64,000 nt of DNA from Cardiobacteriaceae bacterium (GTDB lineage: Bacteria > Pseudomonadota > Gammaproteobacteria > Cardiobacteriales > Cardiobacteriaceae): contig JAUMXB010000003.1 in assembly GCA_030529365.1 (NCBI GenBank), positions 62,001 through 126,000 on the forward strand, written 5' to 3'. Shown one piece after another: positions 1 through 64,000 of the stretch. A program made the translations under genes and the position numbers. Each line of letters begins with the position of its first letter. Position 1 is the first letter of the stretch. A model generated the notes under the pieces. That model was not told the origin of the DNA and searched no databases. It worked only from the letters and a program-made list of their open reading frames with translations.

Positions 1-895
1 TGTAGCGGATTTTTTCGTCGAGGTCGAGGAGGAGCGCGACGTGGTTGTAGAGCGTTTCCGTCCAGTGCGGCGGTCGCGCGGCAAGGTTTTCGCGCCAGAC
101 GATGAGGGGGAGAAGGGCGTTGGCGCCGCTGTGCCCTGCGGCGAAGGGGCAGTGCGGCGCGCGGGTGCAGTGCGCAAGGTAGCGCTCGAAGGTGCGCTGG
201 TAGCTTTTTTCCTGGTGCAGGCGGATGGAGTAGTCGCTTTCAAAGAGATCGACGATGCCGTCGAGCACGATGGCGCGCACGTGTTCGGGGAAGCGCAGGG
301 CGTAGAGGGTCGCGACTTTGGTGCCGTAGGAGTAGGCGACGAGGCTGATTTTTTCGTCACCCAGCGCGCGGCGGATACGGTCGAGGTCGTTCGCGGCTTC
401 GTCGCTGCCGATGTGGGCGAGGAGGCCGGGTTCGCTGTGCGTCTGGCAGTCGGCGACGAATTCGCGGGCGCTGTCGGCAATGGGGTCGCCGTAGTCGTGG
501 CACTGGATGCGCGGGGTGGATAGGCCGACGCCGCGCGGGTCGTAGAAGACGAGGTCGAAGTGTTTTCGCAGGGCGTGGGTGTGGGGATTGTCGTAGAGCG
601 CGGGCTGGATGCCGCTTTGTCCGGGGCCGCCGCTGACAAGGATGAGGCTGCCCAGGCGCTTGCCTTCGGCAGGAATGCGGCTGAGCGCAAGGGTGACGGT
701 GCGGGAGTTGTTCTTGCGCGGGCTGCGGTTGTCGTGATGATAGGCGAGGGGGACGCTGAGCAGGGCGCATTGCATGTGCGGTTCGTCATCCTGCCAGAGG
801 TAGAAGGGGTCTTCTTCGCAGGATTGCCAGGAGAGCGGCGCGGCGTGAAGCGGCAGGTGCAGGAGGGTAAAGAGGGCAAGGAAGAAGATTTTCAT
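1..895 (-). CDS. Secreted alpha/beta hydrolase, TAP-like aminopeptidase family (3' end outside window)
   Basis: The frame starts at an ATG at 895 and stays open to the left window edge, so about 298 N-terminal residues are visible and the C-terminus is missing. Residues 1-19 form a hydrophobic signal peptide ending in HAAP, so the protein is probably exported to the periplasm. The core shows the oxyanion-hole region LVSGGPGQSG (about 87-96), the YDPRGVGLS strand-turn (118-126) and the nucleophile elbow AYSYGT with Ser about 189. This arrangement is typical of tripeptidyl/prolyl aminopeptidase-like alpha/beta hydrolases (TAP family), whose catalytic Asp and His would lie past the window edge. 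Its true substrate cannot be told. Repeat copy 1 lies just upstream of the start. Confidence 0.8.
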   Translation of the reverse strand, partial: MKIFFLALFTLLHLPLHAAPLSWQSCEEDPFYLWQDDEPHMQCALLSVPLAYHHDNRSPRKNNSRTVTLALSRIPAEGKRLGSLILVSGGPGQSGIQPALYDNPHTHALRKHFDLVFYDPRGVGLSTPRIQCHDYGDPIADSAREFVADCQTHSEPGLLAHIGSDEAANDLDRIRRALGDEKISLVAYSYGTKVATLYALRFPEHVRAIVLDGIVDLFESDYSIRLHQEKSYQRTFERYLAHCTRAPHCPFAAGHSGANALLPLIVWRENLAARPPHWTETLYNHVALLLDLDEKIRY

Positions 896-906
896 GTTTT
901 GCTGTT

Positions 907-991
907 TTATAATGATTTTTTACCATAGATAAGCGCTTATTGCGGTAAAATTTATCACGAAAAGCGCTTATGAGTGAGAAAATTTCTCATT
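907..991 (+). repeat. Octamer-pair intergenic repeat, copy 1
   Basis: Two AAGCGCTT octamers at 931-938 and 963-970 with 24 bp between them (one more than usual). The left arm carries TTTTTTACCAT and the right arm GAGAAAATTTCTC. It lies upstream of the hydrolase gene. Confidence 0.9.
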
Positions 992-1064
992 CTATCGGGT
1001 GGTTCTGTATTGCCGTGTGAGGATGGGTTGAAGCCCACCCTCAGTAGGGTTTTGTAAAAATATC

Positions 1065-1152
1065 AAAAATAGTGATTTTTTACCATGATTAAGCGCTTAT
1101 CGTGGGAAATTTTTGCATGACAAGCGCTTGTCTGTGGGAAAAAATCACTATC
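1065..1152. repeat. Octamer-pair intergenic repeat, copy 2
   Basis: Octamers at 1091-1098 and 1122-1129, spacing 23 bp. Both outer arms are of the A type (AAAAATAGT...TTTTTTACC on the left, GGGAAAAAATCACTAT on the right). The right end is 10 bp from the purB stop codon. Confidence 0.9.
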
Positions 1153-1161
1153 ATGTATGGC

Positions 1162-2535
<1,374 letters not shown>

Positions 2536-2546
2536 TTAATAAATCA

Positions 2547-3050
2547 TCAGAAGAAAATCAGGGCGACAAGCCAGAGGCTTGCGGCGGCGAAGAGGGCGGC
2601 GAGAACGTCGTCAATCATGATGCCGAAGCCGCCGGGAATGCGACGGTCAAGCGCGCGGATGGGCGGGGGCTTGAGGATGTCGAAGAGACGGAAGGCGATA
2701 AAGGCGGCCGCGTAGCCCACAAGCGGCGAGCGGGTAAAGAGCGCGGGCGGGATGAGGGCGAGGGTAAGCCAGATGCCGACGAATTCATCCCAGACGATGC
2801 CGCCGAAGTCGTGTACGCCAAGATCGCGCGCGGTTTTGCCGCACAAGTAACAGCCTGCGGCAAAGGCGATAAGGAGGAAAAGGGCGATGAACCACGGCGA
2901 GGGCGATAGCGCTGTCAGCGGAATATAGAGGAGAGCGCCGAGTGCGGTGCCCCAGGTGCCGGGCGCGGGGCGGACAAGGCCGCTGCCAAGGCCGAAGGCA
3001 AGGAAATGCACGGGGTTGCGAATCAGGGATTGCAGGGTATGGGGTTGCAT
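2547..3050 (-). CDS. pgpA: Phosphatidylglycerophosphatase A
   Basis: A 167-residue membrane protein of the PgpA family, which dephosphorylates phosphatidylglycerol phosphate to phosphatidylglycerol at the inner membrane. Diagnostic stretches are the N-terminal GLGSGLVRPAPGTWGT (about 21-36) and the D-x-x-x-GGIVWDEFVG region (about 80-92), which hold the acidic metal/phosphatase residues. Several hydrophobic segments follow. The gene precedes purB by 20 bp. A TATAAT-like hexamer on the minus strand at 3080-3085, 30 bp upstream of the ATG, is a likely -10 box, but no good -35 is seen. Confidence 0.93.
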   Translation of the reverse strand: MQPHTLQSLIRNPVHFLAFGLGSGLVRPAPGTWGTALGALLYIPLTALSPSPWFIALFLLIAFAAGCYLCGKTARDLGVHDFGGIVWDEFVGIWLTLALIPPALFTRSPLVGYAAAFIAFRLFDILKPPPIRALDRRIPGGFGIMIDDVLAALFAAASLWLVALIFF

Positions 3051-3469
3051 GAGGGCAGTGGGGTGGCTGTGGCGGGGGGATTATAGTGGGCGGACGGGGA
3101 AAAGCCTATAGCGCCGAATGATGCGAGCGTTTTTGACGATAAAAGCGCCTTGCGCGGGAAAATATCCGAGGCTAGCGCGCAGAGGATATGGCCATTCAAC
3201 TTTAACCATTAACTCAGCGCTTACTGCCAAATTCAGCAAATACGCACGGATGTGGAGAATTTGCAGGAAGCTCCCGTTTGCGGGGAGGAAACGGATTGGT
3301 TGGGACTAAACAATACTGTCTAAAAACTGTGATTGTGGAATGACGATTTTTCTCTTGCCGTTTGAGCAATAGAAAACAGAAAATCTTTTTTTTAATTTGC
3401 TGTTCTGCACGTTGCGGTATGCAGGTTTTGTTCCGTTATATCTTTTTTGGAAACTGGAATTTGCAGAAA
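3051..3469. other. Intergenic stretch, no gene recognised
   Basis: About 420 bp between the pgpA start and the 3' end of the GNAT gene. It contains the pgpA -10 candidate (3080-3085, minus strand) and becomes A/T-rich towards the GNAT gene. The short open frame at 3118-3309 (plus) has no ribosome-binding site and no family resemblance. I see no RNA gene or octamer repeat here. Confidence 0.5.
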
Positions 3470-3940
3470 CTACAGCTTGCAAATCATGATGTAGTCTTCT
3501 TCATTTTCATGAGCAACTTCAAACCCCAATTTTTTATACATGCGCACGGCATGGTTTGCTTTTTGAACCGACAATGAAACTTGCTTGTAATTTTGCGCTT
3601 TCAAGGTCAAAAGAATTTGTTTCATAAGCGCTGTTCCAATACCAAAATTTCTGTACTCTTTGAGGAGAGAAATTGAAAGGGATGGCGTTTCATCATCAAT
3701 ATGCCCGTAATCATTTACTATGCGGGTCCATACTGCTCCTATTATTTTTCCCTCAACTTCTGCAACATAACAGACATCATTTTTCTTGCCGAAATCTGAA
3801 ATATATATCTGCAAATCGGGATGTTTTACAATATCTTTGGGTGGCGCCTGTGCGCCTTCAGGAATGAAAATCGCCTCATATAGAAAGGTTTCCAATATTT
3901 CAGTTTCGCATGGTTTCAATTCTCTTATTTGATAATGCAT
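3470..3940 (-). CDS. GNAT-family N-acetyltransferase
   Basis: A 156-residue protein with the GNAT acetyl-CoA fold. The first strands include YVAEVEGKIIGAVWTRI (about 76-92). The acetyl-CoA pyrophosphate-binding loop is LLKEYRNFGIGTALMKQIL (about 110-128), with the R/Q-x-x-G-x-G/A pattern. The C-terminal ALKAQNYKQVSLSVQKAN...AVRMYKKLGFEV is classic for the family. The acceptor substrate is unknown. The gene is clearly A/T-richer than pgpA, purB and uvrD, which suggests recent acquisition. It stands alone, with a long palindrome and repeat copy 3 on its upstream side. Confidence 0.85.
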   Translation of the reverse strand: MHYQIRELKPCETEILETFLYEAIFIPEGAQAPPKDIVKHPDLQIYISDFGKKNDVCYVAEVEGKIIGAVWTRIVNDYGHIDDETPSLSISLLKEYRNFGIGTALMKQILLTLKAQNYKQVSLSVQKANHAVRMYKKLGFEVAHENEEDYIMICKL

Positions 3941-4038
3941 GTTGGCCTCCAGTTGGTATTATATTTCGTTTTTATAAATCGGCAGCAATTCCAGCAAATG
4001 ATGACTGCCAAATCTGAAAACAGGTGATGTGGCTGCTT

Positions 4039-4121
4039 CCCCAAAAATGGCATGGGATTTTTCTCTTAACTCTTTGAACAAAAGGCTTTGTTCAAAGAAT
4101 TGTCCATGCCATTTTTCGGGG
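4039..4121. repeat. Long nested quasi-palindrome
   Basis: An outer stem pairs 4039-4055 (CCCCAAAAATGGCATGG) with 4104-4121. An inner perfect stem CTTTGAACAAA (4072-4082) pairs with TTTGTTCAAAG (4087-4097) around a 4-nt AGGC loop. It is followed by a second hairpin at about 4142-4171 (GGCCGG...CCGGCC). It lies in the 470-bp gap between GNAT and uvrD, which otherwise holds only repeat copy 3. Confidence 0.8.
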
Positions 4122-4315
4122 GGGCTCCGCTATATTCGCAGGCCGGATTGCGTTGCTGCGCAACCCGGCCTTGTCTGCCAAAAGCGCTTGCGGATGATAA
4201 TTGGTCTCCGAGTGCTACAGGCGGAATGCCCGTGCAGGCTGACGCAGGGAGAGGGTCAAGCGCTTTTTTGGAGAGGCGGCTGCCGCGCAGGGTATTTTCA
4301 TGATATTGCGTTTTT

Positions 4316-4397
4316 GTGAGAAATTTTCTCACTATAAGCGCTTATCGATGATAAAAAATTACTATAATAAGCGCTTGTAATAGTAATTTTTTATCAC
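4316..4397. repeat. Octamer-pair intergenic repeat, copy 3 (rearranged)
   Basis: Octamers at 4336-4343 and 4369-4376 with 25 bp between them. The central module is of the TAAAAAATTACTATAAT type, which is normally found at the outer end. The left arm is GAGAAATTTTCTC. It lies 16 bp from the uvrD stop. Confidence 0.85.
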
Positions 4398-4412
4398 GGA
4401 TATTGTTGCGAA

Positions 4413-6575
4413 TCAGCATTTTTGCAGGTTGGCGTAGGCGAGTACCAGCCATTTTTCGCCAGCAGCAAAGCGGATGAGGGCGCGGGCATGTGCGCCGCTG
4501 CCTTCCAGTGCGAGTACACAGCCTTCGCCGAATTTGCCGTGCCGCACCATGTCGCCCATGCGCAGGCCGCCGTGATCGGCGCTGGGCATGGCGCGGTTTT
4601 CCTGGCGGCGGTAATGGCTGATGCCTTCATAGACCATGGGGCGAATGGCTTCGAGCAGGTCTGGCGGGATTTCATGAATGAAACGCGATGGTTGCGGATA
4701 GTTTTCCTGCCCCTGGAAGCGGCGGCGTTCGGCGAAGCACAGGGTGAGGCGTTCTTCGGCGCGGGTCATGCCCACGTAGGCAAGACGCCGTTCTTCTTCG
4801 AGGCGGTCGGCATCTTCGATGGAACGGCTGCCTGGAAAGAGTCCTTCTTCCATGCCGACGATGAACACGTTGGGAAATTCCAGCCCTTTGGCGCTGTGCA
4901 GAGTCATGAGCTGCACGGCGTCCACGCCTTCTTCGGCCTGGCCGTCGCCAGCATCGAGGGCGGCATCGGCGAGGAAGCTCATCAGGCGGTCGTCTTCCGG
5001 GGAAGTGGTCATGTCCACATAGGTGCCGGCGTTGATGAGTTCGTCCAGGTTTTCGCGCCGCGCTTCGGCCTGCTCCTTGCCGCTGTCTTCATGCATGGCA
5101 TAGAGGCCGGAGTCGTGCACGACAGTATGGAGCGCTTTTTTGAGCGATGGATCGGCCTTGACGTTTGCCGTCAACTGCCTGACCAGTGCGACAAAGCCGG
5201 TCAAAGCGCCTGCCGCGCGGGCGGAAAACAGCGACGGCAAATCGCCCTGCTGCAACACTTCCCAGAGCGACAATCCATGCTCACGCGCCAGTTCGCGTAA
5301 TTGCGCGAGCGTTTTTGCGCCGATGCCGCGCGGCGGCGTATTGATGACGCGCTCCAGCGCGCCGTCGTCCTGCGGATACTGGGTAAGGCGCAGATAGGCG
5401 AGCGCATCCTTGATTTCCGCGCGTTCGAAAAAGCGCAGGCCGCCATACACGCGGTACGGCACACGTTGCTGCAGCATCAGCTCCTCGAAAACGCGCGATT
5501 GCGCATTGGAGCGGTAGAGCAGGGCGCAATCGGAAAAACGCCCGCCTTTGTCCACCCAGGCGCGGATTTCGTCCACCACATAACGCGCTTCATCGTATTC
5601 ATTGAGCGCCGGATAGACACGCACCAGCTCGCCCTGCCGCCCGTCGCTCCAAAGCGCCTTGCCGAGACGGCGATCATTCTTGGCAATCACCGCATTGGCG
5701 GCATCGAGAATGCGCTGGGTCGAGCGGTAATTCTGCTCCAGCCGCACTGTGGCCAGATCGGCAAATTGCCGGTCCAGCGAGAGAATGTTTTCCACTTTCG
5801 CGCCGCGCCAGCCGTAGATGGACTGATCGTCGTCTCCCACCACAAAAAGCGCCGCGCCGCCGCCAACCAGCAATTGCACAAGGCGAAACTGCAAGGCATT
5901 GGTATCCTGGAATTCATCGACGAGCACGGCCTGGAAGCGCGACTGGTAATGCGCGCGAACCGCTTCCTGTGTTTGCAGCAGTTCCACCGTAAGCAGCAGC
6001 AGCTCGGCAAAATCCATCGTGCCCTGGGTGCGGCAGCGCGCTTCGTAGTCGGCATAAAACTCGCGGATGGCGCTGTCGGCGGGATGCACGCTGGCAGGCA
6101 CATCGGCGGCGCGCAATCCGTCTTCCTTGAACGCATTGATTCGGGCGCACATTTGCTTGGGCGCGAGAATATCCTCGTCCCAGTTGCGCTCGCGCATCAT
6201 GCGCTTGACCATGCGCAGCTGGTCTTCGCTGTCCATGATCACGAATTGGCTCGGCCAGCCCATGCTTTCGGCGTGACGGCGCAACATGCGATGGCAGATG
6301 CCGTGGAACGTACCTACCCACAATTGCCCCAAAGGCCGCTCCAGGGCCGCTTCGAGACGCTCGCGCATTTCGCGCGCCGCCTTGTTGGTAAAGGTGAGCG
6401 CCAGCAGCGCGAAAGGAGACAGGCCCTCGACCGCCATCAGCCATTGCATGCGCTGCACCAGCACCCGCGTTTTGCCGCTGCCCGCACCGGCAATGACCCG
6501 CACCGCACGGGCATCATGCGTGACCGCTTCGCGCTGGCGCTCGTTCAGCCCGGCCAAAATCGTACTGACATCCAT
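4413..6575 (-). CDS. uvrD: DNA helicase II (UvrD)
   Basis: A 720-residue superfamily 1A helicase that unwinds DNA 3'-5' in nucleotide excision and mismatch repair. Motifs in order: Q-motif LNERQREAV, Walker A GAGSGKT, motif II VDEFQDTN, motif III GDDDQSIYGWRGA, motif V TLHSAKGLEF and motif VI YVGMTRAEERL. It ends with the UvrD-type C-terminal domain (GDMVRHGKFGEG) that binds RNA polymerase in E. coli. The longer frame to 6734 runs through the tRNA gene and is rejected. MDVSTILAGLNERQ at 6575 has a GGCGG ribosome-binding site and gives the usual length. A second, Rep-type helicase is encoded at 36.9 kb. Confidence 0.97.
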   Translation of the reverse strand: MDVSTILAGLNERQREAVTHDARAVRVIAGAGSGKTRVLVQRMQWLMAVEGLSPFALLALTFTNKAAREMRERLEAALERPLGQLWVGTFHGICHRMLRRHAESMGWPSQFVIMDSEDQLRMVKRMMRERNWDEDILAPKQMCARINAFKEDGLRAADVPASVHPADSAIREFYADYEARCRTQGTMDFAELLLLTVELLQTQEAVRAHYQSRFQAVLVDEFQDTNALQFRLVQLLVGGGAALFVVGDDDQSIYGWRGAKVENILSLDRQFADLATVRLEQNYRSTQRILDAANAVIAKNDRRLGKALWSDGRQGELVRVYPALNEYDEARYVVDEIRAWVDKGGRFSDCALLYRSNAQSRVFEELMLQQRVPYRVYGGLRFFERAEIKDALAYLRLTQYPQDDGALERVINTPPRGIGAKTLAQLRELAREHGLSLWEVLQQGDLPSLFSARAAGALTGFVALVRQLTANVKADPSLKKALHTVVHDSGLYAMHEDSGKEQAEARRENLDELINAGTYVDMTTSPEDDRLMSFLADAALDAGDGQAEEGVDAVQLMTLHSAKGLEFPNVFIVGMEEGLFPGSRSIEDADRLEEERRLAYVGMTRAEERLTLCFAERRRFQGQENYPQPSRFIHEIPPDLLEAIRPMVYEGISHYRRQENRAMPSADHGGLRMGDMVRHGKFGEGCVLALEGSGAHARALIRFAAGEKWLVLAYANLQKC

Positions 6576-6654
6576 CAGCCATCCGCCTTTATTCAAACCG
6601 ACAAAGCGCGCCATTGTAGCCAAGCGCCGTCGTAAAAAAAATCGGAAATGCCTC

Positions 6655-6683
6655 TTGACGCCCCCATGGCAAATCCGCATAAT
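6655..6683 (+). promoter_or_regulatory. Sigma-70-type promoter of tRNA-Met
   Basis: TTGACG at 6655-6660 and CATAAT at 6678-6683, separated by 17 bp, ending 20 bp before the mature tRNA 5' end. The short G/C-rich GCGCCGC follows the -10 box. Confidence 0.75.
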
Positions 6684-6702
6684 GCGCCGCTCCAAAACGG
6701 AG

Positions 6703-6778
6703 GCTACGTAGCTCAGTTGGTTAGAGCACATCACTCATAATGATGGGGTCCCCTGTTCGAGTCAGGGCGTAGCCACCA
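6703..6778 (+). tRNA. tRNA-Met (CAT, elongator)
   Basis: A 76-nt cloverleaf with encoded CCA. The acceptor stem GGCTACG pairs with CGTAGCC. The D-arm is GCTCAGTTGGTTAGAGC. The anticodon arm has loop CTCATAA with anticodon CAT, and the T-loop is TTCGAGT. The sequence is nearly identical to the E. coli elongator tRNA-Met and lacks the C:A mismatch at the first acceptor pair expected of an initiator. Confidence 0.96.
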
Positions 6779-6839
6779 CCTCTTATCGCATTTGCGTCTT
6801 CCTGCTGCGTTTTTTAACGCGTTATTTGCAAAGATTTTC

Positions 6840-6868
6840 TTGATTCTTCATGAAGAATAATTTATAGT
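6840..6868 (+). promoter_or_regulatory. Promoter of the M15-like peptidase gene
   Basis: TTGATT at 6840-6845 and TATAGT at 6863-6868 with 17 bp spacing, 34 bp before the ATG. An inverted repeat TTCTTCATGAAGAA (6845-6858) lies between the boxes and could be an operator. Confidence 0.65.
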
Positions 6869-6901
6869 CGCCGCGTTTACCCGTTCTTCAGTGAAGAAAT
6901 C

Positions 6902-7519
6902 ATGAAAAAAGACTCTGTAAACCGCCCCGTCACGTTCGAAGATTTTGAACATGGCACCAATTGCCCCTGCTGCACCCGCACTGCGCGCCGCACCTTCCTC
7001 AAGGCTGCCGCCATCAGCACTGCCGGCCTGCTCCTTCCTACCCAGTGGGCACAAGCGGCTTCCAGCCGTGAACGCATGATCAAGATGAGCAATCCGCATA
7101 CCGGAGAGAACATCCGCACCGTGTTCTGGACGCCCGATTACGGCTACATCCAGCCGGCGATGGAACAGATCAATACCTTCTTCCGCGATTTCCGCGAGAA
7201 CAAGATCGTTTCCGTGGATATCGACCTGTTGAACATCCTGCATTACATCCAGTCCAATGTGGGCATGAACCGCACCATTTCCCTGCACAGCGGCTACCGC
7301 TCGCCTTCTACCAACGCCATGCTGTCGCGCCGTTCGCGCAACGTGGGCAAGCAGAGTTACCACATGAAGGCACAGGCGGCCGACATTTCCATCCAGGGCT
7401 TCAATTCGCGCGAGCTGCGCACCATTGCCATGAACCTGAATGCCGGTGGCGTGGGCGTGTATCGCGGTTCCAATTTCATTCACGTGGATTCCGGCCCGGT
7501 ACGCACCTGGCGCTATTGA
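6902..7519 (+). CDS. Tat-exported DUF882/YcbK-type M15 peptidase-like protein
   Basis: A 205-residue protein. The N-terminal RRTFLK at about 29-34, a hydrophobic stretch and AQAA form a twin-arginine signal peptide, so it is folded before export to the periplasm. The mature part has the D,D-carboxypeptidase (peptidase M15) zinc pattern: LHSGYRSPSTN (about 133-143), SYHMKAQAAD (156-165, His and Asp ligands) and FIHVDSG (194-200, His). The family includes E. coli YcbK/MepK, a murein endopeptidase, so a role in peptidoglycan remodelling is likely. A ribosome-binding site GAAGAAAT precedes the ATG. The gene is monocistronic, with its own promoter and a strong terminator. Confidence 0.88.
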   Translation: MKKDSVNRPVTFEDFEHGTNCPCCTRTARRTFLKAAAISTAGLLLPTQWAQAASSRERMIKMSNPHTGENIRTVFWTPDYGYIQPAMEQINTFFRDFRENKIVSVDIDLLNILHYIQSNVGMNRTISLHSGYRSPSTNAMLSRRSRNVGKQSYHMKAQAADISIQGFNSRELRTIAMNLNAGGVGVYRGSNFIHVDSGPVRTWRY

Positions 7520-7544
7520 TGTCTTTCTATGGCACAATGTCCAC

Positions 7545-7575
7545 AAAAATCCCCGCCTTGACGGGGATTTTTTCT
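7545..7575 (+). terminator. Rho-independent terminator after the M15 gene
   Basis: Stem AAATCCCCG / CGGGGATTT with loop CCTTGA followed by a T-run. It lies 26 bp after the stop codon. Confidence 0.9.
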
Positions 7576-7733
7576 TTCTGATGCTTGAGTTAGCTCGTTT
7601 TTGATATATCAAGCGCAGATTATTTTTTGGCGGACATTGCAAGCAATATTCCTGCAATCGCTGCGCGACCGCAGTTTGAGACCTTGCCTACCAAATGGTG
7701 GATGAAGCGTGCACTTGCGCAGAAGATTGCAAG

Positions 7734-9518
7734 CTACTGTCCGCGCATGAAAAGCTTGTCGAGGTCGGCGAGGGAGAGCTGTGTCCAGGTGGGGCGGCCG
7801 TGGTTGCACTGGTTGGCGGATGGAGTGGCTTCCATGTCGCGCAGGAGGCGGTTCATTTCGTTGATGGAGAGGGCGTCGTGGGCGCGCACTGCCTTGTGGC
7901 AGGCGAGCGTGGAGAGGATTCGTTCGTGCAGGCGCTCGAGCTGGCGGGTGGCGGGGTAGTCGCGCAGTTCGGCGAGCACGTCGCCGAGCAGGGTGGCGGC
8001 GGGTGCGCGTTTCAGCAGGCTGGGCAGGGCGGTGATGCGGATGTGGTCTTTTTCCGCCTGCCAGTCGAAGCCGAGTTGCCTGAGGTAGGCGCCGTGCTGT
8101 TCGAGGTTGTCGGCATCGACGGCATCGATGGCGAGCTTTTCCGGGACGAGGAGGCGCTGCGCGGGCACGGTTTGTGCGTGGTGCTGCGCTTTCAGGCGTT
8201 CATAGACGATGCGTTCGTGCGCGGCGTGCATGTCGATGAGGATGAGGCCGTGGGCGTTTTGCGCGAGGATGTAGATGCCGTGCAACTGGCCGAGCGCGTA
8301 GCCGAGCGGATGCTCGTCTGCTTCCTGTGCTTCGGGTTCGCGGGCGGACAGGGGCGCGGCGGGGATTTGGCTCGCCCATTGGTAATAGGCGGCGCTTTCG
8401 GCGATTTTGCCGCGCGACGGGGCACTGGCGCGCGGAAAGGCGATGGGCGTTTGCTTTGGCGGCGATGACAGGATGGGCGAGGGCGCGGCAGCGCGCGGGG
8501 CGTTTTGCGGCTGGGGTTCGGGCGCTTTGGGGACGATGCGGTGGCCGCGCAGGGCGTGGTTCAGAGTGCTGTAGATGAAGTCGTGCGTCATGCGTGCTTC
8601 GCGGAAGCGCACTTCGTGTTTGGCCGGGTGGGCGTTGACGTCAACGAGTTCGGGGTTGATGTCGAGATGGAGCACGAAGACGGGATGGCGTCCGCCGTAG
8701 AGCACGTCTTCATAGGCTTGCTTGATGGCGTGGACGATGACTTTGTCGCGGATCATGCGGCCGTTGATGAAGAAGTGCTGGCGGTCGGCCTGGCTGTGGC
8801 TGAAGGTGGGCAGCCCCACGCGGCCCCAGAGGCGCATGTCGGCATTTTGCGCATCGACGGGCACGGATTGCTCGAGCATGTCGTCGCCCATGACGCTTGC
8901 GATGCGCGCATCGTCGCTGTCGCCGCCGTAGCGGGCGAGGATTTTGCCGTTGTCCCTGAGGGTGAGGGTGATGCCGGGGTGGCTCAGGGCAAGATGCTGC
9001 ACGAGTTGCTGGATGTGCTGGCGTTCGGTGCGTTCGCTTTTCAGGAATTTCTTGCGCGCCGGGGTGTTGTAGAACAGATCGCGGATGTCGATGGTGGTGC
9101 CGACGGGGTGCGGCGCGGGGGCGATGTCCATGCCGAGATGCGGGGTGATGCGGTAGCCGTGTTCGCTTTCCGCCTGGCGGCTGGTGAGCGTGGTTTTGGC
9201 GATGGAGGCGATGCTCGGCAGCGCTTCGCCGCGAAAGCCGAGGGTGAGGACGTGTTCGAGGTCGTCGAAGGTTTTGATTTTGCTGGTGGCGTGCGTGGCG
9301 AAAGCGAGGGCGAGGTCGTCGGGGTGAATGCCTGCGCCGTCGTCACGCACGGTGATGCGCTTGCCGCCCGCTTCTTCGATGTCGATATCGATGTTTGTCG
9401 CGCCGGCATCGATGGCGTTTTCCACCACTTCTTTCACGACGGAAGCGGGGCGTTCGATGACTTCGCCAGCGGCGATCTGGTTGATGAGGTGGGCGGGGAG
9501 CTGGGCAATACGGGGCAT
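7734..9518 (-). CDS. mutL: DNA mismatch repair protein MutL
   Basis: A 594-residue GHKL ATPase that links MutS mismatch recognition to strand incision and UvrD. The N-terminal ATPase motifs are all visible: motif I VVKEVVENAIDAGA, motif II DDGAGI, motif III TLGFRGEALPSI with HATSKI, and the transducer domain with AHPAKHEVRF. A low-complexity linker at about 330-400 leads to the C-terminal dimerisation domain. The C-terminus has no DQHAxxE metal motif (it reads IDMHAAHER), so it may lack the intrinsic nicking activity of MutH-less species. The ATG at 9518 (MPRIAQLP) was chosen. A longer frame to 9554 only adds sequence from repeat copy 4. Confidence 0.95.
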   Translation of the reverse strand: MPRIAQLPAHLINQIAAGEVIERPASVVKEVVENAIDAGATNIDIDIEEAGGKRITVRDDGAGIHPDDLALAFATHATSKIKTFDDLEHVLTLGFRGEALPSIASIAKTTLTSRQAESEHGYRITPHLGMDIAPAPHPVGTTIDIRDLFYNTPARKKFLKSERTERQHIQQLVQHLALSHPGITLTLRDNGKILARYGGDSDDARIASVMGDDMLEQSVPVDAQNADMRLWGRVGLPTFSHSQADRQHFFINGRMIRDKVIVHAIKQAYEDVLYGGRHPVFVLHLDINPELVDVNAHPAKHEVRFREARMTHDFIYSTLNHALRGHRIVPKAPEPQPQNAPRAAAPSPILSSPPKQTPIAFPRASAPSRGKIAESAAYYQWASQIPAAPLSAREPEAQEADEHPLGYALGQLHGIYILAQNAHGLILIDMHAAHERIVYERLKAQHHAQTVPAQRLLVPEKLAIDAVDADNLEQHGAYLRQLGFDWQAEKDHIRITALPSLLKRAPAATLLGDVLAELRDYPATRQLERLHERILSTLACHKAVRAHDALSINEMNRLLRDMEATPSANQCNHGRPTWTQLSLADLDKLFMRGQ

Positions 9519-9525
9519 GTTATAA

Positions 9526-9621
9526 AAGGTTAAAAAATAGTGGTTTTTTATCATGATTAAGCGCTTATGTTGAGAAAAATTCTCGTTATAAGCGCTTGTT
9601 GGTGAGAAAAAATGATGATGG
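9526..9621 (+). repeat. Octamer-pair intergenic repeat, copy 4
   Basis: Octamers at 9559-9566 and 9590-9597, spacing 23 bp. The A arm (TAAAAAATAGTGGTTTTTTA) abuts the mutL start. The element is the first unit of the repeat array that continues to 10.11 kb. Confidence 0.9.
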
Positions 9622-10110
9622 TTGATGTGGTGTTGGGGTTCGGCTTCGCCTCACCACCAACCTGCGTTGTTTCAAGCGCTTGTTGAACCATCATTTCATT
9701 CTGTTGCCAATCGCTTCGCGATGGTGGGTTGACACCCACCCTACGGTTTTTGGTGGGCTGAAGCCCACCCCGCGCTTATTGTGAGAAAAATTCTTGTTAT
9801 AAGCGCTTGTTGGTGAGAAAAAATGATGATGGTTGATGTGATGTTGGGGTTCGGTTTCGCCTCACCACCAACCTGCGTTGTTTCAAGCGCTTGTTTAATC
9901 ATCATCTCATTCCGTTTGAATCGCTTCGCGATGGTGGGTTGACACCCACCCTACGGTTTTGGTGGATTGGGCTTGCTGTTTTTGATGTGTTTTTGCTCAT
10001 ATCAAGCGCTTGTGAACCATCATTTCATTCCGTTTGCCAATCGCTTCGCGATGGTGGGTTGACACCCACCCTACGGTTTTTGGTTGGCTGAAGCCCACCC
10101 TGCGATTCAA
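9568..10110 (+). repeat. Tandem composite repeat array, about 211-bp period
   Basis: Units start at about 9572 and 9783 (period 211 bp), and a third, 5'-truncated unit starts near 9995. Each holds an octamer segment, a TTGGGGTTCGG...CACCACCAACC hairpin, CAAGCGCTTG and the hairpin GGTGGGTTGACACCCACC (9723-9740, 9933-9950, 10053-10070). A degenerate octamer pair (9770-9777 and 9801-9808) keeps the 23-bp spacing. The 600-bp gap between mutL and bamC holds nothing else. Confidence 0.85.
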
Positions 10111-10124
10111 CGCGCTGATTCAGG

Positions 10125-11255
10125 TCAAAGCACGCTGGCGATGGTTTCGAGGACGGCGCGGGCTTCCTTGTCGGGCGCGTTCTGGCCGCTCGCGTTTTGC
10201 ACGACGGCGAGGTTGCGGCCCTGGTCGCTGGCCAGGCGCACGTGATAGACCGGGCGTTCACTGCCTTTGGGCGCGGCTTTGCCGCCCCAGAGGCGCGACC
10301 AGAAGCTGCCCTGTTTTTTTGCTTCGTCGGCTTGCGGTTCGTAGCGCACTTCGTAGGTGCCGGTGGCGTAAGTATCGGAGAGAATGCGGAAGCTGGCGCG
10401 GTCAAGCCCGATGCCAAGGTTGCGCCAGGCCTGTTCGTAGCTGCCGGCAAGGGCCAAGGCTGGTTGGCCGGCAACGCTGGTGAGCGTGCTGCGCGCGGCG
10501 GCTTTGTTGCCGCTTTGCTGGATGTTTTGCGCGCGGCGCATTTCGGCGTCGATGTAGAGGGCGAGGCGGCGCGTCATTTCCAGTTGCAGTTCGGGGTTGT
10601 CGTTGTCGGTTTGCGTCCAGCGGTAGCCGGAAGGCTCTTTGGGGTTGCCTTCGGGGCGTTCTTCAGCCTGGCTGTACACGAGGGTGACGCTGGTCTGGTT
10701 GTCGGCGAGTTTGGCAAAGCGGATGCGGTAGCGGTCGCGCTTGCCGGAGTCGCTGATAAAGCCTAACAGGCTATTGAGCAGACCACTCACGCCGGTACTG
10801 GGGAGATCGGCCTTGTTTTCCAGCCAGTCGGTTTCCATGAGGCCGATGGCGGGATCGCTGACTTTGAGGCGGATGCCGTTGTTGTGCCAGTAGCGGGTGA
10901 CGGCCTGCCAGGCGGTCGAGGCGTCGGCGTTGACGACGAGATAGGGCAGTTCGCCCGCGTTTTCGACAACGCGCACGCCCTGCAATTCGGGCAATACCTG
11001 GATGTAGCCGCGACGGTCGCGCACGGCGTTGTCCTGCGCGTAGGCGGAGTAGGTGGCGGTGGTGGCGGGATTCAGGTCAGGGATGGTGAGCTTGTCGTCG
11101 AGCGAGGCGGCGGAGAGATCCGGCGGGATTTCGAGCGCGTTGTTCATGCGGCTTTGCCGGTAGTCGGGGCGACGGTCGGGGATGAGGTCGGTGAGGTTGC
11201 CGCCGGAACAGGCAGTGAGCAACAGGGCGGTGGTGACAAGGGTAATGTGTCTCAC
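10125..11255 (-). CDS. bamC: Outer membrane assembly lipoprotein BamC
   Basis: A 376-residue lipoprotein of the BAM complex, which folds beta-barrel proteins into the outer membrane. The start is a GTG at 11255 with AAGGA 8-10 bp upstream, just after the dapA stop. It yields a short signal peptide ending in the lipobox LTAC at about residues 14-17. The following unstructured DLIPDRRPDYRQSR region is the BamD-binding stretch typical of BamC, and two helix-grip domains follow (about 85-210 and 255-370). Slightly longer than E. coli BamC (344). The dapA-bamC order is conserved in gammaproteobacteria. Confidence 0.9.
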   Translation of the reverse strand: MRHITLVTTALLLTACSGGNLTDLIPDRRPDYRQSRMNNALEIPPDLSAASLDDKLTIPDLNPATTATYSAYAQDNAVRDRRGYIQVLPELQGVRVVENAGELPYLVVNADASTAWQAVTRYWHNNGIRLKVSDPAIGLMETDWLENKADLPSTGVSGLLNSLLGFISDSGKRDRYRIRFAKLADNQTSVTLVYSQAEERPEGNPKEPSGYRWTQTDNDNPELQLEMTRRLALYIDAEMRRAQNIQQSGNKAAARSTLTSVAGQPALALAGSYEQAWRNLGIGLDRASFRILSDTYATGTYEVRYEPQADEAKKQGSFWSRLWGGKAAPKGSERPVYHVRLASDQGRNLAVVQNASGQNAPDKEARAVLETIASVL

Positions 11256-11274
11256 GATGAATGTCCTTGAATGG

Positions 11275-12162
11275 TTACAACAGGTTGGCGGCGAAAAGCG
11301 CTTGTTCGACGGTGGTTTGCATGTCTTCGGCAAGCGGCACCAGGGGAAGGCGGATGCCGCCATGGATTTTGCCCATGCGCGCGAGCGCCCATTTTACGGG
11401 AATGGGATTGGCTTCGACAAACATGGCGTCGTGCAGGGTTGTGAGCGGGGCGTCGATGGCAAGGCAGCGTTCGCCGTCGCCGGCAAGACCTGCGCGGCAC
11501 ATGTCGGCAAGCGCTTTCGGGGCGACGTTGGCCGTGACCGAGATGATGCCGTCGATATGGCCTTCGGCAAAGGCACGGGCGCTCATTTCGTCATTGCCGC
11601 AAAGGAGGGTGAAATCGCGTGCGCCGCGCGTGCCGAAATGGCGCGCGTGTTCCACCATGCGTTCGAAGGTGCTCGCTTCCTTGATGCCGACGATGTTGCC
11701 GATTTTGGCGAGCGCCTGCACGGTTTCCGGGGCGATGTCAACGGCGGTGCGGCCAGGCACGTTATAGAGCAGCAGCGGCATGGGGACGGCGGCGGCGACT
11801 TTTTCGAAATGGCGATAAAGACCGCGCTGCGGTGGCTTGTTGTAATAGGGGGCGACTTGCAGAGTGGCGTCGCAGCCGCTGTGGTAGGCGGAGTAGCTGA
11901 GCTCGATGGCTTCGTGCGTGGAGTTGGCGCCGGCGCCGGCAATGACGGGGATGCGTTTTTTCGCGATTTCCACGGTAAAGCGGGTGACGGCCTTGTGTTC
12001 GTCGTAAGAGAGCGTTGCCGATTCGCCGGTGGTGCCAACCGAGACGATGGCGTCGGTGCCTTCGGCGATGTGCCAGTTGATGAGGTTTTCCAGGGCGTAC
12101 CAGTCGATGGTGCCGTCTTCGAGCATGGGCGTGACGAGTGCCACGATGGAACCATGAAACAT
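11275..12162 (-). CDS. dapA: 4-hydroxy-tetrahydrodipicolinate synthase
   Basis: A 295-residue TIM-barrel lyase that condenses pyruvate and aspartate semialdehyde in lysine and diaminopimelate synthesis. The GTTGES signature (about 43-48), Tyr of LLYNVPGRT (about 132-140) and the Schiff-base lysine in VGIKEAS (about 157-163) are present. The start MFHGSIVALVTP at 12162 is preceded by a GGAGGACAAC ribosome-binding site. The longer frame upstream has no support. bamC follows 19 bp downstream. bcp is divergent, and the 249-bp region between them should hold both promoters. Confidence 0.97.
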   Translation of the reverse strand: MFHGSIVALVTPMLEDGTIDWYALENLINWHIAEGTDAIVSVGTTGESATLSYDEHKAVTRFTVEIAKKRIPVIAGAGANSTHEAIELSYSAYHSGCDATLQVAPYYNKPPQRGLYRHFEKVAAAVPMPLLLYNVPGRTAVDIAPETVQALAKIGNIVGIKEASTFERMVEHARHFGTRGARDFTLLCGNDEMSARAFAEGHIDGIISVTANVAPKALADMCRAGLAGDGERCLAIDAPLTTLHDAMFVEANPIPVKWALARMGKIHGGIRLPLVPLAEDMQTTVEQALFAANLL

Positions 12163-12411
12163 GTTGTCCTCCAGTGGATTTGCCGGGGCATGGTATGGCG
12201 TTTGCCCGTGCAAAATCAAGCGTGGCTGTGCCAGAATGCGTCCGGGCAATGTTGCGGTGGAGAGGAAGGATGAAGGTTTGCTGTCTGCCCGCATATGTCG
12301 GGCAGGACGATGCCACCCACGATCCCTTCGCGCGGATTTACGGCTACCACTGAAAGCGCATTGCGTTTATCCTGCCGCCCTTTTGCAAAGTTCATTTCAA
12401 GGAGCGTTTCC

Positions 12412-12864
12412 ATGAAGCCATTATTACCTGCCGATCTTTCCCTGCTCACTACCGGTGGCGGGACTTTCACGCCCGCCGATTTGCAAGGGCAGTGGACAGT
12501 GCTCTATTTCTACCCCAAGGACGCCACGCCCGGCTGCACCATGCAGGGTCTCGATTTCCGCGCCCATTACGGCGAATTCCAGAAACTGGGCGCGCAGATT
12601 TTTGGCGTATCGCGCGACAGCCTCGCCTCGCACGAGCGCTTTTGCGAAAAGCAGGATTTTCCCTTCGCGCTGGTGAGCGATCCCGAGGAAATCCTCTGCC
12701 GCGCCTTTGACGTGATCAAGGAAAAAAACCTCTACGGCAAGATCGGCTTCGGCATCGAACGCAGCACGTTTTTGCTCAATCCGCAGGGCGAAGTCGTGCA
12801 CGAATGGCGCAAGGTCAAAGTGGTGGGGCATGTGGAGGAAGTGTTGGAAGTTTTAAAAAAATAG
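12412..12864 (+). CDS. bcp: Peroxiredoxin, BCP/PrxQ family
   Basis: A 150-residue thiol peroxidase that reduces hydroperoxides. The peroxidatic site is TPGCTMQG (Cys about 43) inside FYPKDATPGCT. The usual resolving cysteine five residues later (PGCTxxxC in E. coli BCP) is absent. Other cysteines lie in RFCEKQDF and EEILCRAF, so it is either a 1-Cys enzyme or uses a distant resolving residue. The ATG at 12412 has a good AAGGAGCG ribosome-binding site, and the upstream frame to 12295 is unsupported. Repeat copy 5 starts one base after the stop codon. Confidence 0.93.
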   Translation: MKPLLPADLSLLTTGGGTFTPADLQGQWTVLYFYPKDATPGCTMQGLDFRAHYGEFQKLGAQIFGVSRDSLASHERFCEKQDFPFALVSDPEEILCRAFDVIKEKNLYGKIGFGIERSTFLLNPQGEVVHEWRKVKVVGHVEEVLEVLKK

Positions 12865-12865
12865 C

Positions 12866-12957
12866 CAAAAATAGTTATTTTTTTACCATAATAAAGCGCT
12901 TATTGCGATAAATTTTCTCACTATAAGCGCTTAAGCATGAGAAATTTTCTCATAATA
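12866..12957 (+). repeat. Octamer-pair intergenic repeat, copy 5
   Basis: Octamers at 12894-12901 and 12925-12932, spacing 23 bp. The A arm (AAAAATAGTTATTTTTTT) follows the bcp stop by 1 bp. The right arm is GAGAAATTTTCTC. Confidence 0.92.
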
Positions 12958-13028
12958 AACCTTGCTGTCTGGCATTTGCACCGGATTGCCGATAGCATGA
13001 CGCAACGGATTTTTCACACGAGGACACC

Positions 13029-13844
13029 ATGAGCGCATACCGCCGCATTACCCTGATTGGCACATCGGGCGTGGGCAAGACCACGCTGGCCGAACGTCTG
13101 TCGCGTGGCCACTGGTATCACTACAGCGGCGATTACCGCATTGCCACCCGCTATCTCAACGAGGCCATTGCCGACTGGCTGGAAGAAGAAGCGCAGGCGC
13201 ATCCGCTGTTTGCCCGGCTGGTCGAGGAAGATGCCCTGCGCTTGCAGGGCAAGGCGAGGTTTGACAACTTGCGCATTCTCTCCGCCTATGTCGGCAAACT
13301 CGGGCGCGGTGGCTACGATTTCGCGACCTTCAGCGAACGCCAGCGCGCCTTCATTGCCGCGGAAAAACAGGCGATGTACGACGTGGGCGATTTCATTGCC
13401 CGCGCCGAAAAGCGCCACGGCAAGACGGCCTTCATCAACGACGCTGGCGGCAGCATCGGCGAATATATTGATGACGAAGCGCTGTTTGCCTATTTGAGCG
13501 AACGCACCCTGCTCGTTTACATCCACGCCGATGATGCGCTCAACGAAGAAATCCTGCGCCGCGCCATCGCCCATCCCAAGCCGATCTGCTATGCGCCGGA
13601 ATTTCTGGCGGAAGCGGTGCGCGCCTATGGCGAGATGACGGGCGAAAGCGATCCCGACCAGTTCGATGCCGACGCCTTCTTGCGCTATGTCGCGCCGAAA
13701 ATGCTGGCGCACCGCCGCGAGCGCTTCAGCGAACTGGCGCGCAAATACGGCGTCACCCTTGATGCGCGCGCCGTGTGGCAGTTGCAAAGTCCGCAAGCAT
13801 TTGAAGAATTGCTGGCGCAGGCTGTGCGCGAGCAGAGGGGGTAG
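13029..13844 (+). CDS. P-loop ATPase of unknown function
   Basis: A 271-residue cytosolic protein beginning RRITLIGTSGVGKTTLAERL, a Walker A motif at about residues 11-18. The rest has few landmarks: a conserved-looking INDAGGSIGEYIDD region (about 138-151) that could contribute a Walker B-type acidic residue, and a helical C-terminus. The gene ends 2 bp before metA, so the two are co-transcribed. I do not recognise a functional family. A nucleotide-kinase-like or regulatory ATPase is plausible. The ribosome-binding site GAGGACACC precedes the ATG. Confidence 0.8.
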   Translation: MSAYRRITLIGTSGVGKTTLAERLSRGHWYHYSGDYRIATRYLNEAIADWLEEEAQAHPLFARLVEEDALRLQGKARFDNLRILSAYVGKLGRGGYDFATFSERQRAFIAAEKQAMYDVGDFIARAEKRHGKTAFINDAGGSIGEYIDDEALFAYLSERTLLVYIHADDALNEEILRRAIAHPKPICYAPEFLAEAVRAYGEMTGESDPDQFDADAFLRYVAPKMLAHRRERFSELARKYGVTLDARAVWQLQSPQAFEELLAQAVREQRG

Positions 13845-13846
13845 GC

Positions 13847-14899
13847 ATGCCGCTTGTCGCCCACCGTCCGCTCGAATCGCTCGATCGCATCCGTGCCGAA
13901 GGCCAGGAAGTGCTGGATGTGCAGCGCGCCGAGCATCAGGACATTCGCGAACTGCATATCGGCCTGCTCAACATGATGCCGGATGGCGCCCTGCAAGCCA
14001 CCGAGCGCCAGTTCCTGCGCCTGATCGGCAGCTCCAACCGCATCGCCCAGTTCTACGTGCATATCTTCACGGTGGATGGCGTGCCGCGCAGCCGCGAGAT
14101 GCAGCGCTATATCGACGACAATTACGAGCGTTTTGAAGACATCGCCGCGCAGGGGCTGGACGGCCTCATCATCACCGGCACCAATCCCGTGCATGCCGAC
14201 TTGCAGGATGAAGCCTATTTGCCCGGCATGGTGGACGTGCTGCGCTGGGCCGACCAGCACGTCACCTCCATGCTCTACTCCTGCCTCGCCTCGCACGTGG
14301 CCTTCAAACACTTCTACGGCATCGAGCGCCATGCCCTGCCGGAAAAACTCTTCGGCGTTTTCGAGCATCGCGTGCTCGATCGCAGCCATCCGCTGCTTTC
14401 CAACATCAATACCCGTTTCGACATGCCGCATTCGCGCAAGAATGATGTCTCGCAACAAGCGCTGGAAGCGCACGGCCTGCCGGTGCTGGTGGCAGGCCGG
14501 GAAAGCGGCGTGGCGCTTGCCACCTCGCCGGACGGCTTTCGCCACATTTACCTGCAAGGCCACCCGGAATACGACCATTTCAGCCTGCTCAAGGAATACC
14601 AGCGCGATTTGCTCGCCCATCTCGACGGCAGACTCGCGCGCGCGCCCAACGTGCCCGCGCACTACTTTTCCGAAGAAGCCGAAGCGCTGCTCGGCCAATA
14701 TCTGCAACGCGGCGAAAGCGGCGAATTTCCCTACGACGCTCTGCACGACAATATCGACAACACCTGGCGCGACACCGCCAAGGCCATTTTCGCCAACTGG
14801 CTCGGCCTCATCTACCAGCTCACCCACTACGACCGCACCAAGCAGTACATGGACGGCGTGGACCCCGCCGATCCGCTGGGATGGCGCAGCAAAGCCTGA
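13847..14899 (+). CDS. metA: Homoserine O-acyltransferase (MetA family)
   Basis: A 350-residue enzyme of the MetA (HTS, glutamine amidotransferase-like) family that activates homoserine for methionine synthesis. The catalytic Cys lies in YSCLASHVAF (about 143) and the catalytic His-Glu in QGHPEYDH (about 236-240). LLNMMPDGALQATERQFLRLIG (about 42-63) is the family N-terminal signature. Succinyl versus acetyl donor choice depends on a residue near 111. The local sequence here (TGTNPVHADL) differs from the E. coli one, so the donor is left open. The start is 2 bp after the ATPase stop with a GAGGGGG ribosome-binding site. Confidence 0.93.
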   Translation: MPLVAHRPLESLDRIRAEGQEVLDVQRAEHQDIRELHIGLLNMMPDGALQATERQFLRLIGSSNRIAQFYVHIFTVDGVPRSREMQRYIDDNYERFEDIAAQGLDGLIITGTNPVHADLQDEAYLPGMVDVLRWADQHVTSMLYSCLASHVAFKHFYGIERHALPEKLFGVFEHRVLDRSHPLLSNINTRFDMPHSRKNDVSQQALEAHGLPVLVAGRESGVALATSPDGFRHIYLQGHPEYDHFSLLKEYQRDLLAHLDGRLARAPNVPAHYFSEEAEALLGQYLQRGESGEFPYDALHDNIDNTWRDTAKAIFANWLGLIYQLTHYDRTKQYMDGVDPADPLGWRSKA

Positions 14900-14936
14900 A
14901 TGCGGATGTGATTCGCCGCGTTGGATTGGCGGTGTA

Positions 14937-15280
14937 GGGACGTTGCCTGCAACGTCTGTGCGCATGTGCTGGCTTATTCAGGGACGTAGCAGGCTACGTC
15001 CCTACACTTCGCTTTGGCGATTGTTTGATGTCGGCCATGAATGGCCGACCTGCGAATTGCATCGGCTGTTTTCTCGTAGGGTGAGCTTTAGCCCACCGTT
15101 TTTGCTGCGCAGCGCATCGAGTGCCCGCCGGGCAAAAGAGGAATCGCTGCGCGACGGTGGGTTGACACCCACCCTACGTCCCTACGGTGTCAATGGTGAT
15201 TTCGGACGGCAGGGTGTGTGGACGCAGTAGGTCGGGCACTTTGTGCCCGACATTGAAAACGTCGACCATGAATGGCCGAC
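14937..15280. repeat. Cluster of short hairpin repeats
   Basis: The 400-bp gap between metA and the channel gene is filled with REP-like palindromes. They are GACGTTGCCTGCAACGTC (14938-14956), GGGACGTAGC/GCTACGTCCC (14981-15002), GTCGGCCATGAATGGCCGAC (15030-15049), GGTGGGTTGACACCCACC (15156-15173), GTCGGGCAC/GTGCCCGAC (15231-15251) and a degenerate copy at 15261-15280. Some may terminate the converging metA and channel transcripts. No gene is seen. Confidence 0.85.
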
Positions 15281-15299
15281 TTGCCGTCGCGGTGCGGCG

Positions 15300-18200
15300 T
15301 CACGGCGCTTTCGGCGCGTCGGGATAGAAGGGCAGGTCGCGGAAGCGTTGCGCGGCCTGTTCCGGCGCGGGCGGGAAGTAGATGTCCTGTTTGGGGTAGG
15401 CGATTTCGTAGCCGTGGTCGTGGCAGGTTTGCCAGATGCTTTGCACGACGCGGTGCTTGGTGGGGAACATTTGCTGGTGGTCGAGGTTGAAATAGTACTG
15501 GATGCGGTAGGTCATGCCGCGTTCGGAGTAGTTGAAGGCGAAGACGCCGGGGATGAAGTCGGGCAGTTCGTTCATGATGAGGCCTTCGTCCACGAGCTTT
15601 TGCATGGTTTTCATGAAGTTGGCAACGACTTCGTCGGGGTTGTGGCGGTAGCTCAAGTCCAGATAAAAGACGGTGCGCAGGATTTGGTCGCTGTGTGACC
15701 AGTTCTTGAAGGCGGAGGTGACGAAGTCGGAGTTGGGCAGGATGACGCTTTCGTTGTTGAAGGTGGTGATGGTGAGCGAGCGCATGCCGATGCGTTCGAC
15801 TTTGCCGTCGTAGTTGCCGACGGAGATGGTGTCGCCGTTGCGCAGCGGGCGTTCGATGAGGAGGAGGAGGCCGCTGATGAAGTTGTTGGCAATCGTTTGC
15901 AGGCCGAAACCGATACCGACGCCGAGCGCTCCGGCAAAGACGGTGAAGGTGGTGAGGTCGAGGCCGATGATGCGCAGGGCGAGCAGGAAGCCAAGGGTAA
16001 CGATGGTGTACTGGCTGAAGACGGAGAGGCTGTTCCTGATGCCGAGGTCGGTGATTTTCGCGAATATCCAGCGGTAGGCGAGGGAGCGTGACCAGCGCCC
16101 GATGCGGAAGACGACGTAGATGAGCAAGCCCATGAGGAGCAGGTTCATGAGGGTGAACTGGCCGTCTTCGCCGCCGAAGATCGGGGTTTTCAGGATGGCG
16201 AGCAGCGGCTGGATGCCGGGGGAATTGGCGTTCCAGTGGAAGATGTGGAAAAGAAAATAAATGAGGAAGACGAGGCTGCCCCAGTGCACGAGGGCGTGCA
16301 GGGGGTTGATGACGTCCTGCGCCCAGAAAACGCCGTTGTTGGTGTTTTTGAGGGCATGGCGCTTGGCCCACAGCGAGGCGTCCTTGGCAAGGGCGAGGAT
16401 GCCGACCCAGATGAGGATGAAGGCCCAGATGTAGAGCTGGTGTTCGGCGATGCTCCAGGCGAGGTTGAGGTAGCCGGCGCTGCCGGTTGCGCCGAAGAGG
16501 AAGATGCCGGCGCAGATGAGGTAGGCGAGCAGGCGCAGGATGCGGTAGATGTAGGAATCGCTGTAGTAGGTATTGAGGTAGGCGGTGATGCGGCGCGTGA
16601 GGCGGAAGATGGGCCAGCTCACCAGCAGCATGTAGAGGCAGAAGATGAAGCGGTAGGCGTCGATGGTGTTCTGGTCGGTGAGCACGCTGGTGGCGAGGAT
16701 GACGAGGCTGAACAGCAGGGTGCCGATGAGGGCGATGGTGGTGACGGGGCGGATGAGGCGGTGGTCGTCGGCGCCTTCCATGAGGTGCGAGTCGATGAGG
16801 ATGCGCACGGCGAAGTAGGGGATGGCGACAAAGAGCAGGGCGGCGGCGGGCAGCAGCAGGAGGCCGTAGCTGGGCGTGGGGATGCCGAGCAGGGTGATGG
16901 TGGCCCAGACGAGGGCAAAGAGGCCGAGGTAAGGCAGCAGGTATTTCAGCATGCCGAAGACGAAGAGGAGGATGCGCCGCGCGAATGACAGGCGCTTGCC
17001 GTCGCTCATGCGGCGCACGAGGTGGTTTACGTGGCTGGTGAGAAAGCCGGTGGCGACAATGAGGGTGATGGCGAGCGCAGAGAGCAGGATGATGCGGTTG
17101 CGGCTCTGGTTTTTCAGGGTGTCGGTAAAGGTGCTCGCGGCAACGCTGTACTGGCCGAGGAAGGTGACGGGCGCTTTGGCGACGGAGAGGGCGAGCGCGG
17201 GCAGGCGCGACAGGCTGCCGCCGAAGCGGAAGCGCTTGCTGAGATAGTCTTTGGAAAGGGCGGTGTATTGGCTGTCGGCGTTTTTGCGGATGAGGTTGAG
17301 GTTCAGGAGGTTGTTTTCCAGTTGGCGGTGCAGGTGGTGGTATTGCTCGTTCATCTGGCTGTGGCGGCGCGTGATGTTGGCGGGCATGGCCGCGATTTGC
17401 CGGGCGTAGAGGGAGAATTGTTCGGTGATGGTGCGGAAGTTGTTTTCCAGCAGGGTTTTGCTGCTGTTCAGGCGGGTTTCCATGTGCAGGAGTTCTTCCT
17501 GCACGCGCTCGATGCGGTCGAGCGATACGCTGGAGAAGTCGGCAAATTGCAGGTCTTGCAGGCGCAGGTCGAGGCTTTCGATGTCGTGGGCGAGCTGGCT
17601 GTAGAGGATTTGTTTGTCGATGAGGGCGATGTCGGTATTGGTGGTGAGGCGGGTGTCGCGGGAGAGGTCGCCCTGGTTGAGCTGGCGCGAGAGCTGTTCG
17701 CGTTCGCCTTGCAGGCGTTTCTGGTTTTGCAGGTAGGCATTGGGCAGGGCTTTGCCGGTATTGGCGTTTTCGCGCGCTTCGAGGTAGCGTTCGTTGTAGC
17801 GCTGGTAGCGCGCGTCCAGCAGGGCGTGGTGCTGTTTCGCGAGTTTGAGGGATTCTTGCAGGGCGGCTTTTTGCCGTTGCAGTAGGGCGATGTGGCGGCT
17901 GTTGCGCTCGATAAGGGTGCGGGCATGGGCGATGGCTTCTTCGTCGCGGTGGCCGGAGAGGGGGTTGGCGCGCTTTTGCTGTTCGGCAAGGAGCTGTTCG
18001 GCATTGCGCTGGGCCTGGGCGAGTTCTTTGTTGCCGTCAGCAAGGGCGAGGGTGATGGCGTTGATGTTGTGCTGGATTTTTTCAAGGGCGCTGCGGGTTT
18101 CGCTCAGGTCTTCCTGGCGCACGGGCTGGTCGGGCGGCAGCGCTGCCTGGTTTTCCGCGCGCAGGGTTTCCAGTCTGGCGCTTTTCAGCTGGTTGTCGCT

Positions 18201-18347
18201 TTCAAGGCCGTCGAGGTCGCGGGAAAATTCTTCCAGATCATGGCTGGCCATGATGGGCGGCAGGGCGACGGGGTCGGGCGCGACTTGTGCCCACACAGCT
18301 TGTGCTGTGCAAAAAGCGATGAAGATGAGAAAATTCCGCCACCACAT
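15300..18347 (-). CDS. Large MscS-family mechanosensitive channel (MscK/MscM-like)
   Basis: A 1015-residue inner-membrane channel. A signal peptide (1-20, ending VWAQ) is followed by a long periplasmic coiled-coil domain (about 30-350, Leu/Glu/Gln-rich). Multiple membrane segments follow (about 400-800). The MscS module is at about 800-1000: the pore helix region GALGVGIGFGLQTIANNF, the beta domain with RNGDTISVGNYDGKVERIGMRS, and the cytosolic vestibule. This is the layout of E. coli MscK (KefA) and MscM (YjeP), which open under membrane tension or ionic signals to relieve osmotic pressure. Length is a little under the 1100 residues of those proteins. Monocistronic. Confidence 0.9.
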   Translation of the reverse strand: MWWRNFLIFIAFCTAQAVWAQVAPDPVALPPIMASHDLEEFSRDLDGLESDNQLKSARLETLRAENQAALPPDQPVRQEDLSETRSALEKIQHNINAITLALADGNKELAQAQRNAEQLLAEQQKRANPLSGHRDEEAIAHARTLIERNSRHIALLQRQKAALQESLKLAKQHHALLDARYQRYNERYLEARENANTGKALPNAYLQNQKRLQGEREQLSRQLNQGDLSRDTRLTTNTDIALIDKQILYSQLAHDIESLDLRLQDLQFADFSSVSLDRIERVQEELLHMETRLNSSKTLLENNFRTITEQFSLYARQIAAMPANITRRHSQMNEQYHHLHRQLENNLLNLNLIRKNADSQYTALSKDYLSKRFRFGGSLSRLPALALSVAKAPVTFLGQYSVAASTFTDTLKNQSRNRIILLSALAITLIVATGFLTSHVNHLVRRMSDGKRLSFARRILLFVFGMLKYLLPYLGLFALVWATITLLGIPTPSYGLLLLPAAALLFVAIPYFAVRILIDSHLMEGADDHRLIRPVTTIALIGTLLFSLVILATSVLTDQNTIDAYRFIFCLYMLLVSWPIFRLTRRITAYLNTYYSDSYIYRILRLLAYLICAGIFLFGATGSAGYLNLAWSIAEHQLYIWAFILIWVGILALAKDASLWAKRHALKNTNNGVFWAQDVINPLHALVHWGSLVFLIYFLFHIFHWNANSPGIQPLLAILKTPIFGGEDGQFTLMNLLLMGLLIYVVFRIGRWSRSLAYRWIFAKITDLGIRNSLSVFSQYTIVTLGFLLALRIIGLDLTTFTVFAGALGVGIGFGLQTIANNFISGLLLLIERPLRNGDTISVGNYDGKVERIGMRSLTITTFNNESVILPNSDFVTSAFKNWSHSDQILRTVFYLDLSYRHNPDEVVANFMKTMQKLVDEGLIMNELPDFIPGVFAFNYSERGMTYRIQYYFNLDHQQMFPTKHRVVQSIWQTCHDHGYEIAYPKQDIYFPPAPEQAAQRFRDLPFYPDAPKAP

Positions 18348-18433
18348 GTTCGATGCCCGCCTGAAAAAACGGGCATTTTAACGTAAATGTTGCGGATAAC
18401 CGCCGCTTTTTCTGCGGCAGGAGACAAGATGAA

Positions 18434-19285
18434 ATGAATGCAAAAATGGTTTTGTTGCCGGTGGCCGAGGCGCGTCCGGTGCAGGAGGCGCAGGTGTGGT
18501 TCAAGGATGGGCTGCGCCTGTTGCGTATGCGCCTGGCGCAATGGACGACGTATTCGGTGCTGACGGTTTTCGTGCTGATTCTGGTCGCGTTTGTGGGCGA
18601 CAGCCTGATCGCGGCGACGGAAAAGGCGGGCGGCGGGATGCTGGGCCATGTGGCGCTCTTTGCCAAGCTGGTTCTGATGAATCTGGCCACGATTGCGACG
18701 CATGGCGGGATGTTTCTCGGCATGATGCGCGTGGTGCAGGGCGGCGCGGTACGCATTCACGACATGAACTGGCTGTTTTCTGCGGTGCAGCGCCGCCATT
18801 TGCTGGCGCTGGCGATATTGCTCTCGGTGTGCAGCCTGGGCTATGCGCTGTTGGAGGAGCGTCTTTTTGCCGGTCAGAACATTCTCGTGCCCGATGCCAG
18901 GGGGCCGTATGTGGTGGATGGCAAGGCGTTCAACATCAACCAGGAATTGCTGATGCGCATGGGTATGCTGTTTGCCGGCTATACGCTGCTGATGTCGGTG
19001 CTGACCTGGGCGGTGCTGCCGCTGATGACGCTGTTTGCCGATGTGCCGCTCGCTCAGGCGCTGCGTTACAACTTCGACGGCCTGCGCAAGAATATTGCCC
19101 CGCTGCTCTATCTCTCCCTGCTGATGCTGCTGGTGTATTTTGCCGTCGGGCTGGTGGCCGGATTGTTGGCAACGACAGTGCCGCTGCTGTTGTTGCCGTT
19201 TGCTGCCGTGGTGGCGGTTTGGGCGTTGCCGCTCAACAATGCCTGGGTATATTCCGCATTCCGGCATATCTATACAGATTGGTAA
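18434..19285 (+). CDS. BPSS1780-family membrane protein
   Basis: A 283-residue polytopic protein with about six hydrophobic segments (about 41-62, 75-100, 122-140, 176-200, 225-248, 250-268). The N-terminal VWFKDGLRLLRMRLAQW and the C-terminal NNAWVYSAFRHIYTDW match my memory of the BPSS1780/DUF-type bacterial membrane protein family with no known activity. It is divergent from the channel gene, with 86 bp between the starts. An earlier ATG at 18429 is followed at once by a stop, so the ATG at 18434 is used with GGAGACAAG upstream. Repeat copy 6 overlaps the 3' end. Confidence 0.75.
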   Translation: MNAKMVLLPVAEARPVQEAQVWFKDGLRLLRMRLAQWTTYSVLTVFVLILVAFVGDSLIAATEKAGGGMLGHVALFAKLVLMNLATIATHGGMFLGMMRVVQGGAVRIHDMNWLFSAVQRRHLLALAILLSVCSLGYALLEERLFAGQNILVPDARGPYVVDGKAFNINQELLMRMGMLFAGYTLLMSVLTWAVLPLMTLFADVPLAQALRYNFDGLRKNIAPLLYLSLLMLLVYFAVGLVAGLLATTVPLLLLPFAAVVAVWALPLNNAWVYSAFRHIYTDW

Positions 19286-19366
19286 AAATTCTCATTACAA
19301 AGCGCTTGTTCCGATAAATTTTCTCATAATAAGCGCTTATTTATGATAAAAAACAATCATTTTTTC
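19281..19366 (-). repeat. Octamer-pair intergenic repeat, copy 6
   Basis: Octamers at 19300-19307 and 19331-19338, spacing 23 bp. The A arm (ATGATAAAAAACAATCATTT) is on the right. The left edge overlaps the stop codon of the membrane protein gene. Confidence 0.9.
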
Positions 19367-19538
19367 TTGTTTTTTTGATGCGCTGCGGAGCTTGCGGATG
19401 GCCGGCAACTTCGCGCGCGGAAAGCCGCAAGCCCTTTTCCGGGCAGGGCAGCTTTCCATCATGATTTCAATTTGACGGAATCTTTTGGCGCATGCCGGAT
19501 TCCGGGATAAGCATCATAAAAATACCGAGGAGACCCGC

Positions 19539-21347
19539 ATGGACCGCTTTGATTTCAATCATGCCCCCTACGAGCAGCTTTCCGCCGCCGAGCAGATGGT
19601 GCTGCAAAAGGCGGTGGATATTGTTTTTTTTGATGATGGCGAGGAAGTGATTCAGCCGCAGCAGGCCATTTCCCATCTGTATGTGGTGATCAAGGGGCTG
19701 GTGGCGGAAAGGGCGGCGGACGGCGAGGTGCTGACGCTCTATCGCAGCCGCGACACTTTCGATGCGCGCGCCCTGATGGAAGGCAGCACGCAAAGCCGCT
19801 TCACGGTAGAGGAACAGGCGTTGCTCTATCGTCTGCCGCGCGCGGCGGTGCTGGAAGTGATGGAATCCAATCCGCGCTTCAGTGCCTATTTTTATGCCGG
19901 TGTTGCCGAAAAGCTCGCAAACCTGTCGGAACGCGCGCATGCCCACGAATTTGAAAGCCTGTTCACGGCCACCGTGCGCGATGCCTATCGCCAGGATACG
20001 CTGTGGCTGGAAGGCGATGTCCGCCTTGCCGATGCGGCCGCTGCGATGAAGGCGCACAAAAGCAAATCCGCGCTGATCCGCCACGAAGGCAGAACGGGTC
20101 TGCTTACCGAATCGGTTTTCCGCGATATTCTCATTGCCGGTGCCAGCGCCGACGAGCCGTTGCACAGCTGGGCAACGTTCAGCCTGATCGGCGTGGAAAT
20201 GGACGATTTTCTCTTCAACGCCCTGCTCAGCATGATGCAGCACCAGATCCAGCGTGTGGTAGTCCTTGAGAATGACATCGCCGTGGGCACGCTGGAGCAG
20301 ATCGACGTGCTGGCCTATTTTTCCAACCATTCGCATCTGGTGGCGCAGCGTCTGGAAGTGGCGGGCACGATAGACGAACTCGCCACCATTGCCGCGCAAA
20401 TGACCGATTCCATCCGCATTCTGCATGGCAACGGCGTGCGCGCGCCGCAGCTTGCGCAACTGACGCAGGTGCTGAACACGGCTCTCTTTGAAAAGGCCTG
20501 GCGCATTCTGGCGCCTGCGGAGCTATATGAGCATTCGTGCCTGATCGTGATGGGCTCGGAAGGGCGCGGCGAGCAGATCCTGAAAACCGACCAGGACAAC
20601 GGCCTCATCCTGCGCGAAGGCGTGGACGAAGCGCTGGCGCGTGACGTGGCCGAGCGCTTTTCCGACACGCTCGCCCGCTTCGGCTATCCGCCGTGCAAGG
20701 GCAATATCATGGTCAGCAACGCGCAATGGCGCAAAACGGAAGACAATTTCACGCGCATGCTCGACGGCTGGTGCCGCACGCCGACACCGGAAGCCATGAT
20801 GAACCTCGCCATCTTCCTTGATGCACGCGCCGTGGCCGGCGATGCCGCCTTGCTGGATGCGGTCAAGCATCGCCTGCGCGCCAACATGCACAAGGACAGC
20901 GCCATGCTGATGACCTTCGCGCGCGCCGTGGAACTCTTCGACCACCACAGCAGCGGCTTTTTCGCGCAATGGCTGGGGCGCGGCGACAACCGCAAGATGG
21001 ATCTGAAAAAAATGGGCATTTTCCCCATCGTGCACGGCGCGCGTGCGCTGGCTCTTGAAGCAGGCATCCCGGAAAACAACACCTTCGAACGCCTGCAAAG
21101 CCTGATGCGCCTGAACATCCTCGATGCCGCGCTCGCCAAGGATGCCGGCGAAGCGCTGGCCTACCTCATGGATCTGCGCCTGAATGCCGGGCTTTCCGCC
21201 CTGCATGATCCCACCGTGGAAAGGCCGAACCAGGTTGATTTCGCTGAACTTTCCACTCTGGAGCGCGATCTGCTGAAAGATGCGCTGCAAGTGGTCAAAC
21301 GCTTCAAGCATCGTGTGCGCCAGCATTTCCACCTCGGAGGCCACTGA
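19539..21347 (+). CDS. Cyclic-nucleotide-domain/CBS/DUF294 nucleotidyltransferase-like protein
   Basis: A 602-residue signalling protein. Order: a cNMP-binding-like domain (about 10-125), a CBS-pair region (about 150-275), the DUF294 GlnD-like nucleotidyltransferase domain with GSEGRGEQ...TDQDNG (about 334-352), and a DUF294 C-terminal helical domain (about 430-595). Relatives sit beside DUF4212/VC_2705-type sodium symporters, as here, and presumably control transport by nucleotide-dependent modification; no direct assay is known to me. The start MDRFDFN at 19539 has GAGGAGACC upstream. The stop overlaps the next ATG (TGATG), so the two genes are translationally coupled. Confidence 0.88.
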   Translation: MDRFDFNHAPYEQLSAAEQMVLQKAVDIVFFDDGEEVIQPQQAISHLYVVIKGLVAERAADGEVLTLYRSRDTFDARALMEGSTQSRFTVEEQALLYRLPRAAVLEVMESNPRFSAYFYAGVAEKLANLSERAHAHEFESLFTATVRDAYRQDTLWLEGDVRLADAAAAMKAHKSKSALIRHEGRTGLLTESVFRDILIAGASADEPLHSWATFSLIGVEMDDFLFNALLSMMQHQIQRVVVLENDIAVGTLEQIDVLAYFSNHSHLVAQRLEVAGTIDELATIAAQMTDSIRILHGNGVRAPQLAQLTQVLNTALFEKAWRILAPAELYEHSCLIVMGSEGRGEQILKTDQDNGLILREGVDEALARDVAERFSDTLARFGYPPCKGNIMVSNAQWRKTEDNFTRMLDGWCRTPTPEAMMNLAIFLDARAVAGDAALLDAVKHRLRANMHKDSAMLMTFARAVELFDHHSSGFFAQWLGRGDNRKMDLKKMGIFPIVHGARALALEAGIPENNTFERLQSLMRLNILDAALAKDAGEALAYLMDLRLNAGLSALHDPTVERPNQVDFAELSTLERDLLKDALQVVKRFKHRVRQHFHLGGH

Positions 21348-21955
21348 TGTTGCGCCGCCTGTTGCGCGCACGCGAACGCCGCCAGTTGCGCGAAGAAAAA
21401 TACCAGATGCTTTATCAGGAGCACCCGGACGAAATCGTCAGCATTGACTGCGAAACCACCAGCCTCAACGTGAAAGAGGCGGAAATCATCTCCATCGGCG
21501 CGGTGAAAGTGCGCGGCAACGCCATCCTTGCGAGCGAGGCGTTTTATGTGGTGATCAAGCCGGAAGGCATGATGGAGGCGACCAACGTCACCATCCACGG
21601 CCTGCGTCCCAAGGATCTTTCTGCTGGGCTGCCTGTTCAGGAAGGGATTCGGCAATTGCTGGATTTTGTTGGCGGGCGACCGCTTCTGGGCTATTACCTC
21701 GAATACGACGTGGCGATGATCAACAAATTCCTGCACCCCATGCTCGGCATCAAGCTGCCGCAACGGCAAATCGAAGTCTCGCGCCTCTATCACGCGCGGG
21801 AAAGTCGCAAAAGCCCCTACGACATGAATATCGACCTGCGCATGGCCAGCATGATCAAGGCGCTCGGCATTCCTGACCTGCCGCGCCATGACGCGCTCAA
21901 CGATGCCATCAACGTCGCCATGATGTATCTCGCGCTCAAGGCGCGCAGCAGATGA
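21347..21955 (+). CDS. DEDDh 3'-5' exonuclease (DnaQ-like)
   Basis: A 202-residue exonuclease of the polymerase III epsilon type. The motifs are ExoI SIDCETTSL (about 34-42, Asp and Glu), ExoII LGYYLEYDVAM (about 119-129, Asp) and ExoIII RHDALNDA (about 181-188, His and Asp), giving DEDDh. It lacks the C-terminal polymerase-binding extension of DnaQ, so it is not the replicative proofreading subunit. It overlaps the DUF294 gene by one base, a pairing seen in many proteobacteria next to acetate-type symporters. How an exonuclease serves that unit is unknown. Confidence 0.88.
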   Translation: MLRRLLRARERRQLREEKYQMLYQEHPDEIVSIDCETTSLNVKEAEIISIGAVKVRGNAILASEAFYVVIKPEGMMEATNVTIHGLRPKDLSAGLPVQEGIRQLLDFVGGRPLLGYYLEYDVAMINKFLHPMLGIKLPQRQIEVSRLYHARESRKSPYDMNIDLRMASMIKALGIPDLPRHDALNDAINVAMMYLALKARSR

Positions 21956-21956
21956 G

Positions 21957-22042
21957 ATGGTAAAAACTACCATATAAAGCGCTTTATATGGTAGTTTTCT
22001 ATCATAATAAGCGCTTAATAATGGTAAAAAACAGCTATTTTT
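21957..22042 (-). repeat. Octamer-pair intergenic repeat, copy 7
   Basis: Octamers at 21977-21984 and 22009-22016 with 24 bp between. All three AT modules are of the GGTA...TACC type. The A arm on the right is GGTAAAAAACAGCTATTTTT. It starts 2 bp after the exonuclease stop codon. Confidence 0.88.
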
Positions 22043-22100
22043 CCATATTTTTTGATATGGCTATTCAGCCTGAAAATCCATGCCGAATCTTCGGTAAACA

Positions 22101-22243
22101 GACGGAGCGAACGCAGGCCAGCGGATTTCCATGAAAATGTCACTGCATTTTCATGGGATTCCGGTGGTGGGTGCGCAGCACGAACCCCAACATTTTTGCT
22201 GGCGTTCGCTTTCAGTTCAGCGCCAGCCTGCGTTTGTTCCGCC
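22101..22243. repeat. Nested inverted repeats between exonuclease and DUF4212 genes
   Basis: An outer imperfect pair joins 22101-22124 (GACGGAGCGAACGCAGGC...) with 22221-22243. An inner pair CCATGAAAATG (22129-22139) / CATTTTCATGG (22146-22156) lies inside. The rest of the gap to 22589 holds no recognised gene. Confidence 0.65.
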
Positions 22244-22589
22244 TGTTTTGGGGCGAGAATGTTCAAACACAAAGAACAGCCAAATCCTGCCAACAATCTT
22301 CCGTCTTCTTTCTCTCCGCTGCATTGCAGCATGCCGCCATTTCCCTTGTTCTCAATGCCTGCCAGACCGTGCCATTTTCCGCAATGCTGCGTTGCAGCAT
22401 GATAAAAATTCCTGATGCTTCATGAGGTTGACCAGAAAAAAAGATGCCTTGCCCTCTTGCGGCGGGGATGGTGGTTTGTGCTATTCTCGGGTGGCCATTC
22501 GCGAATGAAAGTCCGTTAATGGTTGCCGGCCGGCCTGTCCGCAGGCAAAAAAGCCGAAAGCAATGCATCAAAATATAGAGGAGGCACAC

Positions 22590-22850
22590 ATGTCCGCAGA
22601 TTCCAATGCTGCCGCATACTGGAAGGCCAATATCCGCATCATCAGCATCTGTCTGGTGGTTTGGGCGCTATGCTCCTACGGCTGCGCCATCGTTTTGAGA
22701 CCCATGCTCGCCGGCATCAAAATCGGCGGGCAGGATCTCGGGTTCTGGTTTGGCCAGCAGGGCTCGATTCTCTGCTTTATCGCCATCATCTTTTTTTACT
22801 CGTGGCGCATGAACAAGCTCGACGAGAAATTTGGCGTGCATGAGGAGTAA
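22590..22850 (+). CDS. DUF4212 small subunit of sodium:solute symporter
   Basis: An 86-residue membrane protein with two hydrophobic segments (about 19-37 and 51-71) and the family features AAAYWKANIRI near the N-terminus and the FWFGQQGSI turn. DUF4212 proteins are always found just before a VC_2705-type sodium/solute symporter and are thought to be its small subunit. The symporter starts 3 bp after this stop. The ATG at 22590 was chosen over one at 22563 because GAGGAGG lies 6 bp upstream of it. Confidence 0.9.
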   Translation: MSADSNAAAYWKANIRIISICLVVWALCSYGCAIVLRPMLAGIKIGGQDLGFWFGQQGSILCFIAIIFFYSWRMNKLDEKFGVHEE

Positions 22851-22853
22851 GCG

Positions 22854-24623
22854 ATGAGCCAGTTTGCCATCAACCTGATTTTCGTCGGCGGTTCGTTTGC
22901 CCTCTATTTCGCCATCGCCATCTGGGCGCGCGCCGGTTCCACCAAGGAATTCTATGTGGCGGGCGGCGGCGTGCATCCCGTTTTGAACGGCATGGCGACC
23001 GGCGCTGACTGGATGAGCGCCGCGTCCTTCATTTCCATGGCAGGTTTGCTCGCCATGAACGGCTACGGCGCTTCCGCCTATCTCATGGGCTGGACGGGCG
23101 GTTATGTCTTGCTTGCGCTTCTGCTCGCGCCCTACCTGCGCAAATTCGGTAAGTTCACCGTGCCCGATTTCATCGGCGACCGCTTCTACAGCAAGACCGC
23201 GCGCCTCATTGCCGTGGTGTGCCTGATCATCGCCTCCACCACTTACGTCATCGGCCAGATGACCGGCGCGGGCGTGGCGTTTTCGCGCTTCCTTGAAATC
23301 GACAAGGACATGGGCCTGATGATTGCCGCAGTCGTCGTGCTCTTCTATGCGGTACTCGGCGGCATGAAAGGCATTACCTACACGCAGGTTGCGCAATATA
23401 TCGTGCTCATCATCGCCTATACCATTCCGGCGGTATTCATCTCCTTCCAGTTGACCGGCAACCCCTTGCCGCCGCTGGGGCTTTTTGGCGATGACGTCAC
23501 CAGCGGCACGCCGCTTCTGCAAAAGCTCGACCAGATCATCACCGATCTCGGCTTTACCGCCTACACCAGCCATGTGGCCGACAAGCTCAACATGTTCCTG
23601 CTCACCCTGTCGCTCATGATCGGCACGGCGGGGCTGCCGCACGTCATCATCCGCTTCTTCACCGTGCCGAAAGTCTCGGATGCGCGTTCATCGGCGGGCT
23701 GGGCGCTCGTTTTCATCGCGCTGCTCTATACCACGGCGCCGGCAGTCGGCTCCATGTCGCGCCTGAACCTGATGCACACCATTTATCCGCAGGGAACGCA
23801 GGAAGCGCCGATCGATTTCGAAGCGCGTCCCGACTGGATGAAAACCTGGGAAAGCACTGGCCTTCTCAAATTCGAGGATAAAAACGGCGACGGCAAGATA
23901 CAGTATTACAACGACAAATCGGAATCTTTCGCAGCCACTGCGCAAGAGCGCGGCTGGGCGGGCAACGAGCTTTCCGTCAACAACGACATCATGGTGCTCG
24001 CCAACCCGGAAATCGCCAATTTGCCCGCCTGGGTCATCGGTCTGATTGCCGCAGGCGGTTTGGCGGCAGCGCTCTCCACTGCCGCAGGGCTGTTGCTTGC
24101 CATCTCGTCCGCCATCTCGCATGACCTCATCAAGAAAACGCTGAAGCCCGATATCACGGACAAAGGCGAACTTCTTGCCGCGCGCATCTCGATGACGATA
24201 GCCATCATCGTTGCCACCTGGCTTGGCATGAACCCGCCCGGCTTTGCCGCGCAGGTTGTCGCGCTTGCCTTCGGCATCGCTGCCGCCTCCATCTTCCCGG
24301 CGCTGATGATGGGCATCTTCTCCAAGCGCGTGAACAATACCGGCGCCATTGCCGGCATGCTTGCGGGCCTTGGCGTGACGTGCGTATATATCTTCCTCTA
24401 CATGGGCTGGTTCTTCATCCCCGGCACCAACCTGTACGCCAACACGCCGGACAACTGGATCTTCGGTATCTCCCCGCTCGGCATCGGCCCGATCGGCGCT
24501 GCCATCCACTTCATCGTCGCCTTTGCCGTCTCTGCCATGGGCAAAGTGCCGCCGCAGGAAGTGCAGGATCTGGTGGAAAGCGTGCGCTATCCGCGCGGCG
24601 CTGGCCATGCTGTGATGCACTGA
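22854..24623 (+). CDS. Sodium:solute symporter, VC_2705 subfamily (acetate/carboxylate type)
   Basis: A 589-residue SSS-family transporter with about 13 membrane helices. TM1-2 carry the Na+-site region ATGADWMSAASFISMAG (about 44-60), and the C-terminal half has PAWVIGLIAAGGLAAALSTAAGLLLAIS. The closest known carriers take acetate or other short carboxylates (ActP/DctP-like), but the substrate here is not established. A soluble loop at about 320-370 contains DKNGDGKIQYYN, which fits an EF-hand calcium loop (D-x-N-x-D-G-x-I). With DUF4212, DUF294 and exonuclease upstream it forms the conserved carrier neighbourhood. Confidence 0.9.
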   Translation: MSQFAINLIFVGGSFALYFAIAIWARAGSTKEFYVAGGGVHPVLNGMATGADWMSAASFISMAGLLAMNGYGASAYLMGWTGGYVLLALLLAPYLRKFGKFTVPDFIGDRFYSKTARLIAVVCLIIASTTYVIGQMTGAGVAFSRFLEIDKDMGLMIAAVVVLFYAVLGGMKGITYTQVAQYIVLIIAYTIPAVFISFQLTGNPLPPLGLFGDDVTSGTPLLQKLDQIITDLGFTAYTSHVADKLNMFLLTLSLMIGTAGLPHVIIRFFTVPKVSDARSSAGWALVFIALLYTTAPAVGSMSRLNLMHTIYPQGTQEAPIDFEARPDWMKTWESTGLLKFEDKNGDGKIQYYNDKSESFAATAQERGWAGNELSVNNDIMVLANPEIANLPAWVIGLIAAGGLAAALSTAAGLLLAISSAISHDLIKKTLKPDITDKGELLAARISMTIAIIVATWLGMNPPGFAAQVVALAFGIAAASIFPALMMGIFSKRVNNTGAIAGMLAGLGVTCVYIFLYMGWFFIPGTNLYANTPDNWIFGISPLGIGPIGAAIHFIVAFAVSAMGKVPPQEVQDLVESVRYPRGAGHAVMH

Positions 24624-24634
24624 TCCCGCTCACG

Positions 24635-24673
24635 GGCAGACCGGGTCAGGCATGGCTACTGTCCTGGTCTGCC
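24635..24673. terminator. Hairpin after the symporter gene
   Basis: GGCAGACC (24635-24642) pairs with GGTCTGCC (24666-24673), with further pairs inside. It is 11 bp after the stop. No T-run follows, so it may stabilise the 3' end rather than terminate. Confidence 0.5.
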
Positions 24674-24692
24674 AAGAAAACAAAAAAACAAC

Positions 24693-24779
24693 GAAAAATA
24701 ATCGTTTTTTACCAAACCAAAGCGCTTATCGTGCAAAAATTTTGCATGATAAGCGCTTCTTATTGAGAAAAAATACCAT
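24693..24779. repeat. Octamer-pair intergenic repeat, copy 8
   Basis: Octamers at 24720-24727 and 24751-24758, spacing 23 bp. The central module is GCAAAAATTTTGC. The right arm GAGAAAAAATACCAT runs straight into the ATG of the next gene. Confidence 0.9.
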
Positions 24780-25289
24780 ATGCTCTGGGAACTGATCGCC
24801 ACCTTAGCTGCCGGCGTCGGCGCGGCAGGCCTTGCCCTTCTGGCGCGCAGCCTCGTCAAAACCCTGCCGAAAACCCTGATTCCCGCTGCGGGCGGCCTCG
24901 GCATGCTCGCTTTCCAGATTGCCAGCGAATACCAATGGTTCGAGCATACCCGCGCGCGTTTGCCGGAAGGCGCCGTCGTCATTGCCGAGCAGACGGAAAG
25001 CGCGTGGTACAAGCCGTGGAGCCATTTCAAACCGGCCATCTCGCGTTTTGCCGCCGTGGACAGCCGCAACCACCAATCCTTTCGCGGCAATCCGCATCAG
25101 CGCCAAACGCTGCTCTATTTCTTCGAGCGCCGCGCGCCCGTGCAACACTGGCCGGTGCTCATTGATTGCACGAGCGGCATGCAGGCCAATCTTCCCGCAT
25201 CGCCATCCGCATCAGCCGAACCCGATTGGCAGGAAACGCCGTACAGCCGCGAAATCGCGCGATGGCTTTGCGCTGACCATGCGAAATGA
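24780..25289 (+). CDS. Hypothetical membrane-anchored protein
   Basis: A 169-residue protein with an N-terminal hydrophobic region (about 4-25) and a second weaker one (about 30-48, GGLGMLAFQIASEYQWF), then a soluble part rich in aromatic and charged residues ending in an acidic/alanine tail. I do not recognise the family. Codon use matches the GC-rich neighbours, so it is probably a real gene. No convincing ribosome-binding site exists because the start codon lies directly at the end of repeat copy 8; translation from a later start is possible. Confidence 0.6.
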   Translation: MLWELIATLAAGVGAAGLALLARSLVKTLPKTLIPAAGGLGMLAFQIASEYQWFEHTRARLPEGAVVIAEQTESAWYKPWSHFKPAISRFAAVDSRNHQSFRGNPHQRQTLLYFFERRAPVQHWPVLIDCTSGMQANLPASPSASAEPDWQETPYSREIARWLCADHAK

Positions 25290-25437
25290 TGCCACCGTGG
25301 CGTCAATCAAAACGCTGCCAGGCGGCTGAACCCATCCTGTGCAACATGCGGCTATGTGTTCTCGCATTCACCGCGCTTGTCAATCTTCGTGATTTCTATG
25401 CTCGGATTTTCCCCGCGAGACAAGATATCTACACAAT

Positions 25438-25460
25438 CCATGCCGGTATAAATGGCATGG
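25438..25460. repeat. Short hairpin in the gap after the hypothetical gene
   Basis: CCATGCC (25438-25444) pairs with GGCATGG (25454-25460). The 300-bp gap 25290-25594 otherwise holds only repeat copy 9. Confidence 0.6.
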
Positions 25461-25500
25461 TGAGTGATATCCCGGTCTTCTGAAGGAATGTGCGGCGATA

Positions 25501-25588
25501 AATGGTAAATTTTCTCACTATTAAGCGCTTATGATGAGAAAATTTCTCATGATAAGCGCTTCATCATGGTAAAAAATAACTATTTTTG
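25501..25588 (-). repeat. Octamer-pair intergenic repeat, copy 9
   Basis: Octamers at 25523-25530 and 25554-25561, spacing 23 bp. The central module GAGAAAATTTCTC is a perfect palindrome. The A arm (GGTAAAAAATAACTATTTTT) ends 7 bp from the stop codon of the converging gene. Confidence 0.93.
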
Positions 25589-25594
25589 ATAGAT

Positions 25595-26269
25595 TCATAT
25601 AAGTTCATTGAAACCAAAGGATATTTCCCCGTTTTCATCGCTGCGGTGCAGACCGGGGGCGATGCGGATGCGCATGTCGGCGAGTTCGCGCTCGATGGTG
25701 CGGCAGACGGCACGCACGCCCAGTTTGCCGGAGACGCCATCGCGTTGCGCGATTTCTCCGGCAGTTTCCCGCCATTCGCGCAGGTCGCCGTTGCCGCCCG
25801 CGCGCTGGAAATAAGTGGCAAGCGTTTTGCGCAGGGGATCGAAGCGGCCAAATTGGGCGTCGGCAGGATCGGTGCGCACGGTGAAGGGCGTGCCATCCTG
25901 CGGCAGGAAGGCGATGCAGGATTGCTGAAAATATTCGCCGAGGCGGGCGATGGTGAGCAGGAAATTGGCGTCGTGGCAGAGGTTGGTTGCGACATACCAA
26001 ATCACGCCGTCGCGATCAATGAGGGTATAGACGCCGTAACGCCTGTATTCGAGAAAGGCCTTGAGCAGCCGGTTGTTGCGGGTTTGCCGTGCCTGCACGT
26101 CGGCAGGAAGCTCGGTCGGGAAGATGGCGTTCAGGTCTTCGGCGGCGATGCTGCGCACAGGCACTTCTTCATATGACTCGCGCCGGGCGTTGGCACGGAG
26201 TATGGCGCAATCATGCTGCGCGGCAAGCGTTTGCAGGCGGGCAAGGATTTGGTCGGTAAATGTTGTCAT
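25595..26269 (-). CDS. Hypothetical protein, 224 residues
   Basis: The start MTTFTDQILARLQ at 26269 has an AAGGAGACC ribosome-binding site. The protein is predicted cytosolic with mixed alpha/beta character. The middle part, RRYGVYTLIDRDGVIWYVATNLCHDANFLLTIARLGEYF, resembles no family I can name. There is no signal peptide or membrane helix. It lies 22 bp downstream of a 56-residue ORF on the same strand, which probably belongs to the same transcript. Confidence 0.7.
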   Translation of the reverse strand: MTTFTDQILARLQTLAAQHDCAILRANARRESYEEVPVRSIAAEDLNAIFPTELPADVQARQTRNNRLLKAFLEYRRYGVYTLIDRDGVIWYVATNLCHDANFLLTIARLGEYFQQSCIAFLPQDGTPFTVRTDPADAQFGRFDPLRKTLATYFQRAGGNGDLREWRETAGEIAQRDGVSGKLGVRAVCRTIERELADMRIRIAPGLHRSDENGEISFGFNELI

Positions 26270-26291
26270 AAGGTCTCCTTGTGAAGTGGAT

Positions 26292-26462
26292 TCAAACAAA
26301 ATGCTGGCTGGCTTTGCGCAACGCGGCAATCCATCGCGCGCTATCGGCAAAGGTTGCAGGCAGTGGATTTGGGGAGAAGGCATGAGGATGCTGCACGCGT
26401 TTCTCGGTGAGAAAAATGCGCAGGATGAGGCATTCGCTGTAAGGCGTGAGTCGGTTGGTCAT
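26292..26462 (-). CDS. Small hypothetical protein, 56 residues
   Basis: An unreported-size frame with ATG at 26462, a GGAG ribosome-binding site 8 bp upstream and a TGA 22 bp before the next gene. The product begins MTNRLTPYSECLILRIFLTE and contains SARWIAALRKASQHF near the end. It looks like a helical small protein. The good ribosome-binding site and gene-like spacing support it. No family is recognised. Confidence 0.5.
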   Translation of the reverse strand: MTNRLTPYSECLILRIFLTEKRVQHPHAFSPNPLPATFADSARWIAALRKASQHFV

Positions 26463-26592
26463 GCAGCTCTCCGGTTAAGGTTCGCTGCAAGGATAGCGAT
26501 ACATGCGACAGCATTTGCCGCATGGAATCCGGGTGTGATGATTGGCGGGATGGGGATAGAAGGGAAAGCGCCTATGTCTTGTCAGGATTGAG

Positions 26593-26637
26593 AAGTTTTC
26601 TCACTATAAGCGCTTGATGGTGAGAAATTTTATCATA
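26593..26637. repeat. Octamer repeat, copy 10 (half element)
   Basis: A single octamer at 26608-26615 flanked by AAGTTTTCTCACTAT and GGTGAGAAATTTTATCAT. It sits 21 bp beyond the end of the dynamin/patatin operon, where it may terminate transcription. Confidence 0.85.
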
Positions 26638-26658
26638 GCTGTTAGAGAAACAGGTGTT

Positions 26659-26865
26659 TCAGAATGATTTTCGGTGTTTTCTGGATTTCCACTCGAAGAC
26701 TATGCGATCAACAAGTCCGGCCTTTTTCAATGTAATTTTGCTGCCGCATCGCGGGCAACGGCGGTCAGACGGGGCAAAGAGGGCATCGCCGCGTTGCAAG
26801 AGAGGGTCTTTCCAGTGGCATTGCGTGCATTGCCAATGGCGCGGATAAGGGCTGGCAACAGGCAC
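26659..26865 (-). CDS. Small zinc-ribbon protein
   Basis: A 68-residue protein with four cysteines, CTQC (13-16) and CPRC (37-40), spaced as in a zinc ribbon, followed by a basic tail (KSRKHRKSF). It could bind nucleic acid or a partner protein. The start is a GTG at 26865 that overlaps the stop of the HEPN gene (TAGTG), with AAGGAAG upstream, so it is translationally coupled as the last gene of the five-gene operon. An ATG start at 26904 is possible but would overlap by 40 bp. A specific function cannot be assigned. Confidence 0.75.
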   Translation of the reverse strand: MPVASPYPRHWQCTQCHWKDPLLQRGDALFAPSDRRCPRCGSKITLKKAGLVDRIVFEWKSRKHRKSF

Positions 26866-27524
26866 TATTCTTCCTTGATGACGGGATAAAACGGCTTGCC
26901 CCAATCCGGGCGCGCGTGATTTTCCAGCATGATCTGCAGCATGAGGGGCAAGAAGCGCCCCAGGATGGCGCAGGCATCGGCAAGCTGCCTGCGATTCACG
27001 CCGCTGCCGTGCGTAGCGCCGCCGTGCACAAGCTGGTTGCGCAGGGTATAGAGACGATCGAACACGATCAGCAGTACATTGTCAGTATCGCGATTGGCGA
27101 GCGCTTTGCGCGCCTTGTTTTTGCCACGCTCAAAATCTTCTACCCATGCGTTTTGGCTGATCTTGCCATTTTGGAAATCCCAAAAAGCCTGGAATACGAA
27201 TCGGTTATCCAAAAGCATACGGATGCTGCCGGGAAAAGTCTCCCAAACCAGCTGGTAGATTTGCTGTGATTTATCGAGATGGCAGAGTGTATGCAAAAAC
27301 TGGCGGAAAGCGCTTCTGTCCGAGAGAGAGCCGGCTTCCAGCTCCTTGGCATACGCTGCATTGAAAGCAATCCACAAGCTGATGAAGCGGATATCCAGAT
27401 CCTCCGTGCTTTCCGCTTTTTTCAGCCAGCTGATGGCGCGGTAAAGGCGCAAGTCAAAAGCTGGCGTGAAGTGCGATTTACCGGCTTTGAAAAGCGCGAG
27501 CAGGGCATCACTCGTCATGGTCAT
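26865..27524 (-). CDS. HEPN-domain protein (Apea-like)
   Basis: A 219-residue, mostly helical protein. The motif RNQLVH at 162-167 fits the R-x4-6-H signature of HEPN domains, followed by GGATHGSG. Upstream, LDIRFISLWIAFNAAYAKE (about 43-61) matches the first conserved helix of Apea-like HEPN proteins. HEPN proteins are frequently RNases in toxin-antitoxin, abortive infection and CRISPR systems. Activity here is inferred from the motif only. Its ATG overlaps the patatin stop (ATGA), and its stop overlaps the zinc-ribbon start. Confidence 0.8.
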   Translation of the reverse strand: MTMTSDALLALFKAGKSHFTPAFDLRLYRAISWLKKAESTEDLDIRFISLWIAFNAAYAKELEAGSLSDRSAFRQFLHTLCHLDKSQQIYQLVWETFPGSIRMLLDNRFVFQAFWDFQNGKISQNAWVEDFERGKNKARKALANRDTDNVLLIVFDRLYTLRNQLVHGGATHGSGVNRRQLADACAILGRFLPLMLQIMLENHARPDWGKPFYPVIKEE

Positions 27525-28630
27525 GGGGTTATCCTTTTGCGGTTTGTCAGCAAGGCCATTTTTTCTTCCATCAGGCGTTCGGATGCCTGCAAGGCGCTGT
27601 CGTCAGTGAGTTCTGCATTTGTATTTTGCATTTTTGCTCTGGTATCCAAAGCGCTTCGGATTTTGCCTACGGCTTTCAGAGTATCTTCGTAGCCATATTG
27701 CATCAGTGTATCGATGTGGTCTGCGGAAAAATCCAGCATGGATGCCATCCCCATATCCAGTTCGGGATTGGGGCGAATTTCCACGAAAGCCGCATCCGGA
27801 AAATCATGACGGTGCCACAAAGAGCCATTGCTCAAATGGCTTACGATAATAGGATCGCAACCGGCTTGCACAAGAGGCGTCACCGGCGTATTGCCCTGCG
27901 CTTTTATCCAGCCGCCTTGTCCGCCGTCCGTCATGCGATTGCCTTCTGCGTCATACTTGGGCTTGAAAAGCAAAGGAAGTGCGGCAGAAGCGAGCAAAGC
28001 GTCTTGTTGTCGTGCTCGTGGCAAAGACTGGATGTGCAAAAATTCCGATGGTTTGTTTTCAATGCCAAGAAATTGTGCGGTCATGAGATCGGATACTTCC
28101 TCGACCCAGTTTCCGGACTTGTAAACCGAGACATACAGTGGAATTCCTTGTTGCAGATATTCCATGTCCAAAAACTCTTGCAACAATTGCTGCAATGGTT
28201 TGTCGGAAAAAATAGAGAATCCGTTTTCATCCAGGGGAAGCTTGAGCCCTATTTTTTTAGCCAGCTTGTAAATCTGGCTACGAAAATCCAGTGTGGACTC
28301 CAATAAAGTCGCAGGCAAAGCGTTCATCTGTAATCCGGCAGAAACCAAGACCGTGAGATAACTGGCTATTTCAACCGCGCTTCTGAAAGTGGATGTGGCA
28401 TCCAGTTGTAACACCTTGATTTGCGGCAGTCGTAGCCACAGCTTTTCAAGACGGGCGACGCCAGTTTGTAAATCCGGTGCGGATGCGAGTATCGCGCCAT
28501 TCAAAGCACCAATACTTGCGCCGGCAATCATGTCTATCTGCACGCCAGTTTCCAATAGCGCTTTCATCATGCCAACCTGATAGGCGCCTTTGGCCCCGCC
28601 GCCCGATAACACCAATCCCCGTTTTATCAT
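27521..28630 (-). CDS. Patatin-like phospholipase
   Basis: A 369-residue patatin-fold lipase. The oxyanion-hole glycine motif SGGGAKG is at 9-15, the nucleophile elbow GASIG at 37-41 (Ser 39) and the catalytic Asp in TDGG at about 235, which completes the Ser-Asp dyad. It probably hydrolyses membrane phospholipids. There is no signal peptide, so it acts in the cytoplasm or at the inner membrane. Patatins serve as membrane-degrading effectors in some phage defence systems (for example CapV in CBASS). It is joined to rdcB upstream and the HEPN gene downstream by ATGA overlaps. Confidence 0.92.
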   Translation of the reverse strand: MIKRGLVLSGGGAKGAYQVGMMKALLETGVQIDMIAGASIGALNGAILASAPDLQTGVARLEKLWLRLPQIKVLQLDATSTFRSAVEIASYLTVLVSAGLQMNALPATLLESTLDFRSQIYKLAKKIGLKLPLDENGFSIFSDKPLQQLLQEFLDMEYLQQGIPLYVSVYKSGNWVEEVSDLMTAQFLGIENKPSEFLHIQSLPRARQQDALLASAALPLLFKPKYDAEGNRMTDGGQGGWIKAQGNTPVTPLVQAGCDPIIVSHLSNGSLWHRHDFPDAAFVEIRPNPELDMGMASMLDFSADHIDTLMQYGYEDTLKAVGKIRSALDTRAKMQNTNAELTDDSALQASERLMEEKMALLTNRKRITP

Positions 28631-29526
28631 TGCCGCACCTCAAACATTTCCTGCACCATTCTTTCGCCGACTCTGTTGATATCAATCAGTCGATAAGTAT
28701 TACGCTCATGCGCATGCTGCTCATCCATATCCATTGCTGGCCATTGGGTCGCCATAAATGTGAGGCGGGCGGATTTGGGATCATTCAATGACCAATCGCC
28801 CTGATACTGCAAAAGGCGGGTGATTTCTTCTTGCTGTGAACCATCGGGAATTGCCAGCCATTTGTCACGGTCAATATCCTCATCGCGCGAAGTATTGAAA
28901 TCTATTTGCAATTGCTGAGTGATTTCAAAGACCAGTTTGTCGCATAAATCATATTTCTTTTGCGCGTTATTGCTTTGCTGCAAAAACAAGCCGAAATTGC
29001 CCCAATAAAGTGCTTCAAGGACGCTATAGCAGCGCGCCATGGGCGACAAAGTCTGCAAATCCCCGCTTTTCCATTTGCGCAGCCAACGCTGCCATTCGTC
29101 TTCGGCCTTGCTGATAAGTTCCAGCTCGCCAAGCCTGTCCGCATGATTGCTGAGCACATTGTCAATTCTTGCCAATTCGTTGACCACTGCCTCGGTCATA
29201 TTGGCCAGGTTTGTTTGCGTATTTTGCAGGCTTGTGCGGATATTCAGCATGGCGCGTCCCTGTAAGGTCTGGCTGGCGCTCAATTCTTCGATCAAGTGCC
29301 GGCAAGCCTCAATACCATGAATCAAATGATCCTGAATATGGATATTGCGGGTGTGCCCATGTCCGGATATGGCGTCGAGCGCACGCTGTACAGGCTTCAA
29401 GCGCTGTTGCTGGACGGTATTCAGTTCCATGGCGGCATCCATGCCGTTGACGAGATCCAGAATCATCTTGATTTTGGCAGCGTCATGCCAGGAATGCTTG
29501 GCTTCGAGATTGATAAGGGCATTCAT
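28627..29526 (-). CDS. RdcB/YjcZ-like protein
   Basis: A 299-residue helical cytosolic protein that resembles E. coli YjcZ (RdcB), by length, by the N-terminal DLVNGMDAAMELNTVQQQRLKPV region and by its position directly after a dynamin-like GTPase gene. In E. coli, RdcA (YjdA/CrfC) and RdcB cooperate to activate the diguanylate cyclase DgcE. No diguanylate cyclase gene lies in this window. A coiled-coil is likely at about 90-150. Start and stop overlap the neighbours by 4 bp each. Assignment is from memory of the family, not an alignment. Confidence 0.7.
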   Translation of the reverse strand: MNALINLEAKHSWHDAAKIKMILDLVNGMDAAMELNTVQQQRLKPVQRALDAISGHGHTRNIHIQDHLIHGIEACRHLIEELSASQTLQGRAMLNIRTSLQNTQTNLANMTEAVVNELARIDNVLSNHADRLGELELISKAEDEWQRWLRKWKSGDLQTLSPMARCYSVLEALYWGNFGLFLQQSNNAQKKYDLCDKLVFEITQQLQIDFNTSRDEDIDRDKWLAIPDGSQQEEITRLLQYQGDWSLNDPKSARLTFMATQWPAMDMDEQHAHERNTYRLIDINRVGERMVQEMFEVRQ

Positions 29527-32018
29527 GCTCTAGTTTCCTGTAGTGCAAACACTTTTCGTATGGCTTCAATGTCGCCGTTCAGTATGGCGCTTCTCCGGCG
29601 AAGATTTCGAACCACAGTGCAAAACTTCTCTTTATCCGTGATTTGGCTTTCGTTCAGTGCAATAGCTTCAACGAACTCGTTGTTAAGAACTTCAATGCCG
29701 GATTTGAATGTGGAGATGGATTGCATGACTTGCTCTGTCAAATGAGTGACAAAAATTTCTACTTTATCTTTGGTGGGCAGATAAATGTTATGGGAAATGT
29801 CATTTATTATGTGTTCTTCGATTTCTCTTAAGGTATCTGTGTAAATAGGTATTTCTTTGTCTTCGTAACCGCCGAGATGCAATTTGCGTTGACACCATGC
29901 CCAAAATCCTCCTGATGCTACGCGCTCAGTTTTTTCTTCTCTCATCATTTCCCTGGAATATTGCACGCTATCTTCTGAAATGGATTCAATGCAATAATGC
30001 GAAAGTGGCTCCATTTTTATATCGATATTGTTTTTCGAAAATTCCTGTTGGATAAAATGAAAGATTTGCTGTATTTCCTGCTCCGCATGATTAAAATTTT
30101 TTCGTACCTTATGGAAGCTTTCTGTAGTTATATTTTTGGCGATGTTATTATTCTTGTTAATAGAAAGTTGATATATTTCATTTATTCTCTTTAAAAATAA
30201 ATCTTTTTCATTGTCTCCTTTGATGGTTATTTTCTTTTTTCCTAATCTCTCTTTGATATCATCTTTTTTGGCTTTTTTTTGAGCGTCGGAAATGATCTTC
30301 CGCCCTTTAAAGCTAAATAGCCTTTTGGCATCAAATTTAAAAAAGAATTCCTTACGAGTGATAGTTGCATCATCCAGTAAGCCTTCAAGCTCTTTTATCA
30401 TTTGGTCAAAAGCGTTATGAACTAGTTGTTCCGTTTCAGTTTGTAATTTTCGGATGCCGGTATCAACGAATGCTTTTTCTTTTTTGACAATCTCTTGCAA
30501 ATCGTCCTTGATGTATTTTTCCAGACTATGTAGGCGATTGGTTTTTTCTTTTAAATTGGCAACCAGTGCTTTCAGCTTGTCTAGTTCTTCGCGGCTACTG
30601 GCAGCAGCTTTGTTATGAATTGCCAGAGCGTTATGGATGTTGTCGAGCGAAGCTTTGACTTGCAGCAGGGCGGATTGGGCGGAAATAACAGGCGCTTCGA
30701 CACGTGTTTGCAGGATGATTTTTTCTACAGGAAGCGATATTCGGCTGGATTTTTTCATCCTTTCAATACTTTTCAGTATGTTGGCAAGGTCGGTGGATTC
30801 CCATTCTTCTGTTACTTCTTCTTTATCGTAGTCGGGGTAAATGCTGTGGGCAAAATCTGCAATCCAACTATTGCATTGGTAGCCCGGTTTGTTACCGGTA
30901 CGATCAATTTCTGCGGCCATGCGCTGTGCTAAGGAGGCTTTTTGCGCAGAGATGGCGAAGATGTTTTCATGGAAAATTTTGTCTTTCAGCAAATCGCCAT
31001 AAATCATGTCTCGCGTTTGTTCCGCGTCGTCGGAGTTGGATTTGTATTGATCGAACTTGTTGGCGAGCGCAAAAAGACGTTTTTTGTCGATATGGGGCAG
31101 TTGTTCCAATTGAGCGCGAACATCTGCTTCTGCATTGGATTTTAGCTGGGTATAGTCGAGTATCAGTAAGACGGCGGAACTACGCCGCAGTTGCGCATCC
31201 AGCATCGCCTGCAAATGGTTCTGCCCGGATTCATTGGGGCCTGGCGTATCAAGCAGGGTAAGGCGACCTGGCAAATGCTCGTGATCTTTCAGGTTGGAGA
31301 AAGCCACCGTGATCAGCGGCAAACTGTCGAAATTACGGTATTGCGCGTAAGGAAATGCAAAATGATCAGGGGGAATATCATTATCTATGGCTGAACGGCC
31401 GAGCATTTCGGACAGTCGCACGATGTCATTCAGGGATTCAAGAAAAGCGAAAATTTCTGCTTCGCCGTGATAATCGTTCTGGAATATTTCCGTATTTTCT
31501 GCGGTTTCAATGGTGTGCAAGAGTTTTTGCAGGCTCGGATTGGCGCTTATTTCCGGATTGCTTTTGCATTCTGGGTGGTTGCGCAAAAGTGTTTGAATAT
31601 TTTGTGCAAAGCTGTTGATTGCTGTGCTGTCAAAAGTCAGCTCCGGATGATTTTGTCCTGGAGTGTGGCGAATCAGGGTAGGTAAAGTAGTCATTGGCCG
31701 ATTGCGGCTGGGCAGGATTTCCTGGCCGACAATGGCGTTGATAGTGGTGGATTTGCCGGCTTTCATGGTGCCGACAACCGAGAGAACCACATCGAAGTGC
31801 TCAAGCTTGGCAATTTCCCCTTTAAGAATGGCTTTGCTTTCTTCGAGATTTGCATGGGTGAGCAGTTTGTTGCTGTCGTTTGCACTTTCGCTGCCTTGCG
31901 TCATGAGTTCGGAATTTTGGATGTCATCAATCAGCTCAATTTGGTCAAGCAGCCTGTTTATAAGCTCATCACGGTAGGCCAGCAAGATTTCGGAGGGAAG
32001 GTGGTTGGGTGATTGCAT
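29523..32018 (-). CDS. Dynamin-like GTPase (RdcA/CrfC/YjdA-like)
   Basis: An 831-residue large GTPase. G1 is GTMKAGKST (83-91), G2 lies in the NRPMTTLPT region (106-114), G3 is DTPG (257-260) and G4 is NKFD (320-323). Long helical, Lys/Glu-rich stalk regions follow (about 420-800). Dynamin-like proteins bind or remodel membranes. Neighbouring rdcB points to the E. coli RdcA/CrfC group. The ATG at 32018 has an AAAGGA ribosome-binding site; an extension to 32180 would cover the terminator and promoter and is rejected. The gene is visibly A/T-richer than its surroundings, suggesting acquisition. First gene of the operon. Confidence 0.88.
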   Translation of the reverse strand: MQSPNHLPSEILLAYRDELINRLLDQIELIDDIQNSELMTQGSESANDSNKLLTHANLEESKAILKGEIAKLEHFDVVLSVVGTMKAGKSTTINAIVGQEILPSRNRPMTTLPTLIRHTPGQNHPELTFDSTAINSFAQNIQTLLRNHPECKSNPEISANPSLQKLLHTIETAENTEIFQNDYHGEAEIFAFLESLNDIVRLSEMLGRSAIDNDIPPDHFAFPYAQYRNFDSLPLITVAFSNLKDHEHLPGRLTLLDTPGPNESGQNHLQAMLDAQLRRSSAVLLILDYTQLKSNAEADVRAQLEQLPHIDKKRLFALANKFDQYKSNSDDAEQTRDMIYGDLLKDKIFHENIFAISAQKASLAQRMAAEIDRTGNKPGYQCNSWIADFAHSIYPDYDKEEVTEEWESTDLANILKSIERMKKSSRISLPVEKIILQTRVEAPVISAQSALLQVKASLDNIHNALAIHNKAAASSREELDKLKALVANLKEKTNRLHSLEKYIKDDLQEIVKKEKAFVDTGIRKLQTETEQLVHNAFDQMIKELEGLLDDATITRKEFFFKFDAKRLFSFKGRKIISDAQKKAKKDDIKERLGKKKITIKGDNEKDLFLKRINEIYQLSINKNNNIAKNITTESFHKVRKNFNHAEQEIQQIFHFIQQEFSKNNIDIKMEPLSHYCIESISEDSVQYSREMMREEKTERVASGGFWAWCQRKLHLGGYEDKEIPIYTDTLREIEEHIINDISHNIYLPTKDKVEIFVTHLTEQVMQSISTFKSGIEVLNNEFVEAIALNESQITDKEKFCTVVRNLRRRSAILNGDIEAIRKVFALQETRA

Positions 32019-32033
32019 GGAAATCCTTTGAAG

Positions 32034-32067
32034 ACAAAAAATCAGGGAAAGTGCAACCTTTCCCTGA
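32034..32067 (-). terminator. Intrinsic terminator hairpin in the operon leader
   Basis: TCAGGGAAAG (32042-32051) pairs perfectly with CTTTCCCTGA (32058-32067). On the minus strand it is followed by a run of six T. It lies between the promoter at 32142-32170 and the ATG at 32018, so it can end WYL transcripts and also attenuate the operon itself. Confidence 0.85.
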
Positions 32068-32109
32068 CAGTGTATGGTTCTTTGCGACGGAATCTGTCGG
32101 ATATGGTTT

Positions 32110-32141
32110 GGCAATGTTGCCGTAATATTACAAGGCGGCAA
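32110..32141. promoter_or_regulatory. Overlapping inverted repeats at the operon start site (putative operator)
   Basis: GGCAATGTTGCC (32110-32121) overlaps a larger pair TTGCCG (32117-32122) / CGGCAA (32136-32141) that encloses the palindrome GTAATATTAC (32122-32131). They directly follow the -10 box, so a bound protein would block initiation or elongation. Confidence 0.6.
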
Positions 32142-32170
32142 TTTATAAGGTGCTTGCTCTTTTTTGTCAA
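32142..32170 (-). promoter_or_regulatory. Promoter of the dynamin/patatin operon
   Basis: On the minus strand TTGACA (32165-32170), 17 bp, TATAAA (32142-32147): near-consensus sigma-70. It starts inside the intergenic region just past the WYL stop codon. Transcription would begin near 32135, giving a leader of about 115 nt. Confidence 0.75.
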
Positions 32171-32173
32171 TGG

Positions 32174-33139
32174 TTAACAAGGGGTTTTTTCAACGGCGGA
32201 GATGGCGTCGCCGAATTTGGCGAGCCACCAGTCGAGCATGGCGCTGTCGGTGACAGTGGCCTGGAAGCGGTAGTGCATGTCGCTTTCTTCGAGGATGCGC
32301 TGGTCGGCGGAGAGCGGGGTTTCGGTCAAGTGAAATCCGGCGGTTTTCGTGATGGTGAAGGCGAGGGTGATGCGTTTGCCTTCGCCGAAGCCGAAGCGGC
32401 CATCCGAGAGGTGCTTTTCCAAGTTGAAGTCGGCGGGGCGGGTGAAGGTCATGGTGCTGCATTTGCCGCTGCGCATGCGGTGCAGGGCGAAGTGGCGTTC
32501 GTTGTCGTAGTGCTCGTGGCGGGCGACGAGGTAGAGGGTGGGGCCTTGTTGCGCGAGGGCAAGCGGCATGACGCGATGGGTTTTGCGCTGGCCGTTCTGG
32601 TTTTGGTAGTCGATGTCGAGCCAGCGGTTTTCAAAGAGTGCCTGGCTGACTTCGCGGAAGATGGCGCTGTCGATGGCGGCAGGGATGAGGGGCTGGCTGG
32701 TGGGGACGGTGCAGACTTTGCCGAGCCATTCGTGGCCGCGTTTGTGTTTGTCGCCGTGGGCGAGGTGGTAGTCGGCCTGGGCGAAGAAGGGAGCAAGCGC
32801 TGCCATGATGTTGGCGGGCAGGAGGTAGCGCAGGTGTTCGGCGGCGAGTTTGAGGAGGAGGGATTCTTCGGTGCCGAGGGTGGGGATGGCGAGGCCTTTG
32901 CTGCCGTGTTTCCATTTGTAGCCGTAGGGTTTGCTGCTGGCGTCGATGTCGATGTCGTCGCGAAAGCGCTCGGCGAGTTTTTCCAGATAGCGCTGGATGC
33001 TGCGTTCGTCGCGTTCGATGCCGATGCTGGCAAGCTGCTGGTGGATGTCTTGCGCGGTGGTTTTTTGGTTTTTGGGGATGCGGCGCAGGATTTCGAGGTA
33101 GATAAGGGCGGTGTCGAGGGCTTCAGGACGTGTGGACAT
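32174..33139 (-). CDS. WYL-domain transcriptional regulator
   Basis: A 321-residue regulator with an N-terminal winged HTH (about 8-70, DIHQQLASIGIERDERSIQRYLEKL) and a WYL-type ligand-binding domain (about 130-215) in which ENRWLDIDYQNQNGQRKTHRVMPLAL and TLYLVARHEHYDNERHFALHRM are the diagnostic strands. A C-terminal extension domain follows. WYL regulators of this size (BrxR/CapW type) often repress phage-defence operons. The ATG at 33139 was preferred over a TTG at 33154, because the -10 candidate TATAAT (33163-33168) would leave no leader for the latter. It lies directly upstream of the dynamin operon on the same strand. Confidence 0.88.
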   Translation of the reverse strand: MSTRPEALDTALIYLEILRRIPKNQKTTAQDIHQQLASIGIERDERSIQRYLEKLAERFRDDIDIDASSKPYGYKWKHGSKGLAIPTLGTEESLLLKLAAEHLRYLLPANIMAALAPFFAQADYHLAHGDKHKRGHEWLGKVCTVPTSQPLIPAAIDSAIFREVSQALFENRWLDIDYQNQNGQRKTHRVMPLALAQQGPTLYLVARHEHYDNERHFALHRMRSGKCSTMTFTRPADFNLEKHLSDGRFGFGEGKRITLAFTITKTAGFHLTETPLSADQRILEESDMHYRFQATVTDSAMLDWWLAKFGDAISAVEKTPC

Positions 33140-33162
33140 GGGCGGTTCCGGCAAAAGGGGGG

Positions 33163-33168
33163 ATTATA
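33163..33168 (-). promoter_or_regulatory. -10 box of the WYL gene with upstream GGCAATG repeats
   Basis: TATAAT on the minus strand, 24 bp before the ATG. The -35 region is poor (CTTCCC at 33186-33191). Two direct GGCAATG repeats lie upstream at 33201-33207 and 33210-33216. The same heptamer occurs at the operon start site (32110-32116). Confidence 0.55.
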
Positions 33169-33217
33169 GCGGGGCTTGCAGTAGCGGGAAGACGGGGATC
33201 GGCAATGATGGCAATGG

Positions 33218-33300
33218 TTGTTTTTTACCATTTACAAGCGCTTGTTGCGATAAATTTTCTCATGATAAGCGCTTCGTGTCGGTAAAAAACAGCTATTTTT
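33218..33300. repeat. Octamer-pair intergenic repeat, copy 11
   Basis: Octamers at 33236-33243 and 33267-33274, spacing 23 bp. A-type arms on both sides (TTGTTTTTTACCAT and GGTAAAAAACAGCTATTTTT). Lies between the divergent WYL and maf genes. Confidence 0.92.
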
Positions 33301-33391
33301 ATGTTTTTTATGAGTTTTGATGCTTTTCGGATTCGCACTGGTGGCGAGTTTTTGGCATGATAGCGCTTTATTTTTGACAAGGATGCCCGTG

Positions 33392-34000
33392 ATGCAGGAT
33401 GTTGCTTTGGTTCTCGCTTCGGCTTCGCCGCGTCGTGCGGAGTTGCTGGCGCAGCTGGGGGTGCCGTTTACGGTGTTTCCCGCCGATATTGACGAGACGC
33501 CGCAATGGAACGAATCGGCGCGGGAGCTCGCGGCGCGTTTGGCGTTGGAAAAGGCGCAGGCAGTGGCAAGCGAGGTGGAAGGTTTGGTGCTGGCTGCGGA
33601 TACGGTGGTGCTTTGCGGCGGCGAGGTGTTCGGCAAGCCGGAGGATGAGGCGGATGCGCTGCGTATGCTGCGCGCGCTTTCCGGGAGCACGCATGAGGTG
33701 ATTACGGCGGTGGCGCTGTTGCATCAGGGGCGGGTGTGGGCGGAAGCGGTGACGACGACGATTGTGTTCGACGAGGTGCCGGAGCCGTGGCTTGCCGCTT
33801 ATGTGGCGAGCGAGGAGCCGTTCGGCAAGGCGGGCGCTTATGCGATTCAGGGGCGCGGGTCGTGCTGGGTGAAGGAGATTCACGGCGATTTTTACAATGT
33901 GGTGGGGCTGCCGCTCAATGCGTTGTGGCGCGGTTTGCGCGCGCTGGGCATGGAGGAGCTGCTGTTGCCGGCTTTTGAGGCGAATGTATGGAACCGCTGA
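33392..34000 (+). CDS. maf: Maf-type nucleotide pyrophosphatase
   Basis: A 202-residue Maf/HAM1-fold enzyme that hydrolyses non-canonical or excess nucleoside triphosphates, typically dTTP/UTP in the YhdE group. The substrate-site motif LASASPRRAELL (about 7-18) and catalytic region LAADTVV (about 67-73), with FGKAGAYAIQGRG (about 148-160), are present. MQDVALVLASASPRR at 33392 has AAGGA 8 bp upstream; an ATG 9 bp earlier is less well placed. The 3' end overlaps rng by 13 bp, the usual maf-rng arrangement. Confidence 0.93.
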   Translation: MQDVALVLASASPRRAELLAQLGVPFTVFPADIDETPQWNESARELAARLALEKAQAVASEVEGLVLAADTVVLCGGEVFGKPEDEADALRMLRALSGSTHEVITAVALLHQGRVWAEAVTTTIVFDEVPEPWLAAYVASEEPFGKAGAYAIQGRGSCWVKEIHGDFYNVVGLPLNALWRGLRALGMEELLLPAFEANVWNR

Positions 34001-35448
34001 ATCAGGCGACGGAGATTTTCGTCAATCACACGCCGTATGAGACGCGGGTGGCGATCATGGAAGGCGGGGTGGTGCAGGATGTGATGGTGGAGCGCGAGCG
34101 CAAGCGCGGCATCGTCGGCAATATTTACAAGGGACGCGTGCAGCGCGTGCTGCCGGGGATGGATGCGGCGTTTGTGGATATCGGGCTGGAGCGCGCCGGT
34201 TTTTTGCATGTGAAGAATACGGTGCGGCGCGGCGGAGCGCTGCCGGAGCGCATCGGCGATGTGCTGCATGAGGGGCAGAACGTTCTCGTGCAGGTGCTGA
34301 AGGATCCGATCGGCAGCAAGGGCGCGCAGCTCACCACGGAGATTTCCATTCCGTCGCGCTTTCTCGTGTTTTTGCCCAATTCCGATGATATTGGCGTGTC
34401 AATCAAGATTGCGAGCGAGGCGCAGCGCCAGTCGTTGCGCGATTTGATGCTCGGCTTTCATCAGGGGCGGCAGGGCGGTTTTATTGTGCGCACGGCAATC
34501 GAGAATGCCGATATCTGGGCGATGCGCGCCGATATGCAGTATTTGCAGCGCCTGTGGGAATCGATTCTCGTGAATGAGCGCATGGTGAAGCCAGGGACGC
34601 TGGTCTATGGCGATTTGCCTTTGTATCTCAAGGTGTTGCGCGATTATATTTCGCCGCAGGTGACGCGCGTCGTGGTCGATGAGTCGGGCGCGTTCACGCA
34701 GATGCGCGGTTTCGCAGCGAATTTCCTCGTGGAAATGGACAGCGTGGTGGAGTTTTACGAAGGCGATGTGGCGCTTTTCAAACGCTATGGCATCGACGAG
34801 GAAATCGAGCGCGCGCTGAAGCGCCGCGTGGAGCTGAAATCGGGCGGCTATCTGATGATAGACCAGACGGAAGCGATGACCACGGTGGACGTCAACACCG
34901 GCGCTTTCGTCGGCAAGCTCTCGCAGGACGACACGATTTACCGCACCAATCTCGAAGCGGCGCGCGCCATTGCCCGCCAGCTGCGCCTGCGCAACTTGGG
35001 CGGCATCATCATGCTCGATTTTATCGACATGACCAATCCCGAGCACCAGCAGGGCGTGATGGATGCGCTGATGCAGGCGCTGGCTGGCGACAAGAGCAAA
35101 TACACGATCAGCCCCATTTCGCCGCTCGGCATCATTGAAATGACGCGCAAGCGCACGCGTGAGAGTTTGCGCCAGGTGATGTGCGAAACCTGCCCGACCT
35201 GCATGGGGCGCGGGTATGTGAAAACCACGGAAACGGTTGTCTATGAAATCTTTCGCGATTTGATGCACGAGGCGCGCGAGTATGCGCCGCGTCCGCTCAC
35301 CGTGATCGGCGAACCGGCGCTGATCGAATTCATCCGCGAGGAAGAATCGCTCGCCTTTTCCGATTTGCAGGTGCTGCTGAAAATGCCGATTAGCCTGGTC
35401 AGCGATACCAGCTACGAACTGGGGCAATATGATATTGCAATTGGTTAA
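33988..35448 (+). CDS. rng: Ribonuclease G
   Basis: A 486-residue endoribonuclease of the RNase E/G family that matures the 16S rRNA 5' end and decays some mRNAs. The S1 domain is at about 38-120 (GNIYKGRVQRVLPGMDAAFVDIG). The two catalytic Asp residues are in MTTVDVNTG (about 300) and IIMLDFIDM (about 345), and the zinc-link is CETCPTCMGRG (about 400). The length equals RNase G and there is no C-terminal scaffold as in RNase E. It overlaps maf. Repeat copy 12 begins inside the stop codon. Confidence 0.95.
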   Translation: MEPLNQATEIFVNHTPYETRVAIMEGGVVQDVMVERERKRGIVGNIYKGRVQRVLPGMDAAFVDIGLERAGFLHVKNTVRRGGALPERIGDVLHEGQNVLVQVLKDPIGSKGAQLTTEISIPSRFLVFLPNSDDIGVSIKIASEAQRQSLRDLMLGFHQGRQGGFIVRTAIENADIWAMRADMQYLQRLWESILVNERMVKPGTLVYGDLPLYLKVLRDYISPQVTRVVVDESGAFTQMRGFAANFLVEMDSVVEFYEGDVALFKRYGIDEEIERALKRRVELKSGGYLMIDQTEAMTTVDVNTGAFVGKLSQDDTIYRTNLEAARAIARQLRLRNLGGIIMLDFIDMTNPEHQQGVMDALMQALAGDKSKYTISPISPLGIIEMTRKRTRESLRQVMCETCPTCMGRGYVKTTETVVYEIFRDLMHEAREYAPRPLTVIGEPALIEFIREEESLAFSDLQVLLKMPISLVSDTSYELGQYDIAIG

Positions 35449-35533
35449 AAAATAGTGGTTTTTTACCATCAACAAGCGCTTGTGATGAGAAAATTTATCA
35501 CGATAAGCGCTTATGCGTGAGAAATTTTATCAT
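35447..35533 (+). repeat. Octamer-pair intergenic repeat, copy 12
   Basis: Octamers at 35474-35481 and 35505-35512, spacing 23 bp. The A arm overlaps the rng stop codon. The right arm GAGAAATTTTATC ends 2 bp before the galE ribosome-binding site AGGAG. Confidence 0.93.
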
Positions 35534-35544
35534 CAGGAGCAAAC

Positions 35545-36558
35545 GTGATTCTGGTAACCGGCGGCGCGGGCTATATCGGCTCGCATACCGTACTCGTCCT
35601 GCTCGAAGCGGGATATGAAGTGGTCGTGCTCGACAACCTTTGCAACAGCTCGGCGCAGGCGCTGACGCGCGTGGCGAGCCTTGCCGGCAAACCCGTGCCC
35701 TTCGTGGAAGGCGACATGCGCGACCGCGCCGTGCTTGACCAGCTTTTTGCCAGCTATCCGATTGAGTCGGTCATCCATTTTGCCGGGCTCAAGGCCGTTG
35801 GCGAAAGCGTTGCCAAGCCGCTCGAATATTTCGACAATAACGTCGGCGGCACCATCACCCTGCTCGAAGCGATGCGCGACCATGGCGTGAAAAACATGAT
35901 TTTCAGCTCGTCGGCCACCGTGTACGGCGATCCGGGCACGCCCGCCTTCGTCGAAACCCTGCCCACCGGCGAACCGAGCAACCCCTACGGGCGCAGCAAA
36001 CTGATGATAGAGCAGATCCTGAAAGACCTGCACCGCGCCGATCCCGCCTGGTCGGTGGCGCTGCTGCGCTATTTCAACCCCGTCGGCGCGCATGAAAGCG
36101 GCGACATTGGCGAAGATCCGCAAGGCATTCCCAACAACCTCGTGCCCTATATCTCGCAAGTGGCCGTTGGTCGCCTGGAAAAACTCTCCGTCTACGGCAA
36201 CGACTACGACACGCCGGACGGCACCTGCCTGCGCGATTACATCCATGTGATGGACCTCGCCGAAGGGCATGTGAAAGCGCTTGCCTACATGCACGGCAAA
36301 ACGGGCGTGGAAATCTGGAACCTCGGCTGCGGCAAACCGGCTTCCGTGCTGGAAGTGGTGCAGGCTTACGAAAAAGCCTGCGGCAAACCCATTCCCTATC
36401 AGTTCGCGCCGCGCCGCGCCGGTGATCTCGCGCAATTCTGGGCGGTTGCCGACAAGGCCGCGCGCGAACTCGGCTGGCACACGGAAAAAACGCTCGACGA
36501 CATGGTGCGCGACACCTGGCGCTGGCAGATGAAAAACCCGCAGGGATATAAAAGTTGA
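35545..36558 (+). CDS. galE: UDP-glucose 4-epimerase
   Basis: A 337-residue short-chain dehydrogenase that interconverts UDP-glucose and UDP-galactose for LPS or capsule sugars. The NAD-binding GGAGYIGSH is at 6-14, the catalytic region SSSATVYG at about 121-128, and the Y-x3-K pair in NPYGRSKLMIEQ (about 149-160). The C-terminal RRAGDLAQFWA region contacts the sugar nucleotide. The start codon is GTG with AGGAG 6 bp upstream. No other gal or LPS gene is adjacent. Confidence 0.95.
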   Translation: MILVTGGAGYIGSHTVLVLLEAGYEVVVLDNLCNSSAQALTRVASLAGKPVPFVEGDMRDRAVLDQLFASYPIESVIHFAGLKAVGESVAKPLEYFDNNVGGTITLLEAMRDHGVKNMIFSSSATVYGDPGTPAFVETLPTGEPSNPYGRSKLMIEQILKDLHRADPAWSVALLRYFNPVGAHESGDIGEDPQGIPNNLVPYISQVAVGRLEKLSVYGNDYDTPDGTCLRDYIHVMDLAEGHVKALAYMHGKTGVEIWNLGCGKPASVLEVVQAYEKACGKPIPYQFAPRRAGDLAQFWAVADKAARELGWHTEKTLDDMVRDTWRWQMKNPQGYKS

Positions 36559-36576
36559 CGCGCTTTTTCCATGCAG

Positions 36577-36657
36577 GTCGGCCATTTATGGCCAGCATCA
36601 AACCAAGACGGGCACAAAAAGTGTCCGACCCGCGTGGATGGTGGGTTGGCACCCACC
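36577..36657. repeat. Degenerate short hairpin repeats after galE
   Basis: GTCGGCCATTTATGGCCAGC (36577-36596), a decayed GGGCACAAAAAGTGTCCGAC pair (about 36610-36628) and GGTGGGTTGGCACCCACC (36640-36657). The 316-bp gap also holds repeat copy 13 and no gene. Confidence 0.75.
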
Positions 36658-36784
36658 CTGCGCCCTGCAAACGCAGGGTGGAAAACCGCATCGCAACCCG
36701 CGTGCGTGGACTGCGTCCACATATCCTTGCGCCAAGCGCAGAATCGCCATGCTTTCCTGATACGGAGACGGGTTGAACGGCTCT

Positions 36785-36866
36785 GTAAATTTTCTCAAAA
36801 ATAAATTGTTTTTTGAGAAAATTTATCGCTAAAAGCGCTTATTTCTGGTAAAAATGTACTATTTTT
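36785..36866 (-). repeat. Octamer repeat, copy 13 (one octamer lost)
   Basis: One intact octamer at 36833-36840. The position 31 bp to the left (36802-36809) is degenerate. The A arm (GGTAAAAATGTACTATTTTT) ends 9 bp from the rep stop codon. Confidence 0.85.
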
Positions 36867-36874
36867 GACTTTTT

Positions 36875-38875
36875 TCAATTCTGCTCGTTGCCGAGCATTT
36901 TGTGTAGCGCCGAGAACAGGGTAGCGCGTTTTTCTTTTTGCACTTCAGGGTCTTTGGCGACGCGGCCGTCGTGCCAGTGGATGCCGGTTTCCGGCAGTTC
37001 GTCCAAAAAGCGGCTGGGGTCGCTGGGTTGCGTGCCGCCCGCGCGTTTGCGCTGTTTGGCGTAGGTGAGGGTGAGCGTTTTCTTGGCGCGGGTCATGCCG
37101 ACGTAGAGGAGGCGGCGTTCTTCGGCGATGCCGTCTTCGTCGATGGTGCTGTTCAGGTGCGGGAGGAGGTCTTCTTCGCAGCCTGCGATGTACACGTAAG
37201 GGAATTCAAGGCCTTTGGCGGAGTGCAGGGTCATGAGCTGCACGGCATCTACTTCCTTTTCCTGGCCTTCCAAAATGTCCATGAGGGTGATTTGCTGGAT
37301 GACGGCGGCAAGGGTATGAAATTTTTCGTCTTCTTCGAGTTTTTTGAACCAGGCGCTGAGTTGCCCGAGGCGTTCCATGCTTTTCTCGGCGCGTTTGTCG
37401 TCTTTGTGCAGTTGTTTCAGGTGCTCGTGGTATTCGATGTCGTGCAGGATGTGGGCGAGGAGTTCGCTCGCTTTCAGGTGCTCGGCGTCGCGCTGCATGC
37501 GCGCGAGCCAGTCGAGGAAGTGGGTGAGGTTGTGGCTGGCGCGGCCGCCGAGCTGTTCATGAAGCGCCAGTTCGCCTGCGGCCTGGGTGAGCGTTTTTTG
37601 CCGTTCGCCGGCGTAAGCCCCAAGTTTGGCGATGGTTTGCGCGCCGAGTTCGCGTTTGGGGACGTTGCAGATGCGCAGGAAGGCGGCGTCGTCTTCCGGG
37701 TTGTTGATGAGGCGCAGGTAGGCAAGGAGATCGCGGATTTCGGTGTAATCGAAGAAGCTTTGCCCGCCGCTTAAAGTGTAGGGGATGGAGAGTTCGCGCA
37801 GCGCCTGTTCGAGGATGCGCGCCTGGAAGTTGCTGCGGTAGAGGATGGCGAAGTCGCGGTTTTGCGCGTTGCGGGCGATTTTGCGGGTGAGGATGTCGCT
37901 GGCGATGAATTCGGCTTCCGCTTCTTCGTTGCGCAGGCGATAGACGTGGATGCCTTCGCCGTCGTCTATCGTGCTCCACAGGCGTTTTTCGACGATGTGG
38001 GCGTTGTTGGCAATGAGGGCGTTGGCGGCAGTGAGGATGCGCTGGTCGCAGCGGTAATTCTGCTCGAGTTTGACGGTTTTGAGACGCGGATAGTCTTCAT
38101 GCAGATGGAGGAGGTTTTGCGGCTGCGCGCCGCGAAAGGCGTAGATGGATTGATCATCGTCGCCGACCACGGTGAAGGCTTCGCCCGCGCCGGTGAGCAG
38201 GCGCATGAGGGCGTACTGGCAGTCGTTGGTGTCCTGGTATTCGTCCACGAGCAGGTAGCGGATGCGGGTTTGCCATTTTTCGCGCAGGTCGGCGTGTTCG
38301 CGCAGGAGCTGTTGCGGCAGGAGGAGAAGATCATCGAAATCGACGGCATTGAAGGCGCGCAGGCGCTCGATGTAGTGCGGATAGATCTGGGCGGCGAGCT
38401 GGCGGGTGCTGTCGGTGGCGTGGCTCGCGACGAGCTCCGGCGGGATGTTGGCATTCTTGAACCAGGAAATTTGCTGGCGCACGGCGCGCGCTTCCTTTTC
38501 ATCCGCCATTTTGCCCAGTTCGCGGATGATGCCGGTGCTGTCCGTGCCATCCAGTATGCTGAAACCCCGACGCAGGCCCAAGCGCGCGTGATCCTGTTGC
38601 AGCATGGTCAGCCCCAGGCGATGGAAGGTGGAGATGGAAAGCCCGCGCGCTTCCTTGCCCAGGAGGGCGCGGCTGCGCTCGCCCATTTCCTTGGCAGCCT
38701 TGTTGGTAAAGGTGACGGCAAAGACGTTTTTCGCCGCATAACCGGCATCGCGAATCAGCCAGGCGATTTTTTGGGTGATGACGCCCGTCTTGCCGCTGCC
38801 CGCGCCAGCAATAACGAGCAGGGGTGAGCCAAGATGGGTAACAGCTTCAAGCTGTTGCGGATTCAGATGCTGCAT
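36875..38875 (-). CDS. rep: ATP-dependent DNA helicase Rep
   Basis: A 666-residue SF1A helicase that clears protein roadblocks ahead of the replication fork. Motifs: Q-motif LNPQQLEAV, Walker A GAGSGKT, motif II LVDEYQDTND, motif III GDDDQSIYAFRGA, motif V TLHSAKGLEFPYV and motif VI YVGMTRAKKTL. The length and the YAFRGA form match Rep rather than UvrD (720 aa, YGWRGA, at 4.4-6.6 kb). The start MQHLNPQQ at 38875 was chosen by family alignment. No clear ribosome-binding site is present. Confidence 0.94.
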   Translation of the reverse strand: MQHLNPQQLEAVTHLGSPLLVIAGAGSGKTGVITQKIAWLIRDAGYAAKNVFAVTFTNKAAKEMGERSRALLGKEARGLSISTFHRLGLTMLQQDHARLGLRRGFSILDGTDSTGIIRELGKMADEKEARAVRQQISWFKNANIPPELVASHATDSTRQLAAQIYPHYIERLRAFNAVDFDDLLLLPQQLLREHADLREKWQTRIRYLLVDEYQDTNDCQYALMRLLTGAGEAFTVVGDDDQSIYAFRGAQPQNLLHLHEDYPRLKTVKLEQNYRCDQRILTAANALIANNAHIVEKRLWSTIDDGEGIHVYRLRNEEAEAEFIASDILTRKIARNAQNRDFAILYRSNFQARILEQALRELSIPYTLSGGQSFFDYTEIRDLLAYLRLINNPEDDAAFLRICNVPKRELGAQTIAKLGAYAGERQKTLTQAAGELALHEQLGGRASHNLTHFLDWLARMQRDAEHLKASELLAHILHDIEYHEHLKQLHKDDKRAEKSMERLGQLSAWFKKLEEDEKFHTLAAVIQQITLMDILEGQEKEVDAVQLMTLHSAKGLEFPYVYIAGCEEDLLPHLNSTIDEDGIAEERRLLYVGMTRAKKTLTLTYAKQRKRAGGTQPSDPSRFLDELPETGIHWHDGRVAKDPEVQKEKRATLFSALHKMLGNEQN

Positions 38876-38971
38876 GGGGAAAGTGGGGGCGTTTGGGCGG
38901 GCGCGTATTGTAGCGGGAGGGCGGATGAAGGAGAAGTTTTGCAGGGGAGTGAGAGATATTGCTTGCATGTC

Positions 38972-39057
38972 GTGATAAATTTTCTCATTGATAAGCGCTT
39001 ATGGTGAGAAAATTTATCACATTAAGCGCTTTATCATGGTAAAAAATCACTATTTTT
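38972..39057 (-). repeat. Octamer-pair intergenic repeat, copy 14
   Basis: Octamers at 38993-39000 and 39024-39031, spacing 23 bp. The A arm on the right (GGTAAAAAATCACTATTTTT) lies 66 bp before the tas start. Confidence 0.93.
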
Positions 39058-39123
39058 ACGTGAAAATCGCATTGCTTGCTGCTTTGCTTTATACTGCGCG
39101 TTTTTCAAAGCATGAGGCAAGCC

Positions 39124-40176
39124 ATGGAATACCGCAGACTGGGGCGAACCGACCTGAACGTGAGCGCCATTTGCCTGGGCACGATGACCTGGGGCGAGCA
39201 GAACAGCGAGGCCGAGGCGCACGCGCAGCTCGATTATGCGACTGCGCAGGGCGTGAATTTTATTGATACGGCAGAGCTTTATCCGGTGCCGCCGAAAGCG
39301 GAGACCTACACGCGCACGGAAAGCTATATCGGATCCTGGCTGCAAGCGCGCGGCAAACGTGATGATCTCATCATTGCCAGCAAAATCGCGGGCCCCACGC
39401 GCGCCGGCGATGCCCAGGATTACATTCGCGGCGGTTCGCGCTTTACCCGCGCGCAAATCGAGGCCGCCTGCGATGCATCACTCAAGCGCTTGAATACTGA
39501 TTATCTCGATTTATATCAATTGCATTGGCCGGAGCGCAAGGTCAACTGCTTTGGTCGTCTCGGGGTGGACAGCCTCGACGGCGAAGCCGAACATCATGCG
39601 CTTGCCGACGTGCTGGAAAGCCTGGCGGGCCTGGTGCGCACGGGCAAGGTGCGCCATGTCGGGCTTTCCAACGAATCGCCGTGGGGCGTGATGACGGCGC
39701 TTTCTGCTGCCAGCACGAACGAAGCGCTGCCGCGCGTGCAAAGCGTGCAGAATCCCTACAATCTGCTGAACCGCACCTACGAAATCGGGCTTGCCGAAAT
39801 TTCCCTGCGCGAACAGGTGAGCCTTCTTGCCTATTCGCCGCTCGCCTTCGGCATGCTCACCGGCAAATACCGCAGCAAGCCGTGGCCTGCGAACGCGCGC
39901 ATCACCATGAATGCCCGTTTTTCGCGCTACACCAGGCCGAAAGCCTTTGAAGCGGTCGAGCGCTACGCCGCCATTGCCGAAGCAGCCGGCATCAGCCTCG
40001 CCACCCTGGCGCTGGCCTTCATCAACCAGCGCGCCTTTGTGACCAGCAACATCATCGGCGCCACCACGCTTGAGCAGCTCGCGGAAAACATTGCCAGTAT
40101 TGATGTAACATTGAGTGACGACACCATTGCCGCGATTGATGCCGTTCATGCCGAGATTTGCAACCCATGTCCATGA
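39124..40176 (+). CDS. tas: Tas-like NADP(H)-dependent aldo/keto reductase
   Basis: A 350-residue TIM-barrel oxidoreductase. The N-terminal MEYRRLGRTDLNVSAICLGTMTWG is typical of E. coli Tas (346 aa). The catalytic tetrad shows Asp and Tyr in FIDTAELYPVP (about 43-53), Lys in IASKIAG (about 81-87) and His in LYQLHWPE (about 131-138). The C-terminal NADPH site includes SNIIGATTLEQL. The physiological substrate is unknown. The ATG at 39124 was chosen by family alignment. The stop overlaps the next gene (ATGA). Confidence 0.92.
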   Translation: MEYRRLGRTDLNVSAICLGTMTWGEQNSEAEAHAQLDYATAQGVNFIDTAELYPVPPKAETYTRTESYIGSWLQARGKRDDLIIASKIAGPTRAGDAQDYIRGGSRFTRAQIEAACDASLKRLNTDYLDLYQLHWPERKVNCFGRLGVDSLDGEAEHHALADVLESLAGLVRTGKVRHVGLSNESPWGVMTALSAASTNEALPRVQSVQNPYNLLNRTYEIGLAEISLREQVSLLAYSPLAFGMLTGKYRSKPWPANARITMNARFSRYTRPKAFEAVERYAAIAEAAGISLATLALAFINQRAFVTSNIIGATTLEQLAENIASIDVTLSDDTIAAIDAVHAEICNPCP

Positions 40177-41024
40177 AAGAAATCACCATCGAACTGCCGC
40201 ATACCCGCCTGCAAGCCCTGCGCTGGGGCGAAGGCGGGCATATCGTGCTTGCCCTGCACGGCTGGCTGGATAACGCGATGAGCTTTGCGCCGCTGGCGCC
40301 CTATCTCGTCGATGAAAATACCAGCCTGATTGCGCTGGAATTTGCCGGGCACGGCCACAGCGAACACCGGCCGCTCAACAGCGGCTATCATTTTTCCGAC
40401 CATATGCGCGACGTGATGTTTGCCGTCGAGGCTTTGGGTATCGAGAAGATTGATATCATTGGGCATTCCCTGGGCGCGATAGCCATCAGCATGCTCGCAG
40501 GCGTCTATCCCGGGCGCTTCCGCCGCCTCGTGTGCATCGAGTGCTACGGCCCGCCCTATGTTTCCGATCATCACAACCTGCCCCAGGCCATGGCGGAGCG
40601 CCTGCTCGAGCTGGATTACACGCAAAGCCGCGCCAGCAAGGTCTATCCGCGTCTGGAAAGTCTGGTACAGGCGCGCATTCAGGCGGGCAAAATGGACGAA
40701 GAAAGCGCGCGCCTGTTGATGGCGCGCAATGTGGAAGAAGTGCCGGGCGGCTGGCGTTTCAGAAGCGACAAGCGCTTGACTCTCGGCCAGCCGCTGATGA
40801 TGAGCGAGAGTCAGGTAATGGAATTTCTCGAGCGCATTCAGGCGCCCGTGCTCATGATCGAAGGGCAGCAGGGCTTTGTGCCGCACTGGCCGCACTTCAG
40901 GGCGCGCTACGAAAAAACGCCGCGGCTGGAGCTGGTATCGCTGCCTGGCGGGCATCATCTGCACATGGATGCGCCGGAAAGCGTTGCGCGCGCGATACGT
41001 GATTTTTGGGCGGCCACGCCGTAG
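40167..41024 (+). CDS. Alpha/beta hydrolase
   Basis: A 285-residue cytosolic serine hydrolase. The oxyanion region is LALHGWLDN (about 29-37), the nucleophile elbow IGHSLGA (about 97-103, Ser about 99) and the C-terminal His lies in PGGHHLHMD. The helical cap spans about 140-215. The substrate is unknown; the family includes esterases and C-C hydrolases. The gene overlaps tas, with ATG at 40167 or 40173 (the latter giving an ATGA overlap), so it is co-translated with the reductase. Confidence 0.88.
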   Translation: MSMKEITIELPHTRLQALRWGEGGHIVLALHGWLDNAMSFAPLAPYLVDENTSLIALEFAGHGHSEHRPLNSGYHFSDHMRDVMFAVEALGIEKIDIIGHSLGAIAISMLAGVYPGRFRRLVCIECYGPPYVSDHHNLPQAMAERLLELDYTQSRASKVYPRLESLVQARIQAGKMDEESARLLMARNVEEVPGGWRFRSDKRLTLGQPLMMSESQVMEFLERIQAPVLMIEGQQGFVPHWPHFRARYEKTPRLELVSLPGGHHLHMDAPESVARAIRDFWAATP

Positions 41025-41069
41025 GATAGGCCGGCGTTCGCCCGTCGCCCCATGTTGAAAGGAGACACC

Positions 41070-41660
41070 ATGAAAAAAATCTTCCCCGCCCTGATGATCC
41101 TGGCCCTGGCTGCCAGCGCTCATGCCGCGCCGCGCAGCGTGGATGTCACGGCTTTCGATGTCGCCGGCGTCAAACTGGGCATGACGCCCGAAGACGCCAA
41201 GGCCGCGCTCAAGGCCAGCTTTGGCGTCGATGATGAGGCGATTGTCGATGACAAATTTCCGGGCAAGGATTCCGTGACTGGCGAAAAAATTCCGTCTTAT
41301 TTCAGCGTAAAGAGCGGCAATCACAGCCTCCTCATCCACCATGTCACCAATCTGCGCGACGGCAAGCAGCCCGCGCGCGCCGTCACGCGCATCGAGTACG
41401 AAATGCCCTATACCGAGGAGAATGTTGTTGCCATGCGCGAGGCGGCGCTTGGCAAATACGGCGAAAACGCCAATTCGCCCAATACCTTGCCTATGCACTG
41501 GTGCGAACATCCCCATGAAAACACCGGCATTGGCTGCGATCGCCATGATGAGCCGCGTCTGGAACTTGCGCAGACCCGGATCGTGCTGGAAGATCCGCGC
41601 TACCGTCAGGCGATTATTGACTGGCAGGAAAAACAACAAAGCGAAAAACCAAAATTTTGA
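41070..41660 (+). CDS. Hypothetical exported protein
   Basis: A 196-residue protein with a clear signal peptide (MKKIFPALMILALAASAHAA, cleavage after about 19), probably periplasmic. The mature part begins with a VDVTAFDVAGVKLGMTPEDAKAALKA segment that resembles the small alpha-beta units found in several periplasmic or lipoprotein families. It has two cysteines (MHWCEHPHENTGIGCDRH, about 145-160) that could form a disulphide made by DsbA. The ATG at 41070 has AAAGGAGAC upstream. Function unknown. Repeat copy 15 begins right at the stop. Confidence 0.8.
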   Translation: MKKIFPALMILALAASAHAAPRSVDVTAFDVAGVKLGMTPEDAKAALKASFGVDDEAIVDDKFPGKDSVTGEKIPSYFSVKSGNHSLLIHHVTNLRDGKQPARAVTRIEYEMPYTEENVVAMREAALGKYGENANSPNTLPMHWCEHPHENTGIGCDRHDEPRLELAQTRIVLEDPRYRQAIIDWQEKQQSEKPKF

Positions 41661-41747
41661 GAAAAATAGATGTTTTTTACCATCATGAAGCGCTTGTTAT
41701 GGGAAATTTTTGCATGATAAGCGCTTGTTGGTGAGAAATATTCTCAT
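41661..41747 (+). repeat. Octamer-pair intergenic repeat, copy 15
   Basis: Octamers at 41688-41695 and 41719-41726, spacing 23 bp. The A arm (GAAAAATAGATGTTTTTTAC) starts at the first base after a stop codon. Confidence 0.93.
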
Positions 41748-41912
41748 GATTTCAGGTGAGATAAAATTGGATATATCCTCTGATATGGCGTTGTTTCCCA
41801 ATCAGTTCCTTCCCCCGCAAGCGGGAGAGGGGAATATTTGTTATTTCATAGAAAAATCTTTCAGTAATTCAAAAACACTTTGTCTTGCATTCAAGTTATT
41901 ACAAGGAAAACC

Positions 41913-43940
41913 ATGCTTGACCAACTGAAGCCCTATCTTCCCGCTGACGTTATCGCCAAGCTGGCGCAGCACGCCCGCCCCGTGCTCTCGCTCACGCTCA
42001 CCCGCGCCGCGGACGATTTGCCGCTGACCGCCTCGCGCGTGGGCGGCTTCGGCTATTGGCCGGAAAACCGGCCCTACCCGGAAAACGCCGACGGCCAGCC
42101 CTTGGCGCTGCTCGCGCAATTCAATCTCGGCGCATTGCCGCCGCATCCCGATTTGCCGCACGAGGGCATCCTCGCTTTTTATATCAATCCCTTCCATTGG
42201 CATTACGGCATGGATGAGGAAAGCGGCTATCGCGCCGTCTATTTTGCCGACACCAGCGCGCCTTCGCTGAGTGCCTACCAGCAGCGCGAGCGCTTCCCGG
42301 AATACGCTTTCCCCGAACCCGAAGTCTATGAGCCTTCCGAAGAAGAGCTCGCCTTTCAGGCGCGCTGGCGCGAGGAGCCGGTGCAGATGCTTGCCGAATG
42401 GATGGCGCGGCACGAGGAAGCGGTCGCCAAAGGCAATGACGCCGAGCTCACCCGCCTCTGGCAACAGGAAAAAGCGGTTATGCCGGCGCTTGCCGATATT
42501 GCTGCCATCATCAACCGCGAAAACGACGATGCCCCCAACGACTGGCATCTGCTCACCACCTATCTCGAAGAAGCCTTGCCGCAAACCAGCGAATATCTCG
42601 TGAACGACTTGGCCGATCATCCTGCCAGCATGTATTGGACGCTTGCCGAAAGCGAGATGGACGAGGAAGAGATTGAACACAGCGTGCACATGCATCAGGT
42701 GCTGACCCGGCAACTGCGCACCAACGGCGATTTGCGCTGGCGGCAATACTGGCAGCATGATCCGTGCGCAGTGATCGAAGTTGATTGGCAAATGCAGGGG
42801 GAACTGATTGATTTTTATGGTGATGACAGGCTGATTGCGCTGTGGCGCAAGACTTTGCCCAAGCTGCGCGACAAGCTCGATGCCATTGTTGCCGAAGCGC
42901 ACGCCGCGCGAGTGATGAGTGCCTCCGATCTCGATCAGGTGCTGGAAGGGCATGTCGAAGCAGTGATGACGCGGTTGCGTCAGGACTTTGCCGAAGCCGA
43001 TTTCGCACGCCAGCAGCAAATCATGGCGAAAGAACAGCAAATGCTCGCCGAGCGCATGGAGCGCCTGGCCGTGCATTTCGCTGCGCAAGGCTTTGTTGCC
43101 GAAGGCGAAGCGCCGACCAGCGCGCTCGATGCCGTGCGCAATTTTGATGAAGTCTATGGCTTGGGCGATGACCATCATCCGCTCGCGCCGATTGGCGACA
43201 TGCTGGCGCAGCTTGCCGCTTATGAGGAAATGCCGGATCCCGATGCGGAAGAAGAGGATGGCGATGACGCGGCCGAGACCGTCGCGATCTTCGCGCGCTA
43301 TCTCGAGGAAAGCGATGCATTTGTCGAGGATGAAAACAACGCTGAACTCGCGCGCCTCTGGGCAGAGGAACGCGTGCAACTCGCGGCCAATCCGCCGCAG
43401 GACAAGGCCCAGCTGTTCATGGTTCTCACCACGGGCGGCACGATTTCCCGCTATCTCCTGCGGCAGGGCAAGGTCAATCCGGTGGCGCAATCGCTGTTGC
43501 GCGAATGGTACGGTATTGGCGGGGAATTTGATGCCGCCGCGCCCGAATGGCGGCATCCGGTCGCGGGCGAATATGCCGTCAGCGCCATGCTGGACAAACA
43601 CTATCCCTTTGCAGATCATCACGAATTTTCCGCCATCTTCGGCCAGCCCTTCTACGACTGGGTGCGCGATCTCGCGCTCGACGAGGCAGTGAAACGTGAT
43701 TTCGTCGATGCCGTCCTGCAAAACGAAAGCCACCTCATGGGCTACCCGTACTTTACGCAGGAAGACCCGCGTGAAGGCAACGGCGACGTGCTCCTTTTCC
43801 AGCTCGATAGCCAGGAAGTAGATGGCGAATACGGCAGCATCATGTGGGGCGACAGCGGCATTGGCCATTTCTTCATTGCCCGCGAGGATTTGGCCGCGCG
43901 GCGTTTTGACAAGGCCTGGCTCAATTGGGATTGTTATTGA
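41913..43940 (+). CDS. YwqG/DUF1963-type protein with a large internal insertion
   Basis: A 675-residue acidic protein. Residues about 25-115 (RVGGFGYWP...LLAQFNL...GILAFYIN) match the N-terminal half of the YwqG/DUF1963 domain, and about 607-675 (HLMGYPYFTQ...LLFQLDS...IMWGDSGIGHFFI) match its C-terminal half. Between them lie about 450 mostly helical, Glu/Asp-rich residues absent from ordinary YwqG proteins (usually 250-300 aa). This insert contains a repeated unit: KGNDAELTRLWQQEK (173-187) and DENNAELARLWAEER (473-487). Function unknown; the family occurs near immunity and polymorphic-toxin genes in some genomes. The ATG at 41913 has AAGGA upstream. Confidence 0.8.
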   Translation: MLDQLKPYLPADVIAKLAQHARPVLSLTLTRAADDLPLTASRVGGFGYWPENRPYPENADGQPLALLAQFNLGALPPHPDLPHEGILAFYINPFHWHYGMDEESGYRAVYFADTSAPSLSAYQQRERFPEYAFPEPEVYEPSEEELAFQARWREEPVQMLAEWMARHEEAVAKGNDAELTRLWQQEKAVMPALADIAAIINRENDDAPNDWHLLTTYLEEALPQTSEYLVNDLADHPASMYWTLAESEMDEEEIEHSVHMHQVLTRQLRTNGDLRWRQYWQHDPCAVIEVDWQMQGELIDFYGDDRLIALWRKTLPKLRDKLDAIVAEAHAARVMSASDLDQVLEGHVEAVMTRLRQDFAEADFARQQQIMAKEQQMLAERMERLAVHFAAQGFVAEGEAPTSALDAVRNFDEVYGLGDDHHPLAPIGDMLAQLAAYEEMPDPDAEEEDGDDAAETVAIFARYLEESDAFVEDENNAELARLWAEERVQLAANPPQDKAQLFMVLTTGGTISRYLLRQGKVNPVAQSLLREWYGIGGEFDAAAPEWRHPVAGEYAVSAMLDKHYPFADHHEFSAIFGQPFYDWVRDLALDEAVKRDFVDAVLQNESHLMGYPYFTQEDPREGNGDVLLFQLDSQEVDGEYGSIMWGDSGIGHFFIAREDLAARRFDKAWLNWDCY

Positions 43941-43982
43941 GAGGATGCCTGCCGTAGATTGGCGGGTATTTTATAAAAATGA

Positions 43983-44070
43983 CAAAAATAGTCATTTTTT
44001 ATCATGATGAAGCGCTTATGGTGAGAAAAAATAGCACAATAAGCGCTTAATAGTGAGAATTTTTACCACG
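43983..44070 (+). repeat. Octamer-pair intergenic repeat, copy 16
   Basis: Octamers at 44010-44017 and 44041-44048, spacing 23 bp. The A arm is AAAAATAGTCATTTTTTATC. It ends 9 bp before the EVE-protein start and supplies most of the upstream region. Confidence 0.92.
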
Positions 44071-44078
44071 GAGCAATA

Positions 44079-44540
44079 ATGCAATACTGGCTGATGAAAT
44101 CCGAACCGGACGTTTTTTCCCTCGACGATTTGCGCGCGCGTCCCGGGCAAACCGAGCCGTGGGATGGCGTGCGCAATTACCAGGCGCGCAATTTCATGCG
44201 CGAGATGCAGGTGGGCGACCAGGTATTTTTCTACCACTCCAATGCGACGCCGCCCGGCATTGCCGGCATTGCGGAAATCGTCGGCGCGGCACGCCCCGAT
44301 CCCACGCAGTTTGATCCGGCGAGCAAGTATTTTGACGGCAAATCGACGGCGGACAAGCCGCGCTGGGATCTGGTGGACGTGCGCTTTGTGCGCGCCTTTC
44401 CTGCGCTGATTCCGCTGGAAACCCTGAAAAACCTGCCGGCGCTTGCCGGAATGCCGCTGGTGCAGAAGGGCAGCCGGCTTTCCGTAATGCCGGTTGCGCC
44501 CGAGCATTGGCAAATCATTCTGGAGCTTGCCGATGGATGA
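44079..44540 (+). CDS. EVE-domain protein
   Basis: A 153-residue single-domain protein. MQYWLMKSEPDVFSLDDL, WDGVRNYQARNFMREM and VGDQVFFYHSN are the diagnostic strands of the EVE (PUA-like) fold. This fold reads modified bases in DNA or RNA; bacterial members of the thymocyte nuclear protein 1 type are widespread and poorly understood. Its 3' end overlaps mlaF by 8 bp, so it is the first gene of the mlaFED transcript. This is a positional link only. A GGAG ribosome-binding site precedes the ATG. Confidence 0.92.
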   Translation: MQYWLMKSEPDVFSLDDLRARPGQTEPWDGVRNYQARNFMREMQVGDQVFFYHSNATPPGIAGIAEIVGAARPDPTQFDPASKYFDGKSTADKPRWDLVDVRFVRAFPALIPLETLKNLPALAGMPLVQKGSRLSVMPVAPEHWQIILELADG

Positions 44541-45333
44541 GGTGATTCGCGTCGAGGGCGTCTCGTTTTATCGCGGCAAGCGCGCGATTTTCGAGGATTT
44601 GTCTTTCTCGGTTGCGCGCGGCGAGGTGCTCGCCATCATGGGGCCGAGCGGTACGGGCAAGACGACGCTTTTGAAACTGCTGACCGGCCAGCTGAAACCG
44701 GCGCGCGGCGAGATTCATGTGCTCGGCGAACGGGTGGACAGGCTCGCCCATCGCGATTTGATGCGCCTGCGTATGCGCATGAGCATGCTTTTCCAGAGCG
44801 GTGCGTTGTTTTCCGATATGACGGTAGCAGAGAACGTGGCTTTTCCGGTTTCGGAAAAATATCGACTCGATCGCGAGGTGCTGGATATTCTCGTGCGCAT
44901 GAAGCTGCATGTGGTGGGGCTGGAAGCGGCGGGGCAGTTGATGCCTGCTGAGCTTTCCGGCGGCATGGCGCGGCGCGCGGCGCTTGCGCGCGCAATCGTG
45001 ATGGATCCTGAACTGATGATTTACGACGAACCGTTTACCGGCCAGGATCCGATTTCGCTCGGCGTGCTTGCCAAGCTGATTCGCGATCTCAATGACGGGC
45101 TGGGGATGACGAGCCTCGTCGTCTCGCACGATGTGGCAGAAGCGGCGCGCATTGCCGACCGCATTCTGCTGCTTGCCAATGCCGGGCTGGTGGCGATCGA
45201 TACGCCCGCAGCGCTTTTCGCAAGCGATCATCCGCTGGTGCACCAGTTCATGCACGCCGAAGCAGACGGGCCGGTGGCCTATCATTTCCCCGGCAGCCGT
45301 TATCCGCAAAGCCTGTGGCAGGAGGAAAGATGA
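44533..45333 (+). CDS. mlaF: Phospholipid ABC transporter ATP-binding protein MlaF
   Basis: A 266-residue ABC ATPase that powers phospholipid transport for outer-membrane asymmetry. Walker A GPSGTGKT is at about 37-44, signature LSGGMARRAALARAI at about 141-155, Walker B LMIYDEPFTGQDP at about 162-174 and the switch His in LVVSHD. The GGMxRR form of the signature is typical of MlaF. The ATG at 44533 lies inside the EVE gene end. The next ATG overlaps the stop (ATGA). Confidence 0.94.
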   Translation: MDEVIRVEGVSFYRGKRAIFEDLSFSVARGEVLAIMGPSGTGKTTLLKLLTGQLKPARGEIHVLGERVDRLAHRDLMRLRMRMSMLFQSGALFSDMTVAENVAFPVSEKYRLDREVLDILVRMKLHVVGLEAAGQLMPAELSGGMARRAALARAIVMDPELMIYDEPFTGQDPISLGVLAKLIRDLNDGLGMTSLVVSHDVAEAARIADRILLLANAGLVAIDTPAALFASDHPLVHQFMHAEADGPVAYHFPGSRYPQSLWQEER

Positions 45334-46112
45334 TTGCCTTTCTGGAAAAAACCGGCCGCGCCAGCGTGGATGCGCTGGTTGGCCTCGGGCAGTTCGCGCT
45401 CTTCAATCTCGCCTTGCTGCGCTTTTCCGATGTGCTGGTGCGCAAGGCCTATCTTTGGGTGCGCGCGCTGTTTTCTGCCGGCGTGCTTTCCTTGCCGATC
45501 ATTGTGGTGGCCGGCTTTTTTGTCGGCATGGTGCTCGCCTTTCAGGGCTACACCACGCTGGTGAATTTCGGGGCGGAACAGTCGCTTGGCATCATGGTGG
45601 CGCTGTCGCTCATGCGCGAGCTGGGATCGGTGGTGAGCGCCTTGCTCTTTGCCGGGCGCGCCGGTTCGGCGATTACCGCGGAAATCGGCCTGATGAAAAC
45701 CACCGAGCAACTCGCCGCCATGGAAATGATGGCGATCGAGCCGGTGCGCCAGGTTGGCGTGCCGCGCTTCTGGGGCGCGCTCTTTGCGTTGCCGCTGTTG
45801 ACCACGATTTTCGTGGCGGTGGCCATTGTTGGCGCCTATCTCGTCGGCGTGGTCTATCTGGGCGTGGATGGCGGCGTCTTTTGGTCGCAAATGCAAAACG
45901 GCGTGTCTTTTTATGATGACATCGTCGAAGGCATGCTCATCAAAAGCTTCGTGTTTGGCTGGCTGACCGCTGCCATTGCCGTCTATCAGGGATTTGCCAG
46001 CACACCCACCGTGCGCGGCATGGGCGCGGCCACCACGAAAACCGTGGTGCTTGCCTCGCTCGCCGTGCTCGGTTTCGATTTTATTTTGACTGCCATCATG
46101 TTTGGAGAATAA
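45330..46112 (+). CDS. mlaE: Phospholipid ABC transporter permease MlaE
   Basis: A 260-residue MlaE/YrbE-family permease with about five to six membrane segments. Characteristic stretches are FVGMVLAFQGYTTLVNFGAE (about 66-85), LMRELGSVVSALLFAGRAGSAITAEIG and the MEMMAIEPVRQVGVPRFWGAL loop that couples to MlaF. It starts with ATGA on the mlaF stop. It forms the inner-membrane core with MlaF and MlaD. Confidence 0.95.
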   Translation: MIAFLEKTGRASVDALVGLGQFALFNLALLRFSDVLVRKAYLWVRALFSAGVLSLPIIVVAGFFVGMVLAFQGYTTLVNFGAEQSLGIMVALSLMRELGSVVSALLFAGRAGSAITAEIGLMKTTEQLAAMEMMAIEPVRQVGVPRFWGALFALPLLTTIFVAVAIVGAYLVGVVYLGVDGGVFWSQMQNGVSFYDDIVEGMLIKSFVFGWLTAAIAVYQGFASTPTVRGMGAATTKTVVLASLAVLGFDFILTAIMFGE

Positions 46113-46114
46113 CC

Positions 46115-46591
46115 ATGCAATCGAGTCGCATCACCTATGCCGCTGTCGGCGCTTTTGTTCTTGCCGGATTGCTCGCCCTCGTCTATCTCGGCCTGAAAGT
46201 CAGCGACTTGAGCGGCTTCCGCGCCAAGGACAGTTATGAAATCACCGCGATGTTCAACGATGTCAGCGGGTTGTCGAAAAATGCCAAGGTAACGATGTCC
46301 GGCGTGCAGGTCGGGCGCGTGACCGGCATCAGCTATGATCCGCAGTTCTACCAGGCCAGGGTCTCGCTGCAAATTTCCGGCGAATACAAGGCATTGCCGC
46401 TTGATACCAGTGCGGAAATCCTGACCGCCGGACTTTTGGGCGAAAAATACATCGGCCTCACCCCGGGCGGCGACGACATTCCGCTCAAGGACGGCGACCA
46501 AATCCAGTACACCAGCTCGTCCATGGTGTTGGAGAAACTCATCCAGCAGTTCATCTCCAACATGAGCATGAATGCGGGAGAAAAGGGTTGA
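46115..46591 (+). CDS. mlaD: Phospholipid transport substrate-binding protein MlaD (MCE)
   Basis: A 158-residue single-pass protein: membrane anchor at about 7-28, then one MCE domain (about 40-118) with FNDVSGLSKNAKVTMSGVQVGRVTGI and the C-terminal pore-loop helix region (VLEKLIQQFISNM). It forms a hexameric ring in E. coli. It starts 2 bp after mlaE. mlaC and mlaB, which normally follow, are not present in the next sequence, where a repeat and a convergent MFS gene lie. Confidence 0.94.
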   Translation: MQSSRITYAAVGAFVLAGLLALVYLGLKVSDLSGFRAKDSYEITAMFNDVSGLSKNAKVTMSGVQVGRVTGISYDPQFYQARVSLQISGEYKALPLDTSAEILTAGLLGEKYIGLTPGGDDIPLKDGDQIQYTSSSMVLEKLIQQFISNMSMNAGEKG

Positions 46592-46773
46592 AAAAGCGGC
46601 TCGCCACTGGGATTGTGATGTAGCCATTCCAAAAAACAGCCTACGCTTGTGGGCTAGCCTTGCTGAACCCCATGAAAAATGCAAAAGCGTTTTATCGCAG
46701 GAATCCGTGCCATATTCGCATACTGCTTGCAACGAACGGGCTTGTTTTCTGACTTTGGCATGGTTGATGATTT

Positions 46774-46860
46774 GATGAGAAAATTTCCCATCAATAAGCG
46801 CTTGATATGCAAAATTTTCTCATAACAAGCGCTTGTTGGTGATAAAAAACAACTATTTTT
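46774..46860 (-). repeat. Octamer-pair intergenic repeat, copy 17
   Basis: Octamers at 46796-46803 and 46827-46834, spacing 23 bp. The A arm (GATAAAAAACAACTATTTTT) overlaps the stop codon of the MFS gene. It separates the convergent mlaD and MFS genes. Confidence 0.93.
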
Positions 46861-48070
46861 ATGCGGGTTGTGCGCGATTGACCCGCGCTTCGCGTATCGG
46901 CAGGTTGAGCAGGGCGGCGAGGCTTGCCAGCAGCATGTCGGCGTACCACATCCATTGGTAGTTGGCGAAATGGATGTAGGCCTTGCCGCCGAGCCAGGCG
47001 CCGAAGAAGGCGCCGATCTGGTGCGAGAGCAGGGTGAGGCCGAAGAGGGTGGCGAGGTAGCGGATACCGAAGAGTTTGCCGACGATGGCGGCGGTGGGCG
47101 GGACGGTGGCGAGCCAGGTGAAGCCGAGGCCTGCGGCAAAGAGATAGAAGACGAGATCGGTGCGCGGCGAGACGAGGTAGAGGGCGATCAGCGCGGTGCG
47201 CGAGGCATACATCCAGAAGAGCAGGTATTTGCTGCGCATGCGTCCGATGCCCCAGCCAGCGGCGAGGCATCCCAGCACGTTGGCCATGCCGATGATGGCG
47301 ATGGAGGAGGAGGCTACTTCCGGCGGCAGGCCGCAGAGGGCGATTTCCTGCGGCAGGTGGGTGACGAGGAAGGCGATGTGGAAGCCGCAGGTGAAAAAGC
47401 CGAGATGGAGAAGGATATAGCTTCTGTCGCGGAAGGCTTCCCGGAGCGCCTGGCGCAGGGTTTGTTCGGGAACATGTCCGGCGGCGGGTGCGCTATCCGT
47501 ATGGCCGCGCGTGACATGGCGGGCGACGGGCAAAATCAGCAGGCTGATGGCGGCCAGCGCCCATAATGCGCCTTGCCAGGCGATGGCAGGCATGAGAATG
47601 AGGGTTTGCAGCAGGGGCGCGAAGACGGTTTGCCCGAAGGAGCCGCCAGCGTTGACGATGCCGGAGGCGGTGCCGCGCAGGCGCGGCGGGATTTTTTGTG
47701 CGACCTGGCTCATGAGGATGGAATGGCTGCCGGCGCCGGAACCGAGGGCGACCATGAGGCCGAGAGTGAGGATGAGGCCGGTGTCGCTGATCATGAGCGG
47801 CATCAGTGCAAACCCGGCGATGAGGAGGAGCGTGCCCCAGAAGATGACGGGCCAGGCGCCGAAGCGGTCGGCCAATGCGCCGGTAAGCGGTTGCGAGACG
47901 CCCCACATGAGCTGGTTGACGGCCATGGCGAAGCTGAAGGCGCTGACGCTGATGGTGGTGTCGCGTACCAGCGGGATCATGAAAAGGCCAAGCGACATGC
48001 GCATGCCCATGGTGAGCATGAGGACGAAGGCGGCGGCAAGGACGATGAGCCAGAGGGTGCGTGGGTTCAT
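46859..48070 (-). CDS. MFS transporter
   Basis: A 403-residue major-facilitator protein with about 12 membrane helices and the loop 2-3 motif GALADRFGAWPVIFWG (about 61-76). The N-terminal half resembles MFS proteins of the oxalate/formate or nitrate-antiporter-like clade, for example FMIPLVRDTTISVSAFSFAMAVNQLMWG. The substrate cannot be told from sequence. The start is ATG 48070 (MNPRTLWLIV). The upstream frame to 48121 runs into repeat copy 18 and has no ribosome-binding site; neither start has a good one. Confidence 0.88.
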   Translation of the reverse strand: MNPRTLWLIVLAAAFVLMLTMGMRMSLGLFMIPLVRDTTISVSAFSFAMAVNQLMWGVSQPLTGALADRFGAWPVIFWGTLLLIAGFALMPLMISDTGLILTLGLMVALGSGAGSHSILMSQVAQKIPPRLRGTASGIVNAGGSFGQTVFAPLLQTLILMPAIAWQGALWALAAISLLILPVARHVTRGHTDSAPAAGHVPEQTLRQALREAFRDRSYILLHLGFFTCGFHIAFLVTHLPQEIALCGLPPEVASSSIAIIGMANVLGCLAAGWGIGRMRSKYLLFWMYASRTALIALYLVSPRTDLVFYLFAAGLGFTWLATVPPTAAIVGKLFGIRYLATLFGLTLLSHQIGAFFGAWLGGKAYIHFANYQWMWYADMLLASLAALLNLPIREARVNRAQPA

Positions 48071-48111
48071 GGTGGCGGACGGGATGTTATTAGAGGTGGT
48101 TTTTTGCGATG

Positions 48112-48159
48112 TTTTTATCATGGGAAGCGCTTCTGTGTGGTAAAAAATCTTTATTTTTA
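48112..48159 (-). repeat. Octamer repeat, copy 18 (half element)
   Basis: A single octamer at 48125-48132 with an A arm (GGTAAAAAATCTTTATTTTT) on the right. Lies upstream of the MFS gene and 37 bp from the recF stop. Confidence 0.8.
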
Positions 48160-48195
48160 TGATTTTTATGGAGTAATGAATTGGGGTTTGCGGGG

Positions 48196-49272
48196 CTACG
48201 CGCTGTCCGCCGTGATATGGCCGTGCGCGATATGGTAGCGCTGGTGGGCGCAGGGGATGGCGAGGGGGTTGTTGTCGCGGATTTGCGTGATGAAGATTTG
48301 CGCGCCGCTCGCGATGAGGAAGCCGAGGAGCATATGGCGGCGTTCGGGGTCGAGTTCGGCGCTGATGTCATCGACGAGCATGACGGGATGGTGGCCGAAA
48401 TGGAGGGCGATGTGCTGCGACTGGGCGAGGATGAGGGCGGCCATCAGGGTTTTTTGCTGGCCGCGCGAATAGTGGTGGGCGATGTCGCGTTCGCCCGCGT
48501 AGAAGCGCAAATCGCTTCTGTGGATGCCGTCGCGCGTGTGCTTCAGGTGGCGGTCGCGGGCGAGATGGCGGTCGAGGAGGTCGGCGAGGTGGCTGTCCTG
48601 CGCCCAGCCGCGCTGGTAGTGGATGCGGATGGTATCAAGGCCGCCAAGTTCGGCGTGGAAGTGGTTCAGGGTTCGTTCGAGGTCGGCAAGGTAGGCGCGG
48701 CGGTATTGGTCGATGGCGTCGGCGTGCTCGGCCATGAGTTTGTGCCACGGACGGATTTGCGCGTCCGGCCAGTCGGCGCGCAGGGCGGCGTTGCGGTTTT
48801 TCAGCGCATACTGGTAACGCTGCCAGGCCGGGAGAAATCGTGGTTCGGCGTAGAAGAGGCCGTAGTCGGCGAAGCGCCTTCGGTGCTCGGGGCCCTGGTC
48901 GATGAGGGCGAAGTTGTCGGCATTGATGATTTCCACAGGGAGCAGGCGCGCGAGGTGGCTCAGGTTTTTCAGGTCTTCGCCATCCACGCGCAGGCGGTGT
49001 TCACGGGCGCTTTTTTCCATGCCGAGACGCCGCATCTGGCCGTTTTGCGCGAGGGTGGCGATGAGGCGGAATTGCGCTTCGTCGTGGCGGATGATGTGGC
49101 GGGTCTGGTTTTCGCGGAAGGATTTGCCGCGCCCCAGCGTGTAAAGCGCTTCGAGCAGCGCGGTTTTGCCCGCGCCGTTGTCGCCGCAGATGAGGTTGAC
49201 GTGCGGATGGAAGGCTAGGGTTTGGCTGGCGAGGTTGCGGAAGTTTTCGCTGTGCAGGGTGGCGATGTGCAT
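48196..49272 (-). CDS. recF: DNA replication and repair protein RecF
   Basis: A 358-residue SMC-like ATPase that helps RecOR load RecA at gaps. Walker A GDNGAGKT is at about 30-37, the signature region is YSRGQQKTLMAALILAQ (about 265-281) and Walker B is VMLVDDISAELD (about 295-306). Usually recF lies in dnaA-dnaN-recF-gyrB; here it follows comM with a TAATG overlap, so it has moved from the origin region. Confidence 0.94.
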   Translation of the reverse strand: MHIATLHSENFRNLASQTLAFHPHVNLICGDNGAGKTALLEALYTLGRGKSFRENQTRHIIRHDEAQFRLIATLAQNGQMRRLGMEKSAREHRLRVDGEDLKNLSHLARLLPVEIINADNFALIDQGPEHRRRFADYGLFYAEPRFLPAWQRYQYALKNRNAALRADWPDAQIRPWHKLMAEHADAIDQYRRAYLADLERTLNHFHAELGGLDTIRIHYQRGWAQDSHLADLLDRHLARDRHLKHTRDGIHRSDLRFYAGERDIAHHYSRGQQKTLMAALILAQSQHIALHFGHHPVMLVDDISAELDPERRHMLLGFLIASGAQIFITQIRDNNPLAIPCAHQRYHIAHGHITADSA

Positions 49273-50759
49273 TATTGCCAGCCCCGGTATTGCAGGGCTT
49301 CGGCGATGTGCGCGAGGTCGATGGCGGAGGCGGCGTCGAGGTCGGCGATGGTGCGCGCGACTTTCAGGATGCGCTGGTGGGCGCGCATGGAGAGGTGCAT
49401 TTGCGCGGTGGCGCGGTCGAGCAGGGCAAGGGCGGCAGGCGTTGCCACGAGGTCGCGGGTATGGGGCAGGGCGCTGTTGCGCATGCCCTGGCGCGCAAGC
49501 TGCCGTTCATGGGCGGCGGCGACGCGGGCGGCCAGTTCGGCGCTGCTGGTGTGGCTTTGCGGGCTGTCGCGCAGCTTGTCGGGCGGGATGCGGTTGACAG
49601 TGACGTGGAGATCGATGCGGTCGAGCAGCGGGCCGGAGAGTTTTTGCCGGTAGCGCGCGACCTGGTCAGGGGTGTCGGTGCAGGGGCGGTCAGGATCACC
49701 GTGGTAGCCGCAGGGGCAGGGGTTCATGGCGCCGACGAGCTGGAAGGCGGCGGGATAGTCGCATTTCATGGCGGCGCGCGAGAGGGATATGTGGCCGTTT
49801 TCCAGGGGTTCGCGCAGCATTTCGAGGACGCGGCGGTCGAATTCGGGCATTTCGTCGAGAAAGAGGATGCCGTTGTGGGCGAGCGAGATTTCACCGGGTC
49901 TGGGGATGGAGCCGCCGCCGACGAGGGCAACGGCGGAGCTGCTGTGGTGCGGGGCGCGGTAGGGGCGCTTTTGCCAGTGTTCGATGGCAAAGCCCTGGCT
50001 TGCAAGGGAGTGGATGGTGGCGGTGGCGATGGCTTCTTCGCGGCTCATCGGCGGCAGGATGCCGGGCAGGCGCTGGGCGAGCATGGATTTGCCGGTGCCG
50101 GGCGGCCCCGAAAGGAGGATGTGGTGGCCGCCGGCGGCGGCGATGAGCAGTGCGCGTTTGGCCGCTTCCTGGCCGATGACGTCGGCAAAGTCGGGATAGC
50201 GCGGCGGCGCGGCAGGCAGCGCTTCCGGCAAGGGCGGCCATGCGGCGCGGCCAAAGAGGATGGCGGCAAGTTCGGCGAGGGTTCGGGCGTGGCGCAGGTT
50301 GTCGCGCGAGATGAGCGCGGCTTCGGCGAGGTTGGCTTCGGGGACGAGCAGGGTATGGCCGGCTTCATCAGCGGCGACGGCGCAGGGCAGGATACCGGAG
50401 ACGGCGCGGATGTCGCCAGCGAGGCCGAGTTCGCCGTGGCATTCGATGCCGTGCAGGCTGGCGGCGGGGATTTGTGCGGAGGCGGCGAGGATGCCAAGGG
50501 CGATGGCGAGGTCGTAGCGCGCGCCGTCCTTGGGCAGGTCGGCGGGCGCGAGGTTGATGGTGATGCGCTTTTGCGGGAATTCAAAGCCGCTGTTGAGCAG
50601 CGCGGCGCGTACGCGATCCTTGGATTCTTTCACGGCTTTTTCCGGCAAGCCGACCAGCGTCATGGACGGCAGCCCCGGCGAAAGATGCACTTCCACCTGC
50701 ACGAGCGGGGCGCTCATGGCAAGCGGGGCGCGGGAGAGAATGGTGGCGAGCTGGATCAT
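49272..50759 (-). CDS. comM: YifB/ComM-type AAA+ ATPase (competence-related)
   Basis: A 495-residue Mg-chelatase-like AAA+ protein. The N-terminal Lon-like domain (about 20-160) is followed by the AAA module with Walker A GPPGTGKS (about 220), Walker B GILFLDEMPEF, and the MNPCPCGYHGDPDRPC loop with its cysteine cluster (about 340-356). A Mg-chelatase C-terminal domain follows. ComM promotes branch migration during natural transformation in Haemophilus and Vibrio. Relevant to the repeated octamer. Stop overlaps recF start. Confidence 0.93.
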   Translation of the reverse strand: MIQLATILSRAPLAMSAPLVQVEVHLSPGLPSMTLVGLPEKAVKESKDRVRAALLNSGFEFPQKRITINLAPADLPKDGARYDLAIALGILAASAQIPAASLHGIECHGELGLAGDIRAVSGILPCAVAADEAGHTLLVPEANLAEAALISRDNLRHARTLAELAAILFGRAAWPPLPEALPAAPPRYPDFADVIGQEAAKRALLIAAAGGHHILLSGPPGTGKSMLAQRLPGILPPMSREEAIATATIHSLASQGFAIEHWQKRPYRAPHHSSSAVALVGGGSIPRPGEISLAHNGILFLDEMPEFDRRVLEMLREPLENGHISLSRAAMKCDYPAAFQLVGAMNPCPCGYHGDPDRPCTDTPDQVARYRQKLSGPLLDRIDLHVTVNRIPPDKLRDSPQSHTSSAELAARVAAAHERQLARQGMRNSALPHTRDLVATPAALALLDRATAQMHLSMRAHQRILKVARTIADLDAASAIDLAHIAEALQYRGWQ

Positions 50760-50852
50760 GCGGAAAGCGTGGTTGGGGGCTGTGAGAGGTCTGTTGGGGT
50801 TCGCCTTCGGCTCACCACCAACCTACATCGTTAATTTTATAAAATGGATGTT

Positions 50853-50935
50853 TATAGTGATTTTTTACCATAATGAAGCGCTTATGATGAGAATTTTTAT
50901 CATGATAAGCGCTTGTTGCTGAGAAATTTTACCAT
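50853..50935 (+). repeat. Octamer-pair intergenic repeat, copy 19
   Basis: Octamers at 50876-50883 and 50907-50914, spacing 23 bp. Left arm TATAGTGATTTTTTACC, right arm GAGAAATTTTACC ending at the Dyp peroxidase stop. A TTGGGGTTCGCC...CACCACCAACC hairpin (about 50791-50822) like those at 9.6-9.9 kb lies to its left. Confidence 0.92.
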
Positions 50936-51838
50936 TTACAGGTTTTGCAGGCGTTCCACGCCGGGGGCGTAGTAGTAAGCGCCGGTGACGGGGGTGGTGA
51001 CGTGCTTGAGGATAAGGTCGGTTTTGCCGTCGGTTTCGCCGAACATGCTCAATAGCTGCGCTTCGATGTTGTAGAGGCGGGCGCTGTAGGCGATGAACAT
51101 CAGGCCGTGCTCGCCAGAAGCAGTGCCGAAGGGCAGGCTGCGGCGCACGATTTTGAGGCCGACGCCATTTTCTTTGAGGTTGACGCGGCCAAGGTGCGAG
51201 TCGGGCAGGCGTTCTTCGCGCGAGAATTCGCGGTTGTCGGCCTTGGTGCGGCCAATGGCGGCTTCCTGTTCGGCAAGCGGGACTTTGTCCCATTTTTTGA
51301 GGTCGTGCCGGTATTTTTGCAGGAGGACGTAGCTGCCGCCAGCGTCCGCGCCTTCGGCAATGACGCCGACGCTCTGGATTTTCTCGTCGCCCTGCGGGTT
51401 TTCCGTGCCATCGACAAAGCCGTCGAGGCCGCGTTCTTCCACCCAGCGGAAGCCGTGGGTTTCGTCGGCAACGCGGATGTGCTCGCCAAAGGCGGCAAGG
51501 ACGGCCATGGCGAGCGAGAAGTTGACGTCGGGGCGCACGGACTGGATGTGGATCAGGAGATCGTGCTGGGTGGCGGGCGCCATGCCGTTGCCAAGGGCGC
51601 GGAAGGGTTTGATGTCGCGGCCTTCTTCGTTGTGGCCGAATTGCGCCCAGCAGGCGCTGCCGAAGGCGAGGGTAAGACCGAGACGGGCGTCAGGATATTT
51701 TTCCTGCAACGTGGCAAGCTCGGCAAGGCTTTGTTTGCAGGCGGTTTTCAGGGATTGCGCGTCGCCAGCCAGATCGGCTTCGATAAAGATGGCGGCGGTG
51801 CAATGGTCGGGAATGATGGCGCTTTGCGGCTGGTGCAT
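50936..51838 (-). CDS. Dyp-type haem peroxidase
   Basis: A 300-residue dye-decolourising peroxidase of the YfeX type. The distal motif GFVDGTENP (about 143-151, catalytic Asp) and the proximal region with RLPDSHLGRVN (haem His) are present. No Tat or Sec signal is seen, so it is cytosolic. The physiological reductant is unknown. The ATG at 51838 (MHQPQSAIIPDH) has AAGGA upstream; the frame continues to 52132 only as a shadow of the FNT gene. It lies 32 bp downstream of the FNT gene. Confidence 0.93.
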   Translation of the reverse strand: MHQPQSAIIPDHCTAAIFIEADLAGDAQSLKTACKQSLAELATLQEKYPDARLGLTLAFGSACWAQFGHNEEGRDIKPFRALGNGMAPATQHDLLIHIQSVRPDVNFSLAMAVLAAFGEHIRVADETHGFRWVEERGLDGFVDGTENPQGDEKIQSVGVIAEGADAGGSYVLLQKYRHDLKKWDKVPLAEQEAAIGRTKADNREFSREERLPDSHLGRVNLKENGVGLKIVRRSLPFGTASGEHGLMFIAYSARLYNIEAQLLSMFGETDGKTDLILKHVTTPVTGAYYYAPGVERLQNL

Positions 51839-51870
51839 GGGGTATCCTTGAAATTGAATGTGCGGGAATT

Positions 51871-52638
51871 TTAGGCGCGATAGGCGAGTCCGTAAAGCAT
51901 GCCGACCATGCCCGCGCCACCGAGCACGTTGCCGAGATAGACGGAGACCATGTTGTGGGCGAACTGCGCCCAGCTGATGTCGCCGCCGCCCCAGATGGCA
52001 GCCGGGATGACGAACATGTTGGCCACCACGTGCTGGAAGCCGATGGCGACGAAGGTCATCACCGGAAACCAGATGCCGAGCATTTTGCCGGCGGCGGACG
52101 AGGAGGCGTAGCAGAGCCACACGCCCATGCATACCAGCCAGTTGCAGCCGATGCCGGAAACCACGGCTTGCAGGAAGCTGTCTTCGACCTTGGCGCGGGC
52201 GACGGCAAGCGTGAGTTCGTGATAATGCCCTTCGGTGAGGCCGACGACGTGGCCAAAGAACCAGGCGACGAAGAAGGCGCCAAGCACGTTGAAAACGGTG
52301 ACGATGGACCAGTTGCGCAGCCAGCCTTGCAGGTTGACGCGGCGTTTCAGCCAGGCGACGGGCAACACCATCATGTTGCCGGTGATCAGTTCGCCGCCGC
52401 CGACGAGAATGCAGATGAGGCCGACCGGAAAGACGGCCGCGCCGATGAATTTGCCAAGGCCGAGCAGCTCGGGGGAAAAACTCGCGGCGATGCGCAAATA
52501 GGCGAGATAGCCCACGGAAATGAAGGCGCCGCCGAGAAAGCCGAGGAAAGCCAGTGTGTGCCAGGCGGCAGCGGCTTTGGCTGCGCCTTTGTCGGCGGTG
52601 TAATCGAGAATGGCTTGCGGGGATAGGGTATCGGCCAT
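51871..52638 (-). CDS. Formate/nitrite transporter family channel
   Basis: A 255-residue FNT channel with six membrane helices, aquaporin-like. The FNT signatures GGGELITGNMM (about 79-89) and GFQHVVANMF (about 200-209, pore His) are present. It carries a small monovalent anion such as formate, nitrite or hydrosulphide; which one is open. The ATG at 52638 has GAGGAC upstream. The adjacent Dyp peroxidase suggests possible coupling to redox metabolism, but this is inference. Confidence 0.93.
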   Translation of the reverse strand: MADTLSPQAILDYTADKGAAKAAAAWHTLAFLGFLGGAFISVGYLAYLRIAASFSPELLGLGKFIGAAVFPVGLICILVGGGELITGNMMVLPVAWLKRRVNLQGWLRNWSIVTVFNVLGAFFVAWFFGHVVGLTEGHYHELTLAVARAKVEDSFLQAVVSGIGCNWLVCMGVWLCYASSSAAGKMLGIWFPVMTFVAIGFQHVVANMFVIPAAIWGGGDISWAQFAHNMVSVYLGNVLGGAGMVGMLYGLAYRA

Positions 52639-52878
52639 GGCGTCCTCAATGCTAAAAAAATGGCGGTATTTTATAGCGCGGGTGGGGTGTGCACCATCTT
52701 TTAGAGCGCTTTTGGTTTAAATATTGACGACACTCAAAGGCGAATTGCTCGATTGGCATGGCATTGGAATTGGGGCAAGGGGGAAACAAAGTTTTCCACA
52801 ATATTTGCGTCAACAAGTTCTACGCGATTTTCTGCATGGTTTTCTCTTGTCGAGATTGCGCTTTGCAGCCGCGCAGCC

Positions 52879-52940
52879 GGTTCCAAAAACAGGAACACGT
52901 TCTTTGCTTCGTCAAAGGGCGTGTCCCTGTTTTTGGAACC
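52879..52940. repeat. Long cruciform-type palindrome
   Basis: GGTTCCAAAAACAGG... (52879-52899) pairs with 52920-52940 over about 21 bp. Inside, CTTTG and CAAAG form a second stem. The 430-bp gap 52639-53066 has no gene. Its right part (52950-53060) contains GC-rich half-palindromes resembling remnants of a repeat, including TAAACTCGCTGTCGCTC. Confidence 0.7.
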
Positions 52941-53066
52941 AAAGAAAGACGAGCCGGGCGCAGTTTTCCGCAGTCGCCAAGGCTTTTGGCGGCGGGCTTG
53001 TAAACTCGCTGTCGCTCAAACACCCAAGCCCGTATTTCCGCCAAAAAAGCTCCGCGTCTGCGCCAT

Positions 53067-53645
53067 TTATCTGTGGATATGGCCATATTCTTGCGTTGCA
53101 ACCAGCCACGGCGGGTTTGCCGCGAGAATGCGCGGATACATCGGGCAATCGGCGCTGTGCGCGCCTGGCAGATAGCCGCAGCTCATCAGGAATTCGCCGA
53201 TGATTTCGCCGCCGATGAACTTGAATTGCTGTTTTTTGAAGGCCTTGAGCCATTGCGGCAGTAGCAGGGGATGTTGCGCATCCAGCCAGGCCTTGAAGCT
53301 GCCGTATTCGTGTTGCAGGCGCAGGATTTGTTGCGCGTTGTGGATGGCGGCGTTGATTTTGAGGCGGTTGCGCACGATGCCGGTATCGGCCAGGAGGCGC
53401 GCGCGGTCGCTGTCATCGTAGGCGGCAACGGCGGCGATATCGAAGCCGCTGTAGGATGCGCGAAAATTTTCCTGTTTTTTCAGCATCAGTGTCCAGCTCA
53501 GGCCGGCCTGGTTGATTTCGAGGAGAAGACGGCCGAACAGGGCGTTGTCGTCCTCGAGCGGGAAGCCGTATTCGTGGTCGTGATAATGCTTGTTGGGGTC
53601 GGTGCTGCCGGGCGGCAGGGCGTTGGCAAAACGGCAGTAACTCAT
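53067..53645 (-). CDS. tag: DNA-3-methyladenine glycosylase I
   Basis: A 192-residue HhH-GPD-fold enzyme that removes 3-methyladenine from alkylated DNA. N-terminal CRFANALPP (Cys 4, zinc ligand) and HYHDHEYGFP (about 20-29), the INQAGLSWTLMLKKQENFR region (about 44-62) and the terminal zinc Cys/His cluster are characteristic of Tag. The start has no clear ribosome-binding site. It lies 21 bp downstream of pepE and may share its transcript. Confidence 0.93.
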   Translation of the reverse strand: MSYCRFANALPPGSTDPNKHYHDHEYGFPLEDDNALFGRLLLEINQAGLSWTLMLKKQENFRASYSGFDIAAVAAYDDSDRARLLADTGIVRNRLKINAAIHNAQQILRLQHEYGSFKAWLDAQHPLLLPQWLKAFKKQQFKFIGGEIIGEFLMSCGYLPGAHSADCPMYPRILAANPPWLVATQEYGHIHR

Positions 53646-53666
53646 GTTTTTTCTGGAAAATGGGAA

Positions 53667-54281
53667 TTATGGGTGTTCGTGGATTTCATCGCCACGTACG
53701 CTGATGAATTGTGCATTGCTGACTGGGCGGATGTCGATTTGGTCGCGGTATTGCGCGTGGATGGCACGGGTGACGCGGCTGAATGGCGGGTTGCCATAAT
53801 GGGGCAGCAGGTAAAAATCGACAAGGTGCATGGCTTTTGTACTTTCAAGTTGCGGCGCTTTTTCCGGTGCATCCATGGCGGCGCCGTAGGCGATGTCGGG
53901 GGCGACGACCATGCTGCCCGCAGATGTCGCTATATAGGGTTTGCCGTTGGTGACGGCTTCTTTGATGACGCTATCCAGGCCGCTGCGCTTGAGTTCCTGC
54001 AAGAGATAGAAGGTGTTGCCGCCGCCGATGAAGATGAAGTCGTTGGCGGCGATTTTCTGCGCAAGTTCGGCGTGGCTCATGGCGGAGAGATTGAGTTCAT
54101 CGACGCGGATACCGAGTGTTTTGAAGGCGTTGCGGTCGTCATCCATGAAGAAGGTGATGTCTTCCACATCGCAGGCAGTGGGGATGAAGGCGACGCTTTT
54201 GCCAGCAGGTGGTTCGCCGATGAAGGCGGGAAAATGCGGAGCGACGTCGGCAAACGAGGCGGCGAGAAAGAGGGTTTTCAT
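53667..54281 (-). CDS. pepE: Peptidase E (alpha-aspartyl dipeptidase, S51)
   Basis: A 204-residue class I glutamine amidotransferase-like serine peptidase. The substrate region FIGGGNTFYLLQEL (about 83-96) and nucleophile elbow ATSAGSMV (about 118-125, Ser about 120) match the S51 family. A likely catalytic His follows (HLVDFYLLPHYG). It cleaves Asp-X dipeptides. A TATAAT box at 54302-54307 (minus) and GGAAAAAT ribosome-binding site lie upstream. The -35 position would fall on the first octamer of repeat copy 20. Confidence 0.9.
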   Translation of the reverse strand: MKTLFLAASFADVAPHFPAFIGEPPAGKSVAFIPTACDVEDITFFMDDDRNAFKTLGIRVDELNLSAMSHAELAQKIAANDFIFIGGGNTFYLLQELKRSGLDSVIKEAVTNGKPYIATSAGSMVVAPDIAYGAAMDAPEKAPQLESTKAMHLVDFYLLPHYGNPPFSRVTRAIHAQYRDQIDIRPVSNAQFISVRGDEIHEHP

Positions 54282-54305
54282 ATTTTTCCTTTCTTTTGCG
54301 GATTA

Positions 54306-54386
54306 TAGTAGTTTTTTACCACCAATAAGCGCTTATGATGAGAAATTTTATCACGAAAAGCGCTTATTTATGAGAAAATTTATCAT
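54306..54386 (+). repeat. Octamer-pair intergenic repeat, copy 20
   Basis: Octamers at 54327-54334 and 54358-54365, spacing 23 bp. The A arm (TAGTAGTTTTTTACC) touches the pepE -10 box, so the element forms the upstream part of the pepE promoter. Confidence 0.92.
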
Positions 54387-54545
54387 GCGATATTTTAAGT
54401 GGCAGTTCGGGAATATGGATGCGTTTTCTTGCGGATCGTGCGCGGGAGTGGCAAGTATAGGGGAGAGGATTGCCAGTTTCTGTCAGGAGTGTCGGCTGTG
54501 CGACAATGTGGCGCGCCAAGCGGAAACCATCAGGCAGGAGGAAGG

Positions 54546-55001
54546 ATGAAAGCAATGCCGTTTGTGTTGATCAGTGTGCTGGCGGGGATGATTGTGCCGC
54601 TACAGATTGCCTTGGTGAGCGCGTTTCGCCATACGGGAGGCGCGTCGCAGTTTCAGGCGACGTTTTATCTTTATGTGGGCGGCCTGCTCGGGGCGCTGTT
54701 GCTGTGCTTCTGGATGGATGGCGGGATCGTGCCGCCGACGGTGCGTGAAACCTCGTGGTGGATGTGGCTGCCGGGTTTGCTCGGAGTTTGCCATCTGGTG
54801 ATGATGTTTGTGGCGGCGCCGCATATCGGGGCAGCGAGCACGTTGGTGTGGATTTTTCTCGGGCAGGTGCTCTTTGCCGTGTTTCTCGACCGGGCGGGAT
54901 GGTTTGCCATGCCGGTCAGGCCGGTGAGCTTGATGAAGCTGTGCGGGATTGCCCTGATTTTCGCTGGCGCGGTGCTGATGATGCTGGACGGGAAGCGCTA
55001 G
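54546..55001 (+). CDS. YdcZ/DMT-family membrane protein
   Basis: A 151-residue membrane protein with five hydrophobic segments (about 5-24, 36-57, 72-95, 99-115, 127-146). It matches the YdcZ half of the drug/metabolite transporter superfamily (DUF606), in which a dimer makes one transporter. Substrate unknown. ATG 54546 has AGGAGGAAGG directly upstream, the strongest ribosome-binding site in the region. It converges with the YafY gene, with 8 bp between the stop codons. Confidence 0.88.
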   Translation: MKAMPFVLISVLAGMIVPLQIALVSAFRHTGGASQFQATFYLYVGGLLGALLLCFWMDGGIVPPTVRETSWWMWLPGLLGVCHLVMMFVAAPHIGAASTLVWIFLGQVLFAVFLDRAGWFAMPVRPVSLMKLCGIALIFAGAVLMMLDGKR

Positions 55002-55009
55002 GGGCTTTT

Positions 55010-55711
55010 TCAGAAATCGAAAAGGCTCAGGTCTATGCCTTCTTGCTGCTGCCAGCGTTCGAGAAGGATGCGGCGCGGTACGGGAAATGGCGCGCCGCTT
55101 TGCGCTCCCTGGATGCGGTCGGTACGGAAATGGCGGAAATCGTCGCGCAATTCGCACCAGGCAACGAGCAGGCGGCAGCTGTCGAAGTAACCGATGGCGA
55201 GCGGCCAGACGGCGCGCTGGCTGGGTGTGCCGTTGACGTCGCAGTAAACAAGGAGAACGCGTTTTTCTTCGCGCAGCGCTTGCCGGATGAGGGCGAGGTT
55301 GGCGCTTTCGCTATCGGGATAATCATGGCTGCCGACGGGGTAGAGCGCCTGGTTTTGCAGGCTGGCGGCAAGCGCTGGCGGGAGGACGGCGTTGATTTTC
55401 CCGAGCACACTTTTGGCAGAGGCCGCGAGTTCACTTTCGGCGCGCCTTGCCACCCAGCGCATGCCAAGGACGAGAGCTTCGATTTCGTATTCGCTGAAGG
55501 TGAGCGGCGGCAGGAGAAAATCGTGCTGGAGGATGAAGCCGAGTCCAGCTTCGCCGCGGATGTCCGCGCCCTGTTGGCGCAGGGTGTCGATGTCGCGGTA
55601 GATGGTGCGCGGGCTGACGCCCAGTTCGTCGGCAAGGGCGTGGGCAGTCACGGGATGGCGTTTTTGCCGCAGGCTTTGCAGGAGTGTGAGCAGGCGTTGG
55701 GTGCGGAGCAT
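55010..55711 (-). CDS. YafY-type HTH/WYL regulator
   Basis: A 233-residue DeoR-like regulator. The N-terminal helix-turn-helix (TAHALADELGVSPRTIYRDIDTLRQQG, about 21-48) recognises DNA. A WYL domain (about 140-205, LVYCDVNGTPSQRAVWPLAIGYF...LVAWCELRDDFRHFRTDRI) probably senses a ligand. This short form is close to E. coli YafY. Target unknown. Confidence 0.92.
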   Translation of the reverse strand: MLRTQRLLTLLQSLRQKRHPVTAHALADELGVSPRTIYRDIDTLRQQGADIRGEAGLGFILQHDFLLPPLTFSEYEIEALVLGMRWVARRAESELAASAKSVLGKINAVLPPALAASLQNQALYPVGSHDYPDSESANLALIRQALREEKRVLLVYCDVNGTPSQRAVWPLAIGYFDSCRLLVAWCELRDDFRHFRTDRIQGAQSGAPFPVPRRILLERWQQQEGIDLSLFDF

Positions 55712-55740
55712 GGGAGGGTTGGGTTTTGTTTATAAAGTTG

Positions 55741-55869
55741 GGAAAAATGATGTTATTTTCTCAATTGCAAGCGCTTATGATGAGAAATTTTCTCATGACA
55801 AGCGCTTATTGGTGAGAAAAAATACTATAGCCATTCAGTTGTTGAGAAAAAAATACTATAGCCATTCAG
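55741..55869 (+). repeat. Octamer-pair repeat, copy 21, with a tandem duplication
   Basis: Octamers at 55769-55776 and 55800-55807, spacing 23 bp. The right arm is duplicated: TGAGAAAAAATACTATAGCC plus CATTCAG at 55813-55838 recurs at 55843-55869. The flanking GCCATTCAGCCTGAAAA also flanks copy 7 (22059-22076). Confidence 0.88.
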
Positions 55870-56529
55870 CCTGAAAACCTGCGCACAACTTTCAATAACA
55901 GGCGGCGTGGACAAGGTCGGGCAATGCTTGCTCGACATCAAATGCTAGGCTGTTGGCAATTATCGAGTGAAGTTTACGGGATTTCAGAAGGTAGTTTGAA
56001 ATATTGACGGTTTTGTCGCTGTGCGATTTTCTCTATCCCTCTCTCCCACAACCTCCCCCTCGAGTGGGAGGGTTTTAGTTCATTGCTTTATTTGGATTTC
56101 ATTGTGTTAAAGCATGAATTGTCAACAGCCCCTGGTGTCGGCCATGAATGGCCGACCTACTACGGGATGGAGCTGCGCCCAGGGGGGTTGAGGCGCTTCG
56201 TAGCCATTGCATGTATAAACAGATAAATCCATTTCGCTCTAGCCCACCTTTCGTAGGTCGGCCACTTTGTGGCCGACGAGCGTTCGATGTCGGGCACAAA
56301 GTGCCCGATCTGCGGCGATAATATTTTATAACTTGAACAAGAATAGTAATTTTTTACCATATCATAGCGCAGGTGGTAAAAATATTGGGGTTCGGCGAGG
56401 CTTTCCCCCAACCTTGTCCGCTTTTCTCTGCGGGTCAATGACAGGTTTGCACCCATCCTGCGCTGCCGCCTTGTTTGCGGCTGCTGCATGGGAAGCAGGC
56501 TTTGTCCGTTGCGCTAACGATCTGCCGGC
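55870..56529. other. Gene-free stretch with hairpin repeats
   Basis: About 660 bp with no supported gene between the YafY region and the 56.5-kb gene. It contains the hairpins GTCGGCCATGAATGGCCGAC (56137-56156), GTCGGCCAC/GTGGCCGAC (56257-56277), GTCGGGCAC/GTGCCCGAT (56289-56309), a decayed octamer element at 56336-56382 and a TTGGGGTTCGGCGAGG hairpin. Short open frames here have no ribosome-binding sites. Confidence 0.7.
56336..56382. repeat. Octamer repeat, copy 22 (decayed)
   Basis: AATAGTAATTTTTTACC (A arm) and GGTAAAAATATT flank a degenerate octamer (ATAGCGCA at about 56365). Only the outer modules are recognisable. Confidence 0.6.
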
Positions 56530-57141
56530 TCAGGAAGAGTTGGCCGAGTTTTCCGGGGTTTCTTCAGGCCGGGAGGGTTCTCCCGCTGCGGGGGCATCGA
56601 AGAGTTCGCCGCGCACGCGCAGGGTGTCGATATCCTGTTGATCCAGCAGTTCTTCGGCGATTTGCGGGCGCAGTTCCGGGTCCTGCATTTTTTTTGCCCA
56701 TTCGGCGAGGATGCCGTTGCGCAAATGGTTTTGCGATTCCACGAGTTCGCTGACAAGGCCGTAGCCGGAGGCGATGGAGGCGTGGCGGATGTCGTTGGTG
56801 AGCTGGGAGAGGATGGCGTTGTTTTCGATGATGGCGTTGATGTCGGTAATCATCAGCGGCGTCTTGCCCTGGAAGAGGCGGGTGCCGTTCAGGAAGGCGA
56901 GCGTTTCGTACATCATGTCTGCGATGGCGAAGAAGCCTTCTTCGAGGATCTGGGCGTGGCGTTTCCAGGCATCGTACTGGCGGAAGAGTTTGTCGTATTC
57001 GTCGCGGGTGTAATGGACGGGATCGGCGTCGGGGTGATGGTTTTCGCGGTAGGCGAGCGGGATGGGGGCATCGTCGAAAAGTTCGCTGCGGTCGGGCGTG
57101 TTGCCGGGGAACAGGGGGTTGAAGTCGTCGTCGTTGTGCAT
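56530..57141 (-). CDS. Hypothetical protein, 203 residues
   Basis: A soluble, mostly helical protein with an acidic N-terminus (MHNDDDFNPLFPG) and a disordered Glu/Pro/Ser-rich C-terminus. The middle (about 45-165) is helical and amphipathic (YDKLFRQYDAWKRHAQILEEGFFAIADMMYETLAFL). There is no signal peptide and I recognise no family. It ends the pqi operon, 17 bp after pqiC, and so may be co-transcribed with the MCE system. The ATG at 57141 has a weak GAG ribosome-binding site. Confidence 0.7.
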   Translation of the reverse strand: MHNDDDFNPLFPGNTPDRSELFDDAPIPLAYRENHHPDADPVHYTRDEYDKLFRQYDAWKRHAQILEEGFFAIADMMYETLAFLNGTRLFQGKTPLMITDINAIIENNAILSQLTNDIRHASIASGYGLVSELVESQNHLRNGILAEWAKKMQDPELRPQIAEELLDQQDIDTLRVRGELFDAPAAGEPSRPEETPENSANSS

Positions 57142-57158
57142 GGTGGTTCTCGGCGATA

Positions 57159-57728
57159 TCAGGGGTTCAGGCTGGTGGTGATGGCGGTACTGAGGTCGGT
57201 GAGGATTTGCCGGTAGGTGGCTACGATGCCTTGTGCGTCAAGACTTGGCAAGGGGTAGTCGCGATTGAGGCTGTGGCTGGGCGGGCTGGCTTCGCCGGGC
57301 GCGCTGATTTGCCATTTGCTGCGGAAGATGACGTTGCCGCTGCGGTAGTCGGCGATCATTTCTCCGATTTGCACGTCGATGAGGCGCTCGGGGCGCAGGT
57401 TGCTGGCAATGGGATAGACGTAGATCCTGTCGCTGCCGGTGCGCTGGGCCAGCGCTTCACCGAGGACGCGGCGCAGGTTTTCCGGGAATTTCTGCCCCCA
57501 GAGCTGGGTTTTGTCGATGATAGTTTCGCCGTTTGCGTTGCGGTAGATGAGGTATTGCGCGGAGAGGTAGTCGGGCAGCGCGGTTTCGCGCAGGGCGTAT
57601 TGGCGCGTGGCGGGGGCGTGGAAAGAAGGGTTCTTGTCGAGCGCTGGGGTATCGACGATGTGGTAGCGCGTGGGGGCACCGCAGGCGGCGAGCAACAGGG
57701 CAAGCAGGGGGAGGGCAAGGCGCGGCAT
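57159..57728 (-). CDS. pqiC: PqiC-type lipoprotein
   Basis: A 189-residue lipoprotein, ABC-type auxiliary component of the PqiABC system. The signal peptide with lipobox LLAAC (Cys about 16) is followed by PTRYHIVDTPAL and the family features LWGQKFPENLRRVLGEAL (about 76-93) and LIDVQIGEMIADYRSGNVIF. In E. coli, PqiC sits at the outer membrane and caps the PqiB needle. GGAG in the end of pqiB serves as ribosome-binding site; the ATG follows the pqiB stop by 2 bp. Confidence 0.9.
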   Translation of the reverse strand: MPRLALPLLALLLAACGAPTRYHIVDTPALDKNPSFHAPATRQYALRETALPDYLSAQYLIYRNANGETIIDKTQLWGQKFPENLRRVLGEALAQRTGSDRIYVYPIASNLRPERLIDVQIGEMIADYRSGNVIFRSKWQISAPGEASPPSHSLNRDYPLPSLDAQGIVATYRQILTDLSTAITTSLNP

Positions 57729-57730
57729 GG

Positions 57731-59413
57731 TTATTCTCCGAAGACCAGCGAGTTGGGTTTGTGGTCGAGTTTTTTGAAGAGGACGTCAATGGCGTTGGCG
57801 GCGGCGCTCATGTCCTTGAGGGTTTCGCGCAGCGTCCAGTAGAGCGGCGAGTCGGGGCCGATGCCGTGCAGGGTTTCTTCGAGCTGTTTGGCAAGGGCGG
57901 CGATTTGGCGATCGAGGTTGGCGAGCGTTTTGCCCACGCCGTTGCCGGCGCTTTCCACGGATTTCATGGTGCGGCCGAATTGCACGACGCTGTCGTTCAG
58001 GGATTTGCCGAGCGCCTGGGTATCTTTGGCGGAGAGGAGGCGGTCGGCAGCGGCAGCGGCGGATGCGGCGCTGTCCAGGGTGGCGCCGGCTTTGTCGGCA
58101 AGGCTGTCGATCGGCAGCTTGCGAACTTTGTCAACGATTTCGGTGACGCCGTCGGTGATACGGGTGATGCCGGTGCTGCGCGAGGGCATGACGGCATAAG
58201 CGCTGTACGGGTCTTCGCCGAAGCGCTTGATGTCGTCGGGATATACGCTGAGCTTGATGTATTTGTCGCCGGTGATGAGGCTGTCGGTTTCCATCGAGGC
58301 TTGCAGGCCTTTGCCGACCAGCGCGGCGATGATGTCTTCCTTGTCGCTCCGGCCGTTCAGGCGTTCGATGCGGTCGGGCTCGACTTCGATGAGAACGGGG
58401 ATGGCGGCCTTGTTGCTGGTTTCGTCGTAGAGGAGGCGGATGTCGATGACCTGGCCGATGTCGATGCCGTTGAAGGCGACGGGGGCACCAACACGCAGGC
58501 CGCGTACGGAGTCTTCGAAATAGACGACGTAATACTGCTTGCTGCCGCTCGGAACTTGCGTGGTGGCGCGTTCGGAGTCGTACAGGGTGAAGACGGCGTT
58601 GTCTTCCACCGGCCGGATATTGGGATTGAGCGAGGTGGGCGTGCTGAAGGTGATGCCGCCAAGCAGCAGGGATTCCAGCGACTGCATTTGCAGCTCCGCG
58701 CCGCTGGCGCCGAGGGAGAAATTGAAGCCGCTGACGTTCCAGAATTTGGTGTTGCTGTTGATGAGCTGGTGGTAGGGGGCGATGATGTAGGTAGAGAGTT
58801 CGATGCGGTCGTCGTGGTCGTTGTACCAGACCTGGTCAACGCTGCCGACCTTGATGCCGCGGTAGTAGATGGAGGTGCCCTGGTGGACGCCGGCGGCGCT
58901 GTCGGTGATGAGGCGGATGCGCAGCCCTTTTTCACTGGGCGGGATGAAGGGGGTTTCTTCCGCGCCGGTGAATTTGGTGCGATGTTCCGGGCTGCTGCCA
59001 GGGGCAACGGCGATGTAGCTGCCAGAAATCAGGGTGCCGAGGCCGGAGACGCCGGTCGCCGATATTTCCGGCTTGACCACCCAGAACACGGAATCTTCGC
59101 GCAGCAGCGGATTGGCGCTGCGCACCATTTGCGCGGTGACGATGATGTGGGTGAGATCGTCCGCGAGATGGACGTCGGTCACGGTGCCGACATCGACTTC
59201 CTTGTAGCGCACCTTGGTTTTGCCGGCTTGCAGGCCTTCTGCGGTGCGGAAGGTGAGCTGGATGCGTTCGCCGGTGTCGTTCAGGCGCTGGTAGGCGAGA
59301 TAGAGGCCGATGGCCAGCGCCAGCAGCGGCAGAAGCCAGAGCAGGCCGTAGCCGTTTTTGTGGCTTCTTTCATTCAGTTCCGGGGTGGGCAGGTCTTGCG
59401 GTAGTTGTCCCAT
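57731..59413 (-). CDS. pqiB: PqiB, three-MCE-domain trans-envelope transport protein
   Basis: A 560-residue MCE protein: a single transmembrane helix (about 24-42), three MCE domains (about 45-150, 160-265, 285-400; for example GLQAGKTKVRYKEVDVGTV and GAPVAFNGIDIGQVIDI) and a long C-terminal helix that makes the needle (about 420-545). It transports lipids between the membranes. Length matches E. coli PqiB (546). The start overlaps pqiA by 40 bp. Confidence 0.94.
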   Translation of the reverse strand: MGQLPQDLPTPELNERSHKNGYGLLWLLPLLALAIGLYLAYQRLNDTGERIQLTFRTAEGLQAGKTKVRYKEVDVGTVTDVHLADDLTHIIVTAQMVRSANPLLREDSVFWVVKPEISATGVSGLGTLISGSYIAVAPGSSPEHRTKFTGAEETPFIPPSEKGLRIRLITDSAAGVHQGTSIYYRGIKVGSVDQVWYNDHDDRIELSTYIIAPYHQLINSNTKFWNVSGFNFSLGASGAELQMQSLESLLLGGITFSTPTSLNPNIRPVEDNAVFTLYDSERATTQVPSGSKQYYVVYFEDSVRGLRVGAPVAFNGIDIGQVIDIRLLYDETSNKAAIPVLIEVEPDRIERLNGRSDKEDIIAALVGKGLQASMETDSLITGDKYIKLSVYPDDIKRFGEDPYSAYAVMPSRSTGITRITDGVTEIVDKVRKLPIDSLADKAGATLDSAASAAAAADRLLSAKDTQALGKSLNDSVVQFGRTMKSVESAGNGVGKTLANLDRQIAALAKQLEETLHGIGPDSPLYWTLRETLKDMSAAANAIDVLFKKLDHKPNSLVFGE

Positions 59414-60003
59414 AAACGGCGGATATCAAAGGTTTCAGTGGCGAACATGGTAAAAACGACAACGCCGGCGAAGGCAAATATGCCCACGCCGGGCGAAATC
59501 TGCGCCAGTCTACCATGAATGAGGGCGCCCAGCAGGGCGACGACGAAGACGTCGATCATCGACCAGCGCCCGACAAAATGGATGAACTGGTAGAGGCGCG
59601 TTTGCAGGACTGGCGGTTTGCGCGGATAGGGATGCAGCAGCAGATAGAGCAGCACGGCAATCTTGAAGAGCGGAGTGGCAATGCTCGCGATAAAGATGAT
59701 GGCGGCGATGACGTAGGAACCATGATGCCAGAGGAGGATGATGCTGCTGATGATGGTGTCGCTTTGCGGGGGCGTGCCGAGGAATTGCGTGTCGCTGATT
59801 GGCAGCATGTTGGCCGGGAAAAAGAGGACGATGGCGGTGATGAGGTACATCCAGGTGCGGTACTGGCTATCCGGCTTGCGGCTGTGCAGGTGGGCATGGC
59901 AGTGCGGGCAGCGCTTGCCGGGCTGGTTGACCACCGAACCGCATTCGAGGCAGCTGACGAAAGCGTGGTCGCGGCTGGTGGGGAGAGGGTTATTCGGGGT
60001 CAT
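59374..60003 (-). CDS. pqiA: Paraquat-inducible protein A, second half
   Basis: A 209-residue inner-membrane protein with an N-terminal zinc ribbon (CLECGSVV...CPHCHAHLHS, about 16-38) and four membrane helices (about 45-65, 90-112, 118-135, 160-185). It corresponds to one half of E. coli PqiA (417 aa), which is a tandem of two such units. The ATG at 60003 (MTPNNPLPT) overlaps the first-half gene; an ATG at 60030 is a possible alternative. It overlaps pqiB downstream. Confidence 0.88.
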   Translation of the reverse strand: MTPNNPLPTSRDHAFVSCLECGSVVNQPGKRCPHCHAHLHSRKPDSQYRTWMYLITAIVLFFPANMLPISDTQFLGTPPQSDTIISSIILLWHHGSYVIAAIIFIASIATPLFKIAVLLYLLLHPYPRKPPVLQTRLYQFIHFVGRWSMIDVFVVALLGALIHGRLAQISPGVGIFAFAGVVVFTMFATETFDIRRLWDNYRKTCPPRN

Positions 60004-60601
60004 GCTCGTAGGCGGTGAAGATGGCGTCATCGAGGAAGAAGTAGCTGTTGACGAGTATGGAGCAGATCATCAGCGCACAGAAGGCCCAGAAGCCGCTTTC
60101 GAAGCGGATTTCCGCCATGGTGAGGATTTTGACCATGGTGACGATGACGCCGACGAGATAGACCTCGAGCATGTTCCAGGGCGACATCCACGCCATCCAG
60201 TGCAGGAAGCGGCGGGTGATGAAATTGAGGAAGCGCAGGCGGAAGCTGATGATGACCCAGAGCACGGCAAGCAGATACCACAGCGGCATGATGATGATGA
60301 CCACGAGCACGAGCACGCCGAGGACGGGCAGATCATTGGCAAACAGGGTCTTGATGCTGGAAAAGACGGAGATGGTATTGATTTCCCCTTGCAGGTTCAT
60401 GGTGATGAAGGGGAAGTTGTTGGCGATGATGAAGAGGATGAAGGCGGTGAGCGCCAGCATGAAGGCGCGGCGGAAGTCGGCGACGCCGCTGTCGATCACG
60501 CTGCCGCAGCAGCGGCAGCGCAGTTTTTGCCCCTTGCGGATGGGAATGCGACGGTGCAGGGTATCGCAGTAAGGACAGGCGATGAGATCTTTGCGGATCA
60601 T
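59990..60601 (-). CDS. pqiA: Paraquat-inducible protein A, first half
   Basis: A 203-residue protein with zinc-ribbon cysteines CPYC (about 9-12) and CRCC (about 29-32), then four membrane helices (about 46-66, 91-118, 150-170, 177-194). Together with the next gene it makes up what is a single PqiA protein in E. coli. The two halves are read from overlapping frames of one transcript. It is the first gene of the pqi operon, which runs towards the hypothetical gene at 56.5 kb. Confidence 0.88.
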   Translation of the reverse strand: MIRKDLIACPYCDTLHRRIPIRKGQKLRCRCCGSVIDSGVADFRRAFMLALTAFILFIIANNFPFITMNLQGEINTISVFSSIKTLFANDLPVLGVLVLVVIIIMPLWYLLAVLWVIISFRLRFLNFITRRFLHWMAWMSPWNMLEVYLVGVIVTMVKILTMAEIRFESGFWAFCALMICSILVNSYFFLDDAIFTAYEHDPE

Positions 60602-60659
60602 GCGGATATAAAAATTGGCGGAATGAATCCGCCAATTTGCAGGTTTGCCGGTGCGGTTG

Positions 60660-61325
60660 TCAATCGTTGTTGAAGACGCCGAGCAGGTTCAAGAGGCTCA
60701 CGAAGATGTTGAAGATGTTCATGAACAGGTTCAGCGTGGCGGTGATGTAGTTGGTTTCTTCGCCGTGGATGATGTTGGAAGTGTCGTAAAGGACATAGCC
60801 GGAGAAGATGAGCAGGAAAGCGGCGGAAACCACCACGCTCAGGGCGGGCATGCTGAAGAACATGGCGCCGAGGCCTGCCAGGAAGGCAACCAGTACGCCG
60901 ACGAACAGGAAGCCGCCGAGGAAGGTGAAGTTCTTGCCGCTCATCAGCACGTAGGCGGACAGGCCGAAGAAGATGATGGCGGAGCCGACCAATGCTTTAA
61001 CCACGACGCTGCCCATGCCCAGGCTGACGTAAACGTTCAGGGCGTGGGAGATGTAGAAACCGAGCAGGCCGGTGAGGGCAAAGAGGAAGACGATGCCGAG
61101 GCCGCTGTTGCGGTTGGCCTGGATGGCGAAAGAAAGACCGAACATGCCGATGAGGGCGACAAACCAGGGAAGCTGCACGTTCAGGTGCATGCCGACATAG
61201 GCGCAGAGCGCGCTGAACAGCACGTTCATGCCGAGCAGGATGTAGGTTTGGCGCAGTACCTTGTTGCGGGCGAGGATGCTGTCGCCGGAAGCGGTCTGCA
61301 CGGTTTGCATGTTGAAATCAGTCAC
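60660..61325 (-). CDS. Bax inhibitor-1/YccA family membrane protein
   Basis: A 221-residue seven-helix membrane protein of the BI-1 (TMBIM) family. The C-terminal VLYDTSNIIHGEETNYITATLNLFMNIFNIFVSLLNLLG is the diagnostic stretch, including the conserved Asp residues of the di-aspartyl sensor. Bacterial members such as YccA interact with FtsH, and the family is known as pH-sensitive calcium leak channels. The start is a GTG at 61325 with AGGAG 7 bp upstream. Confidence 0.92.
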   Translation of the reverse strand: MTDFNMQTVQTASGDSILARNKVLRQTYILLGMNVLFSALCAYVGMHLNVQLPWFVALIGMFGLSFAIQANRNSGLGIVFLFALTGLLGFYISHALNVYVSLGMGSVVVKALVGSAIIFFGLSAYVLMSGKNFTFLGGFLFVGVLVAFLAGLGAMFFSMPALSVVVSAAFLLIFSGYVLYDTSNIIHGEETNYITATLNLFMNIFNIFVSLLNLLGVFNND

Positions 61326-61449
61326 AAAGGGCTCCTGTTAGTGTGTTGTAAACCAAAGGCGATTTTATGGAGTCGCAAGTGTTTTGTAAAGGCGGCGACG
61401 GGTGATATTTCTGCAAGGATCGGGAAATATCATGTTTTATATAACGATT

Positions 61450-61537
61450 TAAAATAGTTGTTTTTTCTCATCAGCAAGCGCTTGTCATGAGAAATTTTAT
61501 CACAACAAGCGCTTGTGAATGAGAAATTTTCTCGTCA
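61450..61537 (+). repeat. Octamer-pair intergenic repeat, copy 23
   Basis: Octamers at 61476-61483 and 61507-61514, spacing 23 bp. Left arm AAAATAGTTGTTTTTTCTC, right arm GAGAAATTTTCTC. Lies between the divergent BI-1 and dsbA genes; the remaining 200 bp before dsbA hold no gene. Confidence 0.92.
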
Positions 61538-61705
61538 TGCAAAAACAGTTGCCATATGCGCGCAGAATGGGGGACCGGCGCACGGAACCGGCAAAAGTGC
61601 GCATGGTGCGTTTGCCGCATGACCGGCAGGAAGGGCGGCATTGCAGCTCTGGCCGCAAGGGGAATTACATCCTCGTAAAAGCGCGAATTTGCCCTGCCGA
61701 TTCTC

Positions 61706-61711
61706 TATAAT
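61706..61711 (+). promoter_or_regulatory. -10 box upstream of dsbA
   Basis: TATAAT, 33 bp before the ATG. No good -35 is seen at 17 bp, so an activator may be needed. Confidence 0.45.
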
Positions 61712-61744
61712 TGTCCGCTTCTCTCAACAATCAAGGAAAAATAC

Positions 61745-62443
61745 ATGAAAAAATTGCTGATGACCGCCGCTTTGGCTGCTTTATTGCCACTTTCCGCGCA
61801 GGCGCAGATGAAATATCTCGAAGGCCAGGATTACAACACTTTGCCCAAGGCGGTGGTAGCAGTGGAAAAGCCGACAGTCATCGAGTTTTTCTGGTTCGGC
61901 TGCCCGCACTGCTACACCCTGCATCCGGAATTTGAGCAGTGGATCAACGAGAAAAAGCCGGAAGGCGTCACCATTGAGAAAATGCCCGCCATTCCCAGCG
62001 ACAACTGGGCAACCGGCGCGCAGCTTTTTTATGCGGCCGAGCAGTTGGGGCTGGATATGGCAGCGTTTGAAAAAGCGGCATTCGATGCCTTTCACAAGGA
62101 CAGGGACCGTGGCGTGATCATCGATCCCAAGAAAGCACAGGGTTTCCTCGTCAAGCATGGCGCGGATGCCGCTGCCGTGGAAAAGGCATGGAATTCTTTT
62201 GCCGTGAAGCAGAAAATGGAACGCGCGCGCCAGATTTTTGATGATTCCGGCGTGGACGGTGTGCCGGCTTTCCTCGTGAATGGCCGCTATGTGGCGGGCG
62301 TGGGCAAATCCTATGAGCGCACTTTCGATTTGCTGCAAACCCTGGCGCTGAACAAGCCTCATCAGGAAAACGGCGAAAAACCGGCGGAAGGCAAGGCAGA
62401 GGAAGCACCTGCCAAAGCGGAAGAGGCCGGCAAATCTTCCTGA
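61745..62443 (+). CDS. dsbA: Thiol:disulfide interchange protein DsbA
   Basis: A 232-residue periplasmic oxidase that forms disulphides in exported proteins. Signal peptide 1-20 (ending AQAQ); active site FFWFGCPHCY (Cys about 53 and 56); cis-Pro loop GVPAFLVNG (about 174-182). It carries an unusual 25-residue Glu/Ala/Lys-rich C-terminal tail (EKPAEGKAEEAPAK). AAGGAAAAAT ribosome-binding site before the ATG. Followed by a terminator. Confidence 0.95.
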   Translation: MKKLLMTAALAALLPLSAQAQMKYLEGQDYNTLPKAVVAVEKPTVIEFFWFGCPHCYTLHPEFEQWINEKKPEGVTIEKMPAIPSDNWATGAQLFYAAEQLGLDMAAFEKAAFDAFHKDRDRGVIIDPKKAQGFLVKHGADAAAVEKAWNSFAVKQKMERARQIFDDSGVDGVPAFLVNGRYVAGVGKSYERTFDLLQTLALNKPHQENGEKPAEGKAEEAPAKAEEAGKSS

Positions 62444-62460
62444 TTGCCGCCCGCACATCA

Positions 62461-62495
62461 AAAAGCCGCGAGGGGAAATCTTCGCGGCTTTTTTG
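62461..62495 (+). terminator. Rho-independent terminator of dsbA
   Basis: Stem AAAAGCCGCGA / TTCGCGGCTTTT with a loop of 9 nt and a T-run, 17 bp after the stop codon. Confidence 0.9.
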
Positions 62496-62508
62496 TGCGC
62501 GGTTTTCG

Positions 62509-62691
62509 TCAGGCGGCGATGTTGCGCCTCGCCGTCGTGCGCGTATTGGGGCGAATGCGGTAGGGCGGGGTGCTGGCGACGATATGGAGCGTGTCGGAGT
62601 GCTCGCCGGCGAAGGTGCGGTTGCCGATTTTTTCCGGCATAGCAATCTTGCCGGACAGAATGCCGTCCGGGTGATAGACCTGAATGATGTT
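62509..62691 (-). pseudogene. Remnant of an SMP-30/gluconolactonase-like gene
   Basis: A 61-codon open stretch ending at TGA 62509 reads IIQVYHPDGILSGKIAMPEK and later SDTLHIVASTPPYRIRPN. This pattern matches the final beta-propeller blade of SMP-30/gluconolactonase proteins (VYDPDGxLxGxIxxPE...TLYITAxxxLYRI). Just upstream in the same frame is a TAA (62692-62694), and nothing resembling the remaining 230 residues is present. It is therefore the last fragment of a degraded gene. Confidence 0.6.
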
Positions 62692-62702
62692 TTAAATGGG
62701 GT

Positions 62703-62788
62703 GTTTTTGGTTATTTTTATCGTAAAAAATACTGAAAATAAATTCTTTTTATCGTGACAGGCGCTTCATGATGGGAAAATTTCCCAAA
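62703..62788. repeat. Octamer repeat, copy 24 (decayed)
   Basis: TTTTTATCGTAAAAAATACTG and TTTTTATCGTG modules, a degenerate octamer AGGCGCTT (62759-62766) and GGGAAAATTTCCC as the palindromic arm. It lies between the SMP-30 remnant and msrAB. Confidence 0.6.
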
Positions 62789-62792
62789 AAAC

Positions 62793-62823
62793 AAAAAGCC
62801 CGCAGGGGTTCTGCGGGCTTTTG
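62793..62823. terminator. Rho-independent terminator of msrAB (bidirectional)
   Basis: Perfect stem AGCCCGCAG / CTGCGGGCT around GGGTT, with A-run and T-run on the two sides. It lies 16 bp from the msrAB stop codon. Confidence 0.9.
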
Positions 62824-62838
62824 TCTTGCGGGGCGGGA

Positions 62839-64000
62839 TTACTGGCCGTTCAGTACCGCGTTTTTCAGGTCGCCGTAGCCTTCCTTGTCCATGTCGGCAA
62901 GGGGGATGAAGCGCAGGGAAGCGCCGTTGATGCAGTAGCGCAGGCCGCCCTTGTCGCGCGGGCCGTCGGGAAAGACGTGGCCCAGGTGCGAGTCGGCGAC
63001 GCGGCTTCTCACTTCCACGCGGCGCATGTTGTAGGAGTTGTCTTCATGCTCGGTGATGACTTCTTGCACGATGGGGCGGGTGAAGCTCGGCCAGCCGCAG
63101 CCGGAGTTGTATTTGTCGGCAGAGCTGAAGAGCGGTTCGCCGCTGACGATGTCGACATAGATGCCGGGCTCGAAGAGATGGTCGTATTCGTGGGTGAAGG
63201 CGCGCTCGGTGCCGCTTTGCTGGGTGACGTTGTACTGCATGGCGGACAGGCGCGATTTGATGGTGGCGGCATCGGGTTTGTGGTAGCGCGCGGGATCGAG
63301 GCTGTTGCCGCTGGCGGCAGGGGCTGCGGTTTGCGGCGCGCCTTTGTTGTCCGCCTTGGCTTTTTCTTCGGCTGACAGGGGTTTGTTGGCGAGCGCTACA
63401 TCGATATGGCAATAGCCGTTGGGGTTTTTGGTGAGGTAATCCTGGTGGTAGTCCTCAGCCATGAAGAACTGCCTGAGCGGTTCGTTTTCGACGACGACGG
63501 GCTTGCGGTATTGCTGGGCAAGGTCGGCAAGCGCCTGGGCGATGACGGGTTTTTCGGCGTCGTCGGTGTAGTAGATGCCGGTGCGGTATTGCGTGCCGCG
63601 GTCGTTGCCCTGTTTGTTGAGGCTGGTGGGGTCGATGACGCGGAAGTAGTACTGGAGGATTTCGCTCAGGGTGATTTGCTCGGGATCGTAATCGACGCGC
63701 ACGGTTTCCGCGTGGCCGGTATTGCGACGCACGACGTCTTCATAGCTCGGGTTTTCGGTGTTGCCGTTGGCGTAGCCGGAGACGGCATCGAGCACGCCGG
63801 GGATGCGCTCGAAATAGGCTTCAACGCCCCAGAAGCATCCGCCTGCGAGATAAATGGTTTTTTGATTCATGCTTTTGGCCTTGTCTTTGGATTTTTTGTA
63901 GAAGGTTTTGTGCGCGGCGGCAAGATCCGCTTCGGGGTTGGCAATCAGCGCCAGCGCCTGTTCGCGCGAGAGGTCGCCCTTGACGATACGCGCGACGTCG
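62839..64000 (-). CDS. msrAB: PilB-type methionine sulfoxide reductase MsrA-MsrB fusion (5' end outside window)
   Basis: The frame is open to the right edge. An ATG at 63870 lies inside it, but upstream codons continue in frame ([20 protein letters not shown]), as in the linker between the thioredoxin-like and MsrA domains of Neisseria PilB, so the true start lies outside. Visible from the internal ATG: MsrA (1-170, GGCFWG catalytic Cys), a linker, and MsrB (about 195-343, CGWPSF, RYCING catalytic Cys). It repairs oxidised methionine, probably in the periplasm. Downstream lies a terminator. Confidence 0.92.

Follow-up and report, generated by a model that had tools for sequence, protein, structure and literature searches.

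Gene content and organization of the locus

The window, by which we mean the whole 64,000-nucleotide stretch analysed, carries on its minus strand a WYL-domain regulator gene, a promoter, a hairpin and an operon that begins with a gene for a dynamin-like GTPase. The features are listed in the order in which they are read.

32174–33139, minus strand: regulator with WYL and WCX domains, candidate repressor of the promoter (PF13280, 2.9e-13; PF25583, 0.0012)
32142–32170, minus strand: sigma-70-type promoter, TTGACA-17-TATAAA (11 of 12 consensus matches)
32117–32141, minus strand: imperfect 25-bp inverted repeat, TTGCCG..CGGCAA, containing GTAATATTAC; candidate operator, statistically marginal and suggestive in position
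32110–32121, minus strand: second short inverted repeat, GGCAACATTGCC (GGCAA-CA-TTGCC), with 5-bp arms
32036–32067, minus strand: intrinsic terminator with a perfect 10-bp stem, 6-nt loop and T6 (d-score 30, ΔG −16.1 kcal/mol)
29523–32018, minus strand: dynamin-like GTPase, relative of RdcA/CrfC (YjdA) (Dynamin_N, 1e-18; CrfC model, 2.5e-98, below cut-off)
28627–29526, minus strand: RdcB/YjcZ family protein (PF13990, 9.7e-24)
27521–28630, minus strand: patatin-like phospholipase (PF01734, 1.4e-26)
26865–27524, minus strand: ORF4, 219 amino acids, unnamed family, also present in the relatives L017, L023 and L031
26659–26904, minus strand: small zinc-ribbon-like protein (weak match, below cut-off)

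The dynamin-like GTPase followed by a YjcZ protein reproduces the RdcA/CrfC–RdcB gene order. Against the NCBI CrfC equivalog model the GTPase scores 330 bits, with a cut-off of 1,146, so by sequence we regard it as a relative of CrfC and not as CrfC itself. We take the ATG at 32018 as its start because it is preceded by AAAGGA and lies 82 residues ahead of the G1 motif (about 70–90 in most homologues). An upstream TTG start, in a frame open back to 32180, was rejected: it has no ribosome-binding site, and the homologous N termini fit the ATG. ORFs related to the zinc-ribbon-like protein lie before the dynamin gene in L017, L027, L035 and L040. PADLOC gave weak or generic matches, and these to the patatin and WYL proteins only. 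The presence of a WYL gene and a patatin is what suggests the ‘costly effector system’ of a preliminary description. A 262-amino-acid ORF (25595–26383) at the edge of the module has no Pfam or NCBIfam match and no counterpart among the 11 relatives searched within the family.

The WYL gene stops at 32174, just ahead of the −35 box. Its WCX match (19.5 bits) is below the curated cut-off of 23.9, and its N-terminal helix–turn–helix, without a Pfam match, was judged by eye only. The best phmmer matches among solved structures are WYL-domain proteins and a DeoR-family regulator (E = 0.002–0.005); no match was labelled BrxR or CapW, the labels being the depositors' own. In another genome (L114), a WYL relative lies amid ordinary genes and offered no lead.

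The operon was probably acquired horizontally, because the module is absent from the congener (genome 78% complete) and from the other relatives searched in the family and order, synteny with the congener ends at 33223 within a dispersed repeat, and a further copy of that repeat lies at 25507–25587. Family and order matches to the module proteins are short, weak GTPase-motif matches, and the class sample yielded no YjcZ protein in 368 other genomes. The dispersed repeat itself, about 80 bp long with AAGCGCTT palindromes, occupies 33223–33305, 25507–25587 and many other intergenic places. The genome carries dozens of copies (47 matches counting both strands; an initial pass gave 507 candidates, of which 40 were scored), the congener also has some, and copies lie on either side of the dynamin module.

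Promoter, start-site repeats and terminator

The −35 box TTGACA (32170–32165), the 17-nt spacer and the −10 box TATAAA (32147–32142) form the only site in the 64 kb that departs from the consensus at no more than one base; 0.05 are expected. Exact TTGACA-N17-TATAAW occurs at two sites in the 2.3-Mb genome, the dynamin promoter among them (0 and 1 in the controls). This confirms on the minus strand the promoter sequence that had been proposed; the start near 32135 that went with it is a prediction. We strongly predict that this near-consensus promoter, just 3′ of the WYL gene, drives the dynamin operon.

The 25-bp inverted repeat (arms TTGCCG/CGGCAA of 6 bp, 13-bp gap, 32141–32117) abuts the −10 box on its downstream side and extends across the predicted start to about +19, with GTAATATTAC at 32131–32122 inside it. 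The three repeats at the start site overlap and have no common centre. Taken jointly they differ from shuffled sequence at P = 0.04–0.05, and the lone repeat with 6-bp arms at P = 0.26; the operator-like repeats described earlier over the start site are therefore present, at a significance that is only marginal (shuffle P of about 0.05). The composite site occurs once in the genome, and the start-site repeats were not found again upstream of the WYL gene or anywhere else in the genome. An operator shared with the WYL upstream region was considered, since each region contains TTGCC three times; the word is frequent here (0.0065 per base), however, and was not counted.

The hairpin, TCAGGGAAAG-GTTGCA-CTTTCCCTGA at 32067–32042, is followed by TTTTTT at 32041–32036. 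An additional outer G–U pair extends the stem to 11 bp (ΔG −16.1 to −17.5 kcal/mol), and the d'Aubenton-Carafa-type score is 30. The perfect 10-bp stem and six T residues stand as first described; the distance to the ATG does not, as the T-run ends 17 nt before it, and not 16 bp. The exact hairpin sequence was found once in the genome. Scanning both strands of the window yielded just nine terminator-like sites, three of them within predicted genes, so few canonical terminators as good are present there. The hairpin shares its strand with the WYL gene and is 3′ of that gene; the promoter of the dynamin operon is upstream of the hairpin.

Distribution of the module and its leaders

A first scan of genome contigs with the protein alone gave no match. 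A homologue scan by alignment gave 80 loci, which with four plasmid records made 84 for comparison; 24 of these carry a patatin gene (L014, L015, L017, L019–L022, L024, L026–L029, L031, L034–L036, L038, L040, L041, L051, L052, L055, L062 and L072). The RdcA–RdcB–patatin operon is scattered through Proteobacteria, with one case in Paenibacillus, and often follows a WYL regulator. A WYL gene is upstream in 10 of the 24 patatin-bearing loci and in none of the 60 others (Fisher P = 7e-7, loci not independent), a count that is descriptive because most of the 60 are crfC loci on enterobacterial chromosomes and some contigs end early. With this recurrence, the WYL protein becomes a candidate for the repressor acting at the start-site repeats. 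The module loci contain two WYL subfamilies, and the window regulator is detectably related only to that of L027 (32%), where the WYL gene looks frameshift-broken. A search of plasmids with the leader DNA found no homologous leader, and a search of viral contigs with the dynamin gave no match. L051 (4902–9014), from Acinetobacter chengduensis, has a tandem pair of dynamin genes after its WYL gene.

Absence of the hairpin from homologous operons had been named beforehand as an outcome that would refute attenuation, and the comparison gave that outcome: a terminator of comparable score and position occurs in 0 of 83 homologous leaders with a placeable start. The leader of L015, with no placeable dynamin start, was left out of scoring. 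Three weaker terminator-like candidates (L025, L080 and L088) score 3.9–16, with weak stems 100–190 nt upstream. We reject a conserved attenuator on the basis of these 83 leaders. Because identity between the homologous proteins does not exceed about 40%, the leaders could not be aligned base by base; over that distance, the missing terminator speaks against an attenuator of ancient origin but leaves room for a recent one. On this comparison, the terminator appears particular to the present lineage, and it looks more like a local insulator or throttle than like a conserved switch. The closest relative, L017 (an Actinobacillus MAG), has a 13-bp A–T-rich hairpin at about 4640–4711, just before its zinc-ribbon gene, which in L017 comes ahead of the dynamin gene; this hairpin has a negative terminator score.

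Control of the operon

We favour, with about an even chance of being right, a model for the accessory RdcA–RdcB–patatin operon in which a strong promoter is probably repressed by the WYL protein and a lineage-specific terminator downstream of it both closes the WYL transcript and acts as a static throttle. The near-consensus promoter directly after the WYL gene would transcribe the operon. The WYL protein probably represses this promoter through the inverted repeat that extends from the −10 box to about +19. The hairpin, as an ordinary intrinsic terminator, would end the WYL transcript about 105 nt past the WYL stop codon. Because the dynamin promoter lies upstream of the hairpin, the terminator would throttle the operon too, setting a fixed read-through fraction as an unregulated throttle that needs no signal. 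We infer the efficiency of the terminator, and an efficient one would make the retention of a strong promoter upstream of it odd. The repeats, barely above chance and without recurrence in the genome, are points against the WYL-operator part of this model.

The hairpin may instead be the terminator of the WYL gene only, inefficient on the dynamin transcript and without a role in operon control. We consider this a real, if clearly less likely, possibility: the hairpin has the strand and the position (3′ of the WYL gene) that this would require and is absent where the WYL and dynamin genes are closely spaced, but its score is high and all transcripts that enter the dynamin gene must cross it. 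Such close spacing occurs in L019, L020 and L022, in which WYL is directly upstream and the dynamin gene follows within about 30–90 nt, a spacing that points to a shared transcript more than to a separate operator. It also counts in favour of a reading in which the promoter match and the repeats in the window are coincidental and the operon is read from a WYL promoter, for which a weaker promoter-like site (9/12) upstream of the WYL gene is available. This is very unlikely, given how few promoters of such quality are expected in 64 kb and the strong terminator that parts the WYL and dynamin genes here.

Attenuation was the earlier interpretation of the layout, and the promoter does read through a terminator-like hairpin to reach the first gene. 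A version in which a signal, RNA structure or protein toggles the terminator between termination and read-through is improbable and not supported by the leader comparison. The leader RNA folds better than its shuffles (z = −3.5), with the terminator hairpin probably accounting for much of this. The sole antiterminator candidate, a 7-pair helix (CCGACAG/CUGUCAGG) that could compete for the foot of the hairpin 5′ arm, gains only about 4 kcal/mol, whereas the terminator gains 16. The leader has neither a peptide preceded by a ribosome-binding site (Shine–Dalgarno) nor a relevant Rfam match, and the terminator is not conserved among homologous leaders. The same order of promoter, short RNA, terminator and effector gene, together with the stable fold, would also suit a promoter that chiefly makes a terminated RNA of about 100 nt with its own role, like the RNA antitoxins that precede type III toxin genes. 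There is little to recommend that reading: the leader contains no tandem repeats (of at least 20 nt), Rfam is again silent, no endoribonuclease was recognized among the operon proteins, and no homologous leader was found. Most far-fetched would be an undescribed immune-type operon with a two-stage lock, the WYL protein acting on DNA to repress the promoter and on the leader RNA to control the terminator. Of the strong promoter held in check by both repression and attenuation that was first envisaged, repression remains plausible, considering the WYL gene before the −35 box, the recurrence of WYL genes and the known WYL sites; regulated attenuation is not supported. By analogy with those sites, we propose that the upstream WYL protein probably represses the dynamin promoter.

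Relation to known systems

The arrangement resembles a static attenuator of the kind found at E. coli ampC, in which a promoter and then a terminator stand ahead of the first gene; here the read-through is predicted from sequence. CapW, the WYL repressor of CBASS operons, binds 19–24-bp palindromes over the −10 box (PMC9122588). Similarly, the window has a WYL and WCX regulator beside a phospholipase operon and a candidate palindrome that touches the −10 box and start site. However, CapW sites lie within the CBASS promoter, whereas here the palindrome is weak and a second promoter follows the WYL gene; among the module proteins, none was recognized as a CBASS cyclase. BrxR, the WYL repressor of BREX islands, binds inverted repeats just after the −10 box, and in pEFER a second box serves a later, downstream promoter (PMC9122601). 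The candidate site is likewise just downstream of the −10 box, but BrxR boxes have 11-bp arms and a 5-bp spacer, in contrast to the 6-bp arms and 13-bp gap here, and that gap exceeds the limit of less than 8 bp applied in the same study (PMC9122601).

In E. coli, RdcA (YjdA/CrfC) and RdcB activate the diguanylate cyclase DgcE and are members of the flagellar regulon, with rdcA–rdcB under FlhDC/FliA control (PMC6510439). The first two genes of the operon are homologous to E. coli rdcA–rdcB (yjdA/crfC–yjcZ) and in the same order, but the E. coli pair has no adjoining WYL or patatin gene and its leader has no terminator. The dynamin–RdcB–patatin operons of E. coli and Enterobacter plasmids (L014 and L015) share the three-gene core; unlike the window, they have no WYL gene detected in the fetched region, and no terminator was found in the L014 leader. 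We found no paper in the open-access literature that describes the combination of RdcA–RdcB, phospholipase and WYL.

The leader itself is close to ordinary, and its setting matters more: an accessory relative of the E. coli c-di-GMP regulators RdcA–RdcB is joined to a phospholipase and placed repeatedly after a WYL regulator. The RdcA–RdcB–patatin operon is a candidate defence module. It resembles operons that are silent until infection, and may serve as a test case for a defence role of such dynamin-like GTPases.
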